Part shown: positions 1-64,000 of the stretch, piece after piece
Numbering within the stretch: position 1 is the first letter of the stretch
Layout: each line of letters opens with the position of its first letter
Source of the DNA: Thiomargarita sp.
GTDB lineage: Bacteria > Pseudomonadota > Gammaproteobacteria > Beggiatoales > Beggiatoaceae
Reading direction: 5' to 3'
NCBI GenBank assembly: GCA_020721005.1
Contig: DYNP01000003.1
Span: 124,001-188,000 of the forward strand
Length of the DNA: 64,000 bases
Notes under the pieces: generated by a model
The model's database searches: none
Told to the model about the DNA's origin: nothing
What the model saw: the letters and a program-made list of their open reading frames with translations, nothing else
Translations under genes and position numbers: made by a program

Positions 1-110
1 ATCGGTGCCCCACAGTATTCCCAGTCCCAGCCAAGGCAAATTGCCAAATAGGATGAGTGTGGATTTGACCAGGGGGTCTAAATGGGGGGGAAGGGGGGTT
101 GTTGTTTTAA
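1..110 (-). CDS. msrQ: MsrQ-like heme membrane subunit, N-terminal fragment cut by window edge
   Basis: An open frame on the minus strand runs from about position 110 to the window edge and encodes a hydrophobic stretch containing [18 protein letters not shown], as expected for the first membrane helix of MsrQ (YedZ), the heme b quinol-oxidising partner that feeds electrons to MsrP. It lies directly downstream of msrP on the same strand and in the order seen in msrPQ operons. No ATG, GTG or TTG lies between the in-frame stop upstream and this helix. The only candidates are an ATT at 110-108 that overlaps the msrP stop, or a later CTG, so the start is unresolved. Identification rests on position and hydrophobicity because only about 35 codons are visible. 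Confidence 0.55.
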
Positions 111-1081
111 TAGTATTTCCTCAAGTCCATGCCATGGTATAAACTGGCCACTTGTTCCGCATAACCGTTGAATAACAGGGTGTCTCGTTTGGCAAATTCT
201 CCAATGCGTCTTTCTCGAGCTTGACTCCAACGAGGGTGGGGAACTTCAGGGTTGACATTGGCATAAAAACCGTATTCAGAAGACGCCACTTCTTCCCAAC
301 TGGTCAACGGTTGTTTCTCCATTAACCGAATGGTAACAATGGATTTGATACTTTTGAAACCGTATTTCCAAGGCACTACTAAGCGCAAAGGTGCCCCATT
401 CTCCTTGGGTAAAGTTCGTCCATACAGTCCCAAACTGAGTAAAGTTAAAGGGTGCATGGCTTCATCTATGCGCAGTCCCTCTTGGTAGGGCCAATTTAAG
501 ATGGGACGGCGTTGGCCGGGCATTTGTTGAGGATCAAGGAGGGTGAGGAATTGCACAAATTTGGCTTGAGAAGTGGGTTGAAAACGTTTGAGGAATTGGG
601 CAAGGGATATGCCTAACCAAGGAATAACCATAGACCATCCTTCAACACAACGTAACCGATAGATGCGTTCCTCCAAAGGGAATAAACGGAGGATATCTTC
701 GATACCAAGCACCCCTGGTTTTGCAACTGCTCCAACCACATTGACCTGCCAAGGATCGACTTTAAGAGAGTGAGCATAGTTTACCGGATCTGTTTTGTCT
801 GTGCCAAACTCATAGAAGTTACTGAAATTAACCACTTTTTCCAAGGGAGTGGGGGCCTCATCAGTGCTCAGCAAACTGGTCGAAGTTGGGGAAAGCGGTT
901 GGGTGGTGGGTAAGCTGCCCACGGAATGAGGATCAATGCCCTTAGCCCAAGTGGCAGTGGACAGAGTATTGGCAATAATGGCAGTGGATAAGGTGGCTTG
1001 AATGAATTGACGACGGTTAAGATAAGTGGTTTCCGGAGTAATTTCAGAGGGTAATGGAGTGTCAGGGTGTGGAATTGACAT
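107..1081 (-). CDS. msrP: Protein-methionine-sulfoxide reductase catalytic subunit MsrP (YedY)
   Basis: Periplasmic molybdoenzyme that reduces methionine sulfoxide in envelope proteins, taking electrons from MsrQ. The 324-residue product begins with a twin-arginine signal ([10 protein letters not shown] at 21-30, hydrophobic core to about 46). The oxidoreductase molybdopterin-binding fold follows, including [10 protein letters not shown], where Cys145 matches the molybdenum ligand of E. coli MsrP. The [12 protein letters not shown] segment and the C-terminal ending typical of the family are present, and the length is normal. msrQ begins at its stop codon, so the two are probably translationally coupled. 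Only the catalytic Cys, Tat motif and general order of blocks were read by eye, but they are clear. Confidence 0.95.
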
Positions 1082-1394
1082 GAGAGGTCTCTGTTGCTGA
1101 TAGGTTTAAACAGGTCATGCGCTTTTCCAGGTAAGTGGGACGGTCATCTGGTTGCGCTAGACGAGTCGAAAAAAAAATTGATGCCGGAGAGTGAAAAGCA
1201 CAGGTTATACACTGGGTTGTCAGTATAACAAGGATTGTAAACGGAATCAATGGTTTTTTAGGGATTTATAAACTTAAGATTATTGTTGCGGCAACTGTTC
1301 GTAAAAAGCTTAAAAAATAGGATAAAAATGATTTTTCATGATCCTGTTCCCATATTTTATTGTAGGAAAAAAATAGGATATTTCTTTATTAGAG

Positions 1395-1400
1395 TATAAT
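1395..1400 (+). promoter_or_regulatory. Possible -10 box upstream of the crystallin/lectin pair
   Basis: A TATAAT hexamer sits about 115 bases before the ATG at 1514 in an AT-rich stretch. No convincing -35 box is found 16-18 bases upstream, so this is only a candidate for the promoter of the two-gene unit. Confidence 0.25.
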
Positions 1401-1513
1401 CTTAAATTGACGTTAGGCTCTCGGGCCTTACTCTTTAGGTTTTGCTGGTATAAAAAATGCGATCTGATTATAATTTGCTTTTATCACTCACCATTGTACG
1501 GAGGAAAATAACC

Positions 1514-2878
1514 ATGACAAAAGGTTTAACCTTAATTTTACTGTTACTCAGCGCTCAGGCGTTGGCCATTGATCGGGTATGTTTATATGAAGAGGAAGAT
1601 TATCAAGGTTGGGAACTGTGTTTGGAAAGAGACCATACCAATTTCAATCAGTTAGGTATCAATGACAAGGTCTCTTCCCTGCGAATTGAAGGTAATGTGC
1701 AGGTTGAACTGTATGAACATGTCAATTATCGTGGATTCAAGCGGGTATATCTTAAGGACAGTCCTCGTTTTGATTATCAGGACGACGATGCTTTTTCATC
1801 CCTAAAAATCCGTTTTGATCAAGCCGTGGGTCATGTTTGTCTCTATGAGGAACCTCATTATCAGGGCGGGGAACGTTGTTTTACAGAAGATCAGGCCAAT
1901 TTTAAGTTTTTGGGGATCAACGATCGTATTTCTTCATTGCGCATCAAGGGCGATATTCAAGTCCAACTCTATCAACATGCTGATTATCAAGGCATCAGCC
2001 GCACTTATGCCAATAATACCCCAAGTTTTGATGAGCAAATGGATAAACAGTTTTCATCGCTGAAAATTCTCAGTTTAGAAACAACCGCTGGGAATGTATG
2101 TTTGTATGGGGAACCTCATTTTCAGGGTTGGGAAAAATGTTTTATCGAAGATCAGCCTAATTTTGCCTATTTGCGAATCAATGATCAGGCGGCTTCTTTA
2201 AAAGTCATGGGACCTGTTCAAGTGAAATTGTATGAACATGCAGATTATCAAGGGTTTTCATACACTTATACCCAAGATCAAACTAATTTGGGGGCACAAA
2301 GTAACCAATTTTCTTCCCTGCAAATTGAACCTCTGAAAAGATTTCCCCCCAAACCTCCACGTCGATCCTGGGAAGAAGATTCGGATTATCCTGTTCCCTC
2401 TTATCCGGAAAAACGTTCTAATGCTCCAATTCCTTATGAAGATCGAGAAGCGGTGATTTTTCCTCAAGATCGAGATACTTATGACGATCTTGGAAATTAT
2501 TTCCGTTTGCGCAACAATGGTAAATGTTTACAAGTGGATGAGCCAACTGGGAATGGAGGACGATTAAGTACTCGTCAATGTCGAATGGTGGACAGTCAAC
2601 TTTGGAAATTGGAGAATCATCGACTGGTGAGTCGGACTGGGCGTTGTTTGGATTTGGATTCTGGCAGTCTCAAACAAGATGGTGGGGCAGTACAAGTTTG
2701 GGATTGTCATGATCGAAGTAATCAGCAATGGCGCTTTGATCAAGGAAGATTGGTCAATAGAGCGAATGGGAAATGTTTGGATTTGCATGAGCCTGATCTC
2801 TATAAAGAGGGGGGCAAGGTGCAAGTTTGGGCATGTCATCAAAAGGTGAATCAACAATGGGATATGTGGAAAAATTAA
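1514..2878 (+). CDS. Secreted protein with three beta/gamma-crystallin domains and one ricin-B lectin domain
   Basis: The ATG at 1514 is chosen over an in-frame start at 1457 because GGAGG lies 9 bases upstream and the product then opens with a clean signal peptide (cleavage after ALA at 18). The 454-residue product has crystallin domains at about 22-100, 107-185 and 195-272, each two Greek-key motifs with VCLYEE and YQG patterns. A Pro/charged linker covers about 273-325, and a ricin-B lectin trefoil at 326-454 has the repeats SQLW, NQQW and NQQW. Domain 1 carries two intact calcium motifs of the N/D-N/D-x-x-S/T-S type (NDKVSS at 50-55, DDAFSS at 91-96). The ricin part predicts sugar binding. 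Export outside the inner membrane is inferred. Role unknown: an adhesin, matrix or sheath protein, or toxin-like lectin are all possible. The next gene has the same modules. Confidence 0.88.
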   Translation: MTKGLTLILLLLSAQALAIDRVCLYEEEDYQGWELCLERDHTNFNQLGINDKVSSLRIEGNVQVELYEHVNYRGFKRVYLKDSPRFDYQDDDAFSSLKIRFDQAVGHVCLYEEPHYQGGERCFTEDQANFKFLGINDRISSLRIKGDIQVQLYQHADYQGISRTYANNTPSFDEQMDKQFSSLKILSLETTAGNVCLYGEPHFQGWEKCFIEDQPNFAYLRINDQAASLKVMGPVQVKLYEHADYQGFSYTYTQDQTNLGAQSNQFSSLQIEPLKRFPPKPPRRSWEEDSDYPVPSYPEKRSNAPIPYEDREAVIFPQDRDTYDDLGNYFRLRNNGKCLQVDEPTGNGGRLSTRQCRMVDSQLWKLENHRLVSRTGRCLDLDSGSLKQDGGAVQVWDCHDRSNQQWRFDQGRLVNRANGKCLDLHEPDLYKEGGKVQVWACHQKVNQQWDMWKN

Positions 2879-2899
2879 ACTCTGTGGAGAACATTTGTT

Positions 2900-4582
2900 A
2901 TGCGTAAGTTTATCAATTGGTTATGGTTTATTGTTATCGTAAGTCCAGTCACCTTGGCTCAAACTGGTTTTGAGTTGATTCGTTATGATTATGGAATTTT
3001 ACTGAATCAAAGTAAGTGTGTGGATACTCTAAACAACAATTTGCAGAATGGGGCGCCGTTGGTATTGTGGGATTGCCAGGGCGCCACCAGCCAACAGTGG
3101 CGGTATGATGATCTGTCTCAAACTTTGCGCAATCGGGCAGGTAAATGTGTCAGTGTGCAAGGGGGAAAAACTGGGAATGGTACCCCATTGGTTTTGGCTG
3201 ATTGTCACGGTGGGAACAGTCAAATGTGGAGTTATTCTGGGGCTCAAAGTAGTATTTTGGGCATGGCGGGAAAGTGCATTGATGCGGATCAAGCCAGTAA
3301 TAAAAATGGGACTCGGCTGGTGTTGTCCAGTTGTCATGGGGGAGTAAATCAACAGTTTATCATTCGTCCCTTGACCGACAATCCGGCAGTTAAAGGAGAA
3401 GTGTGCTTGTATACTGATCCCAATTATCTGGGGTTAGAAAGATGTTTTCGGTCTTCCCAACCGGATTTGCGATTGATGGGTATTGATAATGCAGTTTCTT
3501 CTCTTAAAGTCAGTGGAGAGATCACTGCCCAGTTATATGATGGAATTAATTTTCAAGGGCAGGTATTTACTTATGTCCAAAATACAGCTTGGGTAGGCAA
3601 TTTGGCTGATAATAAATTTTCTGCGCTAAAACTGGAAGCGGGTAAGGTGGTAAATCCTGTAGTTCCCATAGTGCCTGTGGTCCCAGTTGAACCTATTCCC
3701 GAAGTGATTGATGGGCGCATGCAGAAGGAATTTTTTCGTTTAACAAGTCGAGGTCGTTGTTTGGATATTCATCGGGGAGATTTTGATGCCCAACGCCTAA
3801 GTGGCAAAGTGCAGATTTGGAAATGTACCAATGAAATTAATCAAGATTGGAAATTGCAAAGTGGACAATTGGTTACGCGTCATGGTTTTTGTTTGGAGGT
3901 CCAAGCTCAACAAATTGATCGAAATGGTGGATTGGTACAAGTGTCAAATTGTGTAGGGGGCTCAAATCAACAGTGGTATTTTGATCGTCAGAAACGGTTG
4001 CGGAATCGGGCCAATGATAAGTGTCTGGATATTGATTCTGCAACTATGGATGTCAATGGGGGCAAGGTGCAATTGTGGGCTTGTCACGATCGCAATAATC
4101 AACAGTGGTTGCCCATGTATCACCCTACTTCAGTGGTGCCGCCAGTCAATCCTCCGGTAAAAACAGTTGAGGAAGAGAGAATGACCCGAGATTTTTTCCA
4201 ATTGAGCAATCGGGATAAGTGTTTAGATGTGCACAGGGGTGATTTTGATGCGCGTTTAAACGGGGGAAGAGTGCAAATTTGGCAATGTTTGGGGGCAAGT
4301 AACCAAATGTGGAAGTTGGATCAAGGTCGATTGATGGCGCGCAACGGTTTATGTTTGGATGTGCAAAATGTGCAGCAGAATGGGGCTAAAGTACAATTAT
4401 GGTTATGTCATCAGGAAGATAATCAGAAGTGGTATTTGGATGCTCAAAAACGTTGGCACAATCGGGCAGTTCCCAATAAATGTTTGGATATTGATTCTGG
4501 GACTATGAATCAGAATGGAGGTAGAGTGCAGTTGTGGGATTGTCACGATCGGATCAATCAACAGTGGACAGTGCGGTATTGA
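2900..4582 (+). CDS. Secreted protein with three ricin-B lectin domains and one beta/gamma-crystallin domain
   Basis: Starts 21 bases after the preceding gene with GGAG upstream, so the two form an operon. The 560-residue product has a signal peptide (cleavage after TLA at 20). A ricin-B domain at about 24-157 ends in the variant QQF, followed by one crystallin domain at 165-247, a Val/Pro linker (250-270), ricin-B at 277-405, a second short Pro linker, and ricin-B at 430-560. Eight QxW motifs are visible (for example NQQW at 356-359). The crystallin calcium motifs are DNAVSS (intact) and DNKFSA (last Ser lost). Conserved Cys pairs in each ricin subdomain fit an oxidising compartment. No catalytic domain is present, so binding or scaffolding is the likely role; the target sugar cannot be told. 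Confidence 0.88.
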   Translation: MRKFINWLWFIVIVSPVTLAQTGFELIRYDYGILLNQSKCVDTLNNNLQNGAPLVLWDCQGATSQQWRYDDLSQTLRNRAGKCVSVQGGKTGNGTPLVLADCHGGNSQMWSYSGAQSSILGMAGKCIDADQASNKNGTRLVLSSCHGGVNQQFIIRPLTDNPAVKGEVCLYTDPNYLGLERCFRSSQPDLRLMGIDNAVSSLKVSGEITAQLYDGINFQGQVFTYVQNTAWVGNLADNKFSALKLEAGKVVNPVVPIVPVVPVEPIPEVIDGRMQKEFFRLTSRGRCLDIHRGDFDAQRLSGKVQIWKCTNEINQDWKLQSGQLVTRHGFCLEVQAQQIDRNGGLVQVSNCVGGSNQQWYFDRQKRLRNRANDKCLDIDSATMDVNGGKVQLWACHDRNNQQWLPMYHPTSVVPPVNPPVKTVEEERMTRDFFQLSNRDKCLDVHRGDFDARLNGGRVQIWQCLGASNQMWKLDQGRLMARNGLCLDVQNVQQNGAKVQLWLCHQEDNQKWYLDAQKRWHNRAVPNKCLDIDSGTMNQNGGRVQLWDCHDRINQQWTVRY

Positions 4583-4608
4583 TCGTTTGCTCTAAAATTT
4601 GAATTTGT

Positions 4609-4731
4609 CAGCCAAGTAGGATGGGCTGACGACAGGAGGTCCATCGATCGCAGTTTTCGTTAGGGTAAACAACAACTTCCTTTTTACCTTGAGGCGATTG
4701 ATGGGTTTCCCGTTGGTCAGCCCATCTTATT
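4609..4731. repeat. Inverted pair of GATGGGCT-family repeats between convergent genes
   Basis: The gap between the lectin gene and recN holds two copies of the dispersed repeat in opposite orientation. TAGGATGGGCTGAC lies at about 4617-4630, and the reverse copy around 4699-4731 carries GGTCAGCCCATCTTA. The left copy also makes a small hairpin (GTCAGCC / GGCTGAC). It could act as a terminator for both converging genes, but there is no clear T-run. Confidence 0.7.
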
Positions 4732-4808
4732 GGGCCCATGTTCTGCGTGGGAATACGTACAGTGACGATCTGCGTCACAAGATAGAAGGAATTCTCTGTA
4801 GTGATTTT

Positions 4809-6473
4809 TTAGTCAGGATGACAACGTTGTAATATATCTTGTGCGTAGGCAATCGTTTGAGTTGTGATTTCCAGCCCTCCCAACATGCGGGCTAATTCTT
4901 CCACGCGTTGATCAAATTGTAAAATTTTTACGTGGGTGTGGGTGGTGTGTTGGTCGGCAGTTTTGGTAACTTGCAGGTGATGGTGTCCCTGACAGGCCAC
5001 TTGGGGTAGGTGGGTGATGCAAAATACTTGGCGTTGTTGACCGAGTTGTTTGAGCAGTTGACCGACAATTTCTGCGGTGCTGCCTCCAATTCCCACATCA
5101 ACTTCGTCAAATACTAGGGTGGGAACTCCACTTTGTTGGGAGGCGATGACTTGGATGGCCAGGCTGATTCTGGACAATTCGCCTCCAGAAGCGATTTTAT
5201 GCAGGGGTTTGGGGGCTTGACCGGGGTTGGTGCTGACGAGAAATTCGACTTCGTCCCAACCAGTGGGTGAAGGGAGCGCGTCTGGGTCGGTGGTGACAGC
5301 AATGAGTAAGTGCCCTTTGGGCATGCCGAGTTGTTGCATAGAAGCGGTAATATGTTTGCCCAAGTGTTGGGCGATGTTGATGCGTTGTTGATGCAGAGTC
5401 TCAGCAGTGTCCCGATAGTTTTGGAGAACTTGGTCAATTTTTTGTTGAGTCTGTCTGATATGTTCCTCATAATTCTGCAGTTTTTGCAGTTCTTGACATA
5501 GACGGTTAAAGTAGTCAGGCAGTTCAGTGAAGCGCACTTTGTGTTTGCGAGCCAGATCTTGCAGGGCAGCAATTTTTCTTTCCACTTGGTCCAAACGTTG
5601 CGGGTCTCGGTCGAGTTTTTGTAGGTAATCTTGTAATTCTCCCACGGCTTCTTGGGTTTGGATCAGGGCATTTTCGAGCAGTTGAAGAGGGGCAGTCAGA
5701 CGGTCGTCATGAGCTTGGATGGTTTGTAAATGGTGTTGGGCTTGAGTTAGGTAGGTAAGGGCAGCATTGCCTTCTTCTGCGTCAAGTTTTTGCAGGGCTT
5801 GTTGGCTGTTGTCGAGTAATTTTTGGAGATTGGCCAGTTGTCGATGTTCAGTTTCGAGGGTGTGGATGGCTTCTGCGGTGAGTTCAAATTCTGCCAATTC
5901 TTGTACTTGGTAGTTGAGCAGGGCAAGACGAGCGTCGCGGTCTTGGCCACCCAATTCTTGTAGGTGTTGGCGTAAGGTTTTCCATTCTTGATAGAGGTGT
6001 TGGATGTGAGACAATAAGGTGTGGTCCGGAGCTAAGTCGTCGAGCAGTTGGCGCTGAAAGTCGTGTTTGAGTAGGGACTGGTGGGCATGTTGGCCATGGA
6101 TGTCGATGAGATAATCGCTTAACTGGCGTAAAATCTGAAGGGAGACCGGATGATCATTAAGATAGGCTTTGGAGCGGCCAGTTTGGTAAATAATACGCCG
6201 AATTTCGCATTCTGGTCCCGTTAGGTTGAGGTGTTGGTCAAGCCAGGTTTTGGCGGCAGCAGGCAGGGTAAATTTGGCTGCGATGTGGGCAGTCTCACAG
6301 CCTTCACGGATGATGGTGCTGTCGGCTCGTTCTCCGAGGACCAGGCTTAGGGCATCCATGAGAATGGATTTTCCAGCCCCTGTTTCTCCAGTAATGACTG
6401 TAAGTCCCAAGGAAAATTGAAGGGTTAGGTGTTCAACAATGGCGAAGTTTTTAATTTGAAGTGAGTGCAACAC
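4809..6473 (-). CDS. recN: DNA repair protein RecN
   Basis: SMC-like ATPase of double-strand break repair. The 554-residue product shows Walker A (GETGAGKSI near residue 29), long helical arms predicted to form an antiparallel coiled coil (about 150-360), an ABC signature region (SGGELSRISLA) and Walker B with VFDEVDVGIGG. Length is normal for the family. Translation begins at a GTG at 6473, 6 bases after the nadK stop, so nadK and recN are co-transcribed, an arrangement common in gammaproteobacteria. No LexA box was identified upstream. Confidence 0.95.
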   Translation of the reverse strand: MLHSLQIKNFAIVEHLTLQFSLGLTVITGETGAGKSILMDALSLVLGERADSTIIREGCETAHIAAKFTLPAAAKTWLDQHLNLTGPECEIRRIIYQTGRSKAYLNDHPVSLQILRQLSDYLIDIHGQHAHQSLLKHDFQRQLLDDLAPDHTLLSHIQHLYQEWKTLRQHLQELGGQDRDARLALLNYQVQELAEFELTAEAIHTLETEHRQLANLQKLLDNSQQALQKLDAEEGNAALTYLTQAQHHLQTIQAHDDRLTAPLQLLENALIQTQEAVGELQDYLQKLDRDPQRLDQVERKIAALQDLARKHKVRFTELPDYFNRLCQELQKLQNYEEHIRQTQQKIDQVLQNYRDTAETLHQQRINIAQHLGKHITASMQQLGMPKGHLLIAVTTDPDALPSPTGWDEVEFLVSTNPGQAPKPLHKIASGGELSRISLAIQVIASQQSGVPTLVFDEVDVGIGGSTAEIVGQLLKQLGQQRQVFCITHLPQVACQGHHHLQVTKTADQHTTHTHVKILQFDQRVEELARMLGGLEITTQTIAYAQDILQRCHPD

Positions 6474-6479
6474 GGTGTT

Positions 6480-7349
6480 TCAAACCCCTTTCCCCCAATC
6501 CAGTTTGGCGCGTAAGGTTGTGTAATAGTCATGGCCTTGGGGGTGGATCAGTCGGATGTTTTGACGTTTTTCGATGATGACGGTGTCTCCGGGAATCAGT
6601 CTTTGTCGAAGTAGACCGTCGCTATTTTGTTGGGCTTCCCCGGTTTGAGTTTCATCCAGGGTGATTTGAATGCGGCTGTCACCGTCAATGACAAGGGGTC
6701 GGCTGGTCAAAGTGTGGGGACAGATGGTGACGAGCACCAGCGCATTAAGTGAGGGATGAATGAGTGGTCCTCCAGCAGATAGGGAATAGGCTGTGGAGCC
6801 GGTGGGGGTGGCAATAATGAGGCCATCTGCGCGTTGGTAGTTGACAATGTGTCCGTTGATAACGGTTTCAAAGTTGAGCATGTGGGACATGCTCCAGCGG
6901 TGAATGACGATGTCGTTGAGGGCGTTGGAATAGGATAGGCATTGGCCTTGACGGTACACTTCGGCATAGATTAGGAATCGTTCTTCTTCGAGAAAGTGAC
7001 CTTCTAGAATGTCGATGAGGTAGCTTTCCATTTCTAAGGGGTTAATATCAGTTAGGAAGCCCAGACGTCCTAGGTTGATTCCCAATAGCCTAATATCGTA
7101 TTTAGCCAGCAGACGGGCAGCTTCTAACAGGGTCCCATCTCCACCGATCACAATGATGAGGTCGCAGCGAGCGCCCAAGGCTTCGGTGTTGTTGGCAATG
7201 CTGAGTTGGGGTTGCGAAAGCAGACGGGCACTGAGGGCATCAATGACAACTTCATAGTGGTGTTTTTTAAGGAAAGCAATGAGACTTTCTAAACATCCTT
7301 TGACTCGAGGGTCACCTTTTTTGGCAATTAATCCTATGGTTTTGAACAT
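6480..7349 (-). CDS. nadK: NAD kinase
   Basis: Phosphorylates NAD to NADP. The start at 7349 (MFKTIGLIAKKG) is preferred to one 75 bases upstream because AGGA lies about 6 bases before it and the resulting 289 residues match the usual length. The diagnostic GGDGT motif (IVIGGDGTLLEAAR) and the second family motif GSTAYSLSAGGP are both present. It is the first gene of the nadK-recN unit and is divergent from hrcA. Confidence 0.95.
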   Translation of the reverse strand: MFKTIGLIAKKGDPRVKGCLESLIAFLKKHHYEVVIDALSARLLSQPQLSIANNTEALGARCDLIIVIGGDGTLLEAARLLAKYDIRLLGINLGRLGFLTDINPLEMESYLIDILEGHFLEEERFLIYAEVYRQGQCLSYSNALNDIVIHRWSMSHMLNFETVINGHIVNYQRADGLIIATPTGSTAYSLSAGGPLIHPSLNALVLVTICPHTLTSRPLVIDGDSRIQITLDETQTGEAQQNSDGLLRQRLIPGDTVIIEKRQNIRLIHPQGHDYYTTLRAKLDWGKGV

Positions 7350-7450
7350 GGTTATCCTAAATAAAATACTATTTTTCCATGAGTTTGGGCTATAATGCAG
7401 GGTGTGCTTGTTCAATTGAATCACGGTTGTATCGTGAGGACTGGCACTTG

Positions 7451-7472
7451 TTAGGGAGGTGTCAATCCCTAA
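7451..7472. repeat. Short perfect inverted repeat between nadK and hrcA
   Basis: TTAGGGA and TCCCTAA (7 bases each) are separated by 8 bases in the divergent nadK/hrcA promoter region. It resembles an operator in position, but it is not the CIRCE sequence that HrcA binds (arms TTAGCACTC, 9-base gap). Confidence 0.35.
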
Positions 7473-7617
7473 ATGGGTTGTCTATGGGGGGGTAGATCAC
7501 AATACGACCGGATTGATCAAGTTTCAATAAGTTTATTTCAAAGTGATGGTCTTCTGTTTTTGTGCCAACCGGCCTTGGCAATTTATTTTATCAATATAAC
7601 TGAGATGGTGATATTTC

Positions 7618-8664
7618 ATGCCCAGTCATTATCTTAATGAACGCACTCGTTATTTGCTCAAAGTGTTGGTGGATCGCTATATTCGGGAGGGACAGCCAGT
7701 GGGATCACGTACTTTGTCTCGTGATGTCCATCTGGATTTAAGTCCCGCCACCATTCGTAATATCATGGCAGATTTGGAGGAGATGGGATTGGTGCGTTCA
7801 CCTCATACGTCTTCCGGCAGAATTCCTACAGTCAAGGGTTACCGATTGTTCGTAGATACGTTGTTGCACGTTAAACCCTTAGCAGCCGAAGAAGAAGCTT
7901 TATTACGTACTCAATTTACACACAAGTCAGGCAATCAACCCTTGTTAGAACAGGCTTCTTATTTTTTGTCCGAGGTTACTCACTTAACCAGCGTAATCAG
8001 TTTACCAAAAAGGGTGACTCAGGCTTTGCGTCATGTTGAATTTTTGCCATTATCTGATAATAGAGTATTAGTCATTTTAGTGATCAACGATCATGAGGTG
8101 CAAAATCGGATCATCCATACGCAATTTACTTATTCTGCTGCCCAATTGGAGCAAGCCGCTAATTACCTCAACACAGCTTTTTTGGGTAAAGATTTGCAAA
8201 CTGTGCGATCCGATTTATTGCAGGAGTTACAACAAGCTCAGCAAAGTATGGATACTATGTTAAGGACAGTGGTTGAGGAAATGGCGGGCAAAGCATTTGA
8301 GAAAGAGGAAGATTATAACGCAGATTGCCTCATTTCTGGCCAAACTAATTTGATGGATGTGGCTGAATTGTCCAGTGTGGAAAAACTGCGAGAGTTATTC
8401 GTGGCTTTCAATCAAAAATACGACATTTTACAATTATTGGACAAGGCTCTGCAGGCCAATGGGGTTAAAATTTTTATCGGGGAGGAAGCTGGTTATGAAG
8501 TTTTTGAAGAATGCAGTGTGATTACCTCCCCTTACAAAACCATGGATGGTACCATAATTGGGGTATTGGGAGTCATTGGCCCCACCCGCATCGCTTATGA
8601 ACGTATTATCCCCATCGTTGACTTGACGGCCAAATTATTAGGGTCTGCCTTGAACCCTCATTGA
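7618..8664 (+). CDS. hrcA: Heat-inducible transcription repressor HrcA
   Basis: Repressor of chaperone genes that in other bacteria binds CIRCE and needs GroEL to fold. The 348-residue product begins with the winged-helix segment (RTRYLLKVLVDRYI), continues with RTLSRDVHLDLSPATIRNIM and the conserved TSSGRIPT motif, then the GAF-like dimerisation region. Length is typical. It is the first gene of hrcA-grpE-dnaK-dnaJ. No CIRCE was found by eye in this window, so its targets may lie elsewhere, such as groES. Confidence 0.95.
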   Translation: MPSHYLNERTRYLLKVLVDRYIREGQPVGSRTLSRDVHLDLSPATIRNIMADLEEMGLVRSPHTSSGRIPTVKGYRLFVDTLLHVKPLAAEEEALLRTQFTHKSGNQPLLEQASYFLSEVTHLTSVISLPKRVTQALRHVEFLPLSDNRVLVILVINDHEVQNRIIHTQFTYSAAQLEQAANYLNTAFLGKDLQTVRSDLLQELQQAQQSMDTMLRTVVEEMAGKAFEKEEDYNADCLISGQTNLMDVAELSSVEKLRELFVAFNQKYDILQLLDKALQANGVKIFIGEEAGYEVFEECSVITSPYKTMDGTIIGVLGVIGPTRIAYERIIPIVDLTAKLLGSALNPH

Positions 8665-8677
8665 TTGACCCCCATTA
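8649..8677 (+). promoter_or_regulatory. Putative RpoH (sigma-32) promoter driving grpE-dnaK
   Basis: CTTGAA at 8649-8654 and CCCCATTA at 8670-8677 are separated by 15 bases, close to the established sigma-32 consensus (CTTGAA, 13-15 bases, CCCCATnT). The element spans the hrcA stop codon and lies 43 bases before the grpE ATG. This would give heat-shock control of grpE and dnaK separate from hrcA. Confidence 0.65.
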
Positions 8678-8719
8678 ACACCCTGTTTCAATCAAGTGGT
8701 TTGTTAATATGGAGTATTT

Positions 8720-9379
8720 ATGACAGCAGATGCAACGGTTGCGAAATCTACAGTAGCCCCGGAATCTCCGGGTTCGCCTACTGAATCTGGTCAGTCGAAT
8801 TTATCTTCGGCGCAGATCACCGTCCCTGTGGAATCACCGGAGGAAGTGATTCCTCCCGAAGTTGTTTCAGAAGCTGCTTCAACTCCCACTGAATCTATTG
8901 TGGAAGAATTGACGCGTCAACTCGCAGCGGCTGAACAAAAGGCTACCGCAAACTGGGATAATCTATTGCGTAAGCAAGCAGAATTGGACAATGTACAAAA
9001 ACGCATGGCTCGAGAAATTGAGAATGCACACAAGTATGCACTTGAAAAATTTGCCATTGAGTTGCTAGAAGTCAAAGACAGTTTGGAACTGGGAATTGAA
9101 GCTGCCAATAAACCAGAAACTGACCTGGGGGCTGTTAAAGAGGGAATGATGCTGATTTCAAAAAAATTGGCTGACACCCTCAAAAAATTTAATATCTTGG
9201 AAATCAATCCCCAAGGTGAAAAGTTCAATCCCCAATGGCATGAAGCTATTGCCGTACAACCTGTTCAAGATCAGGAGGATAATACGGTGCTCTTAGTCCA
9301 CCAAAAAGGCTATCAACTCAATGACCGATTGTTGCGTCCAGCCCGAGTAGTGGTTGCTAAAGCCATTCAACCCAACTGA
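8720..9379 (+). CDS. grpE: Nucleotide exchange factor GrpE
   Basis: Releases ADP from DnaK. The 219-residue product has an unusually long acidic, Ser/Pro/Glu-rich N-terminus (about 1-60, probably disordered). The long helix comes next (ELTRQLAAAEQKATANWDNL to about 115), then the C-terminal beta domain with the family block NPQWHEAIAV and the ending LRPARVVVAKA. Located between hrcA and dnaK as in Xanthomonas and relatives, and downstream of the RpoH-type promoter. Confidence 0.95.
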   Translation: MTADATVAKSTVAPESPGSPTESGQSNLSSAQITVPVESPEEVIPPEVVSEAASTPTESIVEELTRQLAAAEQKATANWDNLLRKQAELDNVQKRMAREIENAHKYALEKFAIELLEVKDSLELGIEAANKPETDLGAVKEGMMLISKKLADTLKKFNILEINPQGEKFNPQWHEAIAVQPVQDQEDNTVLLVHQKGYQLNDRLLRPARVVVAKAIQPN

Positions 9380-9465
9380 CAAACTGCTGAATTAGAGAAT
9401 AGGATTACTCATTCTACACCCGAGTAACCGATAGAATTTGCTTTTTTTAAGATAAAGGAACGATT

Positions 9466-11406
9466 ATGGGAAAAATTATTGGCATTGATTTAGGTACCAC
9501 CAATTCATGCGTAGCCATCATGGAAGGCAAAACCACCAAAGTGATTGAGAACAGTGAAGGTTCTCGCACGACTCCTTCCGTAATTGCCTTCACCAATGAT
9601 GGAGAAGTGTTGGTCGGGCAATCCGCCAAGCGTCAAGCCGTTACCAATCCTCAAAATACCTTATTTGCTATTAAACGTTTGATCGGACGTAAATATGATG
9701 ATCGAGTAGTACAACGAGATATCGAAATGGTCCCTTATAAAATCGTAAGGGCAGACAATGCAGACGCTTGGGTCGAAGTCAACGGCAGAAAAATGGCACC
9801 CCCAGAAATTTCTGCTCGAGTGCTCATGAAAATGAAAAAAACTGCCGAAGACTATTTAGGGGAAACCATCAGAGAAGCCGTGATCACGGTCCCAGCTTAT
9901 TTTAACGACTCTCAACGTCAAGCAACTAAGGATGCGGGTCGCATCGCGGGTTTAGAAGTGAGACGCATCATCAATGAACCCACCGCAGCAGCCCTAGCCT
10001 ATGGCATGGATAAAAAACGAGGCGATGTCAAAATTGCCGTTTATGATCTTGGTGGTGGCACCTTTGACATTTCCATCATTGAAATTGCCGAAGTCGATGG
10101 AGAACATCAATTTGAAGTACTTTCCACCAATGGAGACACTTTCCTTGGCGGTGAAGACTTTGACATGCGCATCATCGACTATCTGGTAGAAGAATTCAAA
10201 AAAGACACCGGCGTCAACCTAAAAACCGATCCCCTGGCCCTTCAACGTCTCAAAGAAGCCGCGGAAAAAGCCAAGATCGAACTGTCTTCCAGTCAACAAA
10301 CCGAAGTCAATCTGCCCTATGTCACTGCTGATGCCACCGGGCCTAAGCATATGAATGTTAAACTGACCCGGGCCAAATTGGAAGCCCTGGTAGAAGATTT
10401 GGTGGAACGAACCTTAGAACCTTGCAAGACCGCTCTCAAAGATGCCGGTCTATCTGCTCGGGACATCAACGAGGTCATTCTCGTCGGTGGTCAAACTCGC
10501 ATGCCCAAAGTGCAAGAAATCGTCAAAAATCTCTTTGGCAAAGAGCCGCGTAAAGACGTCAACCCAGATGAAGCCGTTGCCGTCGGCGCTGCCATCCAAG
10601 GCGGAGTACTTTCCGGAGACGTTAAAGACGTCTTATTATTAGACGTGACCCCGCTGTCCTTGGGAATTGAAACCATGGGAGGAGTGATGACCAAACTCAT
10701 CCCCAAAAATACCACCATTCCCACCAAGCACTCCCAAGTCTTTTCCACCGCAGAAGACAACCAAACCGCAGTCACTGTCCACGTGTTACAAGGGGAACGA
10801 GACATTGCCTCTGGCAACAAATCACTCGCCAAATTTGATCTGGCGGGTATTCCACCAGCTCCGCGTGGCATTCCCCAAATTGAAGTCACATTTGACATTG
10901 ATGCCAACGGTATTCTGCACGTATCTGCCAAAGACAAGGCAACCGGTAAGGAACAATCCATTCAAATCAAAGCTTCCAGCGGCTTGACTGAAGAAGAAAT
11001 CAACAACATGGTCAAAGATGCCGAAGCCCATGCCAGTGAAGACAAAAAGTTCCATGAACTGGTGGAAGCCCGCAATCAGGCCGACAATCTGATGCATGCC
11101 ACCACGAAATCTCTGAAAGATTTTGGAGATAAAGTAACTGACTCGGACAAATCAGCAGTCGAAAAGGCAATTGAAAGTTTACAACAAGCAATTAAGAATG
11201 ATGACAAGGCTGAAATCGAAGCCAAAACGCAAACCTTAGCCGAATTGTCGGGTCGCATTGCTCAACAAGTCTATGCAACGCAAGCTAATCCTGGAGAAAG
11301 TGCACAGGGATTCACGGAAGCGGCAAAAACTGCAGGTGCCAACAAGGACAAAAAGGCTAAAGAAAACGTTGTGGATGCTGAATTTGAAGAAATCAAGGAT
11401 AAGTAA
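9466..11406 (+). CDS. dnaK: Chaperone DnaK (Hsp70)
   Basis: ATP-dependent folding chaperone working with DnaJ and GrpE. The 646-residue product starts with the phosphate-binding motif [16 protein letters not shown], has [20 protein letters not shown] and the second phosphate loop [11 protein letters not shown], then the linker [16 protein letters not shown] and the peptide-binding and lid domains. The C-terminus ends in an acidic [10 protein letters not shown] tail typical of proteobacterial DnaK. Its codon use is more C-rich at third positions than hrcA just upstream, fitting high expression. Confidence 0.98.
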
Positions 11407-11477
11407 TAGCAATTGCTATAAGGAGATAGAGAGGCCCTAGCCCCTATCTGGAAATGATCAGCTAGATCCTATTCATC

Positions 11478-11513
11478 AGACCTGACAGGTTTATGAAACC
11501 TGTCAGGTCTTTT
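11478..11513 (+). terminator. Strong hairpin with T-run after dnaK
   Basis: A perfect 15-bp stem (AGACCTGACAGGTTT / AAACCTGTCAGGTCT) with a 3-base ATG loop is followed by TTT. It sits 70 bases past the dnaK stop and should end most dnaK transcripts, so the 364-base dnaK-dnaJ gap probably contains a separate dnaJ promoter that I could not pinpoint. The rest of the gap shows no gene. Confidence 0.75.
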
Positions 11514-11770
11514 GACATCATTCATCCGAACTGTCCAGTTTTAGCACCCTCCAATAGTTTGAAATATCGAAACTGATAAGAGGGGCAGGGCTGCTTCTAA
11601 GGGTCCTCCCAATAACACCTCCTTTCACCCTTTTTGATGACACGCCCTAACCCTGTCAGATTCTTCTGGCACCTGTTTTACAATTCCCATATCCAAATCT
11701 AAGCAGAAAATCCGTCATCCTAAACAAATAAAATGAGGCACCAAGCCTCCTTATGATTCAGTGAGCAACT

Positions 11771-12895
11771 ATGGCCAAACGTGATTATTATCAAGTACTG
11801 GGGGTTTCTAAAAATGCCTCTGAAGACGAATTGAAAAAAGCCTATCGTCGTCTGGCTATGAAACATCACCCTGACCGAAATCCCGAAGATTCTCAAGCAG
11901 AAGAATTATTTAAAGAAGTTAAAGAAGCCTACGAAATCCTTTCCGATCCTCAAAAACGTGCAGCCTATGACCAATTTGGTCATGCTGGAGTTGATCCCAG
12001 CATGGCAGCAGGGGCTGGGGGTTTTGGAGGCTTTGGATTTGGAGATATTGGAGATATTTTTGAAAGTGTATTTGGGGGAAGCGGCCGGGGAGGCAATCGA
12101 GCTTTTCGAGGCGCCGATTTACGCTATGATCTCAGTTTATCCTTGGAAGAAGCGGTATTTGGCACGGAAGTTAAAATCCGCATTCCCTCCCAAGTAACCT
12201 GTCAAAGCTGCAATGGCACTGGAGCCAAAGCAGGCAGCAACCCTCAAACTTGTCCACGTTGTAATGGCAATGGACATATTCGCATCACTCAAGGCTTCTT
12301 TTCTGTTCAACAAACTTGTCCCACTTGTCGAGGCAATGGCAAAATTATTGTCAACCCTTGCCCCCAATGTCAGGGTACCGGTCGAGTACAGGAACACAAA
12401 ACTCTCTCGGTTAAAGTCCCTGCCGGGGTGGACAATGGAGACCGCATTCGCCTGTCCAATGAAGGGGAAGCCGGTATTAATGGGGGACCTGCTGGAGACT
12501 TGTATGTCCAAATCAACGTTCGGCCTCACCCTATTTTCTCTCGCGAAGACCATCATCTTTACTGTGAAGTTCCCATCAGTTTTATCACCGCTGCTTTGGG
12601 AGGAGAATTGGAAGTCCCTACCCTGGATGGGCGAGTTACCTTGAAAATTCCTCCAGAAACTCAAACTGGTAAAGTATTTAGAGTACGCAACAAAGGCGTT
12701 AAACCCGTGCGTGGCGGCACGGTTGGCGATCTTTATTGTACGGTGGTGGTAGAAACCCCCATCAATTTGACACCTCGTCAAAAAGAACTGTTGCGCGAAT
12801 TAGAAAAAAGCATCTCAGAAGGCAGTGAGCATCGTCCCAAGGAAAGTTCCTGGCTGGATGGAGTTAAAAAGTTCTTTGAAGACATGAAATTATAA
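11771..12895 (+). CDS. dnaJ: Chaperone DnaJ (Hsp40, type I)
   Basis: Co-chaperone that stimulates DnaK ATPase. The 374-residue product has a complete J domain with HPD ([11 protein letters not shown] around 30-40) and a Gly/Phe-rich region (about 75-115). Four zinc-binding CxxCxGxG-type repeats follow ([36 protein letters not shown]), then the C-terminal substrate-binding domains. Length and layout are standard. Confidence 0.97.
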
Positions 12896-12925
12896 ATGAT
12901 CATATATTAAATTCCCATCTTTTAA

Positions 12926-13756
<831 letters not shown>

Positions 13757-13810
13757 CTGACGTTCAAGTGGATCGGGCAACCCCTGCTTGTTGCCCACCG
13801 TTTCGTTGTT

Positions 13811-13841
13811 CAATAGACCTCTTGCAACAAGAGGTCTATTG
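13811..13841. repeat. Perfect 14-bp hairpin made of the AATAGACCTCTTG element ends
   Basis: CAATAGACCTCTTG, a 3-base CAA loop, and the exact complement. It lies between the convergent dapB and molybdenum hydroxylase genes. The arms match the terminal sequences of the larger elements at 52665 and 58241, so this looks like two element ends joined with no interior. It may serve as a terminator for dapB. Confidence 0.75.
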
Positions 13842-13863
13842 TTGGTTTGATGACACACCCCGC

Positions 13864-15972
13864 TTAAAAACCCAATTTCAATGGCAACTGGCGAATTCGT
13901 TCTCCACTGGCTGCAAATAGAGCATTGGTGATAACTGGCGCCACCAAAGGCGTGGAAATGGCGCCCACTCCTCCGGGCTCATGCTCACCGGGTAAAATAT
14001 GGACCTTGATATCCGGTACTTGTGACATTTTCAAAATGGGATAGTCATGAAAGTTACTTTGTTTAACTTGCCCATTGTGCAACGTAATGGCTTGATGTAA
14101 GGCACTGAGTCCAAATACAATTCCCCCCACTATTTGATTCTCAATCAAACCAGGATGCACAGCAATCCCGCAGTCCAACACACAAGTGATCCGATGAATT
14201 TTGATCTGCCCTTGGGCAGTGAGACTTAATTCTGCGGCTTGACCAATAAAACTGTTAAAAGCCTGATAAATTCCCAGTCCCAAATACCTTCCCGAATGCG
14301 TCGATTTTCCCCAATTGACTCGCTCTGCTAATTGATTGAGCACGTTTAAAATACGAGGTTGTCCAGCCACCAACGTTTTCCGCAATTGATAGGGATCATG
14401 GTGGCCAGCATAGGCAATTTCGTCGATAAAACTCTCTAAAAAGAAAGCGTTATGCGAGTGCCCACCAGAGCGCCAAAATCCTATGGGAATAGGCGTAGAA
14501 TGAGGCGTATAATTGACCAACTGATGAGGAATTTCATAAATTGGTGGGAGTAAGCCGCCCAGAGTTAAATAATCAATCTCTTCAGTCAACCATTGGGGCG
14601 CCATTTGCTCTAAAATAGAGGGACCCACCACTTGAATTTTCAACACCGTGGGCAAATTTTGAGCATCCAAACCCGCAGTCAGTTGGGCTAACATGGCGGG
14701 TCGGTAATGACCTTGTTGCAAGTCTTCTTCTCGGGACCAGATCACTTGCACAGGTTTGCGCAGTTGTTGGGCAAGTAATATGGCTTGTTCAACGCAATCA
14801 TCGGTGGTGAAATGTTGTCCAAAACTACCCCCAATATGAGTAGTATGTAGGGTGATGGCTTCTTCTGGCAAGCCTGTGAGGGTCATGATCTGATTTAAAG
14901 TACGTTGTTGAGCTTGAGTGGGTAGCCACACTTCGCAATGATCCGGGTGAACTTCGGCTGTGCAATTGGTGGGCTCTAAGGGCACTTGAGCCAAAAAAGG
15001 CACGCTGTATTCGGCAGTCATGGGATGCGAGAGGGTTTTGAGAACGGTTTCTGGATTTCCAATTTGAAGTACAGTCTTGGCTTTGGCGGTGTGTAGACTA
15101 TTTTGGAACAGGGGTTTAACATGGTCAGTGGCCAAATCAGTCGGGGGTAAGATGGATAAGTCTAATTTTTCAAGGGCTTGGCGGGCTGGCCAGTAGTGTT
15201 GACCGACGACTGCAATGGCATTGGGCAGTTTGATCAGGGAGAGTTGGGAATCTGGAAGTTGGGTGGGTAGGTGTTGAAATTGACCGCCTAGAATGGGTAC
15301 TTTTTGAGTGGCAGCATAGAGCATGTGAGGACGCCGAATATCCAGTCCAAATACAGCAGTCCCGGTTATTTTTGCCCAATTGTTAAGTTGGGGTGGAGAG
15401 TGACCGATGATCTTAAATTCAGTTGTGGGTTTTAAAGAAATAAATTCCGAGTCTCGGTGACGCAGCGCCGTGGCACGGGTGATCAATTCTCCAAAACTGA
15501 GGCGACGACCGGTTTCCAAGTGTACAATATTCCCTTGTTGGGCCTCACAGGTTGCCAATTCCACTCGCCAATGTTGGGCGGCAGTTCTCAGTAAACGGTC
15601 CCGGGCACTGGCAGCGGCTTGACGTAAAATTTCCCAGCTGCCGCGTACACTAAAACTACCCCAAGTGGCTTGCTGTCCTAATGAAGGGTGTTCATTGGCT
15701 TCGTCGATGGGACCGAGGGTGACTTGCAGGGTTGACCAGTCAACGTTTAACTCTTCGGCGACCAGCATGGCAAGGGCAGTGTGAATACCTTGTCCTAATT
15801 CGGAGTAAGGAACTTGCAGGGTGATGGTGTTGTCAGGGGCGATGTGTAGCCAGGGATTGAGTCGATGGGTTGATGGGGTTTGGGAGGAAGGTTGGGCTTG
15901 GCTTGGGAATGGTCCTTGAATGATGAGACCGGCTGTGGTTAGGGTAATTTTGAGGAAGAGGCGTCGGTTCAT
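13864..15972 (-). CDS. Molybdopterin-binding large subunit of an isoquinoline/aldehyde oxidoreductase (IorB-like)
   Basis: Member of the xanthine dehydrogenase family, periplasmic by its twin-arginine signal (MNRRLFLKITLTTAGL). The start at 15972 places this signal at the N-terminus; a start at 16026 would add 18 residues. Of about 702 residues, the first part contains LQVPYSELGQGIHTALAMLV. The middle has the molybdopterin motif HIGGSFGQHF and FWRSGGHSHNAFFLESFIDE, and the end has GGVGAISTPLVAPVITNALFAA. Enzymes of this type need a small 2[2Fe-2S] subunit (IorA), which is not adjacent here. The substrate cannot be deduced. Confidence 0.85.
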   Translation of the reverse strand: MNRRLFLKITLTTAGLIIQGPFPSQAQPSSQTPSTHRLNPWLHIAPDNTITLQVPYSELGQGIHTALAMLVAEELNVDWSTLQVTLGPIDEANEHPSLGQQATWGSFSVRGSWEILRQAAASARDRLLRTAAQHWRVELATCEAQQGNIVHLETGRRLSFGELITRATALRHRDSEFISLKPTTEFKIIGHSPPQLNNWAKITGTAVFGLDIRRPHMLYAATQKVPILGGQFQHLPTQLPDSQLSLIKLPNAIAVVGQHYWPARQALEKLDLSILPPTDLATDHVKPLFQNSLHTAKAKTVLQIGNPETVLKTLSHPMTAEYSVPFLAQVPLEPTNCTAEVHPDHCEVWLPTQAQQRTLNQIMTLTGLPEEAITLHTTHIGGSFGQHFTTDDCVEQAILLAQQLRKPVQVIWSREEDLQQGHYRPAMLAQLTAGLDAQNLPTVLKIQVVGPSILEQMAPQWLTEEIDYLTLGGLLPPIYEIPHQLVNYTPHSTPIPIGFWRSGGHSHNAFFLESFIDEIAYAGHHDPYQLRKTLVAGQPRILNVLNQLAERVNWGKSTHSGRYLGLGIYQAFNSFIGQAAELSLTAQGQIKIHRITCVLDCGIAVHPGLIENQIVGGIVFGLSALHQAITLHNGQVKQSNFHDYPILKMSQVPDIKVHILPGEHEPGGVGAISTPLVAPVITNALFAASGERIRQLPLKLGF

Positions 15973-16271
15973 GGGCAATTCGATTTTTGAGGGTATGAAG
16001 AGAGTATTTGTTCCCATTGATTGCATGGGAACGTTCTGTGTGCAAGCGATTTATCTGGGAATGAGGGTTGTGGTGTCGGGGAACAACGGTGATGGGATCA
16101 ACCCTAGTCTTTTACAAAGTTTGTCATTTGTGAGGGATGGGCTTCTTGCCATCAACCCTTGCTATATGTGCTGGGTAACAATGAAAGGCTGGGATTGTTT
16201 TTTGAGCGTTGTTATATGGGGAACGTGAGAATTAGAAGGAAATGGTTGATTATTTTTTGGTTTTGATAGGG

Positions 16272-17756
16272 TTAGTCATTGGTTTCTTGAGTGGATGAGT
16301 CAGCTCGTCCCAGATAGGAAATGCGCAGGCGATTTTGTTTGGGATCTGGAGTGTTGGTGGGGGGAGGGGAGTTGATTTTTTTGTGGTGGACTAACAGTAG
16401 GGCTAGGGCACAGGAGGCCATACGGCTGAGAATGGTGTCTGCACGACTGGTGAGGGCAATGGGAACGCGGGCTCCAAGTACGATACCAGAAGATTGGGCT
16501 TCGGCCATGTATTCGAGTTGTTTGGCGACCATGTTGCCAGCTTCCAGGTCGGGAGCTACGAGAATGTCGGCGCGCCCAGCAACGTCGGATTCGATGCCTT
16601 TGATACGGGCGGCTTCTTCAGAGACTGCATTGTCAAAGGCTAGGGGACCGTCAATAATGCCACCCGTGATTTGTTTACGATCGGCCATTTTGCAGATGGC
16701 CGCGGCTTCTAAGGTGGAGCGCATTTTGGAGTTGACAGTTTCGATGGCAGCCAGCAGGGCTACGCGGGGGGTTTCGAGTTTGAGTGCGTGGGCAAGGTCG
16801 ATGGCATTTTGAACGATGTCAATTTTTTCTTCTAAAGAGGGGTCAATGTTGATGGCAGCGTCTGTGATAAAGAGTGGACGAGGGTAATTGGGAACGTCCA
16901 TCATAAAGACATGGCTCATGCGTCGAGAAGTGGAGATGCCAGTGCCTCTTTGCACGGCGGCACGCATGAGTTCATCGGTGTGTAGGCTGCCTTTCATGAT
17001 GGCTTCCACTTCTCCCGCTCTGGCCATGCTGACGGCTTTGGTGGCGGCTTCGTGGCTGTGTTCGGTGTTGATGATTTCGTAGTCCCTGAGGTCAATTTGT
17101 TCCTGTTCAGCGACGAGGCGAATTTTTTCTTGGGGACCGACAAGTATGGGAATGATGAGGTTGGCGCGGGCAGCATCGATGGCGCCCATAAATGAATTGC
17201 GATCAACGGGATGCACAACAGCCATGCGAATCGCCTCATAATCGGTGGTCATGTTTACCAGACGAGCAAGTTGAGCGCCAGGGTTGCCCAGATGTAGCTT
17301 GGGTAGGAGTATACGAGGGCGTTTGACTTTTTCTAGGGGGGCACTGACTTCAGCAAGGCCTGTGCATACGGGGATATTATTTTGGTCAGTGACGCGGCAG
17401 TCGAAAATCACGGTATGTTGTTGGGGATTTTTGTCAGTGACGGTAATGGTGACTGATAGGGTGTCTCCCAGGACAATGGGGCGGTGGAATTGGAGATCTT
17501 GTTTGCGATAAATGGTCCCGGCACCTGGGAGTTGGGTGCCAAGTAAGTTGGAGATGAGGGCAGCGCTCCATAGACTGTGGCCACTGACTTTTTGTAGAGA
17601 ACGGCTTTGGGCATATTCGTAGTCGATGTGCGTTGGATTGACATCGCCAGACATCAGGGCAAATAGATGGATGTCTTCTACAGTGAGGGTGCGCGTGAGG
17701 TTGACGCTGTCCCCAATATTAATTTCGTCGAAGACTTTATTTTCAATGTATTCCAT
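16272..17756 (-). CDS. Bifunctional MaoC-type enoyl-CoA hydratase / phosphate acyltransferase fusion
   Basis: The 494-residue product joins a MaoC hot-dog domain (about 10-145, with the motif FALMSGDVNPTHID carrying the catalytic Asp/His pair) to a phosphate acetyl/butyryltransferase domain (about 170-465, including GSLHTDELMRAAV, FITDAAINIDPSLEEK and GIVLGARVPIALTSRAD). Such fusions are known in proteobacteria and are thought to act in short-chain acyl-CoA or polyhydroxyalkanoate metabolism. It stands alone here, with 215 or more bases free on both sides. Confidence 0.9.
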   Translation of the reverse strand: MEYIENKVFDEINIGDSVNLTRTLTVEDIHLFALMSGDVNPTHIDYEYAQSRSLQKVSGHSLWSAALISNLLGTQLPGAGTIYRKQDLQFHRPIVLGDTLSVTITVTDKNPQQHTVIFDCRVTDQNNIPVCTGLAEVSAPLEKVKRPRILLPKLHLGNPGAQLARLVNMTTDYEAIRMAVVHPVDRNSFMGAIDAARANLIIPILVGPQEKIRLVAEQEQIDLRDYEIINTEHSHEAATKAVSMARAGEVEAIMKGSLHTDELMRAAVQRGTGISTSRRMSHVFMMDVPNYPRPLFITDAAINIDPSLEEKIDIVQNAIDLAHALKLETPRVALLAAIETVNSKMRSTLEAAAICKMADRKQITGGIIDGPLAFDNAVSEEAARIKGIESDVAGRADILVAPDLEAGNMVAKQLEYMAEAQSSGIVLGARVPIALTSRADTILSRMASCALALLLVHHKKINSPPPTNTPDPKQNRLRISYLGRADSSTQETND

Positions 17757-18015
17757 GAGTGAATAAATTCCAAATGTAGAATTGTTTTGGGAGTTGAGGG
17801 TTGTTTGTCAAAGTAGGTTGAGCGTTTAAGTGGGGGGTATTTTGTGGGGGTTGGTGATTCATTGAGTAAGAATTTCTGTAAGGGGAAAATTGCTTTCCTT
17901 CAAAGAATTAAAATAACTAACAAGAATTATTGTAGCCCATCAGCCACTTGGAATCACACACTGCCCTTCCTTGGTAAGGAAGGATTAGGGAGTATTCAGT
18001 CTGAATCAACGGGAT

Positions 18016-18047
18016 TGATGGCTTTTCTGTGGTCAGCCTATCTTAGA
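18016..18047 (-). repeat. Decayed copy of the GATGGGCT-family repeat
   Basis: The stretch GATGGCTTTTCTGTGGTCAG followed by CCTATCTTA is the reverse complement of a diverged family member. It is in the 333-base gap upstream of the MaoC-Pta gene, which otherwise shows only a small CCTTCCTT/AAGGAAGG hairpin near 17965-17983 and no gene. Confidence 0.5.
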
Positions 18048-18089
18048 TGCGTTGGTAGTCCTGAGAGTGCCGTCAATTGATGATATCTC

Positions 18090-18743
18090 CTAATTGTCTA
18101 AGAATAGTTGGAGTTTTTGGCAGAGGGTTGTTTCCATTCCTGTCAGATTGTGGTCGGTGTCGAGCAGGGTCAGATTTATCCAGGGTCGAGAGAATATGAA
18201 ATTTTGGATGGAGTGAACTGGGATGATCGTGTCGTGTATGCCATGTAGGATGAAGGTGGGCAATTGTCGGCGCAAGTCTTGGTCATTGTAAGAGTACATG
18301 TCTTGAATAAATAGGTAGCTTAGGGGAACATCTCTTTGTAGGGCATGGTGATAAAAAGTGGCTTGTCCTTGTTGGTACCAGTTTATGAGTTGTTGTTCTC
18401 CCAATAGGGCAAGACTGTTGGTGAGGAAGTCTATAGCGGGAGACAGTAGGAACAGGCGTTGGATTTGGGGGTGTTGTTCGGCAAGCCAGAGTGCAGTGAG
18501 GGCGCCTAGGCTGGAGCCGATTAGGGTGACAGGTTGTCGGGGAGGTAATAGGGTTGTGACTTGTTGAATTTGTCGGGTTAAGGAGAGGTGAAAGAAATCA
18601 TTTTGGTTGAGGTCAGGAATGATGAGAGGTCGGTGGTGTTGGGCAAAGTAGTCTCGTAACAGTCGGGCTTTGAAAGAGTTTGGTCCCGAGGTCCAACCAT
18701 GAAGGTAAAAGAGAGTTTCAGGAGGGGCATAATTTTTCGGCAT
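18090..18743 (-). CDS. Alpha/beta-fold esterase, YqiA family
   Basis: Small alpha/beta hydrolase of 217 residues. It opens with FYLHGWTSGPNSFKA, the oxyanion-hole region of the YqiA/YcfP family. The nucleophile elbow is IGSSLGALTA (Ser in GSSLG), and the other triad members are probably Asp in HGIHDTIIPV and His in LLDTDHNLTG near the C-terminus. Physiological substrate unknown. It overlaps the end of the upstream gene by 26 bases, which suggests coupled translation. Confidence 0.85.
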   Translation of the reverse strand: MPKNYAPPETLFYLHGWTSGPNSFKARLLRDYFAQHHRPLIIPDLNQNDFFHLSLTRQIQQVTTLLPPRQPVTLIGSSLGALTALWLAEQHPQIQRLFLLSPAIDFLTNSLALLGEQQLINWYQQGQATFYHHALQRDVPLSYLFIQDMYSYNDQDLRRQLPTFILHGIHDTIIPVHSIQNFIFSRPWINLTLLDTDHNLTGMETTLCQKLQLFLDN

Positions 18744-19092
18744 ATTCTATCAGTTTTTGTAGGACAAAATCGGCGATGTCTTGAGGTAAAAAGGGATAGG
18801 CTTCAGTGAATTTGGGGAGGACTTCATCGGAACAAAAGGCACCGTCCATGACGAAAACGGGAGTCATATTTTTATGGGGTGAGGATTCTCCATCGTCTAT
18901 GCTGTGGTGTCCAAAACCTCTATCCTCATCCCAAGATACGACACGTTCCCTGCCCATTCGATCATAGCAGAGTTGAAAGCTGATGATATTGGTAGGGTCC
19001 TGCCATATAAACAGGTCAAAGTAGTCATCTTGAAACCAGCGTTTACGAATCGTTTGGGATGCGTCTAAACTGACATGTAGCTCTACCAACAT
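18718..19092 (-). CDS. Conserved-looking small protein of unknown function
   Basis: I do not recognise this 124-residue protein. The ATG at 19092 is preferred over an in-frame GTG at 19104 because AGGTGA lies 8 bases upstream. The sequence is rich in aromatic and acidic residues (WFQDDYFDLFIWQDP), has no signal peptide or membrane helix, and ends in an amphipathic helix. It overlaps the YqiA-like esterase gene by 26 bases, so the two are probably co-expressed. Confidence 0.7.
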   Translation of the reverse strand: MLVELHVSLDASQTIRKRWFQDDYFDLFIWQDPTNIISFQLCYDRMGRERVVSWDEDRGFGHHSIDDGESSPHKNMTPVFVMDGAFCSDEVLPKFTEAYPFLPQDIADFVLQKLIEYAEKLCPS

Positions 19093-19262
19093 AGATAATA
19101 TCACCTATTATACTGATCAATAAAACGGGGAGTCCAGAATAGGAAAACTAAGGCGTTAGTTTGGGATTACGTCGGTTTATGAATGAGGGGAACATTTGGG
19201 CGTAATTGGGTGAAGGAACAGGGATAAACGAGCCTGTTAGGACGAACATGCTTAGTTTAAGT

Positions 19263-19302
19263 GGCTGTTGAAAATCAGCAGGGGTGTTCATTTTCAACAG
19301 CC
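19263..19302. repeat. 13-bp perfect inverted repeat (hairpin)
   Basis: GGCTGTTGAAAAT and its complement ATTTTCAACAGCC are separated by 14 bases. It lies just past the 3' end of the next minus-strand gene, so it may stabilise or end that transcript, but no T-run follows on the minus strand. Confidence 0.55.
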
Positions 19303-19322
19303 AATTTTGTCGAAGAGTCATT

Positions 19323-19754
19323 TTAGGGAGTGGAACTCGTTTCCGATATTTTACGTACTTCCTCTTCTTCAAATTCAGGTTCTTCGGCTTCTTGTTCTAC
19401 CCAAGATAGCAATTCTTCTGTCACTCCTTCCCGCATTTTATTGGGTTCTGGAAAGGTTTCTACGGTTTCATCCCACTCCAAATTGCCGTCTGAAATCAGC
19501 CACAACAGTTTTAATTCCGTCAATGTTAAGTGTTGCACACAATGTTGGCAAATAGATTCGACCGCATTAAGATACTGATAGTATAAAGCACTGTTTTCAT
19601 GTTGTAACTCATGAGCAAAAGCTTCCCAAACATTTGCAAAAGGCACTTCTCCTCCATGGTCTGTGATGGGTAAGGTTTTCAGATTTTCGACCACCACATT
19701 AACCAATCCAATGTATTTTTCTTGAATGATGCGCCTTACTTTTTCTTCAAACAT
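19323..19754 (-). CDS. Unknown acidic protein
   Basis: 143 residues, not recognised. The N-terminal two thirds look helical (EEKVRRIIQEKYIGLVNVVV and a stretch with two Cys, ICQHCVQHL), and the C-terminal 35 residues are very acidic (EQEAEEPEFEEEEVRK) and probably disordered. No signal peptide. An ATG lies 1 base past its stop codon and opens a 57-codon frame to 19148, judged unlikely to be a gene. Confidence 0.6.
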   Translation of the reverse strand: MFEEKVRRIIQEKYIGLVNVVVENLKTLPITDHGGEVPFANVWEAFAHELQHENSALYYQYLNAVESICQHCVQHLTLTELKLLWLISDGNLEWDETVETFPEPNKMREGVTEELLSWVEQEAEEPEFEEEEVRKISETSSTP

Positions 19755-19861
19755 AACTATTCTCCAACCACCTTCCCTCGAAAACAGAGTTATTCCAAAT
19801 TAAATCGGCTCAAAAAATGCCTATAATATTATAAATAGCCATTTTAAAAAGGAGCTTGATT

Positions 19862-20479
19862 ATGGACACGCTCGTACTACAACCTACTGCGACTGCCCAA
19901 TGGCAATCATTGATCAATGAGGCAGAGCAGTCTTGCCAAACGCATTTGAGTGAGGAATTACAGAGTTATCTGGTGTTCCTGCTGATGCGTTATTTGAAAT
20001 CCTCAGATTTAGCTAATAGTATTTTGGCATTAGAATACCTCGACAGTTTGGAAATGACCGGACGTTTGCGAGAAGAGGGACTGCGTGATGTTGGGGACAA
20101 ATGCCTGTTGTATTCTGGATTATTTCCAGAACAGGCGCAACGTCGTCATGTTGGCATCAGCTATTATGTTCATCTCGGTACATCTGCTTACTCTATATTG
20201 GGAGGATCATTGGTGAGTTTGAAAGCCCAAATTTTTCAAAGGCTTTCTTATCACTTTGTATCCCTCATGGACATTTTACAAACTACTCGGGAATTGACAA
20301 CTCAGCAACCCACCTTAACTCCCCTCCAAGCCATAGAATTGTGGAATGATACGGGCAGTCGTCATGCTTTGGCAACATTGTCTCGTTATACTCACGCTAT
20401 TCCAGTAAGAGTATCCTTCCATGAATCACTTCCTCATTACCAAGTTTCTGCCAAACGAGCCTTAGGCCGTCTAAACTAA
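19862..20479 (+). CDS. Unknown soluble protein
   Basis: 205 residues, not recognised. The ATG at 19862 has AAGGAG 7 bases upstream, and a TATAAT lies at about 19822-19827. Mostly helical, with no signal peptide or membrane helix. Notable segments are ELQSYLVFLLMRYL and HVGISYYVHLGTSAYSILGG. Divergent from the acidic protein and convergent with the J/PH protein, from which a hairpin terminator separates it. Confidence 0.7.
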   Translation: MDTLVLQPTATAQWQSLINEAEQSCQTHLSEELQSYLVFLLMRYLKSSDLANSILALEYLDSLEMTGRLREEGLRDVGDKCLLYSGLFPEQAQRRHVGISYYVHLGTSAYSILGGSLVSLKAQIFQRLSYHFVSLMDILQTTRELTTQQPTLTPLQAIELWNDTGSRHALATLSRYTHAIPVRVSFHESLPHYQVSAKRALGRLN

Positions 20480-20487
20480 AGTTGTTA

Positions 20488-20533
20488 AAAACCACTCTCA
20501 ATAGTTCGTCAATGAGCCAGAGAGTGGTTTTAT
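20488..20533. terminator. Bidirectional terminator between convergent genes
   Basis: AACCACTCTC (20490-20499) pairs with GAGAGTGGTT (20520-20529) and is flanked by AAAA on the left and TTT on the right, so it can end transcription from both sides. Confidence 0.75.
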
Positions 20534-21499
20534 TCAGGATTCCTCGAATTTATCAAGCAGGTGATCTAAAACCTGCCATAGTACTTTTTTGAACTTTAAG
20601 GGAGCAATCACACTGGGTACCATAGTTTTACATCCTCCCATGCCAGTAATTGTGATCGTTCCATAGTTAAATATTTTTCCCAACACCCCTTGTTCGACCA
20701 AAATGCTTTCAAAACGTTGCAATCTGATTTCCACAATTTGTCTACTCACCAAACCCGACTTGGCAATAATCCTCTTGGAAGTAATCACCAGTTCTGTGGT
20801 TTGTTTACCCACAAATACCTCCCATAAGATTAATAAAGAGATGAATAATAACATGCTTAACCCCATTTCCCAAACTCGTATTTCAATAGGTTGTTTTGAC
20901 AACAACTTAGGTACCCATAAGGACACCATGGGCATACTTTGTTGCACGAATTCAGGTTGACTGATCAACAAATAACTGGACACCAGCAAGAGCAATATTG
21001 CTCCAATATCCAGGTAGATCAACCAATGAGTGGCGGCTTGGTAAATAATCTTCTCCCCTGGAATTAATGCAGTTTTGACATATTGAGTATTGGCAATTTG
21101 GTTGACTAATAACCAACCTTTCACCACCTCCTGCTCTGCCAAGTTTGCCTCATCCCATTCTGTAAGACGGGGTTTAGAAGAGTCCCTTAACTTTTTCCAA
21201 ACTTGTAATTTATACCATTGAAGGCTAAACCATTCCTTCAAACGTTGACCTGTATCTCCCAGCTTACGTCCTGCCCCTGCATTGGACTGAAATTGCAAAG
21301 CTCGATCATATCCCGCCCTTCTATAAGGATTAGACAATAACTGATAAGCCTTTTTAATCTGATTGAAATGGGCTCGGGCAGCCTCATTCATTTGTCCCTT
21401 GGTCGCATAAATCTTCCCTAAACGAAGCATGGCTAATCTAATATCTTCTGGAGTGGCGTCTGGAGAAACTTCCAAAAGTTCGTACAAATTTTTCTTCAT
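20534..21499 (-). CDS. Membrane protein with degenerate J-like domain and bacterial PH domain
   Basis: 321 residues. Residues about 4-68 look like a J domain (LYELLEVSPDATPEDIRLAM, then FNQIKKAYQLLSNPYRRAGY), but the invariant HPD is replaced by ATK in GKIYATKGQ, so it should not activate Hsp70. Two hydrophobic segments follow (ILLLLVSSYLLI near 170 and LLFISLLILWEVFVG near 220). A bPH_2 (DUF304-like) domain comes last, with SKRIIAKSGLVSRQIVEIRL and GTITITGMGG. The PH part probably faces the cytoplasm. Function unknown; the J-like part may only provide a docking surface. Confidence 0.78.
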   Translation of the reverse strand: MKKNLYELLEVSPDATPEDIRLAMLRLGKIYATKGQMNEAARAHFNQIKKAYQLLSNPYRRAGYDRALQFQSNAGAGRKLGDTGQRLKEWFSLQWYKLQVWKKLRDSSKPRLTEWDEANLAEQEVVKGWLLVNQIANTQYVKTALIPGEKIIYQAATHWLIYLDIGAILLLLVSSYLLISQPEFVQQSMPMVSLWVPKLLSKQPIEIRVWEMGLSMLLFISLLILWEVFVGKQTTELVITSKRIIAKSGLVSRQIVEIRLQRFESILVEQGVLGKIFNYGTITITGMGGCKTMVPSVIAPLKFKKVLWQVLDHLLDKFEES

Positions 21500-21567
21500 T
21501 ATAACGCGATCAATATTTCCTAATTTAACCAGTAACCCTTAAGGCGTATCATCAAACCAACAGCACA

Positions 21568-21600
21568 TGTAGGATGGGCTGATCAATGGGAAGCCCATCA
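21568..21600 (+). repeat. GATGGGCT-family hairpin repeat
   Basis: TAGGATGGGCTGATC...GGGAAGCCCATCA: the arms GATGGGCT and AGCCCATC can pair. It is the best preserved copy in the window. The rest of the gap to the DUF3147 gene shows no gene. Confidence 0.75.
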
Positions 21601-21768
21601 CCTTCACTTCTTCCGCCCAATCCGCCGCCAATTGGGATATTTTTTCTATCTCAAATAAATTGAAAAACCGTTTGCAATCAATGACAGCGTCTTCATCTTA
21701 TCCAATAAGGTGAAGAAAAAGATTTGGTTTCGCAGGAGCTAACCAAGTTTCTTTCATAATTTCTTAAT

Positions 21769-22119
21769 TTAAAGTCGGATTCCTACTTTTTGTAAAAGAA
21801 GTAATGAAATAAAGTAACCAATAATTGTTGCTAATATTGAAAGACTTAAGCTAACCCAAAAATTAAAGCCCCATTTGAGTAGTACAGGTAAAACTAAAAA
21901 TAATAAAAGGGAAGGTAACACCAACCAAAAGATTTGAGATGAAAGTTCAGCAATTTGCGAAGAGGGAGAACCTTCCACATAAATCCAGATAAATGCAAGT
22001 AAAGAGGTTAGCGGTAAAGAAGCAGCCAATGCTGCAAAACTTATACTTCGTTTTGAAATTTCTGAAATAGCAACAATAATAATTGCCGAAATCAATACCT
22101 TTATTACATAATAAAGCAT
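21769..22119 (-). CDS. DUF3147-family membrane protein
   Basis: 116 residues, almost entirely hydrophobic with about four membrane helices (starting YYVIKVLISAIIIVAISEIS). SFAALAASLPLTSLLAFIWI followed by an acidic turn matches the DUF3147 pattern as I know it. Function of the family is not established. Confidence 0.7.
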   Translation of the reverse strand: MLYYVIKVLISAIIIVAISEISKRSISFAALAASLPLTSLLAFIWIYVEGSPSSQIAELSSQIFWLVLPSLLLFLVLPVLLKWGFNFWVSLSLSILATIIGYFISLLLLQKVGIRL

Positions 22120-22197
22120 TGCTTATTTAACCTTTTGAAAAAATAGGCTTATTGCTCAAAATAAGGCTATTATATAATAATTTTCTTGAATAACAGG

Positions 22198-22887
22198 CTA
22201 ATGATGATGATTCTCTACAGGTTCTTCTAAAGCGGGTGCTTGATTTTTTAAATCATGCAGAAGTTGATGATTGGGTTTTCCATGTTCTTTAGGATGTTGA
22301 TACTGTTGCAGTAAAGAAAAAGCTCCATACAAAAATACAATAAATCCAATTAAAACAATAAGTTGCAATGGTTTCACTTCTTGAATAGGTTCTTTGTGTT
22401 TAATTTCACACACTCCACCTGCACATAAGGTCATTTCTTGTTTGAGAAGTTTGTTATACACAATGCAACCCAAACAAATCCCAAATGACGATTCCATAAA
22501 TAATAAAACAATACACACTCCACAAATCGCAAAATTGAGCAAACTCATATTGTGCATAAAAACAATTGTCACCAACATAATGCTCGCCAAACCTAATCCA
22601 ATCCACCATGCAAAACGTTTAGGAGAAGCCGCAGTATATTCTGGAGTTTGATGTGCGACGACAATTCTTCCCAAAATTAAACTCGGAGAAAAGCACGGAT
22701 TAAACACTCGAATCAAAAAATCTACAAAGAATGCAACAATCATCATTTGCCCGGGTAATAATTGATCCGCGTGCCATGCTCCTAGAAATACTGTTAAAGA
22801 AAAGAAAAACAAAATTCCCGCGCCCGCGCGCACTTCGCGTTCATTAAGGACTGGAATATCATAGCCTTGCACATTTTCACCCAACAT
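22198..22887 (-). CDS. DUF4395-family membrane protein
   Basis: The ATG at 22887 has AAGGAG 6 bases upstream and is preferred to an ATG at 22902, which lies before that site. 229 residues with four or five membrane segments. The family pattern NEREVRAGAGILFF, then DFLIRVFNPCFSPS, then FGICLGCIVY is present. CLGC and a later CAGG Cys could bind metal or form a disulfide. The C-terminus ends ENHHH. DUF4395 proteins are often near thiol or sulfur redox genes, but none is adjacent here. Confidence 0.78.
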   Translation of the reverse strand: MLGENVQGYDIPVLNEREVRAGAGILFFFSLTVFLGAWHADQLLPGQMMIVAFFVDFLIRVFNPCFSPSLILGRIVVAHQTPEYTAASPKRFAWWIGLGLASIMLVTIVFMHNMSLLNFAICGVCIVLLFMESSFGICLGCIVYNKLLKQEMTLCAGGVCEIKHKEPIQEVKPLQLIVLIGFIVFLYGAFSLLQQYQHPKEHGKPNHQLLHDLKNQAPALEEPVENHHH

Positions 22888-22910
22888 AACTTGCTCCTTC
22901 ATTAATAGTA

Positions 22911-22944
22911 GAATGGGCTTCCTAACGTCAGCCCACCCTACTTA
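22911..22944 (-). repeat. GATGGGCT-family repeat
   Basis: GAATGGGCTTCC...GTCAGCCCACCCTAC is the reverse complement of the family consensus. It sits between ppiD and the DUF4395 gene. Confidence 0.65.
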
Positions 22945-22954
22945 TTCACATGGT

Positions 22955-24901
22955 TTATAACCGATCCTTAGCAACATAATAATTCTTAATCTTGGCCTGA
23001 GACTCTAATTCAGACACCAACTGTTGAAATTCTGTCTCACCCAATGCCTGTTGTTGACGCATAATTGTCTGTTGATTCGGATCATGGGTTGCCCCGGTCG
23101 ACTCAGAAACTTTCCCTTCTTCAACCCCTAACACTGCAACTATCGCATAATCCCCAGTGGGTAATGACAACCCCTGATAAATGGCTTTACCCTCAGCAGG
23201 ATAACCCATTTTAAAAGCCTCCTTAACCAACAAAGGTTGCTTTAAAGTCGTATCTTTACGGTCAACCCAAGACACGGTAGACCAACTCAACTGCTCTGCG
23301 CTTGCAAGAGCCTGCGGATCCTTGTGCCCCTTGATCTGCTCCAACACCTGTTGACCCTTTGCTGCCGCCGCAACTTTGGCCTGATCTTTAAGCAATGTTT
23401 GAGTAATTTGCGCCTTCACCTCTTCCAAAGACTTGGGAACTGACTTCTCATGCTCCTTAATTCTCAACACCACCATATGTTGATCACCCACCTCAATCAC
23501 TTCACTGTTAAAATTATCCCGAAGCACTGGATCACTGAAAGCAGCCTGCACCACCTTTGGATAAGACAAAATTGTATTCTCTGGACCCGAAGCCTGACGA
23601 TCAAACAATTCCGTACTTTGAATTGTCAAATGCAATGTGTCCGCCAACATTTTAAGACTATTCGGATGCTCGAAAGCCAAATTGGCAAAAGATTCTGACT
23701 GACTATAAAAAGCAACTTCCGCCTGCTCCTTTCGAGATTCCTCTTCCAACTGTGGTCGCACTTCTTCGAATGAGCGTTTTTTTTCAGGAGTACTTTCCAA
23801 CAACTTGAGAATGTGAAACCCAAACTCACTTTTAACTGGAGAACTGATTGCCCCCACCTTCAAAGTAACTATGGTATCCTCAATCACCTTATTCTGCTGA
23901 CCCTTACCCACCTCCAACCACCCTAAACTTCCTCCCTTATCCTTAGTTTGGCCATCATCGGAACTGGTCTTAGCCAATTCCTCAAAAACTGCTCCAGCCT
24001 TCAATTCAGAGTACAATGCCTGAGCCTTGGCCTCCCCCTTCTTTTGCTCCTCAGCGGTACTTTCTTTGGGCACATTGACCAGAATATGCGCAACATGATA
24101 TTTGGCTGGAGTGGTGAAAGCATCCAAGTGCTCTTGATAACGTTGCTTGAGAACAGATTCCTCAAGCGGCTGATCAGAAGACACCTGATCCTTAGTTAAC
24201 TCCACATACTCAATACTTACCCTTTCTGGAGTCATATACAACTGCTGCTTATTCTGCTCATAATAAGCCTTAATTTCCGACTCTGCCACCTGCCCCTGCT
24301 CTTTAAAACGCTCAACCGGAACAGTAAGATAACTCACTGCCCGTTTCTGCTGTTCCAAACGACTCAAAGTCTCAAGATCATGCTGCGTCAACAACGTTGA
24401 ACGCAATACTCCCTCCCGAAGCTGATCAGTCAACAATGCTCGCCGAATCTGCATCTCAAAATCCCCGGGGGTCATTCCCTGATGACGCAAAAAGTTCTCA
24501 TAAGCCCCTTGAGAAAACACATTATCTTCCCGAAAAGCTGGAAACTCCCGAATATGCTGAGCCAACACCTGATTACTGATGCGCAACCCGGCATCTAAAG
24601 CAGTTTGCACCAGCACCTCTTCCGAAATCATCTGCTGGATAGTATTTTGGCGAATTTGCTCTTCCATAAAAGACAAATCCAGATCTTTCTGCAACATTGA
24701 CCGCAACTGGCGCTTCTGCTGCTGCACATTATAATCAAACTCCTTCTCCAATAACTCGGTACCATTGACCTCCGCAATCACCGACTTTGACACTGGACTG
24801 AGATACTCATGAATTCCCCAAAAAGCAAATGGAATCGCGATCAAAATCACAATCACCCAAGCCAAAAACCCTTGAGCATTATTACGAATAGACTGTAGCA
24901 T
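22955..24901 (-). CDS. ppiD: Peptidyl-prolyl isomerase / periplasmic chaperone PpiD
   Basis: 648 residues anchored by one N-terminal helix (GFLAWVIVILIAIPFAFWGI), with a SurA-like chaperone part (about 35-250) and a parvulin domain (about 265-360: YHVAHILVNVPKEST, SLGWLEVGKGQ, FGFHILKLLES). It helps outer-membrane proteins and works at the Sec translocon exit. Located last in the tig-clpP-clpX-lon-hupB-ppiD order found across gammaproteobacteria. Confidence 0.95.
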   Translation of the reverse strand: MLQSIRNNAQGFLAWVIVILIAIPFAFWGIHEYLSPVSKSVIAEVNGTELLEKEFDYNVQQQKRQLRSMLQKDLDLSFMEEQIRQNTIQQMISEEVLVQTALDAGLRISNQVLAQHIREFPAFREDNVFSQGAYENFLRHQGMTPGDFEMQIRRALLTDQLREGVLRSTLLTQHDLETLSRLEQQKRAVSYLTVPVERFKEQGQVAESEIKAYYEQNKQQLYMTPERVSIEYVELTKDQVSSDQPLEESVLKQRYQEHLDAFTTPAKYHVAHILVNVPKESTAEEQKKGEAKAQALYSELKAGAVFEELAKTSSDDGQTKDKGGSLGWLEVGKGQQNKVIEDTIVTLKVGAISSPVKSEFGFHILKLLESTPEKKRSFEEVRPQLEEESRKEQAEVAFYSQSESFANLAFEHPNSLKMLADTLHLTIQSTELFDRQASGPENTILSYPKVVQAAFSDPVLRDNFNSEVIEVGDQHMVVLRIKEHEKSVPKSLEEVKAQITQTLLKDQAKVAAAAKGQQVLEQIKGHKDPQALASAEQLSWSTVSWVDRKDTTLKQPLLVKEAFKMGYPAEGKAIYQGLSLPTGDYAIVAVLGVEEGKVSESTGATHDPNQQTIMRQQQALGETEFQQLVSELESQAKIKNYYVAKDRL

Positions 24902-25070
24902 AGCTTGTTACCCACTGAAGTTAAAAGAAAGATTTCACACCCCTATTTTACATGAGAGTGTATATAATAGGAAGAAACTCATCTCGTGCCGTCATTATCC
25001 CACCCCCAACACCTGCTGATGCACTCTAAAACCATTTTTGCGCCGTAACGCGGTTCTTATACTAAGACCA

Positions 25071-25181
25071 TGTAGGATGTGTTGAGCGTTTTTTGCGAAA
25101 CGCATCTGTTGCGTTGCTCATGTAGGTTCCCAAATTGCCTTCCTTGATGCGTTTCGCAAAAAACGCTCAACACATCCTACA
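25071..25181. repeat. Large palindrome: perfect 36-bp inverted repeat, 39-base loop
   Basis: The arms at 25071-25106 and 25146-25181 are exact complements and begin TGTAGGATGTGTTGAGCG. They are followed by a T6 run and GCGAAACGCATC. The element lies in the 378-base gap between ppiD and tRNA-Asp, which has no gene. As RNA it would make a very long hairpin, so it could also block read-through from the tRNAs into ppiD. Confidence 0.9.
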
Positions 25182-25279
25182 CAGAATACATAAGTTCTTT
25201 TTATAGTTCGTCAACTACATGTAGCAGCAAACAACACCCAAAAAAAAAGCACACCTGTAAGGTGTGCCTTTGGGATAGC

Positions 25280-25356
25280 TGGCGGAGCGGACGGGACTCG
25301 AACCCGCGACCCCTGCCTTGACAGGGCAGTATTCTAACCAGCTGAACTACCGCTCC
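25280..25356 (-). tRNA. tRNA-Asp (GTC)
   Basis: 77-nt cloverleaf with acceptor GGAGCGG/CCGCTCC, D-arm GTTCAGCTGGTTAGA, anticodon loop CTGTCAA giving GTC, T-arm GCGGGTTCGAGTCCCGT, and encoded 3' CCA. Very close to the enterobacterial tRNA-Asp. Confidence 0.95.
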
Positions 25357-25749
25357 TTGATTAAAAATCAGTCACCACTCTTAACCCTTAAAAGCTTGGG
25401 ATACTGAGTGATTTCACAAATCAGAACCGACGGCAATATAGTTCGTTTCTTCTATTCTAGGACCCAAGCCGGCGTTCACTGACGACCTGGATAAATTTTC
25501 TTAACCCTCTCTAGACCAAAACTGACTTTCGAGAATTTATTACTCAACAACTTATGGCAAACGAGGATGCACTGACAAAGTCCAGACAAATCGTGACGAG
25601 GCACACAACAAACCACTGTTCCCACAACATCCCCTTTAAATCAGTCTCTTGGGACGGTAAACAACCCGTAATCACAAATCTAAAAACCCTAAGTCCAAGG
25701 GTATTATAAACTTCTTCTCAAAAAATGCAAGCCCTTTTCTAAAAAATTT
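25357..25749. other. Gene-free stretch between tRNA-Asp and tRNA-Val
   Basis: 393 bases with no supported open reading frame and no RNA family that I recognise. Both tRNAs and hupB are read leftward, so this may be the spacer of a tRNA transcript. Confidence 0.5.
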
Positions 25750-25825
25750 TGGTGGGTGTTGAGGGACTTGAACCCCCGACTTTCGCCTTGTAAGGGCGAC
25801 GCTCTACCAGCTGAGCTAAACACCC
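25750..25825 (-). tRNA. tRNA-Val (TAC)
   Basis: 76-nt cloverleaf: acceptor GGGTGTT/AACACCC, D-arm AGCTCAGCTGGTAGAGC, anticodon loop CTTACAA giving TAC, T-arm GGGGGTTCAAGTCCCTC, encoded ACCA end. It starts 11 bases after the hupB stop and is probably co-transcribed with hupB. Confidence 0.95.
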
Positions 25826-25836
25826 CAAATTCATCC

Positions 25837-26109
25837 CTAATTAAGGGCGTCCTTCAAAGCCTTACCCGGCTTAAAAACCGGCATTTTGGCCGCCTTGATA
25901 TCAATGGACTCCCCAGTGCGTGGGTTACGACCTGTCCTGGCTGGACGTTCACGTACCGTAAAAGTACCAAAACCAATCAAAGTCACGGAATCACCTTCTG
26001 CCAAACGATCCTTGATGGTTTCCACTATGGCATCTACTGCCTTAGAAGCGGCTGTTTTAGAAATCTCCGCAGCATCAGAAACTGCTTGGACTAACTCCGA
26101 TTTATTCAT
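25837..26109 (-). CDS. hupB: DNA-binding protein HU-beta
   Basis: Nucleoid protein of 90 residues. MNKSELVQAVSDAAEISKTA and the signature GFGTFTVRERPARTGRNPRTG (DNA-binding arm) are clear. It lies between lon and ppiD as in E. coli, with tRNA-Val inserted downstream. Confidence 0.97.
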   Translation of the reverse strand: MNKSELVQAVSDAAEISKTAASKAVDAIVETIKDRLAEGDSVTLIGFGTFTVRERPARTGRNPRTGESIDIKAAKMPVFKPGKALKDALN

Positions 26110-26316
26110 TTTTCCCCCGTTTCACTTGGTGTTAAGAAGGTTCCTAAGAAAATACGATGATGTCTTCCCCACATAAGTAGACGACTATAACTTCCTCTTG
26201 ACCTCTAAAAGGAGAACACCTCTCAACTTAAGAGTCAGGAATAAGGACACGATGAAATCAATCGTCAACGCAACTACTCGACTAGGGAATGTAAAGCCTG
26301 TAAATCTCTTGTAGAC

Positions 26317-28782
26317 TTAATGAGTATGTCGTTGTTGTTCGGCTGCTTCTGAACTCTTTTCCACAACCGTACCAGTTTCCTCCTCTTTACGTGGCGTAGG
26401 AATACGTTGAAGTGCTAATGCGAACACCTCTTCTACCCATTTAACAGGTCGTATATCCAAATTATTCTTGATATTCTCTGGTATTTCCTGCAAATCCTTT
26501 TGATTTTCAGAAGGAATTAAAACCGTTCGTATTCCACCCCGCAATGCCGCTAGCAGTTTCTCTTTCAATCCTCCAATCGGCAAAATTTCCCCTCTTAAGG
26601 TAATTTCACCTGTCATAGCTACGCCTGCAAACACCGGAATCTCAGTCAACACAGACACAATAGCCGTACACATGCCCACGCCTGCACTTGGACCATCCTT
26701 AGGAGTAGCCCCTTCTGGAACATGGATATGAAGATCATACTTCTGATAAAATTCTTTTTCAATACCTAAAGCAGTGGCTCGGCCTCGAACTACACTCATC
26801 GCCGCCTGAATAGATTCTTGCATAACGTCGCCCAATTGTCCAGTATAAGATAACTTACCCTTACCCGGCATCACTGCAGCTTCAATAGTCAACAAATCCC
26901 CGCCCACCTCAGTCCAAGCCAATCCGGTAACCTGACCAACGCGATCCTGTTCTTCAGCTCGTCCATACCTAAACCTTTGCACGCCCAAGTATTTTCCCAA
27001 ATTTCCAGCATCGAGAATGATCTTTTTTGAACCACTGTCTAACAAAATTTCTTTAACCACCTTTCGGCAGATCTTTGCAACCTCTCGCTCCAAATTACGC
27101 ACTCCAGCTTCCCGAGTATAATAACGAACAATATCCCGAATAGCAGTTTCTTCAACCGCAATTTCCGTCGACTGCAATCCATTATACTTCAATTGCTTAG
27201 GAATCAGATAGTTTTGGGCAATATTCAACTTCTCATCTTCAGTATACCCTGACAATCGAATCACTTCCATCCGGTCCAACAAAGGCGGAGGAATGTTAAG
27301 CGTATTCGCCGTAGCTACAAACATAACGTCGGAAAGATCGTAATCAACTTCTAAATAATGGTCATTAAATGTGTGGTTTTGTTCTGGATCCAATACCTCA
27401 AGTAAGGCAGAAGCCGGATCACCTCGAAAATCCATCGCCATTTTATCGACTTCATCCAATAAAAACAAGGGGTTGCGGGTGCCTATTTTGGAAAGATTTT
27501 GAATGATTTTACCGGGCATGGAACCAATGTAAGTGCGTCGATGGCCACGAATTTCCGCCTCATCCCGCACTCCACCCAATGACATACGTACAAATTTCCG
27601 ATTGGTGGCCCGCGCCAAAGATTGTCCTAAAGAAGTTTTACCCACCCCAGGGGGACCAACTAAACACAATACAGGTCCCTTAACTTTGTTGACGCGCAAC
27701 TGCACAGCTAAATATTCTAAAATCCGTTCCTTGACTTTGGCTAAGCCATAGTGATCCGCTTCTAGAGTTTCCTCAGCTTTGGCAATGTCCCGACTGATTT
27801 TGGTGCGTTTTTTCCAGGGCAATCCAATCATGACATCGATATAATTGCGCACTACCGTAGCCTCAGCTGACATAGGCGACATCATTTTCAACTTATTTAA
27901 CTCGCTAACACTTTTGCCCTTAGCCTCCTTGGACATGCCAGCTTCTTCAATCTTACGGGCCAACTCGTCAATTTCATTGGGTACATCCTCCAACTCTCCC
28001 AGTTCTTTTTGAATAGCCTTCATTTGCTCATTAAGATAATACTCACGCTGACTTTTTTCCATCTGCCCTTTGACTCGTTTACGGATGCGCTTTTCAACCT
28101 GCAGTAGGTCAATTTCAGCTTCCATCAGGGCGATGAGGTGTTCCAGTCGGGCTCGAACGTCTACGATTTCCAAGACTTTTTGCTTTTCGTCAATTTTGAT
28201 GGCCATGTGGGCAGCAATAGTATCCGCCAATCTACTGGGATCGTCAATGGTGGATAAAGAAGTGAGGATTTCCGGAGGTACTTTTTTGTTGAGCTTGATA
28301 TACTGGTCAAAACGAGAGGTGATGGAACGGACTAAGCCCTGGATCTCTTGTTCTGGATCGGGTATTTCTGTGGGTAGTATTTTGACTTGGGCCAGGAATA
28401 GTTGGTCTTTTTGTGAGAACTGAAGGATAATTGCTCGTTCTCCGCCTTCGACCAATAATTTAATGGTGCCATCGGGGAGTTTGAGGAGTTGTAAGATGGT
28501 TGAGATGGTACCGATTTGGTGTATGCCTTGTTGATCAGGATCGTCTTCCGCAGCATCCCTTTGGGCTACTAAGAGGATTTGTCCATGGTCACTGGAGGTA
28601 TCACCTTCGGCTTGGCCTTTTGCCTTGGCAAATTCTAGGGCCCGAATGGATTTTTCCCGACCTACGAATAAGGGAATGACCATGTGGGGATAGACCACAA
28701 CGTCTCTTAACGGGAGGATGGGTAAGGTGATATATCCTTCTTCAGGTGGGCTGTCTTTGTAGGCCATGTTAGTTTTGCTCAA
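26317..28782 (-). CDS. lon: ATP-dependent protease Lon
   Basis: 821-residue cytoplasmic protease: LON substrate domain (20-210, starting [15 protein letters not shown]), coiled region, AAA module with Walker A GPPGVGKT (376-383) and Walker [11 protein letters not shown], and C-terminal protease domain with [11 protein letters not shown] (catalytic Ser) and [10 protein letters not shown] (catalytic Lys). Length is slightly above E. coli Lon because of a Glu/Gln/His tail. It starts 4 bases after the clpX stop, so both are in one transcript. The strand base skew flips inside the gene near 28070, about codon 237. Confidence 0.98.
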
Positions 28783-28786
28783 AAGG

Positions 28787-30088
28787 TTATCGATTCATGC
28801 CCACACAAGCTGGGAATAGGGAGTCTTTGTCAGGCAAATCCTTGTATAAAATTAAGGGTTGGGAATGTCCTTGAATGGTGGTTTCATCTATGGTGACTTT
28901 GAGTACGTTGTTGATGGAAGGCAGGTCATACATGGTGTCGAGCAGGACCTGCTCTAAGATGGAGCGCAGTCCCCTTGCTCCGGTATTGCGTTCCATGGCT
29001 TTGTGAGCGATGGACTCCAAAGCAGTTTCCTTAAACTCGAGCTCGGCGCCTTCCATTTGAAATAATTTTTTGTATTGTTTGGTCAAGGCATTCTTAGGTA
29101 CGGTTAAAATCTGTACCAATTGGGTCTCAGTTAACTCTTCCAAGGTAGCAGCCACGGGCAGGCGTCCCACAAATTCTGGAATCAAGCCGTATTTGATAAG
29201 GTCTTCTGGCTCTACAGTTTGTAGTAATTGGGTGATGGAACGCTTGTCTTCTTTGGACTTTACGTCGGCTGAAAATCCAATGCTGGACTTTTCAGTGCGT
29301 TCCCTAATGACTTTTTCTAATCCGGCAAAAGCACCTCCGCAAATGAAGAGGATTTGGGAGGTGTCCACGGCAAGGAATTCTTGTTGAGGATGCTTCCTTC
29401 CCCCTTGAGGAGGAACCGAAGCGACAGTTCCTTCAATCAATTTGAGTAGAGCCTGCTGCACACCTTCCCCAGATACATCACGCGTGATGGAAGGGTTGTC
29501 GGATTTCCGAGAAATTTTGTCGATTTCATCAATGTAGATGATGCCAGTTTGAGCTTTCTCGATATCGTAATCGCAGCGTTGCAGTAATTTTTGAAGTATG
29601 TTCTCAACATCTTCCCCGACATAACCAGCTTCTGTCAAAGTAGTGGCATCGGCAATGGCAAAGGGGACGTTGAGCAGGCGAGCCAATGTCTCCGCTAACA
29701 AAGTTTTACCAGACCCGGTGGGCCCAATGAGTAACACGTTGCTCTTGGAAATTTCAACTTCCTCAGTCTTTTTTTGCGAGCGGCTGTCCATTCGTTTGTA
29801 ATGGTTGTAAACGGCTACTGCAAGTACTTTTTTGGCATGTTCCTGACCAATCACATACTCATCAAGATAGGATTTGATCTCATGAGGAGTAGGCAATTTG
29901 CGAGTGGATTGAGCAGTGGTCTCTTGAATTTCTTCCCGAATGATGTCATTGCAGAGTTCCACGCATTCGTCACAAATAAATACGGAGGGGCCGGCAATCA
30001 ATTTGCGTACTTCGTGTTGGCTTTTCCCGCAAAAAGAGCAGTAGAGCAGCCGATCGTCACTTGATTTATACTTGTCGCCTTTTGCCAT
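28787..30088 (-). CDS. clpX: ATP-dependent Clp protease ATPase subunit ClpX
   Basis: Unfoldase that feeds ClpP. The start at 30088 ([12 protein letters not shown]) has GAGG 8 bases upstream and is preferred to a TTG at 30103. Of 433 residues, the N-terminal zinc-binding domain has [11 protein letters not shown] and [10 protein letters not shown]. The AAA module has Walker A GPTGSGKT, the pore loop GYVGED and Walker [10 protein letters not shown]. The ClpP-docking IGF loop (SSIGFSADV) is intact. Unusually, clpP is about 720 bases away. Confidence 0.97.
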
Positions 30089-30365
30089 AATTGATGTCCT
30101 CAAAATTTGAGCATTTCTTACTGAATGCCAGTGGGGTAGTTAGCTTCTCCGTGCGCCAAAAACCACGCACTCCAGCCATCTTAGGGTCGTGTCATTGACT
30201 GCTCAACAACTGAATAGACTCCATACAACCTTAATTTGTTATTCTAGTTTGATTTTGTTCAGAAAATTCCCAATCCCTTCCCATTTTGAAATCGAAGGTT
30301 ACCCGGGGTTCACAGTTCACTTGCTATAACTGTCTTGGGATTTTTCAAGCAAGCGCTCTCTCGTA

Positions 30366-30595
30366 ATGAGCAACTTAACCTTCAATTTTGATCCTCAATA
30401 CTTTGACGGTACGGAAAGGACAGGTCTCCTCAAGTTGGATTTGGGGATTTGCACCTGAATTGGTAAAGGAAGTCTTGGACTGATGATATCATTCAGGGAA
30501 CAATTGATGACATTTTCCCTGGTTGGGACAATTCACGGGTTAAGGTTGAGACGAATATCCAAACCCAATGGACATACTTAATTGACGGCAAATAA
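30366..30595 (+). pseudogene. Decayed small gene of unknown function with two frame breaks
   Basis: In the 723-base clpX-clpP gap an ATG at 30366 opens MSNLTFNFDPQYFDGTERTG. The reading then continues sensibly only after a shift near 30443-30446 (GGGG run; GFAPELVKEVLD), and after a second shift near 30478-30482 (DDIIQGTIDDIFPGW ... TYLIDGK, stop at 30593). Deleting one base at each point restores about 75 codons. I do not recognise the product. Frameshifts could also be sequencing errors, but both are in simple runs and no alternative frame is long. Confidence 0.5.
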
Positions 30596-30640
30596 ATTGT
30601 TGGGATCTTTGCACAATTCCCTTTAAGGTCTGGTAGCAAG

Positions 30641-30673
30641 TTAGGATGGGCTTCCCATTGGTTCAGCGCATCA
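30641..30673 (+). repeat. GATGGGCT-family repeat
   Basis: TTAGGATGGGCTTCCCATTG followed by GTTCAGCGCATCA, a diverged member in the clpP-clpX gap. Confidence 0.6.
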
Positions 30674-30811
30674 CTATGCTTAAAACCACCCTCCTTTGTA
30701 AGGATAATAGCACTTTGGAGTGTTTGACACTGTGCGTAAAGCCAGCACCGTGTGCCAAGCTGCGGCTTGATCGCAGAGATTTTATCTGGTTGAATTTCTA
30801 GTCAATTTGAA

Positions 30812-31435
30812 TCAAACAACGGTGGCTAAGGCTCGTCGAGTGGTCAAAACTGCATCAATCAGCCCGTAGTTTTTGGACTCTTCTGCAGACATGAAATTGT
30901 CACGCTCAGTATCCTTTTGAATGGTTTCTAAGGATTGATTGGTGTGTTGGGCGAGGATGTGATTAAGCCGTTCTCGAACTTTCAAAATTTCCCGGGCATG
31001 AATGTCAATGTCCGTGGCTTGACCATGAAATCCTCCCAAGGGTTGGTGGATCATCATGCGTGAATGAGGTAAACAATACCTCTTATTTTTGGCGCCTCCA
31101 GCTAACAAAAGGGCTCCCATACTGGCGGCTTGGCCAATGCACAGAGTACTGACATCCGGTTGCACAAACTGCATGGTGTCATAAATCGCCAGTCCAGCAC
31201 TGACTGACCCCCCGGGGGAATTGATGTACAAGTGAATATCTTTATCGGGATTTTCCGATTCTAAAAACAATAATTGGGCTACGACCAGGTTAGCCATGTA
31301 ATCTTCAACTTGACCCACTAAAAAAATGACTCGTTCCTTTAATAATCGGGAATAGATGTCATAGGCTCTTTCCCCACGGGCGGATTGTTCAACGACAATA
31401 GGGACTAAGTTATTGGAGATTAAAGGAATAGCCAT
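30812..31435 (-). CDS. clpP: ATP-dependent Clp protease proteolytic subunit ClpP
   Basis: 207-residue serine protease subunit. The family blocks are intact: [20 protein letters not shown], Ser in [14 protein letters not shown], His in [11 protein letters not shown], and the Asp region [11 protein letters not shown]. Starts 33 bases after tig, so tig-clpP are likely one unit; the long gap to clpX suggests a separate clpX-lon promoter. Confidence 0.97.
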
Positions 31436-31468
31436 ATCAAATTACTTCCACATCGTAAACAGCACTGT

Positions 31469-32767
31469 TTAAGTCTCCATAACTTCATAAAAAGTGGAGG
31501 GTTTTTCGACAACTTGAACTTTTTCCAACAACCAGTCCACGACTTGATCTTCCAATACTAAAGATTGAACTTGTTGTAAACGGGATCGATTAGAGTAGTA
31601 CCAATTAATTACTACTGCAGGATCTTCATAGGTGCTGGCGATTCTTTCTACTGCTTGACGCACTTTGTCTGGTGAGGCTTCAATATGGTGACGTTTAACC
31701 AATTCTCCCACCAGGAAACCCAATTTTACTCGTTTGCTAGCTTCTTCTTCGAAGATTTCTGGCACTAAATTCGGGTTTAAACGCATAACTGAACGCTGCT
31801 GACGATCTTCAAACAGGCGTTGAGCTTCTTCTTTAACGAGTTGGTTAGGAACTTCTATAGGATTATATTTGAGGAGTGCGTCTAGTAAATTGCGTTTGAC
31901 TCTGGATTTGATGGCAAAAGCCAATTCTTGGTCCATGTTTTCCTTGGCATCTCGACGTAAAGCCTCGACTCCTCCTTCCTGAATACCTAAGGATTTGGCG
32001 AATTCATCGTCTAAGAAGGGTAAATGTCCCCGAGAAACAGATTCAATATCCAGTTGTAAATTAACGTCCTTGCCGGAAAGATTGGGATCTCCATGATGGG
32101 TGGGAAAAGTCAAGGTTAAAGTGCGTTGTTCTCCTGCCTTTGCTCCAATAAGTCCCTCACTAAGTCCAGGTAGGCTGATGGAATTGTTTTTATTCCCGAG
32201 TAAAAAGGCTTCGCTTTTGACTTCATTGCCTTTGAATGGAAGCCCCCCTAAAGTGGCGACAAAACTGATGATCAACTTATCTCCCAATTCAGCAGGTTCT
32301 GTAGTTTCTTTCCAGGTTACTCCTTGTTGGCGCAACTTCTCGAGCATGAGATCAATGTCGGGTTCAGTGACCATCGCCATGGGCTTTTCCACAACCAAGT
32401 TATCTAACCGTAATTCACCAATTTCAGGATGAATTTCAAAGGTGGCCGTATAGGTGAAGCCTTGTTCTGGATGGGACGAGGGCATCAGGTCGAAGCGAGG
32501 TTCCCCAGCCAATTTCAGGTTTTGTTGTTGTAAGGTTTCCTGAAAGCTGCTTTGTAGTACCTCATTGATAACTTCATAGCGAATTTGTTCACCATACTTC
32601 TGCTCAACCACCCTGACCGGCGCTTTACCAGGTCGAAACCCATTGATACGGGCATTCCTGGCGAATTCTTGAAGTCGTTTTTGGATTTTAGGTTCGATTT
32701 GTTGTTTGGATACTTCAACGACAATACGTCGTTCTACAGGGCCGGTTGTTTCTACGGACACTTGCAT
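31469..32767 (-). CDS. tig: Trigger factor
   Basis: Ribosome-bound chaperone and prolyl isomerase, 432 residues. It begins MQVSVETTGPVERRIVVEVS and contains the ribosome-binding signature GFRPGKAP. An FKBP-like domain (about 150-245) and the helical C-terminal arms follow. First protein gene of the tig-clpP group, just downstream of tRNA-Leu on the same strand. Confidence 0.96.
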   Translation of the reverse strand: MQVSVETTGPVERRIVVEVSKQQIEPKIQKRLQEFARNARINGFRPGKAPVRVVEQKYGEQIRYEVINEVLQSSFQETLQQQNLKLAGEPRFDLMPSSHPEQGFTYTATFEIHPEIGELRLDNLVVEKPMAMVTEPDIDLMLEKLRQQGVTWKETTEPAELGDKLIISFVATLGGLPFKGNEVKSEAFLLGNKNNSISLPGLSEGLIGAKAGEQRTLTLTFPTHHGDPNLSGKDVNLQLDIESVSRGHLPFLDDEFAKSLGIQEGGVEALRRDAKENMDQELAFAIKSRVKRNLLDALLKYNPIEVPNQLVKEEAQRLFEDRQQRSVMRLNPNLVPEIFEEEASKRVKLGFLVGELVKRHHIEASPDKVRQAVERIASTYEDPAVVINWYYSNRSRLQQVQSLVLEDQVVDWLLEKVQVVEKPSTFYEVMET

Positions 32768-32797
32768 GTCTTAAGCCTCTTGTTTCCGTGTTATAAA

Positions 32798-32882
32798 TGG
32801 TGCGAAAGGAGAGACTCGAACTCTCACGGGTTGCCCCACTGGCACCTAAAACCAGGGCGTCTACCAGTTTCGCCACTTTCGC
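32798..32882 (-). tRNA. tRNA-Leu (TAG)
   Basis: 85-nt class II tRNA: acceptor GCGAAAG/CTTTCGC, D-arm TGGCGAAACTGGTAGACGC, anticodon loop TTTAGGT giving TAG, long variable arm, T-arm GAGAGTTCGAGTCTCTC, encoded ACCA. Confidence 0.93.
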
Positions 32883-32949
32883 ATTATACGGACAATTTTT
32901 TAGGTTAGGATGTGGTTAAGGTCGATCGTCTGAGTTGTGATTAAGTGAA

Positions 32950-33022
32950 TGGGCCGTGTAGGAATCGAACCTACGACCTGTTGATTAAGAGTCAATTGCT
33001 CTACCAACTGAGCTAACGGCCC
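32950..33022 (-). tRNA. tRNA-Lys (CTT)
   Basis: 73-nt cloverleaf without encoded CCA: acceptor GGGCCGT/ACGGCCC, D-arm TAGCTCAGTTGGTAGAGC, anticodon loop CTCTTAA giving CTT, T-arm GTAGGTTCGATTCCTAC. The sequence after A73 is TTC, so CCA must be added by the nucleotidyltransferase, unlike the other three tRNAs here. Confidence 0.93.
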
Positions 33023-33201
33023 TAAGGTAAACTTAAAAGTTTGAAACCATTTCAATAGCCAAGGTTTCTACAAGATCGGCAGATCATAATGCTTCTTTAG
33101 AGCCAAGTCAATCCGTTTGGCGCCTAAATCCAGCAAAAAGTGTTTGCCTTAGTAACTCTAGTGAAGATAGGATAAATTGTAGACTGATTCATGGAATCAA
33201 G

Positions 33202-33459
<258 letters not shown>

Positions 33460-33519
33460 TTAATTTTCCTATGATTGGTTTTGCTGCCTAACAGAGCTTG
33501 AAAGGATGAATTATGAGTT

Positions 33520-33631
33520 GTGAATTATGAGGTATTAGTTCGTTTGGATTTGAGAGGGTGAATTATATTGACAAAAACAAAGCGGGAATTATCAACACCC
33601 CTTCTAATAACTCACAATTCACTCTCTCAAA
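33520..33631. repeat. Imperfect inverted repeat between coaD and ferredoxin
   Basis: GTGAATTATGAGGTATTAG (33520-33538) pairs with CTAATAACTCACAATTCAC (33604-33622) with three mismatches. TTTGAGAGGGTGAATT between the arms also matches the extension of the right arm (TTTGAGAGAGTGAATT on the opposite strand), so the arms can pair in two ways. Confidence 0.55.
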
Positions 33632-33636
33632 CCGAC

Positions 33637-34125
<489 letters not shown>

Positions 34126-34218
34126 TTAAACATTATCCTATTCTTGAAAAAACCCAATAGTAGCAATTTACATCGATCTTTGATAGCCTATTGATCAGCC
34201 TTACTTCCCCCACCCTGA

Positions 34219-35355
<1,137 letters not shown>

Positions 35356-35375
35356 CCCTCCTCAAAAGCTAACCC

Positions 35376-35410
35376 GGAATGGAGGCTTTAGCCGGTCAGC
35401 CGTAGGCATC
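35376..35410 (+). repeat. Single arm of the GGAGGCTTTAGCCGG palindrome
   Basis: GGAATGGAGGCTTTAGCCGG followed by TCAGCCGTAGGCATC matches one arm of the central palindrome in the elements at 52665 and 58241. No second arm is present, so this is a fragment. Confidence 0.65.
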
Positions 35411-35451
35411 ACCCCTACTACAGCCCCAACCCAACAAAAATACTCAACTAA

Positions 35452-36846
35452 ATGGTCAAAAAGGGAATGGCTAACCACTTGATAGACCTCACTCTCCTGT
35501 TCGATTTCCTACAAAACCACCCCTACCCCTCCTGCGTTTGGATTGCCTACAGTGGAGGTTTAGACTCCCATGTCCTCCTACACTCACTCTCCCAAATTCG
35601 TTGCCAACTCCCTCCTTTGCGAGCCATCCATATCCATCATGGGTTACACACTGAAGCGGATGCCTGGGCAGAGCATTGTCAACAACACTGCGATTCCCTG
35701 GACATTCCCCTAAAAATTATTCATATTACGGTGCCTCAACTGCCCCGCACCAGTCTGGAAGCCACTGCCAGGACCTGGCGTTATTCTACAATTGCCAAAC
35801 AATTAACTGCTGAAGACCTTGTAGTCACTGCCCACCATGCTGACGATCAAACAGAAACCTTACTCTTGCAACTACTGCGCGGTTCCGGACCTGCCGGGCT
35901 GGCTGCCATGCCCATGTTCACCCAATTGAACCCAGGTTGGCTCGTTCGTCCCCTGCTTGCCTACTCCCGATCAGAATTGCACGACTATGCTCAACACCAC
36001 CATTTACACTGGATAGAAGATCCCAGTAACTTCGATTCCCGCCACACCCGTAATTTTTTACGCCACCACATCATTCCCCTCCTCAAATCTCGCTGGCCAG
36101 CCCTCACCTCCACCCTAAACCGAGTCGCTCATCATCAAGCCGAAGCCCAACACCTCCTAGAACTCCTTGCCCAACAAGACCTTCAACATTCCCCCTCATC
36201 CACACCACCTGAAACATCTCCCCATCAAATTTGGGAATGGGGACTCCAAAAAAACCAGAAACAGAAATTATCCCTACCTATTTCCCAACTGACTCAACTG
36301 TCTTCCCCCCAACAAACCAATGTGTTACGATATTGGCTCAAACAACAACACCTTCCTTTACCAGCCACCGTTCAACTGCAACAAATACTTGCCTCCCTCT
36401 GTTTGGCTGGCACCGACCGCCAACCCTTGATACAATGGGCAGGCGCCGAAATTCGTCGTCATGCTAACCACCTCTGGATCTTACCTCCCTTACCCCCCGT
36501 TCCCACCTCGCAAAAACTGCCTTGGCACTGCCCGGCCCCTTTACCATTACCTCTCGGCCAACTGGTCTCACACCCTGGACACGGTCTCAAATGCACTGAA
36601 AAATACTCCTTACAAGTGCGTTTTCGTCAAGGAGGAGAACACTTTTATTGGCGAGGCCATCAACGCTCGGTAAAAAAACTGTTGCAAGAATTTCAAGTAC
36701 CCAACTGGTTAAGACCCTTTATGCCCCTGATTTATCAAGCTGAAACTCTAATTGCCCTACCAGGGATTGGAGTGCACCCTCAATGGGAATCGGTGGAAGG
36801 TTGGGATCTCCGTTGGCAACTTGATATTCCGATAAGAGAACCCTGA
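35452..36846 (+). CDS. tilS: tRNA(Ile)-lysidine synthetase
   Basis: Makes lysidine at position 34 of the CAT-anticodon tRNA-Ile so that it reads AUA. 464 residues: PP-loop WIAYSGGLDSHVLLH near residue 30, HHGLHTEADAWAEHC, TAHHADDQTETLLLQLLRG, the TilS substrate-binding region and the C-terminal domain (FRQGGEHFYWRGHQRSVKKL). Strongly C-rich coding strand like tgt. Confidence 0.96.
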   Translation: MVKKGMANHLIDLTLLFDFLQNHPYPSCVWIAYSGGLDSHVLLHSLSQIRCQLPPLRAIHIHHGLHTEADAWAEHCQQHCDSLDIPLKIIHITVPQLPRTSLEATARTWRYSTIAKQLTAEDLVVTAHHADDQTETLLLQLLRGSGPAGLAAMPMFTQLNPGWLVRPLLAYSRSELHDYAQHHHLHWIEDPSNFDSRHTRNFLRHHIIPLLKSRWPALTSTLNRVAHHQAEAQHLLELLAQQDLQHSPSSTPPETSPHQIWEWGLQKNQKQKLSLPISQLTQLSSPQQTNVLRYWLKQQHLPLPATVQLQQILASLCLAGTDRQPLIQWAGAEIRRHANHLWILPPLPPVPTSQKLPWHCPAPLPLPLGQLVSHPGHGLKCTEKYSLQVRFRQGGEHFYWRGHQRSVKKLLQEFQVPNWLRPFMPLIYQAETLIALPGIGVHPQWESVEGWDLRWQLDIPIREP

Positions 36847-36932
36847 ATACCACTTTTGAGCACAAAACTGCACTGGCTCAAAATTTGTAAACTTGACCTG
36901 CTTGATTTGATATTCCAACAAAAGGACACTGA

Positions 36933-38294
36933 ATGCCACGTTTGACCACAAAACTATTTACTGACTTGGCCATTTGGATGATTGGACTGGGTCTCCTCAT
37001 TGGCGCCTGCTTTCCTTTCTTTGCCTTCCACTTGGTAGGCATTCAAGCCGAAGAAGTTTTCACCCTCATGTTTTGGGTAGCCACCATGACTGCCGGCCTG
37101 ATTGCTGGCCTTATCAATTACACCCTAGCCAGATGGGTTGTGAGACCTCGTTTACAAATGCTGGCCAAACACACCTACATTGTCGAAAAAACAATTCGGG
37201 AAGCCTCATTCACTGGAGACTGGTCAACTTGCACCCCTGAGAAATGTCGAGTTTATGTTGATTCCAATGATGAAATTGGGGAAAGTGCCAACGCCTTTAA
37301 CGATCTGGTCGAAACTCTATTTCGAGCCCATGAAATTGAAGTGGCTGTCAATGATTTTTCCAAAACTTTATCCAGCCAACTCGAATTAAACGCCTTATCC
37401 AAACAAGCTTTAGAACTGTTACTACAATACACTGGAGCTATGGGAGGCGTGGTTTTTACCGAAGCCGCTGGAGAATTGATTATCTCTGCTTATCATGGTC
37501 TCCGTGACCCCCAAAATCTTTCTAACAGCGATCACATTCGTCGAGCCATGCAAACCAATCAATGCCAACGAGTCAAATTTCCCCCGGACATTCGAATTGA
37601 AGCTATTTTGGTAGACTTTCGTCCCCAAGAAATCCTTGTAGTGCCCATAGAATTTAAAAACGCTCCCCTAGGCATTATTGTCCTCGCCACTCACCAGGAA
37701 TTTCATCCAGACACCTCGCGGCTCCTGGAATTATTCCGACGCAGTTTTGGACTGGCTTTAAACAATGCTTTGGCTCATGATCATTTGCAGAGAATGGCCA
37801 CTTTAGACCCTCTCACTGGAATTTATAATCGTCGTTTTGGATTAACTCGGCTGCGAGAAGAATTTAACCGGGCAGTGCGGGCTCAAACTTCTCTAGGGGT
37901 ATTGATGATGGACATTGACCATTTCAAGGCAATCAATGACACTTACGGACATTTGGTAGGAGACCGGGTGTTGGCCAGAGTCACAGACACTGTTAAACGC
38001 AGTTTACGAGAAGGTGATTTTTTGGTCCGATATGGAGGCGAGGAATTTCTCATTGTATTGCCCGGCGCTTCAGCAGCCAACAGCCACCAATTAGCAGAAA
38101 GAGTAAGACGTTTGATAACCGAAACTCTGGTTAAAGATGGGGAACAATTGATCAAGTTTTCAGCCAGTCTCGGCGTTACTGCTCATCCCGAAGATCAAGT
38201 CGACTATGAGTTGGATTTGATCAAACATGCCGATACAGCCCTTTATGCAGCAAAACGTCAAGGAAGAAACCAAGTGATGCTCTTCAAACCTTAA
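36933..38294 (+). CDS. Membrane-bound diguanylate cyclase (HAMP-like, GAF, GGDEF)
   Basis: Makes cyclic di-GMP. 453 residues: two membrane helices (about 12-34 and 44-66) with almost no periplasmic part, a HAMP-like linker, a GAF-type sensor domain (about 135-285), and a GGDEF domain (about 290-453). The active site GGEEF at 368-372 is a functional variant, and the inhibitory I-site REGD lies 5 residues before RYGGEEF spacing. The start has AAAGGA about 7 bases upstream. The signal sensed by GAF is unknown. Confidence 0.92.
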   Translation: MPRLTTKLFTDLAIWMIGLGLLIGACFPFFAFHLVGIQAEEVFTLMFWVATMTAGLIAGLINYTLARWVVRPRLQMLAKHTYIVEKTIREASFTGDWSTCTPEKCRVYVDSNDEIGESANAFNDLVETLFRAHEIEVAVNDFSKTLSSQLELNALSKQALELLLQYTGAMGGVVFTEAAGELIISAYHGLRDPQNLSNSDHIRRAMQTNQCQRVKFPPDIRIEAILVDFRPQEILVVPIEFKNAPLGIIVLATHQEFHPDTSRLLELFRRSFGLALNNALAHDHLQRMATLDPLTGIYNRRFGLTRLREEFNRAVRAQTSLGVLMMDIDHFKAINDTYGHLVGDRVLARVTDTVKRSLREGDFLVRYGGEEFLIVLPGASAANSHQLAERVRRLITETLVKDGEQLIKFSASLGVTAHPEDQVDYELDLIKHADTALYAAKRQGRNQVMLFKP

Positions 38295-38361
38295 ACTGGC
38301 AAACAACGTTATTGTCCCTTTTATTGTCCCTAAAACGTATCATCAACCGAAATGACAACTC

Positions 38362-38396
38362 AAACCTGCCAGATCTTGAAGATCTGGCTGGTTTTT
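38362..38396 (+). terminator. Rho-independent terminator after the diguanylate cyclase gene
   Basis: AAACC-T-GCCAGATCT, loop TGA, AGATCTGGC-T-GGTTT, then TT: a 14-bp stem with one T-T mismatch and T-run. It lies between convergent genes. The remaining gap holds a degraded GATGGGCT-type copy near 38430-38456. Confidence 0.8.
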
Positions 38397-38502
38397 GGTT
38401 TTTTTGGGACTGGGAAAAGCACATGTGAAATGGGCCAACGACAGAAAGCCCATCAATGGCGAATGCTGTGCAAATGGTTACATTTGATTGACAACACTAT
38501 TC

Positions 38503-39792
38503 TTAAGCGGAGCCGGGAAATTCAGCAATAAAGATACAGCCTTTGCCCAATTCTGATTCACACTGAATGCTACCCCCCATTGAATCCATCAATTTCTTGA
38601 CAATAAATAAACCTAACCCAGTAGAATGCTCATCACCAGTGGGTCGTGGAGTGAGACGGGCAAATTTGCCAAATAACTTCGATTTATCTTTGTCACTTAA
38701 ACCCGGTCCCTGATCTTGTACCATGAAGAATACACAATTTTGCTGGCAGTTGAGTTGAATGGTGACTGTTTTGCCTATGGGAGAATATTTTAGGGCATTG
38801 GAAATCAAATTGTCCAAAACCTGATTGGTAGCTATCCTATCTGCATACACGATGACTTTTTCCACTTTTGATTTAAACTCCAAACGGATTTTTTTCAATT
38901 TGGCTTGTTCCTGATAATTTTCCATAAGGGATTGTAGTAACAGGCGCAGATCAAAAAACTGTGGAAATAAGTTGATTTTACCAGATTCTATGGCATTGAC
39001 ATCCAAAAGATTCTTGATCAGATCGAACATCTTTTGGGAACTGATTTCAATCATGTGAGCAAATTCAACAATCTTTTCCTTAGGAAAACTATCAAATGAA
39101 GATTGAATCAAATTAGCCAAAGTTTGGATAGCTGACAAAGGATTTTTCAAATCATGGGCAGCAATTCCAAGAAACTCATTTTTTTCTTGATTTAACTTGA
39201 TCAATTCTTTATTTTTCTCGTTAAGCTCTTGGGTTCGATCAGCCACCTTTTGCTCTAGAGTTTGTCGATAAGATTCTATGGTCATGATGTCGGAATAAGA
39301 CCGTAAACTGGCAGTGATGACCGTGAACAATTTCTGATCAGTCAATTCAGTTTTGTTCTTATAGTCATTAATGTCATATTTGAGAATAACCTCTTTCTCA
39401 GGAGCATAACCTGGCTGACCAGTGCGTAATATAATACGCACAAAATGATTTTGTTCCACTTCCCGAATATATTGCACCAATTTCAATCCCGCATCATTGG
39501 TTTCCATAACAACATCCAGTAAAATCAAGGCGGTATTTGGATACTGATGAAATAATTTTTTTGCCTCTTCTGCGGAATAGGCACTGATCAAGTTCAATGG
39601 TTTGCCTTGATATTCATAATCATCCAAGACAAAATGGGTAATTTGATGAATATCTTCTTCATCATCAATGATTAAGACATTCCAAGTATCTCGGGTAATC
39701 GGTTGTTGCGGATTTTCTTCAGAAAACAAGTTGTCCTCGCTAAACAGCAGCTCTTCTTCGAAAAGAGGAGTGTCATCCAAATGGGCGTTCAA
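38503..39792 (-). CDS. Receiver-histidine kinase hybrid without membrane segment
   Basis: 429 residues. Start is a TTG at 39792 supported by AAAGGAG 7 bases upstream. An acidic N-terminus (1-30) precedes a receiver domain (about 36-165; VLIIDDEEDIH, phospho-acceptor Asp in LILLDVVMETND). A coiled-coil linker (ESYRQTLEQKVADRTQELNE) follows, then HisKA with the H-box AAHDLKNPLSA and an HATPase domain (NLISNALKYSP, DQGPGLSD, STGLGLFIVKKL). Soluble. It probably takes a phosphoryl signal from another kinase and passes it on; partner not visible here. Confidence 0.92.
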   Translation of the reverse strand: MNAHLDDTPLFEEELLFSEDNLFSEENPQQPITRDTWNVLIIDDEEDIHQITHFVLDDYEYQGKPLNLISAYSAEEAKKLFHQYPNTALILLDVVMETNDAGLKLVQYIREVEQNHFVRIILRTGQPGYAPEKEVILKYDINDYKNKTELTDQKLFTVITASLRSYSDIMTIESYRQTLEQKVADRTQELNEKNKELIKLNQEKNEFLGIAAHDLKNPLSAIQTLANLIQSSFDSFPKEKIVEFAHMIEISSQKMFDLIKNLLDVNAIESGKINLFPQFFDLRLLLQSLMENYQEQAKLKKIRLEFKSKVEKVIVYADRIATNQVLDNLISNALKYSPIGKTVTIQLNCQQNCVFFMVQDQGPGLSDKDKSKLFGKFARLTPRPTGDEHSTGLGLFIVKKLMDSMGGSIQCESELGKGCIFIAEFPGSA

Positions 39793-39810
39793 TCCTGATC
39801 TCCTTTCAAC

Positions 39811-40500
39811 TTACAGTCCGATAAACTGCATTAGGGTTTTGGATAGGAAAAAGACTGGAGGGACCAGTACTTTATTCAGGAGACCAGTGAACATTAGAGT
39901 TAAAAGAATCAGCAGTCCAAATGGTTCTAGTTGTGAAAACCGTCGGGCTATTGAAGGGGGTAAGAGACTGTGAACAACCCGGCCCCCATCTAATGGCAGT
40001 ATAGGCACTAAGTTAAGTACAGATAATAAAATATTGATGAAAATGCCAATGGTCCCGGTAAGTATCAAGAAATCAGCAACACCAGGATTTTGTAGGTCAA
40101 GACTGAGTTGAGACGTTGGCATGATGAGTAATCCGAGTTTGGCTATCAGGGTCCAAAATATTGCGAGAATTAGATTGACCACAGGTCCAGCCAATGCAAC
40201 TAAGGCGATGTCCCGACGAGGTTTATGCAAACGTTGAAAATTGACTTGGACAGGTTTAGCCCAACCAAATATCATTTGGCTGATGACCAACATAGCCAAA
40301 GGCACCAGCAAGGTGCCAATGGGATCAATGTGTTTGAAAGGATTGAGAGTGATACGTCCCGCTCGAAAAGCAGTGTCATCTCCCAATTGGTGGGCCATCC
40401 AACCGTGAGCCACTTCGTGAATGGTAATGGCGAACAATACTGGAAGCAGGCTGATAGCGATGAGTTGTGGTATAGACAATTCGAATAGGTCAAGGTTCAT
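39811..40500 (-). CDS. Site-2 protease family (M50) membrane metalloprotease
   Basis: Start at 40500 (MNLDLFELSIPQ) is used because a longer frame would run into the upstream gene. 229 residues with about five membrane helices. Zinc motif HEVAH in FAITIHEVAHGWMAHQLGDD, and the third ligand in NLVPILPLDGGRVV. No PDZ domain, so it resembles the short YwhC/SpoIVFB-like group rather than RseP. Substrate unknown. Confidence 0.9.
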   Translation of the reverse strand: MNLDLFELSIPQLIAISLLPVLFAITIHEVAHGWMAHQLGDDTAFRAGRITLNPFKHIDPIGTLLVPLAMLVISQMIFGWAKPVQVNFQRLHKPRRDIALVALAGPVVNLILAIFWTLIAKLGLLIMPTSQLSLDLQNPGVADFLILTGTIGIFINILLSVLNLVPILPLDGGRVVHSLLPPSIARRFSQLEPFGLLILLTLMFTGLLNKVLVPPVFFLSKTLMQFIGL

Positions 40501-40540
40501 GGAGTGGTCATAATGGTAAGTGAGGTGTGAGGTGAATGGT

Positions 40541-41170
40541 TTAAGAGTTGTTTTCGATCGAGTCAATAGGACCCTTTCCCTGTCGGAGAATAAGGGGCAA
40601 TTCACCAGTGAGATCGACCACCGTGGTGGGTTCAAAACCACAATGGCCACCATCGATGATGAGGTCTACTTGTTTCTCTAAATGTTCCCGGATTTCATCG
40701 GGCTCTGTTTCTGGGGCTTGATGACCTGGAAGAATCAATGTGGCGCTCATGATAGGTTCCCCCAGCGCCTCCAGTAAAGCATTGGCAATGGCATGATTGG
40801 GAACTCGGAGCCCAATAGTTTTTCTCTTGGGATTTTGGAGTCGTCTAGGCACCTCATGGGTGGCTTTGAGAATGAAGGTATAAGGTCCCGGTGTGAGTCC
40901 CTTGATAAGGCGAAAGGCTACATTGTCGACTTTGGCATAAGAGGAAATTTCAGACAGGTCTTTACAAACTAAGGTGAAATTATGTTCCTTATCAGTTTGA
41001 CGAATGTGTTGAATTTTTTCCATAGCCATTTTATCCCCGATACAGCAGCCTAAGGCATAACAAGAGTCAGTCGGGTAAACAATGATACCGCCAGTTTTCA
41101 AGATATTTGCAGTCTGGGTGATCAACCTTTTCTGTGGGTTTTCCGGGTGAATGGTAAAAAATTGGCTCAT
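40541..41170 (-). CDS. YciO/Sua5/YrdC-type threonylcarbamoyl-AMP synthase-like protein
   Basis: 209 residues of the YrdC fold with GGIIVYPTDSCYALGC, KDLSEISSYAKVDN, LTPGPYTFILKAT and GLRVPNHAIANALL. The overall form fits YciO. Whether it makes threonylcarbamoyl-AMP for tRNA t6A or only has the fold cannot be told; another family member could be elsewhere in the genome. Located 40 bases before the M50 gene. Confidence 0.85.
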   Translation of the reverse strand: MSQFFTIHPENPQKRLITQTANILKTGGIIVYPTDSCYALGCCIGDKMAMEKIQHIRQTDKEHNFTLVCKDLSEISSYAKVDNVAFRLIKGLTPGPYTFILKATHEVPRRLQNPKRKTIGLRVPNHAIANALLEALGEPIMSATLILPGHQAPETEPDEIREHLEKQVDLIIDGGHCGFEPTTVVDLTGELPLILRQGKGPIDSIENNS

Positions 41171-41326
41171 AATTGGGTAAAGAGTTGGAAATTGGGTATT
41201 TTTATGTTCACGATCAGTGAGTTGGGTTTGGAATATTTTTCAGTTGACGTGGTTGATTAGAAGTAAAAAAGGAGAGTTAAGAGGTGATAAGTGGGTTGTA
41301 ATTTTGAAAGGGAAACTGGAAAGTTT

Positions 41327-42025
41327 TCATGTTCTTTTTCGACAGTAATGAAGGTCCCAGATGGCATGTCCTAAACGTTGACCACGTTGTTCAAAGGCGG
41401 TCAGGGGTCGCTTTGTAAAGCGAGGAGAAAAATGTCCGAGACCGGCTTGGTTGATCAATTCAGGGGTACTGTCTAAAAGATGGAGCATTTGTTCCGCATA
41501 GGTTGACCAGTCAGTGGCAAGATATAAATGTCCATCCAAAGCAAGGGCTTGAGTCAGGAGTGGAATGAAAGCCGGTTGAATAAGTCGCCGTTTATGGTGG
41601 CGTTTTTTGGGCCAAGGATCGGGGAAAAATAGGTAAATGCCGGTTAGAGAATGGTTAGGTAGATTTTGCTGCAAAAAAGTAACTGCATCTCCATTGAGAA
41701 TGCGAAGATTGGTGAGTTGCTGTTCTTCAATACGAGACAATAGGCGACCAATTCCTGGAGGATGGACATCGATACCTAGATAGTTATTTTCCGGATGCAG
41801 TTGGGCTAAATTGAGTACAGTTTCTCCGTTACCAAAGCCAATTTCCAAATGAGTGGGGGCAGGGCGAGGAAATAAGGTCTCAAAGTTAGGTAAGTTGCTG
41901 AGTTCAAAACCGTATTTTGGCCACAGAGTGGTCAAGGCTCGTTGTTGAGCGGAGGTAATTCTACCTTTTCTACGCACAAAACTGAGAATGTGAGAGTGAG
42001 TACAATTGTCCACAGCAGTTGGCAA
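41327..42025 (-). CDS. trmB: tRNA (guanine-N7-)-methyltransferase
   Basis: Methylates G46 of tRNAs. 232 residues: the SAM motif LEIGFGNGETVLNLAQLHPE, IYLFFPDPWPKKRHHKRRLI (family signature) and a C-terminus with TKRPLTAFEQRGQRLGH. The TTG start at 42025 is uncertain; a GTG lies 12 bases inside. In many gammaproteobacteria trmB follows thiG directly, but here an unknown gene stands between them. Confidence 0.94.
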   Translation of the reverse strand: MPTAVDNCTHSHILSFVRRKGRITSAQQRALTTLWPKYGFELSNLPNFETLFPRPAPTHLEIGFGNGETVLNLAQLHPENNYLGIDVHPPGIGRLLSRIEEQQLTNLRILNGDAVTFLQQNLPNHSLTGIYLFFPDPWPKKRHHKRRLIQPAFIPLLTQALALDGHLYLATDWSTYAEQMLHLLDSTPELINQAGLGHFSPRFTKRPLTAFEQRGQRLGHAIWDLHYCRKRT

Positions 42026-42058
42026 TTTTAAGGTTGATAAGTCCTAAACAGGATAAAA

Positions 42059-42661
42059 TTAGTCAATGATGACAATCACTTGTTCGCCTTCATGAAAGCG
42101 GCGAGGTCTCCACAGTTTGATGATTTGTCCACTGGAATCATCAAAGGGAATAATATCATAAGTTTCAAGGAGTTGTTCAATTCTACCGCGTTCCCATAAA
42201 TTTCGGAGTTGTTCAATTTCTTGATCGTCATAGAATCTAAGTACGCCAACATGTCCTTGTAAAGCGATGTTTAAAGTGCGCCTAAATCGGGCACCTATGG
42301 AATTTATATCCCTTAATTCAGTACGATCTTGAGCGGTTTGGAGTTGAATGCTGTCTAAGTAGATGGCGTTGTCCAGCGGCTCTGAAGAGGCACCGAAAAA
42401 TAAGTGAACTTTTTTGAAGTGTAAACTGAGCAGTTGATAGAGCCTTCGATGGGGATTTAGGTGCCATTGCAAAGCTTGATAGGTTTCATCCGTACTGAAC
42501 AGGATGGAAAGTCCTTGATTAGGAGGATCAACTTCTAAAGCAAATGAGAATAATTTTAGGGCAGCCAGCCGGGAATAGGAGAAGTTTTGGGTGTCTGCAC
42601 AAAAATCATTGAGTAAATTTATACTGCTTTGTAGTTTCCACGCAAAAGGCTGTATTGTCAT
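42059..42661 (-). CDS. Unknown protein between thiG and trmB
   Basis: About 200 residues, not recognised. The ATG at 42661 is taken over a TTG at 42673. No signal or membrane segments. It has mixed alpha/beta composition with FKKVHLFFGASSEPLDNAIY and a C-terminal part with LWERGRIEQLLETYDIIPFD and KLWRPRRF. Same strand as thiG, 28 bases or more from it, and 33 bases from trmB, so probably part of that transcript. Confidence 0.7.
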   Translation of the reverse strand: MTIQPFAWKLQSSINLLNDFCADTQNFSYSRLAALKLFSFALEVDPPNQGLSILFSTDETYQALQWHLNPHRRLYQLLSLHFKKVHLFFGASSEPLDNAIYLDSIQLQTAQDRTELRDINSIGARFRRTLNIALQGHVGVLRFYDDQEIEQLRNLWERGRIEQLLETYDIIPFDDSSGQIIKLWRPRRFHEGEQVIVIID

Positions 42662-42689
42662 AGAGCATGGCAAAAAAGTAAGATCGGCA

Positions 42690-43490
42690 TCAGAAGAACA
42701 GACCTTCTAAAGGAGATGAAGCGCTGGCATAGCGTTTACGGGGCATTCGACCGGCTAAAAAGGCTTCTCGACCGGCTTCAATGGCTTTTTTCATGGCTTG
42801 AGCCATCAGTATGGGTTGGCGAGCACAGGCAATGGCAGTGTTCATTAATACGCCATCACAACCTAATTCCATGGCAATTGCCGCATCCGAAGCGGTGCCA
42901 ACTCCGGCGTCAACCAGGATGGGAACTTTCGCATTTTCAATAATTGTCAAAATATTCAAGGGATTGCGAATTCCCAATCCAGAGCCAATAGGGGCCGCCA
43001 ATGGCATGACGGCAACACAACCAATTTCTTCAAAACGTTTGGCTATAATGGGGTCGTCGTTAGTGTAGACCATCACTTGAAAATCTTCCTTGACCAGATG
43101 TTCAGCGGCTTGTAAAGTGGCGATAACGTCAGGAAATAGGGTTTTTTCGTCTCCCAATACTTCTAATTTAACTAAGTGATGCCCATCGAGTAATTCTCTA
43201 GCCAATTGGCAAGTCCGTATAGCTTCTTTGGCAGTATAGCAACCTGCTGTATTAGGCAGTAAAGTATATTTATCTGGAGAAATAAAGTCTAATAGGTTAG
43301 GTAGTTTGGAATCTTGCCCAATATTAGTCCGCCTGATAGCCACAGTCACGATTTGAGCGCCGCTGGCTTCTATTGCTGATTGAGTTTCTTGTTCATTTTG
43401 ATATTTACCAGTACCCACTAATAGGCGAGACTGATAATCTTTTCCTGCAATTCTTAAAGGAGTATCAACGGAAAGAGAGTGAGTGGGCAT
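42690..43490 (-). CDS. thiG: Thiazole synthase ThiG
   Basis: Forms the thiazole phosphate of thiamine from deoxyxylulose phosphate, dehydroglycine and ThiS-thiocarboxylate. 266 residues with [10 protein letters not shown], the Schiff-base Lys region [24 protein letters not shown] and [19 protein letters not shown] plus [10 protein letters not shown]. The sulfur carrier ThiS, normally just upstream, is not found in the preceding 600 bases, and no TPP riboswitch was seen. Confidence 0.96.
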
Positions 43491-44102
43491 GTTTTATCCA
43501 GGAATTTTTTAAGTAGTAAATAAATTTATTCTGACGCAGCTTTCTTATCTAACGTAAACTGTAGCGATAGAAGAAGGCGGTGTCCACTACGTCATACAGA
43601 TGTAACAGTATGCGCTTAACTGTTTTGAATGTGGACTCTTAGTATTGGAGGTTTGGCATTCTATTGTATAACTGATTTGAACCAGAATGTAAAGTTTCTT
43701 GATATAATCTGTCCATAAGTTTTGGACAATCATGATAAATTTTTATCAATCCTCAACTGATCCTATTGTATTGATTTCACTTGGCAAATAAAATAGTTTC
43801 TTGTCCGATCCCCATCTTGATCAGTAAGAGTTTATACGATAAAGTGAGGTAATCCGTGTTTAAGTTATCCAATCAACCCCCTCATTTCAAGTAAAAAAAC
43901 TTACTGTAGAGTACCTACAGGTAACTTAATATCTTACAACTTATGAATTGTTTTGTTAAGTGCTTTAAAATAGGTGAGAATCGTTTTAAAATCCCACCTT
44001 AAAAGAAGTAAAGAACGTTGAAAATTCATCATACTGATAAATGAAGTCTACATTTTCAGGTTAGACAACACTTTTCATCCCCAAATTAAGGTTTATTTTT
44101 CC
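43491..44102. other. 612-base divergent intergenic region without a gene
   Basis: AT-rich region between thiG (minus) and the CorC-like gene (plus). It contains TATAAT at about 43703-43708 and a small imperfect palindrome at 43905-43928 (TTACTGTAG / CCTACAGGTAA). I find no open frame such as thiS and no known RNA element. Confidence 0.45.
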
Positions 44103-45392
44103 TTGAGCGACATCCCGTTAAGTATACTCATTGGTTTATTGATTTTCCTATTGCTAGCCTCAGCTTTTTTCTCCGCTTCCGAAACCAGCATGATGGCCAT
44201 TAATCGTTATCGTTTACGACACCTTGCCGCAAAAAAACACCCGGCAGCCCAAAGAGTCAGCAACTTACTGGAACATCCAGATCGCTTGATTGGCGTCATA
44301 CTATTGGGCAACAACTTTGTCAACATTTTAGCTTCTTCTATTGCCACAGTGATCGCCGTGGAACTCATGGGAGAAGCTGGAATTGCAGTTGCAGCCGGCG
44401 TATTGACAGTTGTCATTCTCATTTTTGGGGAAGTTACCCCCAAAACCATCGCCGCCTTATACCCAGAAAAAATCGCTTTTCCCACCTCTTGGCTTATCAA
44501 ACCTCTTTTAACCCTACTTTATCCCCTAGTATGGGGTCTCAATAGAAGTAGTAATGTCATCATACGCTTCTTAAAACTTTCTCAACCTGAACAAGACAGC
44601 CATCGTTTGAGCACTGATGAACTTCGCACCATTGTGCATGAAGCAGAAGGCATCATTCCCAAACGTCATCAACAAATGCTATTGGGTATTCTGGACTTAG
44701 AGAAAGTTACCGTAGAAGACATCATGATTCCCCGCAGCGAAATTGTTGGTATCGATTTGGCCTTACCCTTAGAAGAAATTGTCGAACAACTGGGCATTGT
44801 TCAACACACTCGCCTTCCCCTCTACCGAGAAAACATTGACAATGTCATTGGAATTCTACACTTACGCAAGTTGTTACGACTCTTTAGAGAACAAGAATTG
44901 ACCAAAGAAGTTCTAGAAAAAGCAGCTCGGGAATTGTATTTTGTACCCGAAGGCACCCCCTTAAACACCCAACTTCTCAACTTTCAACGCCATAAACGAC
45001 GCATTGGCCTTGTTGTCAATGAATATGGAGACATACAAGGACTGGTCACCCTAGAAGACATTTTAGAAGAAATTGTGGGAGAATTCACCACCAATCCCGA
45101 CTGCCTTAACCCTAATATTCACCGCCAAACTGACGGCTCATTCCTGGTCGATGGCAGTATTAGTGTGCGAGAACTCAACCGGATCATGCACTGGCATCTT
45201 CCCACCGAAGGGCCCAAAACCCTCAACGGACTCATCCTAGACTACTTAGAAGTCATTCCAGAAGCCGGTACCAGCTTACGGTTACAAGGCTATCCCATTG
45301 AAATCATCCAAATGGCCAACAATGCCGTAAAAACCGTCCGCATCTATTCCAATCGTTGGCACCCTCCTTTGGGAAAAACTGCCCGAAAATAA
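44103..45392 (+). CDS. CNNM/CBS-domain transporter-associated protein (CorB/HlyC family)
   Basis: 429 residues starting at TTG (44103) with AAGG upstream. A CNNM membrane domain (about 1-195; three to four helices, SAFFSASETSMMAINRYRL) precedes a pair of CBS domains (about 205-330; DIMIPRSEIVGID and VNEYGDIQGLVTLEDILEEI) and a C-terminal CorC_HlyC domain (DGSFLVDGSISVRELN). Related proteins act in magnesium and cobalt handling. A true transport role is likely but not shown by sequence. Confidence 0.92.
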   Translation: MSDIPLSILIGLLIFLLLASAFFSASETSMMAINRYRLRHLAAKKHPAAQRVSNLLEHPDRLIGVILLGNNFVNILASSIATVIAVELMGEAGIAVAAGVLTVVILIFGEVTPKTIAALYPEKIAFPTSWLIKPLLTLLYPLVWGLNRSSNVIIRFLKLSQPEQDSHRLSTDELRTIVHEAEGIIPKRHQQMLLGILDLEKVTVEDIMIPRSEIVGIDLALPLEEIVEQLGIVQHTRLPLYRENIDNVIGILHLRKLLRLFREQELTKEVLEKAARELYFVPEGTPLNTQLLNFQRHKRRIGLVVNEYGDIQGLVTLEDILEEIVGEFTTNPDCLNPNIHRQTDGSFLVDGSISVRELNRIMHWHLPTEGPKTLNGLILDYLEVIPEAGTSLRLQGYPIEIIQMANNAVKTVRIYSNRWHPPLGKTARK

Positions 45393-45499
45393 CGCCCCTC
45401 TTAAAACACCTCCTCCCCTAACAAGGGAAGGGGAAAAACCTTTTCCTCCTTCCCGGCATTGAACCTCAACTCCCTCCCTATCCCAACAACGAGGTCCCT

Positions 45500-46258
45500 A
45501 TGACTCTAAAACTCAAACTTACCTGCTTCATACTTACCCTGGCCCTTTTAACTACCCTAAGCACCACTCTACTCCTCACTTACCTACTCAAAACCTATTA
45601 CACCCACTTCAAACTTGCCACCCTCTTCCCCTTTCACACCACCTTCTACCAAACCGCCAACCAACAACTGCCCCCCAAAACCCAAAAACGCATCATCCTA
45701 TTTGGAGACTCCCGCATTCAACAATGGAAAAACCTGCCCAACCTTCCCACTGTAGAATGGATTAACCGCGGAATTGGCGGCGAAACTACTCCCCAATTGC
45801 GAGCCCGTTTTCAACAAGACGTACTCGATCTAGAACCCGATATCGTTATATTACAAATGGGCATCAATGACCTGGTTGTCATTGGACTATCCCCACAACG
45901 GACTGATGCCATTCGCCAACAAACCCAAGACAACCTCCGTTTTATAGTAGAAACCCTCCAACAACACGCCATCACCACCCTGCTCCTCACCATCATTCCC
46001 CCCACAGCCCCCGGTCTCGCCCGCCTCCCCGTCTGGCACCCCAACATTCCCAACACCGTCACTGAACTCAACCAACACTGGCTCACCCTGCCTCCCAGCC
46101 CACACCTGCACATCCTCGACACTGCCCAAATTTTGCAAGACCCTCAAGGTCACTGGCACCCTCAAGTCAACACTGACACCCTGCATCTCACCTCAAAAGG
46201 TTACGAATACCTCAATCAGGCAATTCTACCCATCCTCACAGACCGCCAAGGAACCTAA
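45500..46258 (+). CDS. Membrane-anchored SGNH/GDSL hydrolase
   Basis: 252 residues with an N-terminal hydrophobic anchor (about 5-30) and the SGNH blocks. The nucleophile Ser71 is in ILFGDSRIQQW, followed by Gly in RGIGGETTPQL, Asn in QMGINDLV, and Asp/His in TDTLHLTSKGYEYL. It probably transfers or removes acetyl groups on an envelope polymer. GAGG lies before the start, and the next gene begins 3 bases after its stop, so they form one operon. Confidence 0.88.
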   Translation: MTLKLKLTCFILTLALLTTLSTTLLLTYLLKTYYTHFKLATLFPFHTTFYQTANQQLPPKTQKRIILFGDSRIQQWKNLPNLPTVEWINRGIGGETTPQLRARFQQDVLDLEPDIVILQMGINDLVVIGLSPQRTDAIRQQTQDNLRFIVETLQQHAITTLLLTIIPPTAPGLARLPVWHPNIPNTVTELNQHWLTLPPSPHLHILDTAQILQDPQGHWHPQVNTDTLHLTSKGYEYLNQAILPILTDRQGT

Positions 46259-46261
46259 ACC

Positions 46262-47836
46262 GTGCTATTCAACAGCTTCACCTTTCTCCTCTTCTTCATC
46301 TTCTTTTTCACTCTCTATTTCCTACTAAGACGACAACTGCTGGCCCAAAACCTACTCATCCTAATCAGCAGCTACTTATTCTACGGCTGGTGGGACGAAC
46401 GTTTCCTCATTCTCATCATGCTCTCCACGGTAACCGACTTCATCACCGGCCTTGCCATTACCAAACAAAAACCCACCCTACCACAAGCCCTGGCCCTCAC
46501 CGCCTTTCTACTCATTTTGGGCAGCATTTTACACTGGAGAACCTGGGACACCACCGCCTGGACCATTCTCCCTCTCCTTTTATTCGTCGGACTGGGCTGG
46601 CTGCTTCACAGCTACCTCTTCAACCTCCCCGATCCCAGCCGCAAAAAAGCCTTTCTCCTGTTCAGCATCTGCACCAACCTCACCATTCTCGGCTTCTTCA
46701 AATATTTCAACTTCTTTGCCGACTCCTTCCAACAAACCATGGCCCTTATAGGCTGGCAAGTCGACCCTTTCACCCTCAACATCATTCTCCCCGTAGGCAT
46801 CTCCTTCTACACCTTCCAAACCATGAGCTACACCATAGATGTCTATCGCAACCAAATCACCCCCACTCGCCAATTCATTGCTTTTGCTGCCTTTTTAGCC
46901 TTCTTTCCCCAACTGGTTGCCGGTCCCATCGAACGTGCCAAACACCTATTGCCCCAATTCTACCAACTGCGCACCTTCAACTCCACCGACCTAAAAACCG
47001 GCGCCTGGCTGGCCATATGGGGACTCTACAAAAAAATCGTCATTGCCGACAACCTTGCCCCCATCGTCAACAAAATCTTTGCCGACCCCAGTACTGCCAG
47101 CAGTGGCGACCTTATGATCGGCATTCTCGCCTTCACCTTCCAAATCTATTGCGACTTCTCAGGCTACAGTGACACTGCAAGAGGCACAGCCCGCATGCTG
47201 GGATTTGACATCATGATCAACTTTAACCTACCCTACCTATCCAAAACCCCCACAGAATTCTGGCGTCGCTGGCACATCAGCCTCTCCTCCTGGCTCAAAG
47301 ACTACCTTTATATCAGTCTCGGAGGCAACCGCCTGGGCACCCTCAAAACCTATCGCAACCTCATGCTTACCATGTTACTGGGCGGACTTTGGCACGGCGC
47401 GGCCTGGAATTTCGTCCTCTGGGGCGCCTATCAAGGCACCATTCTCATCATCTACCGTTTCCTCCGGGTCGACGACTGGTTGGCCCAACGCCAAAGTCCC
47501 AAACTCATCTGCTGGCTACAAGACCTTGGACTCATCCTCATCTTCTTCCTGATCACCTGCTTTGGCTGGCTTCTCTTCCGTTCTCCCTCCTTGGAAATCA
47601 TCCAAACCTTCATTCTCGGTCTCAACGGATTCACCTACAGCCACCACCTCCCTGTTCTCGCCTTCTACCTCTGGCCTCTCCTAGCCTTTCAAGCCCTACA
47701 AATCCACTACAATCACCCAGAGCCCCTCCCCCAATTACCCCGATTTTTACGCCTCAACCTCCACCTGTTTATCCTATTCAGCCTCCTATTTCTCTCTTCC
47801 AAAGGGGGACAACAATTCATCTATTTCAACTTTTAA
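46262..47836 (+). CDS. MBOAT-family O-acyltransferase (AlgI/DltB-like)
   Basis: Polytopic membrane enzyme of 524 residues beginning at GTG (46262). It contains FYTFQTMSYTIDVYRNQ, GPIERAKHLLPQF, FWRRWHISLSSWLKDYLY (His338) and the catalytic His378 in LLGGLWHGAAWNFVLWG, all diagnostic for AlgI-type acetyltransferases that move acetyl groups across the inner membrane. Very C-rich coding strand. Between two SGNH hydrolases, so the three together look like an O-acetylation system for a surface polysaccharide; the polymer is not encoded here. Confidence 0.94.
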   Translation: MLFNSFTFLLFFIFFFTLYFLLRRQLLAQNLLILISSYLFYGWWDERFLILIMLSTVTDFITGLAITKQKPTLPQALALTAFLLILGSILHWRTWDTTAWTILPLLLFVGLGWLLHSYLFNLPDPSRKKAFLLFSICTNLTILGFFKYFNFFADSFQQTMALIGWQVDPFTLNIILPVGISFYTFQTMSYTIDVYRNQITPTRQFIAFAAFLAFFPQLVAGPIERAKHLLPQFYQLRTFNSTDLKTGAWLAIWGLYKKIVIADNLAPIVNKIFADPSTASSGDLMIGILAFTFQIYCDFSGYSDTARGTARMLGFDIMINFNLPYLSKTPTEFWRRWHISLSSWLKDYLYISLGGNRLGTLKTYRNLMLTMLLGGLWHGAAWNFVLWGAYQGTILIIYRFLRVDDWLAQRQSPKLICWLQDLGLILIFFLITCFGWLLFRSPSLEIIQTFILGLNGFTYSHHLPVLAFYLWPLLAFQALQIHYNHPEPLPQLPRFLRLNLHLFILFSLLFLSSKGGQQFIYFNF

Positions 47837-47872
47837 CTTCCCCACCAGTTTAACCCAGGTCCCCACACACTT

Positions 47873-48970
47873 ATGAAAAAATGGCCAACCCTATTCCTCA
47901 TCAGCTTCTATTGCCTACTCTTTGGCGAAGTATTCATCCGCATCTTTGCCCCCGTAGCCCTCATGCCCCGCTATGTCACCGGGGCAGAATATGGCGTGCG
48001 CATGAACATTCCCAACTCCCAATACTGGCAAACCACTCCAGAAACTCAAGTTCAACTGCGCATCAACACCCAAGGCATTCGAGCCGACCACAACTATGAC
48101 TACACCAAACCCCCTGGCCATTGTCGCATTCTCCTATTTGGCGACTCCTTTTTCATGGGCTATGAAGTTGATTTAACTGACAGTTTTTCCCAACTGTTGG
48201 AACAAAACCTGCTCAAAGCTGGCTATGCCTGCCAAGTCATCAACCTGGCGGTCAGTGGCTTTGGCACTGCCGAAATGCTGATCACCCTGGCCAATGAGGG
48301 ACTCAAATATCAACCCGATATCGTGGTTTTTCAATGGCATATCACCGATCCCTATGACAATGTCCGCAGCAAACTATTTGGATTGGATGCCCAAGGACAA
48401 CTCATTCCCCTCAACCTTACCTATCTGCCCGGCATTCCAATCAGCGACTGGCTAACCCAATTTACCCTTTATCGCTGGCTGATTGAGAACAGCCAACTGT
48501 ATTCGGCAATCAGAGAAAATACTGCCCGCAAAATAAAATCCATACTGGTCTCTTTTCGAAAAAACACTTCCCATTCTCTCCCCACCAATGATGAAACTGA
48601 TCAAAGTGAAGAAACAGGAAACAATGCCATCTCTCCCTACGCCATGCAACTCAGCTTCCGTCTGCTACAAGCCGCTCAACAACTTGCCCAACAACACCAT
48701 GCCCACTTCTATGTCCTCGAAATTCCCAGACGACATTCTCGAACAGAATTCAGCAGTCAAGTGCCTGATTTTCCAGCGGAATTAGTTCAAAAACTTTCCC
48801 TACTTACTCCCCTGTCTGTATTGCAAGCTGCAGCTCATCCAGAAGTCAAATTATATTACGAAAAGGGCCATTTTCATCTCACGCCCTTAGGCAATCGATT
48901 GGTGGCTGATTATTTCTTTCAACAATTGCATAACAGTGGCATTTTGAAATCTTTCAAAATTCTCCAATAA
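47873..48970 (+). CDS. SGNH hydrolase-type acetylation protein (AlgX/AlgJ-like role)
   Basis: 365 residues with one N-terminal membrane anchor or signal (TLFLISFYCLLFGEVFIRIF). SGNH blocks: CRILLFGDSFFMGYEVD (Ser), NLAVSGFGTAEML (Gly), and a C-terminal His in GHFHLTPLGNRLVADYF. Starts 36 bases after the MBOAT gene. The likely role is the periplasmic transferase that receives acetyl from the MBOAT protein; this is inference from order and fold. Confidence 0.85.
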   Translation: MKKWPTLFLISFYCLLFGEVFIRIFAPVALMPRYVTGAEYGVRMNIPNSQYWQTTPETQVQLRINTQGIRADHNYDYTKPPGHCRILLFGDSFFMGYEVDLTDSFSQLLEQNLLKAGYACQVINLAVSGFGTAEMLITLANEGLKYQPDIVVFQWHITDPYDNVRSKLFGLDAQGQLIPLNLTYLPGIPISDWLTQFTLYRWLIENSQLYSAIRENTARKIKSILVSFRKNTSHSLPTNDETDQSEETGNNAISPYAMQLSFRLLQAAQQLAQQHHAHFYVLEIPRRHSRTEFSSQVPDFPAELVQKLSLLTPLSVLQAAAHPEVKLYYEKGHFHLTPLGNRLVADYFFQQLHNSGILKSFKILQ

Positions 48971-48996
48971 AGTAGCAAACCGCTGCGCGGTCAAAA

Positions 48997-49096
48997 TCAG
49001 AATATTTCCCTCTCATTGGGAAAAACATCGGGGGGAATACCAAAAATTCGCAAAGCCTCAGTCATCACTTTGGCAAATACCGGGGCAGCCACCGTT
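48997..49096 (-). pseudogene. Duplicated 3' end of ftsI with a different C-terminal tail
   Basis: The block 49027-49096 repeats 49510-49579 of the intact ftsI with 68 of 70 bases identical, in the same orientation. It reads TVAAPVFAKVMTEALRIFGI followed by PPDVFPNEREIF and a stop at 48999-48997, whereas the intact gene ends PPDNIIN. Upstream it runs straight into an inserted palindromic element at 49101. It has no start and is not a gene by itself. Confidence 0.85.
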
Positions 49097-49100
49097 TTTT

Positions 49101-49368
49101 CGTTCCCAAGTGGCACTTGGGAATGCAGTCTTGACCGCGTCGCGGTCAGTCATTCACCAGTCCACCCTCCCGTATAAACAGGATTCACCCCCGGTTGTCC
49201 CAAATAATTACGCACATTAAATAAGGCAGCCAGTTAATGGCAGTACAAATTGAAAAATGGGGCACTTGGTTTTCATGGATTTCGACTGCATCCCATTATT
49301 TCTACTCCCATTATTCATACAGACCGCGACGCGGTCAAGACTGCATTCCCAAGTAGAACTTGGGAACG
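49101..49368. mobile_element. 268-bp non-coding element with ~47-bp inverted ends
   Basis: The arms 49101-49147 and 49322-49368 match at 44 of 47 positions after reverse complement. Each arm holds two hairpins: TTCCCAAGT/ACTTGGGAA and GACCGCG/CGCGGTC. The 174-base interior encodes nothing convincing, so this resembles a MITE or REP-pair. A related GACCGC hairpin occurs at 48978-48992. The rest of the 524-base gap to ftsI shows no gene. Confidence 0.75.
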
Positions 49369-49494
49369 AGAAATGACCTGACTGCTCGGGCATATACACT
49401 AATTAGAAACACTGATGTAAACACAAACCTGCCCGGCTTTAAAAACTTGACAAATTTCCTGATAGGGGTAACAATATTTATAATCTATTGAAAA

Positions 49495-51261
49495 TTAATT
49501 GATTATGTTATCGGGGGGAATACCAAAAATGCGCAGAGCCTCAGTCATCACTTTGGCAAATACCGGGGCAGCCACCGTTCCCCCATAATGACTGTCTTGT
49601 TGAGGCTCATCAATCACAATGGCCATGACCCAACGGGGAGAACTGACTGGGACTATACCAACAAACAAGGCCAAATAAGCATTTTCAGCATATTCTCCAT
49701 TTACAACTTTATGCACGGTCCCCGTTTTACCAGCCACTCTATAATTGGGAATCTTGGCTTCCTGAGCGGTGCCTCCAGGTTCAAGTACTGTTTCTAATAA
49801 GGTGAGCATCTGGCGGGCAGTTTTTGGGGAAATCACTGGCACTGCTGGTTTTATCCGGTCTCCACTGCCATTGAAAGGCTGAGGCTGGTTTGTGAGAAAA
49901 AAGCTAACGGGAACCAATTTACCCTGATTCCCAAATATGGTATAAGCACGGGCCAGTTGTAATAAAGTAGCATTGAGACCATAACCAAAAGCCAAAGTGG
50001 CCTGTTCAATGGGTTGCCAAACCGCACTGGGCGCTAAACGCCCGGGCACTTCACCTGGGAATTGACTGCCGGACACCTGACCAAATCCTGCCAGATGCAA
50101 GGTATTCCACAAGGATTGGGCAGGTAAATTCAGGGCAATTTTACTGGCGCCCACATTGCTGGATTTTTGGAGAATGGCAGTTAAATTGATTTTTCCGAAT
50201 GATTGTGGATCTCTGACTTCATATTCGCCAATGGTTAATGAACCCGGACTGGTGTCAATGAGACTGTCCGGAAAATATTGTCCACTGTTTAAGGCAGTTG
50301 CCAACGTAAAAGATTTGAGGGTAGAGCCAGGTTCCAATACGTCAGTTACAGCCCGATTTCGATAAAGGTCACTTTTGCGTTGTTGCCAATCATTGGGATT
50401 GTAAGCGGGTTGATTGACCATGGCTACAATTTCCCCGGTGGGAATGTCCAAAATAATGGCTGATCCAGCTTTGGCTTGATGGTTGATAACAGCCGCTTTA
50501 AGTTCCCGATAAGTATAATAGTGCAAGCGCCGATCTATGCTGAGTTGAAGATCTTTTCCAGATTGGGGAATTTCTAAATTGGCAATTTGTTCAATGGGTT
50601 GTCCAAATTGATCTTGAATAATCTGACGACTGCCCGGTCGACCTTTGAGTAGGGAATCGAGTGCCAATTCTAATCCTTCTTGTCCTTCATCATCAATATT
50701 AGTGAAGCCAATGACATGAGCACAAGTTTCTCCATCTGGATAGTAGCGACGATATTCTCGTTGTAAAAATACTCCCGGCACTTGCAATTGGGTCACTTGT
50801 TGGGCAATATTGGGCGAGATGTGGCGTTTAAGATAGACAAATCCCCGTTGTAGCCGCCCAGTTAAGGTGTTTTGCAAGTCAGTCGAGGTTAAATTTAATA
50901 CCGTCAGCAATTTCTGCCAATGGGATTGATCTTTCATGAATAATTCAGGGTGAATCCATACTGAATCGATGGGAGTGCTGATGGCTAAAGGTTCTCCATT
51001 GCGATCTAAGAGCATGCCACGATGGGCAGGAATGGGCACCGTTCTCAGATGCCTAGCACCCCATTGCCTTTGTAGAAATTCGTTGTGCATGACTTGTAAA
51101 TAAATCGCTCGCCAATATAAACTTAAAACCAAGATAAAAAATAGTCCCAATATCCAACGGCGTCTTTTGGAGAGGGAACGTTTCTTTTTAAGCAAGGTTT
51201 GGGTCGTTTTTAGGGAACGCAGTTTTTTGGGGGGAAGGGAAGATAGCCAGGAAATGGTCAT
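49495..51261 (-). CDS. ftsI: Septal peptidoglycan transpeptidase FtsI (PBP3)
   Basis: 588 residues. A basic cytoplasmic N-terminus and one membrane helix (WILGLFFILVLSLYWRAIYL) come first. The non-catalytic domain has HRGMLLDRNGEPLAIS and the transpeptidase domain has SXXK Ser-x-x-Lys in EPGSTLKSFT, SSN in LQKSSNVGAS, and KTG in RVAGKTGTVHK. Overlaps ftsL by 4 bases. The C-terminal tail (DNIIN) seems to be new: a duplicated copy downstream carries another ending. Confidence 0.96.
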   Translation of the reverse strand: MTISWLSSLPPKKLRSLKTTQTLLKKKRSLSKRRRWILGLFFILVLSLYWRAIYLQVMHNEFLQRQWGARHLRTVPIPAHRGMLLDRNGEPLAISTPIDSVWIHPELFMKDQSHWQKLLTVLNLTSTDLQNTLTGRLQRGFVYLKRHISPNIAQQVTQLQVPGVFLQREYRRYYPDGETCAHVIGFTNIDDEGQEGLELALDSLLKGRPGSRQIIQDQFGQPIEQIANLEIPQSGKDLQLSIDRRLHYYTYRELKAAVINHQAKAGSAIILDIPTGEIVAMVNQPAYNPNDWQQRKSDLYRNRAVTDVLEPGSTLKSFTLATALNSGQYFPDSLIDTSPGSLTIGEYEVRDPQSFGKINLTAILQKSSNVGASKIALNLPAQSLWNTLHLAGFGQVSGSQFPGEVPGRLAPSAVWQPIEQATLAFGYGLNATLLQLARAYTIFGNQGKLVPVSFFLTNQPQPFNGSGDRIKPAVPVISPKTARQMLTLLETVLEPGGTAQEAKIPNYRVAGKTGTVHKVVNGEYAENAYLALFVGIVPVSSPRWVMAIVIDEPQQDSHYGGTVAAPVFAKVMTEALRIFGIPPDNIIN

Positions 51262-51530
51262 GGCATCACTAAATAGTGAGTGTCTGCTGGAGAGGGAATG
51301 ATCATGTTCAGGCGTTGGCGAGCCTGTTCTTCAATAAGATGAGGTTGAGTTAAAGTACTGATTTCCAATTGAATTTTTCCACTTTCTTCTTGCAATTGGT
51401 AATGGTGTCGTTGTAAATTTTGCAGTTGAGTAAACAGGGAGCGATGTTCATGGCGGATTAAAATGAGGTGTAAGGCAGAGATGAAATTGATGAATATAAG
51501 TAGGGTGAACAGTGCAATTTTCATAATCAA
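51258..51530 (-). CDS. ftsL: Cell division protein FtsL
   Basis: 90 residues with one membrane helix near the N-terminus (ALFTLLIFINFISALHLILI), then a leucine-zipper-like coiled coil (LFTQLQNLQRHHYQLQEE) and the family motif EEQARQRLNMIIPSP. It overlaps rsmH and ftsI by 4 bases on each side, so all three are translationally coupled. Confidence 0.93.
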   Translation of the reverse strand: MIMKIALFTLLIFINFISALHLILIRHEHRSLFTQLQNLQRHHYQLQEESGKIQLEISTLTQPHLIEEQARQRLNMIIPSPADTHYLVMP

Positions 51531-52543
51531 ATACGTTCTGCGACACGTAAAACCGCACTTCTTGCCCGAGGGTTGGCGGCTATTTCTTCGTCATTAGGAT
51601 AAATAGGTCGAGTTATTTTTCGCAGTGTGGGTCGTAAGGCAGCAGCCGGTATGGGAATATGAGCTGGATAATGGTCTCCCTGGGCAGCTTGGCGGATAAA
51701 TCGTTTGACGATTCGGTCTTCTAGGGAATGAAAACTGATGCACAGGAGTCGTCCTTGGGGGGCCAGGAGTTTGGGAATTTGAGGTAAGATTTGTTGCAGT
51801 TGTTCCAATTCCCGATTGATGAAAATCCGCAGAGCTTGAAAGGTTTGAGTGGCGGGATGATGGTGAGCAGGCCAAGCAGGATGGGCTTGGGCAACAATAT
51901 CTGCCAATTGAACGGTAGTCGTCAGTGGGGTTTGTTGGCGAGTCATTATAATGGCTTTGGCAATTCGACGAGCATGGGGTTCTTCTCCATAATCCTTCAG
52001 GACAGTGATTAATTCTGCCAAAGATACGGTGTTTAACCAGTGTTGTAAGGTGGGACCTTGGCTGGTATTCATCCGCATGTCTAAGGGACCTTGGTGTCGA
52101 AAACTAAATCCCCTATCGGGATTATCCAATTGAGGTGAGGAAACTCCCAAGTCTAATAGGATTCCCATTATGGGTTGTGGCGAGGGAAATTGAGCCAATA
52201 CTTGTTCCAATTGGGAAAATGCGGCATGGACAATTTGAAACCTGGAATCTTGTTGAGCAATTTTTTGACCGGCTTCAATGGCTTCAGGATCTTGATCCAG
52301 GGCTAATAATTGTCCCCTTTCTGCAAGTTGTTCTAAAATAGCTCGGCTATGACCTCCTCTTCCAAAGGTACAATCCAGGTATCGACCTTCCGGTTGTATA
52401 TTTAAATGGGTAACAACCTCTTTCAGTAATACGGGTTGATGGGTTACTGAGGGGGGTAAAAGTGTACTGATAGTTAAACTCCTTGTTTTTAATGGCCGTA
52501 TTTTAAGAAAGGGCAAATCATATTTAGGCTTATTGCGGGTCAT
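51527..52543 (-). CDS. rsmH: 16S rRNA m4C1402 methyltransferase RsmH (MraW)
   Basis: SAM-dependent methyltransferase: HQPVLLKEVVTHLNIQPEG, DCTFGRGGHSRAIL (SAM motif), LLDLGVSSPQLDNPDRGFSF and ISFHSLEDRIVKRFI. The annotated ATG at 52543 gives 338 residues, about 25 more than usual. A perfect AAGGAG at 52484-52479 stands 7 bases before an ATC codon (52471-52469) that would give the usual length, so the true start is uncertain. Usually mraZ precedes it; here only an element lies upstream. Confidence 0.93.
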   Translation of the reverse strand: MTRNKPKYDLPFLKIRPLKTRSLTISTLLPPSVTHQPVLLKEVVTHLNIQPEGRYLDCTFGRGGHSRAILEQLAERGQLLALDQDPEAIEAGQKIAQQDSRFQIVHAAFSQLEQVLAQFPSPQPIMGILLDLGVSSPQLDNPDRGFSFRHQGPLDMRMNTSQGPTLQHWLNTVSLAELITVLKDYGEEPHARRIAKAIIMTRQQTPLTTTVQLADIVAQAHPAWPAHHHPATQTFQALRIFINRELEQLQQILPQIPKLLAPQGRLLCISFHSLEDRIVKRFIRQAAQGDHYPAHIPIPAAALRPTLRKITRPIYPNDEEIAANPRARSAVLRVAERI

Positions 52544-52664
52544 TTTAACCCTAAACGCCACATCTTTAAGGCTTTTCCCGGCAGTCATTATAGCAAATCA
52601 ACCCAATTAGGGCAATTCCTGTCTCTACTTTTCTATAGGAATGACAAAGTCATGGCTTTTTGAT

Positions 52665-52888
52665 TAGACTTTTTGCAAAAGTATACGATTATGAAAAAAT
52701 GAGAGTTGCCCATCAATTAAGGTAGGTTGGAGTGGAGGCTTTAGCCGGCCAGTGGTAGACCCTTGCAATTTGTGTATGTGGGGGGATGCCTACGGCTGAC
52801 CGGCTAAAGCCTCCACTCCAACGGGGATTTCCCTTTTATTTTTTCGTATCTCATCTTTATCGCATCATTTACTTTTACAAGAGGTCTA
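52665..52888. mobile_element. 224-bp MITE-like element, copy A
   Basis: Begins TAGACTTTTTGCAAAAG and ends CTTTTACAAGAGGTCTA, imperfect inverted ends, with a perfect 23-bp palindrome inside (GTTGGAGTGGAGGCTTTAGC at 52726 pairing with the complement ending at 52822). Both ends have TA at the outer edge, which would fit a TA-duplicating transposase. No coding capacity. It occupies most of the 408-base gap between rsmH and the amidase gene, which otherwise shows no gene. Confidence 0.8.
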
Positions 52889-52996
52889 TTATAATAATTA
52901 AACTTCAATCAAGTTATTAATAACCACGGCTTAACAAGCTTTTATAAAAATAATACCCCAAAAAGTCAAGTTGAAACAAAACCTGGAACTCATTCT

Positions 52997-53818
52997 GTGA
53001 ACTATCGTGTTGCTGCCATTCAAATGGCCTCTGGTCCTAATGTTAACGCCAACTTAAATGAAACTGCTCGCCTTATCCTAGAAGCAGCGAATATGGGGGC
53101 CCACTTAATTACTCTTCCGGAGAGTTTTGCCCTCATGCCCATCGATTCGGCTGACAATATTAAATTACGAGAATCTGTAGGGGAGGGAATGATTCAAGAA
53201 TTTTTAGCGCAACAGGCCAGCCGGCATCATGTGTGGATCGTCGGGGGCACGCTGCCTATGGTGGCCGAAGCCCCCAATAAATACCGTGCAGCCTGTTTGG
53301 TATTTAATCCCAAGGGACAAAATGTCGGTCGTTATGATAAAATGCATCTATTTGACGTCAATGTTTCCGAGCAGGAACGGTATTATGAATCTGAAACTAT
53401 GGAAGCAGGATTGCATATTGAAAGTTTGGATACGGATTTGGGTAAACTTGGATTGGTGGTTTGTTATGACCTACGCTTTCCAGAACTCTTTCGTTGCCTA
53501 CTGGATGAAGGAGTACAGATAATTACCGTCGCTTCAGCATTTACGGCAGTTACCGGCAAAGTCCATTGGGAAGTTCTACTCCGAGCCAGAGCTATTGAAA
53601 ACCTGTGTTATGTCATTGCAGCCAATCAAGGCGGTTATCACGTCAATGGAAGAGAAACTTACGGCAACAGCATGATTGTAGACCCTTGGGGAGCGATTCT
53701 CACCCGTCTTAATCGAGGCTCAGGCGTCATCTGTGCGGACATTGATTTGGAAAAACAAACCTTGTTACGACAACACTTTCCCTGTCACCAACACCGGAAA
53801 ATCAAATGTCATCGATGA
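52997..53818 (+). CDS. Nitrilase-superfamily amidohydrolase (Nit1/deaminated-glutathione amidase type)
   Basis: 273 residues starting at GTG. The catalytic triad is visible: Glu42 in ITLPESFALMP, Lys115 in GRYDKMHLFDV, Cys156 in LVVCYDLRFPELFR. The DLRFPELFR context and C-terminal FPCHQHR block match the Nit group whose members hydrolyse deaminated glutathione. Omega-amidase activity is an alternative. It stands alone with no obvious operon. Confidence 0.92.
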   Translation: MNYRVAAIQMASGPNVNANLNETARLILEAANMGAHLITLPESFALMPIDSADNIKLRESVGEGMIQEFLAQQASRHHVWIVGGTLPMVAEAPNKYRAACLVFNPKGQNVGRYDKMHLFDVNVSEQERYYESETMEAGLHIESLDTDLGKLGLVVCYDLRFPELFRCLLDEGVQIITVASAFTAVTGKVHWEVLLRARAIENLCYVIAANQGGYHVNGRETYGNSMIVDPWGAILTRLNRGSGVICADIDLEKQTLLRQHFPCHQHRKIKCHR

Positions 53819-54058
53819 CGTTTATAATTGCCCTCAACAATTTCCTTCCCAATTCGGAATGAAAAGAGCCCACTTTAAAGTTGAACTTCCTGCTGACCAC
53901 CCCAACTATTCTCAAACTGTTGAAGGGATTAAATTTAAGGACTGATCTCATTTCCCAAAATATGAGGAAGACAGAGCACTTTCCCCACTCTATTCCATAC
54001 AATCTTTAACAATAACCCATTCTCCCCTACTGTCAGAACAACCCATGAGAATATCGTC

Positions 54059-55678
54059 GTGTCTTCAATAAATCAAGCCAAAGCCGAAGCCCAAAAACTC
54101 ATCAAACGTTATAATCAACTGCAAGCAGAAGCCAAACAAGCCGATGCTGCAGAAGCCTCTCGAAAAGCCGCTGAAGCTGAAAAATTAGTCTCACAAATCA
54201 GTGCCTTACAAGGTGCTATTGCCAAATTGCAAGCCAAAGACAGAGAAGCTTTGGCCAAAAAACCAGCCACCACCACGGCCCCTCCATCCCCAGTCCCCAA
54301 ACCCAAGGTGGCCGGTCAAGAAGAATTAACTCCAGAACAAATTAAAAAGGCAGAAGCCGAGCGAAGGGAATTGGAATCCAGAATTAACCGTATTGAAGAA
54401 GCTCAACGAAAAACTCGCAATCAAATTGACCAATTGACACGAGCAAAAGCAGAGTTAACCCGGTTAAGAGAACAAGCAGAAAAAAATGCGTCCAGTGTGG
54501 CTACCGAGAAACGAATTCAAGAAGAAAAGTTACAAAAGGAGTTAGCCAGTCTTATTGCCAAAAAGGAAGCTGAACATTCCAATTTGAAGAAAGAAATGGA
54601 ACTGATTCGTTCCCAAGCTGAAAAGGATGCGGAATTGCTGAAAGTTCAGCGGGATGCAGCTCGAGCCATGATGGAAAAACAAAAAAAACTGGAGTTAGAA
54701 AAAATCAAAATTCGTCATCGTGGAGGCGGGCACAAAGCAGTGTGGATAGGAGTTGGTGTGGGGGGCGTCATGAGTGTTTTAACTGTGGCAGTAGTATTAT
54801 TATTCACCCCCATCGGCCAAAATTTACTGAGTAGTCAGCAAGCTTCCCCATCCCCTCGAGAAACCAAAGTCAGTTCCCCGGAAAAGCCAGTTGATCAATC
54901 CGCTGTTGCTGAAGAAGAGTCTCCACCAACTGCAGTGCGAGTACAAGCTGTAGGCACCTTTCAAGATCGATTGTCCAATGGGGGAGCCGGTCCCATCATG
55001 CTTATTTTACCAGAAGGCAGTTTTCTAATGGGCAGTTCCAACTCTTCTCTCAACCAAGATGAGCGCCCACAGGTTAAAGTTTCTTTACAAAGTTTTTCCA
55101 TCAGCAAATATGAAATCACTTTCGATGAATATGATGCATTTGCTGCAACCACGGGCAAAGAACTTCCCCGAGATCAAGGATGGGGACGCGGCAATCGCCC
55201 AGTCATCAATGTCAATTGGGAAGAAGCTTCTGAATATAGCAAATGGCTTACGGAACAAACTGGGAATCAATATCGTTTGCCCAGTGAGAGAGAATGGGAA
55301 TATGCAGCCGCTGCTGGGACCAGCACTGCCTTTTGGTGGGGCTATGAGATAGGACGTAATAATGCCAATTGTGGCAGTTGTGGCAGTCAATGGGATGCCA
55401 AGCAAACCGCTCCAGTTGGCAGTTTTCCCGCCAATGCCTTTGGACTGCATGATACCATTGGGAATATCATGGAATGGACCAACAGTTGCTACCGCTCCAG
55501 TTATCGGGGAGCTCCCGGGTTTGGACAAGAATGGGAGGGGGGAAATTGTTCCAAACGTATGGTTCGTGGTCCCTCTTTCAAAACTTACGAAAAAGATGTT
55601 CGCACCACCAGACGATTTAGCTATAGCAGTCGCACTCGCATGGACAGTTTGGGTTTTCGCGTGGCTCGGGCGAATTAA
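54059..55678 (+). CDS. Membrane protein: N-terminal coiled coil, one helix, periplasmic FGE-sulfatase domain
   Basis: 539 residues starting at GTG. Residues about 1-220 are charged, Ala/Glu/Lys-rich and strongly coiled coil, with a Pro-rich break at 69-88. One membrane helix lies at about 227-250. After a Ser/Pro linker, a formylglycine-generating-enzyme-like domain covers 311-538 (GSFLMGSSNS, ISKYEITFDEYDAF, RLPSEREWEYAAAAGT, GLHDTIGNIMEWT, LGFRVAR). The catalytic Cys of true sulfatase-activating enzymes is not seen at the C-terminal RMVRGPSF...RR block, so binding or other chemistry is likelier. The coiled coil should lie in the cytoplasm. Confidence 0.85.
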   Translation: MSSINQAKAEAQKLIKRYNQLQAEAKQADAAEASRKAAEAEKLVSQISALQGAIAKLQAKDREALAKKPATTTAPPSPVPKPKVAGQEELTPEQIKKAEAERRELESRINRIEEAQRKTRNQIDQLTRAKAELTRLREQAEKNASSVATEKRIQEEKLQKELASLIAKKEAEHSNLKKEMELIRSQAEKDAELLKVQRDAARAMMEKQKKLELEKIKIRHRGGGHKAVWIGVGVGGVMSVLTVAVVLLFTPIGQNLLSSQQASPSPRETKVSSPEKPVDQSAVAEEESPPTAVRVQAVGTFQDRLSNGGAGPIMLILPEGSFLMGSSNSSLNQDERPQVKVSLQSFSISKYEITFDEYDAFAATTGKELPRDQGWGRGNRPVINVNWEEASEYSKWLTEQTGNQYRLPSEREWEYAAAAGTSTAFWWGYEIGRNNANCGSCGSQWDAKQTAPVGSFPANAFGLHDTIGNIMEWTNSCYRSSYRGAPGFGQEWEGGNCSKRMVRGPSFKTYEKDVRTTRRFSYSSRTRMDSLGFRVARAN

Positions 55679-55953
55679 TCCTGACTTATCAACTGGATGG
55701 GACGATCTTGGGGTAAAGTGACTTGGACAAATCCGTTTCTATTAATTAAATTAGGGAACATGCTCCTAAGTTTTGAATGAATTGGCAATCAACCCATAAG
55801 TTATGGTCATCAAGTACGTTTTTATTCAAAATTTTGAGCTCATGCTTCTAACTCCAACAATTTTTAGAGTCATTGTATGACTTTGTCCCAAATCTTAGCT
55901 TGACACCTTCAACCCCAATCGTATCTAAATTACGCTGTGCACTATCCTACATT

Positions 55954-56313
55954 TCAACTTAATGCATCCAAATCTAACAATTTTTGAGCGATAGTATGCG
56001 ATAAGATGTGCATTTCTGTGATAATTGCTTGAGATCCTGCATGATCACCCGCCTGCTTTTTCTGTAATGCCAACTGACTGACTTTGTGGAATTTTTCATG
56101 AGGCTCAAACAAAGCTTCAAATGCCTGTTGAGCCTGTGGATTGCCCAAAGAAGCCACTTCGTTAGATCCCTCCCCATACAACCATTTCCCCAATTTACAG
56201 TCCTGATGAGAAGTCCCTTGGAAATCTATTTTTCCACTGAGGGCATTTTCTACACTTTTTAAGTATTGCACATGATCGTTAAGACGCATTAGAAAAAACG
56301 CTTTGCCAGGCAT
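55954..56313 (-). CDS. Stand-alone CZB (chemoreceptor zinc-binding) domain protein
   Basis: 119 residues, all CZB domain. The expected zinc ligands are present: His14, Cys39 in CKLGKWLYGEG, His72 and His76 in EPHEKFHKVS. In chemoreceptors and DgcZ this domain senses zinc or hypochlorite. Here it has no output domain, so it must act on a separate partner. No signal peptide. It follows the small GTPase by 171 bases on the same strand. Confidence 0.9.
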   Translation of the reverse strand: MPGKAFFLMRLNDHVQYLKSVENALSGKIDFQGTSHQDCKLGKWLYGEGSNEVASLGNPQAQQAFEALFEPHEKFHKVSQLALQKKQAGDHAGSQAIITEMHILSHTIAQKLLDLDALS

Positions 56314-56484
56314 ACCAATTTCCTTTGCAATGAAGGTTGGAAAATAAGCGGAAGAACCCTGTTTTCACTCTGCCTTTTTGGAGAGAAAACATGGAACTGT
56401 TAACTGAATTCATTGAAAATTATAGCATTTCAATTTTATAAGTTGACTGCGGGAACATGCCAAAATAAGTTGATGTTTCCAGGT

Positions 56485-57033
56485 TTAGCTTTTACTTTTC
56501 AAATTGGGATCTAATGAGTAAAGCAACGCTTGTAACAATAGAGACACCTCTTTTTTACTGCGTGCATCAACCTCAAAAAGCGGAGGATTTAGGTTGAGCA
56601 GTCGCAACTCCCGATGATAATCGCTGAGTTTGGGCGTGTTGGAAATGTCCGTGCGAGTCACTCCGATTGCGACTTGCGTATTTTTTATTAAATTGGCAAA
56701 TGCATTCAGAAAAAATCGCATGTCTTCCAAAGGTGAGACTCGGGCATTGTCAAGCAACAAAATAAGTCCCAATCCCCCTTCACTGATAATATCCCACATA
56801 AAATCAAATCGTTCCTGACCCGGAGTGCCATACAAGTGAATTTTATCCTGACTTTTGAGTTTGATCAGCCCGTAATCCAAACCCACAGTAACGGTTTTTT
56901 TGTATTCATGTAACGGATTTCGCTGAGTCGCCTTGGCCTCAGTCATAACCACGGGAATATCGCTGAGACTGCTGATGGCCGTGGTTTTTCCAGACCCTGT
57001 GGGACCGGTGAAAATTAATTTATATTGACTCAT
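56485..57033 (-). CDS. Small Ras-like GTPase
   Basis: 182 residues, one GTPase domain. P-loop GPTGSGKTT (10-18), switch I region with Thr47/Thr49 in KKTVTVGLDYG, G3 GTPGQERF (69-76) and G4 TRTD (126-129, in place of NKxD). This form is like the bacterial MglA/Rag-type small GTPases found in filamentous and gliding bacteria. It starts 3 bases after the stop of the pseudo-receiver gene, so the two are coupled. Confidence 0.9.
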   Translation of the reverse strand: MSQYKLIFTGPTGSGKTTAISSLSDIPVVMTEAKATQRNPLHEYKKTVTVGLDYGLIKLKSQDKIHLYGTPGQERFDFMWDIISEGGLGLILLLDNARVSPLEDMRFFLNAFANLIKNTQVAIGVTRTDISNTPKLSDYHRELRLLNLNPPLFEVDARSKKEVSLLLQALLYSLDPNLKSKS

Positions 57034-57036
57034 AAT

Positions 57037-58206
57037 TTATTCCTGACCACGCAATCTGGCCAAAATTCTTTGGAACAATCCGCGTTTATTTTTATCTGAT
57101 CCATTGGGATTAAGAGCTTGTCGAGCCCGTTTTTCCAAACGCCGATCAATAAAGGCCAGTTTGATTGCACAGGCAGCACTGAAGAATGAGAATACATAAC
57201 GTTGGGGAATTTCCAATACTTTTGCAGTGTCCAATAAACTGTGGGGATGGGCAATCCACAAGGCAGAAATTTCTAAAGCATGGGGGGTGACTATTAGGTG
57301 AGTAAAATTGGGCCAATGAATAAGGACCACATCTTTGGTCAAATCAGTCCCTTTAGGAATTTTGCCACGGGCCGTCCATAAGGCGACTTTCCACAAAAAA
57401 TTGTCCAAGGGTTGCATGGTCAATTTTCCCGCCACTTGGCGTTGTTGGACTTCGCTGTGGCTGAGCGTGATCAGGCGCAAATGACTGTTGCTGGCCAAAG
57501 GTAATAAGGTCATCGTTCGCAATTGATTTTCGGTGGCATCACAGCCGCACAGTAATTGATTTTTTTCAGGATATAAGATCATGGGTGTATACAATCCTTC
57601 TATAGAAACTCCACCAGTTTGCAGTTGTTGAGCCACGGAAAAAGCCTTCTCAAAAAAGCCCTGTAGATATTTTTCTGGCTCGTAATAAACTTTTTCCACT
57701 TCAGCTGGATTTTTAGGATTGATATCAGCCATATAGCCGCAAAATTGATGTAAAACTTCTTCCTCTGCTTCCAAATTCAATTCTGTATTTAGTTTGGATT
57801 GACGAGTGCTTTGGGTCAATTGCTCACCTTGTGCCTGCACCGGGGCTAAGGCTTCTACAGTCTTAAGCTTTTGTTCCTGATGCAATTGTTTCGCTTTGGA
57901 AAGGGCTTTGAGTAATTTTTCAATTTCAATGGGTTTTTTGACGAAGAAAGTCCCGGCGATATCTTTTTGATTTAAGGATAAAACGACAGTGGGCAATTGA
58001 GAATAGCTGGCTCGGTAACCAGCCCATAATTTCATGGCATCTAAGCCATCCAGGTCAAAAATGGTGGTTTCAGCCTCATCTGTTCGTTCAACCAGTAGGT
58101 AATCGCCCCTTCCGGGCCCGTTAAATACCATCTCGAGAATTTTACGAGTTTGATTGTCCATGCCAAGTGTGGTCACTCGCAATGGTTTGTTAATAGGTTG
58201 ATTCAT
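57037..58206 (-). CDS. Unknown protein with pseudo-receiver N-terminus, partner of the small GTPase
   Basis: 389 residues. Residues about 8-100 resemble a receiver fold: LRVTTLGMD, candidate phospho-site Asp51/Asp53 in TIFDLDGLD, and Lys-Pro in FFVKKPIEIEKLLKAL. A linker (100-160) leads to a larger domain (about 160-340) that I do not recognise, containing LLCGCDATENQLRT and WPNFTHLIVTPHALEI. The C-terminal helix set (SLLDTAKVLEIPQRYVFSFF) and basic tail follow. Not a standard response regulator. The order and 3-base gap to the GTPase indicate joint function. Confidence 0.75.
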   Translation of the reverse strand: MNQPINKPLRVTTLGMDNQTRKILEMVFNGPGRGDYLLVERTDEAETTIFDLDGLDAMKLWAGYRASYSQLPTVVLSLNQKDIAGTFFVKKPIEIEKLLKALSKAKQLHQEQKLKTVEALAPVQAQGEQLTQSTRQSKLNTELNLEAEEEVLHQFCGYMADINPKNPAEVEKVYYEPEKYLQGFFEKAFSVAQQLQTGGVSIEGLYTPMILYPEKNQLLCGCDATENQLRTMTLLPLASNSHLRLITLSHSEVQQRQVAGKLTMQPLDNFLWKVALWTARGKIPKGTDLTKDVVLIHWPNFTHLIVTPHALEISALWIAHPHSLLDTAKVLEIPQRYVFSFFSAACAIKLAFIDRRLEKRARQALNPNGSDKNKRGLFQRILARLRGQE

Positions 58207-58240
58207 AATAGTTATTATTTTATCAGCAAGTTTAAGTTGT

Positions 58241-58567
58241 TAGAGCTCTTGCAAAACTAAATGATGCGGTAAAGATGAGATACGAACAAGTAAAATTGCT
58301 AAAAGTCTAATGGTAAAGTGGGCAACCGCTTTATCGTTACCCATTCAATTCCAGCCATGCTATTCTAGAGAGGGAAATCCCCTTTGGAGTAGAGGTTTAA
58401 CCGGAGTGGAGGCTTTGGCCGGTCGGCGGTAGGCATCTTGCAATTTGAGTGTGGGGGGTGATGCCTACGGCTGACCGGCTAAAACCTCCACTTCAACGTA
58501 CCTTAACTGAATGGTAGAGTGGGCGATTTTCATCTTTTATTTATCCCATACTTTTGCAAGAAGTCTA
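58241..58567. mobile_element. 327-bp MITE-like element, copy B (inverted relative to copy A)
   Basis: Begins TAGAGCTCTTGCAAAAC and ends CTTTTGCAAGAAGTCTA. Its left end is the reverse complement of the right end of copy A, and the shared parts continue inward (GATGCGGTAAAGATGAG matches GATGCGATAAAGATGAG). A central palindrome carries GGAGTGGAGGCTTTGGCCGG. About 75 extra bases are present near 58300-58375. No coding capacity. The whole gap between the pseudo-receiver gene and perM otherwise shows no gene. Confidence 0.8.
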
Positions 58568-58637
58568 TTATTTTTGGTGGACCAAGTGGAGGGGTGGAAG
58601 GTTTTATAGATCGTTGGTTTTGAGTTTGCTTGAAAAT

Positions 58638-59714
58638 TTAGGATGGGAAAGGAGTTAATTCTTCAAATTCTTTGCGAGGCCAGGCCGCCAATAATACTTT
58701 GATCAAGGTGGCTAAGGGAATGGCGAAAAATACTCCCCATACGCCCCAGATTCCGCCAAAGACTAGGACCGAAGCGATGATCGCTACTGGATGAAGATTG
58801 ACCGTTTCTGAGAATAAGATAGGGACCAGCACGTTACCGTCAAGTACTTGAATTAACAGGTAAAAACTGACTACCCAAATTAATTCGGAGCCAAATCCCC
58901 ATTGAAAATAAGAGACCAATACTACTGGAAATGTGACTGCAACTGCTCCAACATAGGGAACGATGACGGAAAGTCCTACAAAAACTGCCAATAGGGAGGC
59001 ATAATTTAAGTTCCAGAATGCAAAGGGAAAATAGGTGAAGGTGCCCACGAGGAAAACTTCATATACTTTTCCACGGATATAATTGCCCAGTTGCACGTCC
59101 ATTTTTAACCACACTTCTTTGACTAGTCCGTGATCTTCGGGTAAAAATTTGCTAAACCATTCTAAAATTTGTTCTTTGTCCTTGAGGAAAAAGAAGACTA
59201 ATAGGGGGACAAGGATCAGGTAAACTAAATAGGTAATTACCATGGGAATGGAGGTAACTGAGTAAAAAATGATATTGGGACCGACTGTCCTGACTCCAGT
59301 TCGAATGGAGTCAATCCAGCTTTGTACTTGATCAGTGGTAATAAAGGCTGGGTATTTTTCTGGTAAATGGTTGAGAATTTCGTGACCTTTGACGACCATG
59401 TTGGGAAGTTCACCAATCAATTGGGCTAATTGGTTGGAGACCAAGGGTAACAGGATGATCAGGGTAAAGCCCAGTAGAGTGATAAAGGTTGAATAGGTTG
59501 CAAAGCGGGCGAGAAATAGGGGCACATGCCAACTTTGTAAATTTTTAATGAGACCATCTAATAGGTAGGCGATGACGATGCTGACCAGGATTGGCATTAA
59601 CATGGCGCTCATCGTGATGATAATCGTAAATCCGGTGATGAGCAAAATGGCCAAGAGCACGGCTTGGGGGTCTGAGAAATAACGATGAAACCACGCTTTG
59701 ATCACATTTATCAT
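58638..59714 (-). CDS. AI-2E/PerM-family transporter
   Basis: 358 residues with about seven membrane helices, family block IVPYVGAVAVTFPVVLVSY and ending VWGVFFAIPLATLIKVLL. PerM proteins export small molecules or ions; the AI-2 assignment is not general. It starts 3 bases after the 114-residue unknown protein. Confidence 0.9.
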   Translation of the reverse strand: MINVIKAWFHRYFSDPQAVLLAILLITGFTIIITMSAMLMPILVSIVIAYLLDGLIKNLQSWHVPLFLARFATYSTFITLLGFTLIILLPLVSNQLAQLIGELPNMVVKGHEILNHLPEKYPAFITTDQVQSWIDSIRTGVRTVGPNIIFYSVTSIPMVITYLVYLILVPLLVFFFLKDKEQILEWFSKFLPEDHGLVKEVWLKMDVQLGNYIRGKVYEVFLVGTFTYFPFAFWNLNYASLLAVFVGLSVIVPYVGAVAVTFPVVLVSYFQWGFGSELIWVVSFYLLIQVLDGNVLVPILFSETVNLHPVAIIASVLVFGGIWGVWGVFFAIPLATLIKVLLAAWPRKEFEELTPFPS

Positions 59715-59717
59715 AAG

Positions 59718-60062
59718 TTAAGATTTCCTTTGCATAAAGTCTTCATAGTGGCGCAAAAACACGGCTTCCAATTTATCGATGATCTGTTTCTTATCTTGTC
59801 CTTGTAGTAAATGTTCAGTCATCAAACTGGATACTTCATTAAACAGTTCTGTTTTTTCTAGCATGGGATAACTTTTTGAAAGTCGTTTGATGGCGGCAAT
59901 AACCGATTCTTCAGGGGGGCGTGGCAGAATACAGGCTATTGGCACTACAGTTGGTGTTGAGATTTGTCGAGTTTGTAAAAATTCTGCGAAGGCTAAAACG
60001 GCATGTTGATCAGCAGAAGAGAGTTGTTTGAAAATAGCGTGTAATTGTTTTTCAATGGTCAT
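59718..60062 (-). CDS. Small unknown protein in the LysR-PerM operon
   Basis: 114 residues, soluble, mostly helical. The N-terminal SSADQHAVLAFAEFLQTR resembles the DUF2281-type helix-turn-helix-like motif (LPEEKQREVLDFIEFL pattern), the rest not recognised. Overlaps the LysR gene by 4 bases (ATGA) and lies 3 bases from perM, so the three are an operon. Confidence 0.75.
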   Translation of the reverse strand: MTIEKQLHAIFKQLSSADQHAVLAFAEFLQTRQISTPTVVPIACILPRPPEESVIAAIKRLSKSYPMLEKTELFNEVSSLMTEHLLQGQDKKQIIDKLEAVFLRHYEDFMQRKS

Positions 60063-60973
60063 TGGGAATAATCATGAGCGTGAATGCAACAATAACTGTG
60101 CGCAAATTTCATCAATTCTTCCATAGCTCGCAAACGAAATTTTTGTTTTTGGCGCACGAAGGAAAAAGGTCGTTCCAAGGGAGGGTCTAAATTCACCTCT
60201 CTTAAAGTGCCTAACTGTAATTCTTTTTGAATGGCTGCCCGGGATAAAATGGAAATTCCCATTCCTGAAGTTACAGCGCCTTTAATGGCTTCGGAACTGC
60301 CCAATTCCATGATAATATTCAGATCATAATTTGAGAAGCCTGCATGGTTGAAATAATCCATGATCACTTCCCGAGTCCCAGATCCTTCTTCTCTGGAGAT
60401 ATAGGGACAAGTTATCAAATCCTTGGCAGAAACGGTGGGTCGTAAAGCCAAAGGGTGATTGGTGGGAACAATTGCCACCAATTGATCCATGCGACACAAT
60501 TCCACAAACAGACTTTTATTGGTCACTGGTGCTTCCACCACCCCCAAATCAATGGCATTATTTTCTACCATGGACACAATTTCATCGGTATTGGAAACTT
60601 TTAAGCGGATTTTCACTTCCGGATATTGATTTTTGAAGTCCCCTAATAAAGCGGGCAGCATATATTCTGCTATGGTAGTACTTGCCCCCAATAATAATAC
60701 CCCATTAATGTCACCCGTCATTTCTTTAACTGTATTTTCCATCAGCGTATATTGCTCAAAGATTTTTTCTGCGTAATGGAAAACTTGCTCACCCACTTCA
60801 GTTAAACTGATACGATTGTGAGTACGATCAAATAAACGAGTATTAAAATACTCCTCAAGTTGACGAACTTGAAAAGTCACTGCCGGCTGGGTCATGTGGA
60901 GGGCTTCCGCAGCCTTAGTAAAGCTGAGTAAACGCGCAACAGTATGAAAAACTTGCAAACGACGGTCAGCCAT
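60059..60973 (-). CDS. LysR-family transcription regulator
   Basis: 304 residues: HTH at 3-60 (LQVFHTVARLLSFTKAAEAL, AVTFQVRQLEEYFNTRLF), substrate-binding domain with the family blocks (VVEAPVTNKSLFVELCRMDQ, ISREEGSGTREVIM, GMGISILSRAAIQKEL). It resembles the CysB/CbbR-like group; the ligand is unknown. First gene of an operon with a small protein and a PerM transporter, which it may regulate. Confidence 0.92.
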   Translation of the reverse strand: MADRRLQVFHTVARLLSFTKAAEALHMTQPAVTFQVRQLEEYFNTRLFDRTHNRISLTEVGEQVFHYAEKIFEQYTLMENTVKEMTGDINGVLLLGASTTIAEYMLPALLGDFKNQYPEVKIRLKVSNTDEIVSMVENNAIDLGVVEAPVTNKSLFVELCRMDQLVAIVPTNHPLALRPTVSAKDLITCPYISREEGSGTREVIMDYFNHAGFSNYDLNIIMELGSSEAIKGAVTSGMGISILSRAAIQKELQLGTLREVNLDPPLERPFSFVRQKQKFRLRAMEELMKFAHSYCCIHAHDYSQ

Positions 60974-61031
60974 GTTTAGTTCACCTTAAGTTGACAGCAA
61001 GGGCGCGGAATCCGCACCCTTTTTCCTTTGT

Positions 61032-61478
61032 TTATCCGGCTAATTGTCGTGCTCTATTCAAAGCCGCCTTAGCACATTCATTATCTCCCATACCCTCGCA
61101 AGCCCAAGAAATCAACATCCAGTTACGTACCTGCAACCAATTGTCATTCACTGCCAGGGCATTGGATTTAGCCGCCAAACTGGCTGCCCGTTTCCAATCC
61201 TCCTGTTTTAAACGCACTCCCGCCAAATTATGCCATAAAATGGGGTTGCGAGGATCAATACGTAAAGCTCGTTCCAATTTTGCTGCTGCCTGTTCAAACT
61301 CATTTCTCTCAAAATGAGTTTTAGCCTCAACCAACAAGGCATTCACTGCATTAGAGGTATTCACCCGAAGATAATGGACCGCAGGATTCACCTGAGCGGT
61401 CACTTGCATTAAAGGCAGTGTTAAAAATAATAGCCCTATTATAACCATTATTGTCGGTTTAAGGTTAAATAATTTCAT
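61032..61478 (-). CDS. Exported TPR protein
   Basis: 148 residues with a signal peptide (MKLFNLKPTIMVIIGLLFL to about 29) and two to three tetratricopeptide repeats (AKTHFERNEFEQAAAKLERA, PRNPILWHNLAGVRLKQEDW). AAGGAG precedes the start by 7 bases. Periplasmic scaffold role inferred. Confidence 0.87.
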   Translation of the reverse strand: MKLFNLKPTIMVIIGLLFLTLPLMQVTAQVNPAVHYLRVNTSNAVNALLVEAKTHFERNEFEQAAAKLERALRIDPRNPILWHNLAGVRLKQEDWKRAASLAAKSNALAVNDNWLQVRNWMLISWACEGMGDNECAKAALNRARQLAG

Positions 61479-61780
61479 TGCTTATCTCCTTAATTGCCAA
61501 ATGTTTATCAAATCTAGTATAAACCAAAATAAGGAGAGTCTAAAGCCACCCCCGGACTTAAATTTAAATTCAATGATTTCCTTGCAAAAATCACGTTTTA
61601 ACTTCGGCAAAGCTAAGGAGTTGCTCCCCAATTACCCTATAAAAAGCACCTTTTCCCTTTCATAGCAAATCTAAGTGAATCTAACTCATAAATGGGTTAA
61701 TTAAGAGATATTTTGGCAGATGCAGGATAGATTGACGATAGGCCCCCTATCATCACAACAACAAAAAGTGAAAAACTCTT

Positions 61781-61813
61781 TATAGGATGGGCTGATCAAC
61801 GGGAAACCCATCA
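61781..61813 (+). repeat. GATGGGCT-family repeat
   Basis: TATAGGATGGGCTGATC...GGGAAACCCATCA, in the 382-base gap between the TPR gene and the hybrid kinase. A GATAGG/CCTATC hairpin lies nearby at 61737-61751. No gene in the gap. Confidence 0.7.
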
Positions 61814-61860
61814 ATATTAAGTGAGATTTTATCGCATTGAAAAATTGTTTTAGGAACAAC

Positions 61861-64000
61861 TCATTTTTCAGCAGCCTCCTCAATCAAGTCATAAATCTTC
61901 TTCTCCTCAAATTCCTTAGCCAATTCACAGATCTGCTCTGCGAATGCCTGTAAATGAACCTCTTCCCGAACCCAAATCTGTAAAGTGTCCACAATACCTT
62001 TCAAATCTCCCATCATTGCCAAATCCAACAAAATCTCACTCTGTTCCGCCGACAACTTCACCTTACTTGCTGATTTCCCAACCGACTCAACTGACGCTAT
62101 AATTTCCGACTCCAACACTGGCAATTCCTTAACTGGATTGATCTTATCTCGAATCCAAATCAGTCCCAGCAAGATACCCATTTTTTCCAACAACAACTCA
62201 GCCCGAATGGGTTTTCCGATAAAATCATTACAACCAGCTTCTCGAGTCTCCTGTTGCTGAATATCCAAAATACTGGCCGAAGTGGCCAAAATCGGCACCT
62301 CTTTTAAGGCCACATCCTTTCGGACTTGGCGCGCTAACTCAAACCCATCCATCACCGGCATCACCAAATCTGTAATAATCAAATGCGGGGACCAATTTTT
62401 AGCCATTGCCAAAGCCTCTCCCCCTTGAGTTGCTTCCAACACCTGAAATCCCAAATTGCCCAATAAATTCAACAAGAAAGAACGATTCTCCTCGCGGTCA
62501 TCCACCACTAAAATATTACGTGCCCCCCCCTCAAACCCAATGATTGGCGCCTCAATCACCGGCTGCTCAAAATACAATAATTCTGGCACCTCAAACACTT
62601 GTAAATCAAACCAAAAACGACTGCCATGTCCAAACTTACTTTCAACCTGAATGTTTCCCCCCATCTTCTCCACAATCCGTTGACTGATTGTCAATCCCAA
62701 ACCAGTGCCTTCGGCCTTATAATTGTTAATTTCTCCCTGTTGAAATGGACAAAACAACTTATCCAACTTATCTTCAGCAATACCTATGCCGCTATCTTCA
62801 ATTAGGAAGCGCAAGGTTACTGTCTGATCGATGTAGGACAATACCATGATTTTAAAATAAATTCCACCTTGAACAGTAAATTTCACTGCATTCCCCAACA
62901 AATTGGCCAATACCTGACGCAATCTCACCTCATCTCCTCGAATACAACTTGGCAAGGCAGAGGGGGCTTCAAATACCAAAGCAATGCCCTTTTGCTCAGC
63001 TCGCATTTTAAACAAAGCCACCAAAGTTTGCAAAAACCGCCCAAAATGAAAATCACTATTGGCAATTTCAATTTTTCCCGCCTCAATTTTTGACAAATCC
63101 AAAATATCATTGATTAAGGTCAACAGATATTCCCCACTGCGAGCAATCACATCAATGCCCCCTTGTTGTTTGGCAGTCAACTGTTTGTCACGCTTGAAAA
63201 TTTGTGCATAACCTAAAATTCCATTGAGAGGTGTGCGCAATTCATGGCTCATATTTGCCAAAAATACACTTTTGGCCTGATTGGCTGCCACAGCAACCAG
63301 CTGAGCCTGCTCAGCCTGTTCCTTAGCCGTGCGTAAAGCTTCTTCTGCCTCTTTGCGTTGCGTAATATCTTGAAAAACCACCACCGCTCCCACAATTTCC
63401 CCCTGTTCGCGGATAGTATTAACTCGACATTCCACTGGGAATGCTTGCCCATTCTGTCGATAAAAGACCTCTTGCTCACTGTGATAATGATCGCTGATTT
63501 GAGCAAAGGCACACAATGGGAAATGACGATCGATTACTTTTTGTTGAGGGTAAACAATCTCATCAAAGGGTTGACCGATCAATTTATCGGGAGGCTCAAT
63601 TCCCAGCATTTTGGCAGCAGCAGGATTCACAAAACTGGCCATGCCCAATTCATCTAAACCGCAAATGCCATCCCCGGCAGCGGCTAAAATCAACTGCATC
63701 TGCTCATGACTTTTTTGCAATTGTCGCGTACGTTGGTTAATTTCTTTTTCCAAGGGAATCAGAGCCAAACGGGTCAAAGTTACCCATAAAATAACTCCCA
63801 ACAACACGATGATCACCACAAACAACATTGCCAATTGCCATCCCAATTGCATCACCACGATGTGAATGGCGGTTAAATCCCGAGTCATTTCCAATTTTAA
63901 AAAATTATCGGGGGGAAAATGGACGAGATAATTTAAAGTCAGCACTTTAACAGCCGTTGGGGCTGCCTGCTGATAATTCAGCAAAGCAAAGCCATTTTTA
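61861..64000 (-). CDS. Hybrid sensor histidine kinase, N-terminus cut by window edge
   Basis: The frame stays open to the edge of the window; a TTG at 63984 is not the likely start. Visible parts in order: end of a sensor region, membrane helix (LAMLFVVIIVLLGVILWVTL), coiled coil and PAS domain (LAAAGDGICGLDELG), HisKA H-box FLANMSHELRTPLNGI, HATPase (LLGNAVKFT, GTGLGLTISQRIV). A receiver follows with NILVVDDREENR and phospho-acceptor Asp in LIITDLVMPVMDGFE. A C-terminal helical segment (SAEQSEILLDLAMMGDLKGI) common after such receivers closes it. An Hpt protein elsewhere would be needed. Confidence 0.93.
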   Translation of the reverse strand, partial: KNGFALLNYQQAAPTAVKVLTLNYLVHFPPDNFLKLEMTRDLTAIHIVVMQLGWQLAMLFVVIIVLLGVILWVTLTRLALIPLEKEINQRTRQLQKSHEQMQLILAAAGDGICGLDELGMASFVNPAAAKMLGIEPPDKLIGQPFDEIVYPQQKVIDRHFPLCAFAQISDHYHSEQEVFYRQNGQAFPVECRVNTIREQGEIVGAVVVFQDITQRKEAEEALRTAKEQAEQAQLVAVAANQAKSVFLANMSHELRTPLNGILGYAQIFKRDKQLTAKQQGGIDVIARSGEYLLTLINDILDLSKIEAGKIEIANSDFHFGRFLQTLVALFKMRAEQKGIALVFEAPSALPSCIRGDEVRLRQVLANLLGNAVKFTVQGGIYFKIMVLSYIDQTVTLRFLIEDSGIGIAEDKLDKLFCPFQQGEINNYKAEGTGLGLTISQRIVEKMGGNIQVESKFGHGSRFWFDLQVFEVPELLYFEQPVIEAPIIGFEGGARNILVVDDREENRSFLLNLLGNLGFQVLEATQGGEALAMAKNWSPHLIITDLVMPVMDGFELARQVRKDVALKEVPILATSASILDIQQQETREAGCNDFIGKPIRAELLLEKMGILLGLIWIRDKINPVKELPVLESEIIASVESVGKSASKVKLSAEQSEILLDLAMMGDLKGIVDTLQIWVREEVHLQAFAEQICELAKEFEEKKIYDLIEEAAEK

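Follow-up and report, generated by a model that had tools for sequence, protein, structure and literature searches.

A RAYT/TIRYT-type element beside ftsI in Thiomargarita sp. and the long direct repeats that flank about half of its sites

How can the essential gene ftsI stay whole when a mobile element lies next to its final codons? This question arises in a 64,000-nucleotide stretch of Thiomargarita sp. (contig DYNP01000003.1, positions 124,001 to 188,000; hereafter the window), where the 3′ end of ftsI occurs twice. The first-pass annotation had reported a 70-base direct repeat with 68 identical positions. This repeat was confirmed at 49027–49096 and 49510–49579 (68/70 identical), with 413 bases between the copies. 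A self-BLAST E value of ~1e-27 rules out a chance repeat. By inspection, both mismatches are synonymous in the ftsI frame. The parts of the locus, with the evidence for each in parentheses, are the following.

49495–51261, minus strand: ftsI (peptidoglycan transpeptidase), intact, 588 aa, ending GIPPDNIIN (ORF; NCBIfam FtsI/PBP2 models)
49510–49579, minus strand: X, the proximal 70-bp repeat copy, within ftsI (repeat comparison, self-BLAST)
49374–49509, minus strand: Y, the 136 bp between the element and X, holding the last ftsI codons and stop at 49495–49509 (ORF, genome search)
49096–49373, no strand assigned: E, an internally deleted RAYT/TIRYT-type unit (arms, hairpins, copies, folding)
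49096–49150 and 49319–49373, no strand assigned: terminal inverted repeats of E, 55 bp, two hairpins each (arm comparison)
49346–49366, no strand assigned: hairpin 1 of the right arm (hairpin search)
49322–49336, no strand assigned: hairpin 2 of the right arm (hairpin search)
49224–49280, minus strand: remnant of RAYT residues 8–26 (protein comparison)
49153–49218, minus strand: remnant of RAYT residues 159–181 (protein comparison)
49133–49147, no strand assigned: hairpin 2 of the left arm (hairpin search)
49103–49123, no strand assigned: hairpin 1 of the left arm (hairpin search)
49027–49096, minus strand: X′, the distal 70-bp repeat copy, a dead ftsI fragment (repeat comparison, translation)
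48971–49026, no strand assigned: A, a degenerate REP arm past X′ (comparison with the element arm, translation)

The 413 bases had been described as an insertion with a palindromic element. Their length and the palindromic arms stand, but the element accounts for only ~280 of them. Y had no further match in the genome and is probably native DNA downstream of ftsI. Beyond A, at 46262–48970, an MBOAT acyltransferase gene and a GDSL/SGNH-like gene run convergent to ftsI; we take the pair to be reminiscent of polysaccharide O-acetylation pairs.

The two copies end differently, as had been noted: intact ftsI ends PPDNIIN, and the distal copy carries another ending. In the ftsI frame, X′ reads GIPPDVFPNEREIF and then a stop (its tail is also given as PPDVFPNEREIF), closing with VFPNEREIF. 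The first-pass annotation had taken this distal tail for the original one and expected the FtsI of relatives to end like it. FtsI was compared across 30 loci, of which 27 were counted, leaving out the gene itself (L001) and two loci cut by contig ends (L017 and L028). Tails of the 27 relatives lay near PPDNI, PPDNL, PPDDI or PPDAK, with LPDNI also present. None carried V after the PPD-like motif (0/27), the residue found in the distal copy, and three carried N, as in DNIIN. DNI-type tails, which the first-pass annotation had named as evidence against its own reading, thus occur among relatives. VFPNEREIF and its stop are encoded by 48997–49026, a part of A. The match of A to the right arm of the element had p ~0.001; of 4000 random genome pieces, 0.075% scored at least as high. 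A also matched Y, weakly (p ~0.005) and less well than the element arm, and this match was not taken to show that an outer Y had been lost. The PPDNI- and PPDNL-like ends of relatives and the position of VFPNEREIF in a degenerate repeat arm make DNIIN look native. On these sequence comparisons, DNIIN is likely the native ftsI tail and the distal tail derived. Identity to the nearest FtsI relatives is only ~55–58%, so this polarity is likely rather than certain. That an insertion duplicated the ftsI 3′ end and left the gene open, as had been proposed, is supported; the proposed rewriting of its tail is not.

The opposite polarity deserves a full statement. The 70 bp would be the whole target duplication, 49374–49509 would be captured filler, ftsI would once have ended VFPNEREIF, and DNIIN would come from inserted DNA. 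A plain X-insert-X reading does make the A–X′ junction original, and at other sites in this genome the filler between element and right repeat copy is inserted matter. At the other nine repeat pairs, however, fillers measure 55 bp or less and consist mostly of stuttered element ends, whereas Y is 136 bp of unique sequence. The tails of relatives and the REP-arm likeness of A likewise speak against DNIIN as inserted sequence. We regard this history as improbable.

The identity of the element follows from its ends and its remnants. Its arms are 91% complementary and form hairpins, with a folding z-score of −10.6. In a 690-bp relative from the Thiotrichales MAG BB31 (L083), the same arms enclose an intact frame of 201 aa. 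The 201-aa protein is a REP-associated tyrosine transposase by NF047646 (NCBIfam, 93.3 bits, cutoff 80); Pfam gave no match to it. E retains residues 8–26 and 159–181 of this protein in two frames and is therefore an internally deleted RAYT unit, descended from one that encoded such a transposase. Twenty matches to the L083 transposase were present in the Thiomargarita genome, mostly to its first ~30 residues, and no intact RAYT matching the element was found there. E is multicopy and mainly intergenic, the ORF context having been examined at nine repeat-flanked sites. The GTAG/GTRG head of classical REPs was not seen; the arms begin TTCTCGTTCCC at most copies. The element is thus of RAYT/TIRYT type and not a classical GTAG REP.

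We then consider its copies. The genome (4.05 Mb, 133 contigs) holds 22 near-full copies of E at 18 sites, a near-full copy being defined by a single alignment that covers more than 200 of the 281 query bases; solo hairpins and two more element pairs at C133 fall outside this count. Hairpin 1 alone has 61 exact copies. A class-wide search with the hairpin matched 2 of 369 genomes, this one and G024. Element hairpins also lie at three contig ends (C77 right, C104 left, C111 right), where copies probably broke the assembly; the genome should thus hold at least as many copies as counted.

Ten of the 22 copies, at nine of the 18 sites, sit exactly between direct repeats of otherwise unique flanking DNA, 51–215 bp long, as would be seen for an insert with a long target duplication. 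This holds for one genome, and the remaining 12 copies had no such flanking repeats. The repeat lengths are as follows.

C20: 67 bp
C44: 68 bp
C73: 215 and 199 bp (two elements, one array)
C81: 124 bp
C96 (ftsI): 70 bp
C108: 98 bp
C117: 75 bp
C126: 51 and 83 bp

In all ten cases, no more than 24 bp separate the left repeat copy from the element. The right copy starts within 17 bp in eight, at 55 bp at C108 and at 136 bp at ftsI. Comparable arrangements were found at 10 of 15,120 random 265-bp intervals (20 stretches of 20 kb) and at 5 of 724 intergenic positions, with limits (left ≤70 bp, right ≤140 bp, repeats ≥40 bp and ≥80%) that were fixed after the cases were known. Across sites the two repeat copies differ by 2–18%, and this divergence argues that the repeats are neither an assembly echo nor the product of one event. 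Short repeated scraps of element ends lie beside the elements at the junctions, e.g., CGAGGTAACGAGGTA and TTCTCGTTTTCTCG. They suggest end processing or slippage during the joining of ends.

Could the repeats have come first? Ordinary tandem duplications might have formed independently, with elements landing there later without harm. Tandem duplications of 40–200 bp are common in this genome without the element, with ~20 tandem or gapped loci in 400 kb of control sequence. Yet a chance landing would be expected within a repeat copy, and the element lies at the junction in 9/9 repeat-bearing sites, against the intergenic control rate given above. Two separate events are quite improbable on this pattern. 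Unequal recombination between element copies could instead have made tandem units of element plus flank, of which the X-E-X structures would be leftovers. Arrays of element plus flank do occur at C44, C73, C77, C108 and C133, and tandem REPIN clusters with flanks are known from the part of PMC3116915 that we draw on. Such units predict X-E-X-E, however, and seven of the nine sites show a single element between two X copies (ftsI, C20, C81, C108 at 239 kb, C117 and C126 twice). We consider this origin very unlikely.

The preferred reading is that the ftsI 3′ end was duplicated as a nonautonomous RAYT/TIRYT element inserted downstream, with a long target duplication and a native DNIIN tail. We hold this to be probable. 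The flanking duplications would then be target duplications made at insertion.

The array at C73 illustrates what such duplication may do to an operon. Three copies of a segment that comprises the terminal 140 bp of murE and the downstream spacer alternate there with two elements. Because the murE end is part of the duplicated segment, the array has a complete murE on one side and a complete murF on the other. In three relatives (L200, L203 and L209 only, of 11 loci, several of the others having another or no murF), murF starts 36–131 bp behind murE. Subtracting the extra units by their coordinates gives an intergenic distance of ~91 bp, on the assumption that murF begins at residue 28 of its frame, the position at which homologues align. 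This inferred empty spacing falls within the range of the relatives. The duplication at C73 seems to have kept both operon genes whole. The dcw cluster is split in this genome: rsmH-ftsL-ftsI end at window positions 49495–52588, and murE-murF are found on a different contig (G000:C73:25824–29710). In many relatives of other families, murE is directly behind ftsI.

A mechanism can be proposed for such insertions. Opposite-strand nicks would fall tens to ~200 bp apart, and the nicked ends would be filled in. The hairpin-ended element would then be ligated in between, and the stuttered remains of element ends seen at the joints would date from this step. A search of the genome found no Ku, so classical end joining would not be the joiner. 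Since the duplication would restore a gene cut near its end, it may explain why such insertions survive. At ftsI, the duplicated segment would probably be Y plus X, ~206 bp, with the outer Y copy later lost or replaced by the REP arm A. The gene would thereby retain its native DNIIN tail and the distal copy would be a dead fragment. The right copy at ftsI lies 136 bp from the element, unlike at the other sites, and this two-step history is therefore conjecture. The enzymology of this scheme is inferred.

Similar flanking repeats occur at other loci. At G000:C11:92560–93228 (L132), hicBA and a solo hairpin lie by groEL between two 49-bp direct repeats (98%); the repeats include a terminator-like hairpin, and a 35-bp piece of hicB is copied beside one of them. 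In L085 (positions 615–1604), vapBC and a hairpin of the element family lie between 49-bp direct repeats (94%). Repeats of 43 bp (88%) surround a DUF2887/DUF4351 gene at G000:C67:121374–122499 (L106), and repeats of 51 bp (98%) surround an ALTTAQ-repeat lipoprotein-like gene at G000:C96:270172–271405 (L118). Direct repeats of 44–86 bp also surround members of two further REP-like families, GCGCAAT...ATTGCGC and GGCTAAAGCCTC, at L181:8640–8947, L197:19421–19714 and L191:4264–4605. Among 13 RAYT loci of relatives (L150–L162), viewed with REP clusters and unique DNA taken together, no clear case was found.

These places bear on which agent makes the duplications. Any DNA captured at staggered breaks might receive long target duplications in this lineage, as a habit of the host and not a property of RAYT elements. 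The 43–51 bp repeats around hicBA, the DUF2887 gene and the ALTTAQ-repeat gene fit this, as do vapBC in L085 (Thiotrichaceae MAG STC_44), flanked alike, and the other REP-like families (44 bp at L181, 45 bp at L197, 86 bp at L191). None of the ten hairpin loci of a related genome (G013) had such repeats, which also fits. However, the places are few and were judged by eye, and the hicBA, DUF2887 and vapBC cases also have a hairpin of this element family nearby. We give this explanation close to an even chance, though somewhat less. It is about the agent and does not conflict with the history preferred for ftsI, and the habit of the host may matter as much as the element.

Target duplications of DDE elements are usually a few bp. 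Insertion with a long target duplication was reportedly described by Nobusato in 2000 (Gene 259:99) for restriction-modification genes of Helicobacter pylori. Lengths in the order of 100 bp are given in the part of PMC3874152 that we cite, and, to the extent covered there, those inserts resemble E in being flanked by direct repeats of target DNA that are long and variable. Unlike them, E is derived from a RAYT unit, has hairpin ends and occurs in many copies in a sulfur-bacterium lineage, its repeats differ between copies and its joints carry stuttered element ends. The best reading is that long target duplication, known for restriction-modification genes, is seen here for RAYT-derived elements. 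In the cited portions of the RAYT/REP, REPIN and TIRYT literature (Nunvar 2010, PMC2817692; Bertels and Rainey 2011, PMC3116915; PMC3733652), these systems have several features in common with E: a Y1 tyrosine transposase gene framed by hairpin-bearing inverted repeats, occurrence in many copies, a mostly intergenic position and short unit derivatives. TIRYT genes have double-palindromic terminal repeats, according to the section used of the 2013 work on GTAG/CGTC repeats (PMC3733652). E differs from what these portions describe in having copies between 51–215 bp direct repeats of target DNA. Bacterial MITEs (RUP, NEMIS, ERIC and others), named in PMC3733652, are like E short, internally deleted and multicopy with terminal inverted repeats; unlike them, E derives from an HUH (Y1) transposase gene and its duplications measure tens to ~200 bp. 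Within the consulted parts of the open-access REP/RAYT/REPIN literature, RAYT-type elements were nowhere linked to long target duplications. Among the papers listed on such repeats in Thiotrichales, none concerned this element.

It would be a larger claim that RAYT/TIRYT-type HUH elements, or this branch of them, insert leaving ~50–200 bp target duplications, unlike the clean single-strand pasting of IS200/IS605. We regard this generalization as doubtful. If true, REP-like elements could insert at the ends of genes and at the joints of operons and leave the genes intact. The spread of REPs and REPINs is called a central, unresolved issue in the cited part of PMC3116915 and is poorly understood according to that of PMC8266576, and a group of RAYT-derived insertions that have long duplications at their flanks is a clue to how REP elements insert. 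Junction-resolved long duplications of different ages would make the insertion step testable, with nick spacing, end processing and polarity readable from sequence. The same process would explain how an essential gene such as ftsI stays whole although a mobile element adjoins its 3′ end.

Follow-up and report, generated by a model that had tools for sequence, protein, structure and literature searches.

The locus considered here, in a 64,000-nucleotide stretch of DNA from Thiomargarita sp. (the whole of which is termed the 'window'), is one half of a split operon: it carries genes for an 'RR-like' protein, a small Ras-like GTPase and a stand-alone CZB protein, and the genes for a Roadblock/LC7 protein and a second CZB protein lie together on another contig of the same genome. 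The RR-like protein, the GTPase and the roadblock protein very probably make up a Group 3 MglA system, of a kind already described though hardly characterised, and the coupling of CZB proteins to that core is the new part. The reading favored below, for which we would put the probability at about 0.45, is that the CZB proteins act through the roadblock protein on the GTPase. The features on which the argument draws are as follows.

55954-56313, minus strand: stand-alone, 119-aa CZB protein (the copy that follows the GTPase gene); predicted zinc ligands H14, C39, H72 and H76
56485-57033, minus strand: Ras-like GTPase of the MglA family, very probably Group 3 type, 182 aa; motifs GPTGSGKT, T49, GTPGQ, TRTD and DAR
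57037-58206, minus strand: RR-like protein, 389 aa; atypical receiver, disordered linker, and C-terminal alpha/beta plus winged-helix-like domain
57142-57729, minus strand: C-terminal domain of the RR-like protein (residues about 160-355), ending in the model with a three-helix HTH-like segment
57850-58185, minus strand: atypical receiver domain of the RR-like protein (residues about 8-119), from AlphaFold, Foldseek and conservation in 69 sequences
58380-58560 (element perhaps 58241-58567), no strand: dispersed palindromic repeat; the genome contains over 100 pieces that match it

The three open reading frames are co-directional on the minus strand of the window, with the GTPase gene beginning 3 bases after the RR-like gene (an arrangement that the preliminary description had reported correctly) and the CZB gene following after a further 171 bases; plausible ribosome-binding sequences precede the ATG codons of the GTPase and CZB genes. 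Pfam matched a CZB domain in the smallest protein (E=1.7e-13), found the GTPase to match both ATP_bind_1 and Ras, and returned nothing significant for the 389-aa protein. Promoter and terminator scans of the locus gave results no better than those of shuffled sequence, and an Rfam search of it gave zero matches. The gene that converges on the CZB gene (54059-55678) encodes a protein of 539 aa whose N-terminus is charged and probably forms a coiled coil and whose C-terminal domain is of the FGE-sulfatase type (Pfam, 7.5e-53).

That the three genes belong to one signalling module, as had been proposed from this DNA stretch, is strongly borne out by the conserved neighbourhood, and the partners do co-occur in other genomes. 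All three proteins have relatives that occur together in the window's family (loci termed 'Beggiatoaceae-type'), with carriers among the large sulfur bacteria that include Thiomargarita, Parabeggiatoa, Thioploca, Marithrix and Venteria. The usual gene order in these loci is Roadblock-CZB-RR-GTPase-(CZB); the fourth gene of the module encodes a 120-aa Roadblock/LC7 protein. Among the 23 Beggiatoaceae-type loci, a set that counts the window locus too, the RR gene adjoins the GTPase gene in 22, at least one CZB gene is linked in 22 and a roadblock gene in 21; in ten, two CZB genes bracket the RR-GTPase pair. Across all 80 named loci there are 69 adjacent, co-directional RR-GTPase pairs, and a CZB gene recurs beside the module in about 20 genera. 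Both linkages are far beyond chance, and this recurrence across relatives rules out the possibility that the CZB linkage is an accident of one genome.

Outside the window's family, the module is present in Thiodiazotropha, Sedimenticola, Ectothiorhodospira, Zoogloea, Methylophilaceae, Alcanivoracaceae and Thiothrix, with a roadblock gene linked in most of these operons as well. Several further components accompany it there. A 215-aa protein, which is probably a divergent second roadblock, is encoded between the GTPase and roadblock genes of other lineages; 13 of the 28 members of its family match Robl_LC7 weakly (best 6.7e-4), an hhalign comparison with the roadblock alignment gave no match, and no copy was detected among the genomes of the window's family. 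At loci L083, L084, L091-L093, L097, L099 and L112, a protoglobin gene, whose product could sense gas or heme on behalf of this GTPase module, is inserted between the genes for the 215-aa protein and the roadblock protein, and in many other operons genes for a PAS protein (about 158 aa) and a PhnD-like substrate-binding protein (about 248 aa) follow the roadblock gene (L095, L104-L106, L119, L121 and L125). Most of the operons beyond the window's family have, ahead of the RR gene, a gene for a conserved TPR-containing protein of about 240 aa (L119, 9043-9765, and relatives); in Myxococcus, the TPR protein SgmX acts as an effector of MglA (PMC7519303). Within the window's family there is also a second, paralogous unit of the form GTPase-RR'-GTPase-Roadblock' (L026, L029, L030, L039, L172, L173 and L178), in which RR' is about 350 aa long and has the same layout as the RR-like protein; two GTPases per operon is unusual, and half-copies of this unit are found in the window genome itself (L033, L034 and L146).

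The preliminary description knew of no described system that contains these parts. For the RR-like protein and the GTPase, this does not hold: in 2014, Wuichet and Søgaard-Andersen (PMC4316618) described Group 3 MglA systems in beta- and gamma-Proteobacteria, in which an MglA-type GTPase is combined with one or two homologues of MglB and with a protein of unknown function, and the last of these was given a receiver-like N-terminus and a winged-HTH-like C-terminus (the latter by Phyre2). The identification of the GTPase, its 389-aa neighbour and the roadblock protein with such a system appears close to secure, on the basis of motifs, partners and distribution rather than tree placement. The G3 motif is GTPGQ in 23 of 23 GTPases, the G5 motif is DAR in all 22 that have letters at that position, and G4 is without its usual lysine in 22 of 23 (TRxD or THxD, with a single exception, TKMD). 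The roadblock proteins, for their part, show the Asp-Gly pair of Group 3 systems in 18 of 18 sequences. All of the nucleotide-binding motifs are intact in sequence, as against the case of a GTPase without nucleotide binding that the preliminary description had named as refuting its proposal, and the wider distribution in beta and gamma lineages fits Group 3 as well. Three other families of small GTPase can be set aside: Group 1 MglA, by GTPGQ in place of TVPGQ and by the lack of an arginine next to the G2 threonine (T49); the conservons (Group 2 MglA), by the lack of a CvnA-type histidine kinase or CvnC nearby and by a G4 motif of TRxD rather than NxFD; and the Rup family (with a Ras-like DxxG in G3, and uncoupled from MglB), by GTPGQ together with the coupled roadblock gene. 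An entirely new system is ruled out by the 2014 description. For the CZB link, the supposition of novelty stood, in that the open-licence literature yielded no description of a CZB protein linked to a roadblock or GTPase module.

The roadblock gene is invisible in the window because in this genome it lies on another contig. It is not truly missing: contig C117 (locus L145) carries a roadblock gene (8680-9087) next to a second CZB gene (9166-9525). In a tree of CZB sequences that includes the two closest genomes, the copy on C117 clusters with their after-roadblock copies (SH-aLRT/bootstrap 92.2/93) and the one in the window with their after-GTPase copies (86/91), so that each copy falls according to its position and the window locus is half of a broken operon. 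These are local groupings; under the root used, the after-roadblock and after-GTPase copies do not form two clean, monophyletic clades. Upstream of the RR gene, where related genomes carry Roadblock-CZB, the window has the dispersed repeat, a REP- or MITE-like palindrome with 33-nt arms that are 88% complementary. The repeat marks the operon breakpoint at that position by its location only, and none of its matches listed lies beside the C117 half.

The CZB proteins are themselves strongly conserved. Cys39, Gly42, His72 and His76 are kept in 66 of 66 sequences and His14 in 65, such that the 3His/1Cys zinc site described for CZB domains (PMC8262984) is essentially invariant and zinc binding is predicted; a CZB profile search of the PDB gave zero matches at E 0.1, so that the assignment of the zinc ligands is based on Pfam and the alignment. 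The tightest link of the CZB genes is with the roadblock gene: 25 roadblock-to-CZB adjacencies are present in the 80 named loci, in lineages that differ in gene order. Four genomes (G000, G004, G008 and G016) have an intact roadblock-CZB pair that lies apart from the RR-GTPase pair and away from any contig end, two further such pairs (G001 and G036) finish at contig ends, and in one distant genome (L170) a CZB gene stands beside a divergent roadblock gene alone.

Gene identities, motifs, linkage, the receiver fold and the orthology of the displaced half are established by computation. A mechanism that would account for this arrangement, in which we infer the physical contacts, the direction of signalling and the output, runs as follows. 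Cytosolic CZB proteins would bind zinc through their 3His/1Cys sites; a change in zinc occupancy, whether from free zinc or driven by redox state, would alter how they contact the roadblock protein; the latter, as a GAP and/or an exchange regulator, would set the GTP/GDP state of the GTPase; and the GTPase would engage the RR-like protein, which would serve as its effector or as a second regulator. The output might be transcription or movement on surfaces, the latter by gliding or type IV pili. The step from CZB to roadblock is supported because their adjacency persists in different gene orders and in split operons. A link of Group 3 systems to motility is suggested by Snodgrassella, in which mutation of an orphan mglB alters motility at the colony edge, as well as gut competitiveness (PMC11112851). 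No phenotype of any other Group 3 system was found in the literature, nor was a published experiment on the biochemistry of a Group 3 GTPase, and type IV pilus genes are absent from the conserved neighbourhood.

The strongest competing explanation, although somewhat unlikely, is that this is an ordinary Group 3 MglA module, and that the CZB proteins are operon neighbours which regulate something else (a chemoreceptor or a c-di-GMP enzyme) and share with it only transcription or an ecological need. Most Group 3 modules do lack a CZB protein (across 274 genomes sampled from the class, the GTPase is present in 45 and this rare CZB subfamily in 4), and the known outputs of CZB domains are chemotaxis and c-di-GMP (PMC8262984). 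Furthermore, of the 49 CZB copies that the window's family has, 39 are within 1.5 kb of a gene of the module but ten lie away from it, and some CZB proteins may accordingly act elsewhere. Against this explanation, roadblock and CZB genes stay linked in two lineages that differ in gene order and upon splitting of the operon, and two CZB genes bracket RR-GTPase in ten family loci. A bolder reading, less likely than not, is that the CZB protein acts directly on the roadblock/GTPase pair, such that zinc or redox state would set the GTPase; more broadly, Group 3 modules might take interchangeable soluble sensors (CZB, PAS or protoglobin) at the roadblock protein. The PAS, protoglobin and PhnD-like genes outside the window's family occupy positions similar to that of the CZB gene.

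The nature of the RR-like protein bears on two further explanations. Its AlphaFold model, built with 69 sequences, has a mean pLDDT of 89.1, and Foldseek relates its N-terminal part to receivers (CheY, PhoP and the CikA pseudo-receiver) with a probability of about 1.00 and a target TM of about 0.56-0.65. It is not a canonical response-regulator receiver: Gly-Met/Ile/Val stands in place of the acidic pair, and the model has no helix 4 (between strands 4 and 5). The earlier label of 'pseudo-receiver' is apt as regards the acidic pair, but the phospho-acceptor Asp51 (like Asp53) is kept in 68 of the 69 sequences, Lys91-Pro92 in all 69 and a serine or threonine at position 77 in 57. On the model and this conservation, the receiver is best regarded as atypical, not as a dead remnant. 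The C-terminal domain, for which structure prediction had been suggested, does yield a confident fold on its own (pLDDT 90.4, pTM 0.82), but without a confident match among solved structures; a full-length Foldseek search was uninformative for this part, and no sequence match was found. An effector, an exchange factor and a DNA binder consequently look alike here.

It is on this domain that a second alternative, which we regard as unlikely, depends: that the module is mainly transcriptional, with the GTPase and roadblock protein controlling an RR-like protein whose winged-helix C-terminus binds DNA, as proposed in 2014. The Phyre2 assignment in that study (PMC4316618) and the three-helix segment at the end of the present model are both consistent with it. 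However, no solved DNA-binding domain matches the C-terminal domain with confidence, the segment that would serve as recognition helix (residues 335-347, QRYVFSFFSAACA) consists, Q335-R336 aside, largely of hydrophobic residues, and the weak structural matches that were obtained are to protein-interaction chains (FAM91A1 and chains of the SEA complex). The Npr2/Npr3 proteins of that complex carry tandem winged helices (PMC3521125), and the weak match may reflect only this shared element; to treat a DNA-binding output as proven would in any case be unsupported. Finally, a phosphorylation switch, in which a histidine kinase would phosphorylate Asp51 and the receiver would recruit or activate the GTPase, as RomR, the receiver-domain partner of MglA, does in Myxococcus (PMC6785124 and PMC9481161), with CZB as a secondary input, is improbable in spite of the retained aspartate, lysine and serine/threonine, since the acidic pair that helps to hold Mg2+ is lost, helix 4 is missing in the model and the conserved neighbourhood includes no gene for a kinase.

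If CZB proteins do act directly on the roadblock/GTPase pair, this would represent a third class of CZB output beside chemoreceptors and c-di-GMP enzymes, and a path from sensor to GTPase that requires no kinase. Gliding sulfur bacteria must position themselves in oxygen-sulfide gradients, and zinc or redox sensing would in them be tied to a polarity- or motility-type switch. A preprint has proposed that CZB domains read redox state via bioavailable zinc (PMC13370339), a property that, speculatively, would suit gradient-dwelling sulfur bacteria. The signal inputs of most bacterial Ras-like GTPases are unexplained, and CZB-only proteins, which make up about 27% of CZB sequences (PMC8262984), have been without an assigned partner; the linkage offers each a testable one.

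Comparison with known systems places the module closest to Group 3 MglA (PMC4316618, and the mgl locus of Snodgrassella, PMC11112851), with which it shares the RR-like protein, GTPase and roadblock, the GTPGQ and DAR motifs, the loss of the G4 lysine and the beta/gamma distribution. The window's family differs in adding one or two stand-alone CZB proteins, of which the accessible text of those papers makes no mention, in having no detected 215-aa second partner and, in the window genome, in the splitting of the operon. The actinobacterial conservons (CvnA-D) likewise combine a roadblock protein and a GTPase with a sensory component in one conserved operon, but use a membrane sensor kinase (CvnA), CvnC and a G4 motif of NxFD where the present module has a receiver-like protein, a soluble CZB protein and TRxD. 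The Group 1 polarity module of Myxococcus (MglA/MglB/RomR/RomX), with its GTPase, roadblock GAP and receiver-domain partner, provides a good working analogy, although its GTPase has TVPGQ and an intrinsic arginine finger in contrast to GTPGQ and none here, it lacks a CZB protein, and the RR-like protein here ends in a folded domain of alpha/beta and winged-helix-like character. The pseudo-receivers CikA PsR, the KaiA N-domain and HP1043, all three among the Foldseek matches, share a receiver fold without the full phosphorylation pocket; the RR-like protein differs in keeping the phospho-Asp and Lys, in lacking helix 4 and in its C-terminal domain. Finally, the 3His/1Cys site and Cys-x-x-Gly motif are common to TlpD, DgcZ, McpA and the CZB-only group (PMC8262984). 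The second position of the Cys motif is Lys or Gln here (CKLGKWL), where the CZB domains of chemoreceptors and cyclases are enriched in Arg and CZB-only proteins are reported to have Ala, and the window CZB protein, rather than carrying a fused output, has as its genomic partner a roadblock/GTPase module.
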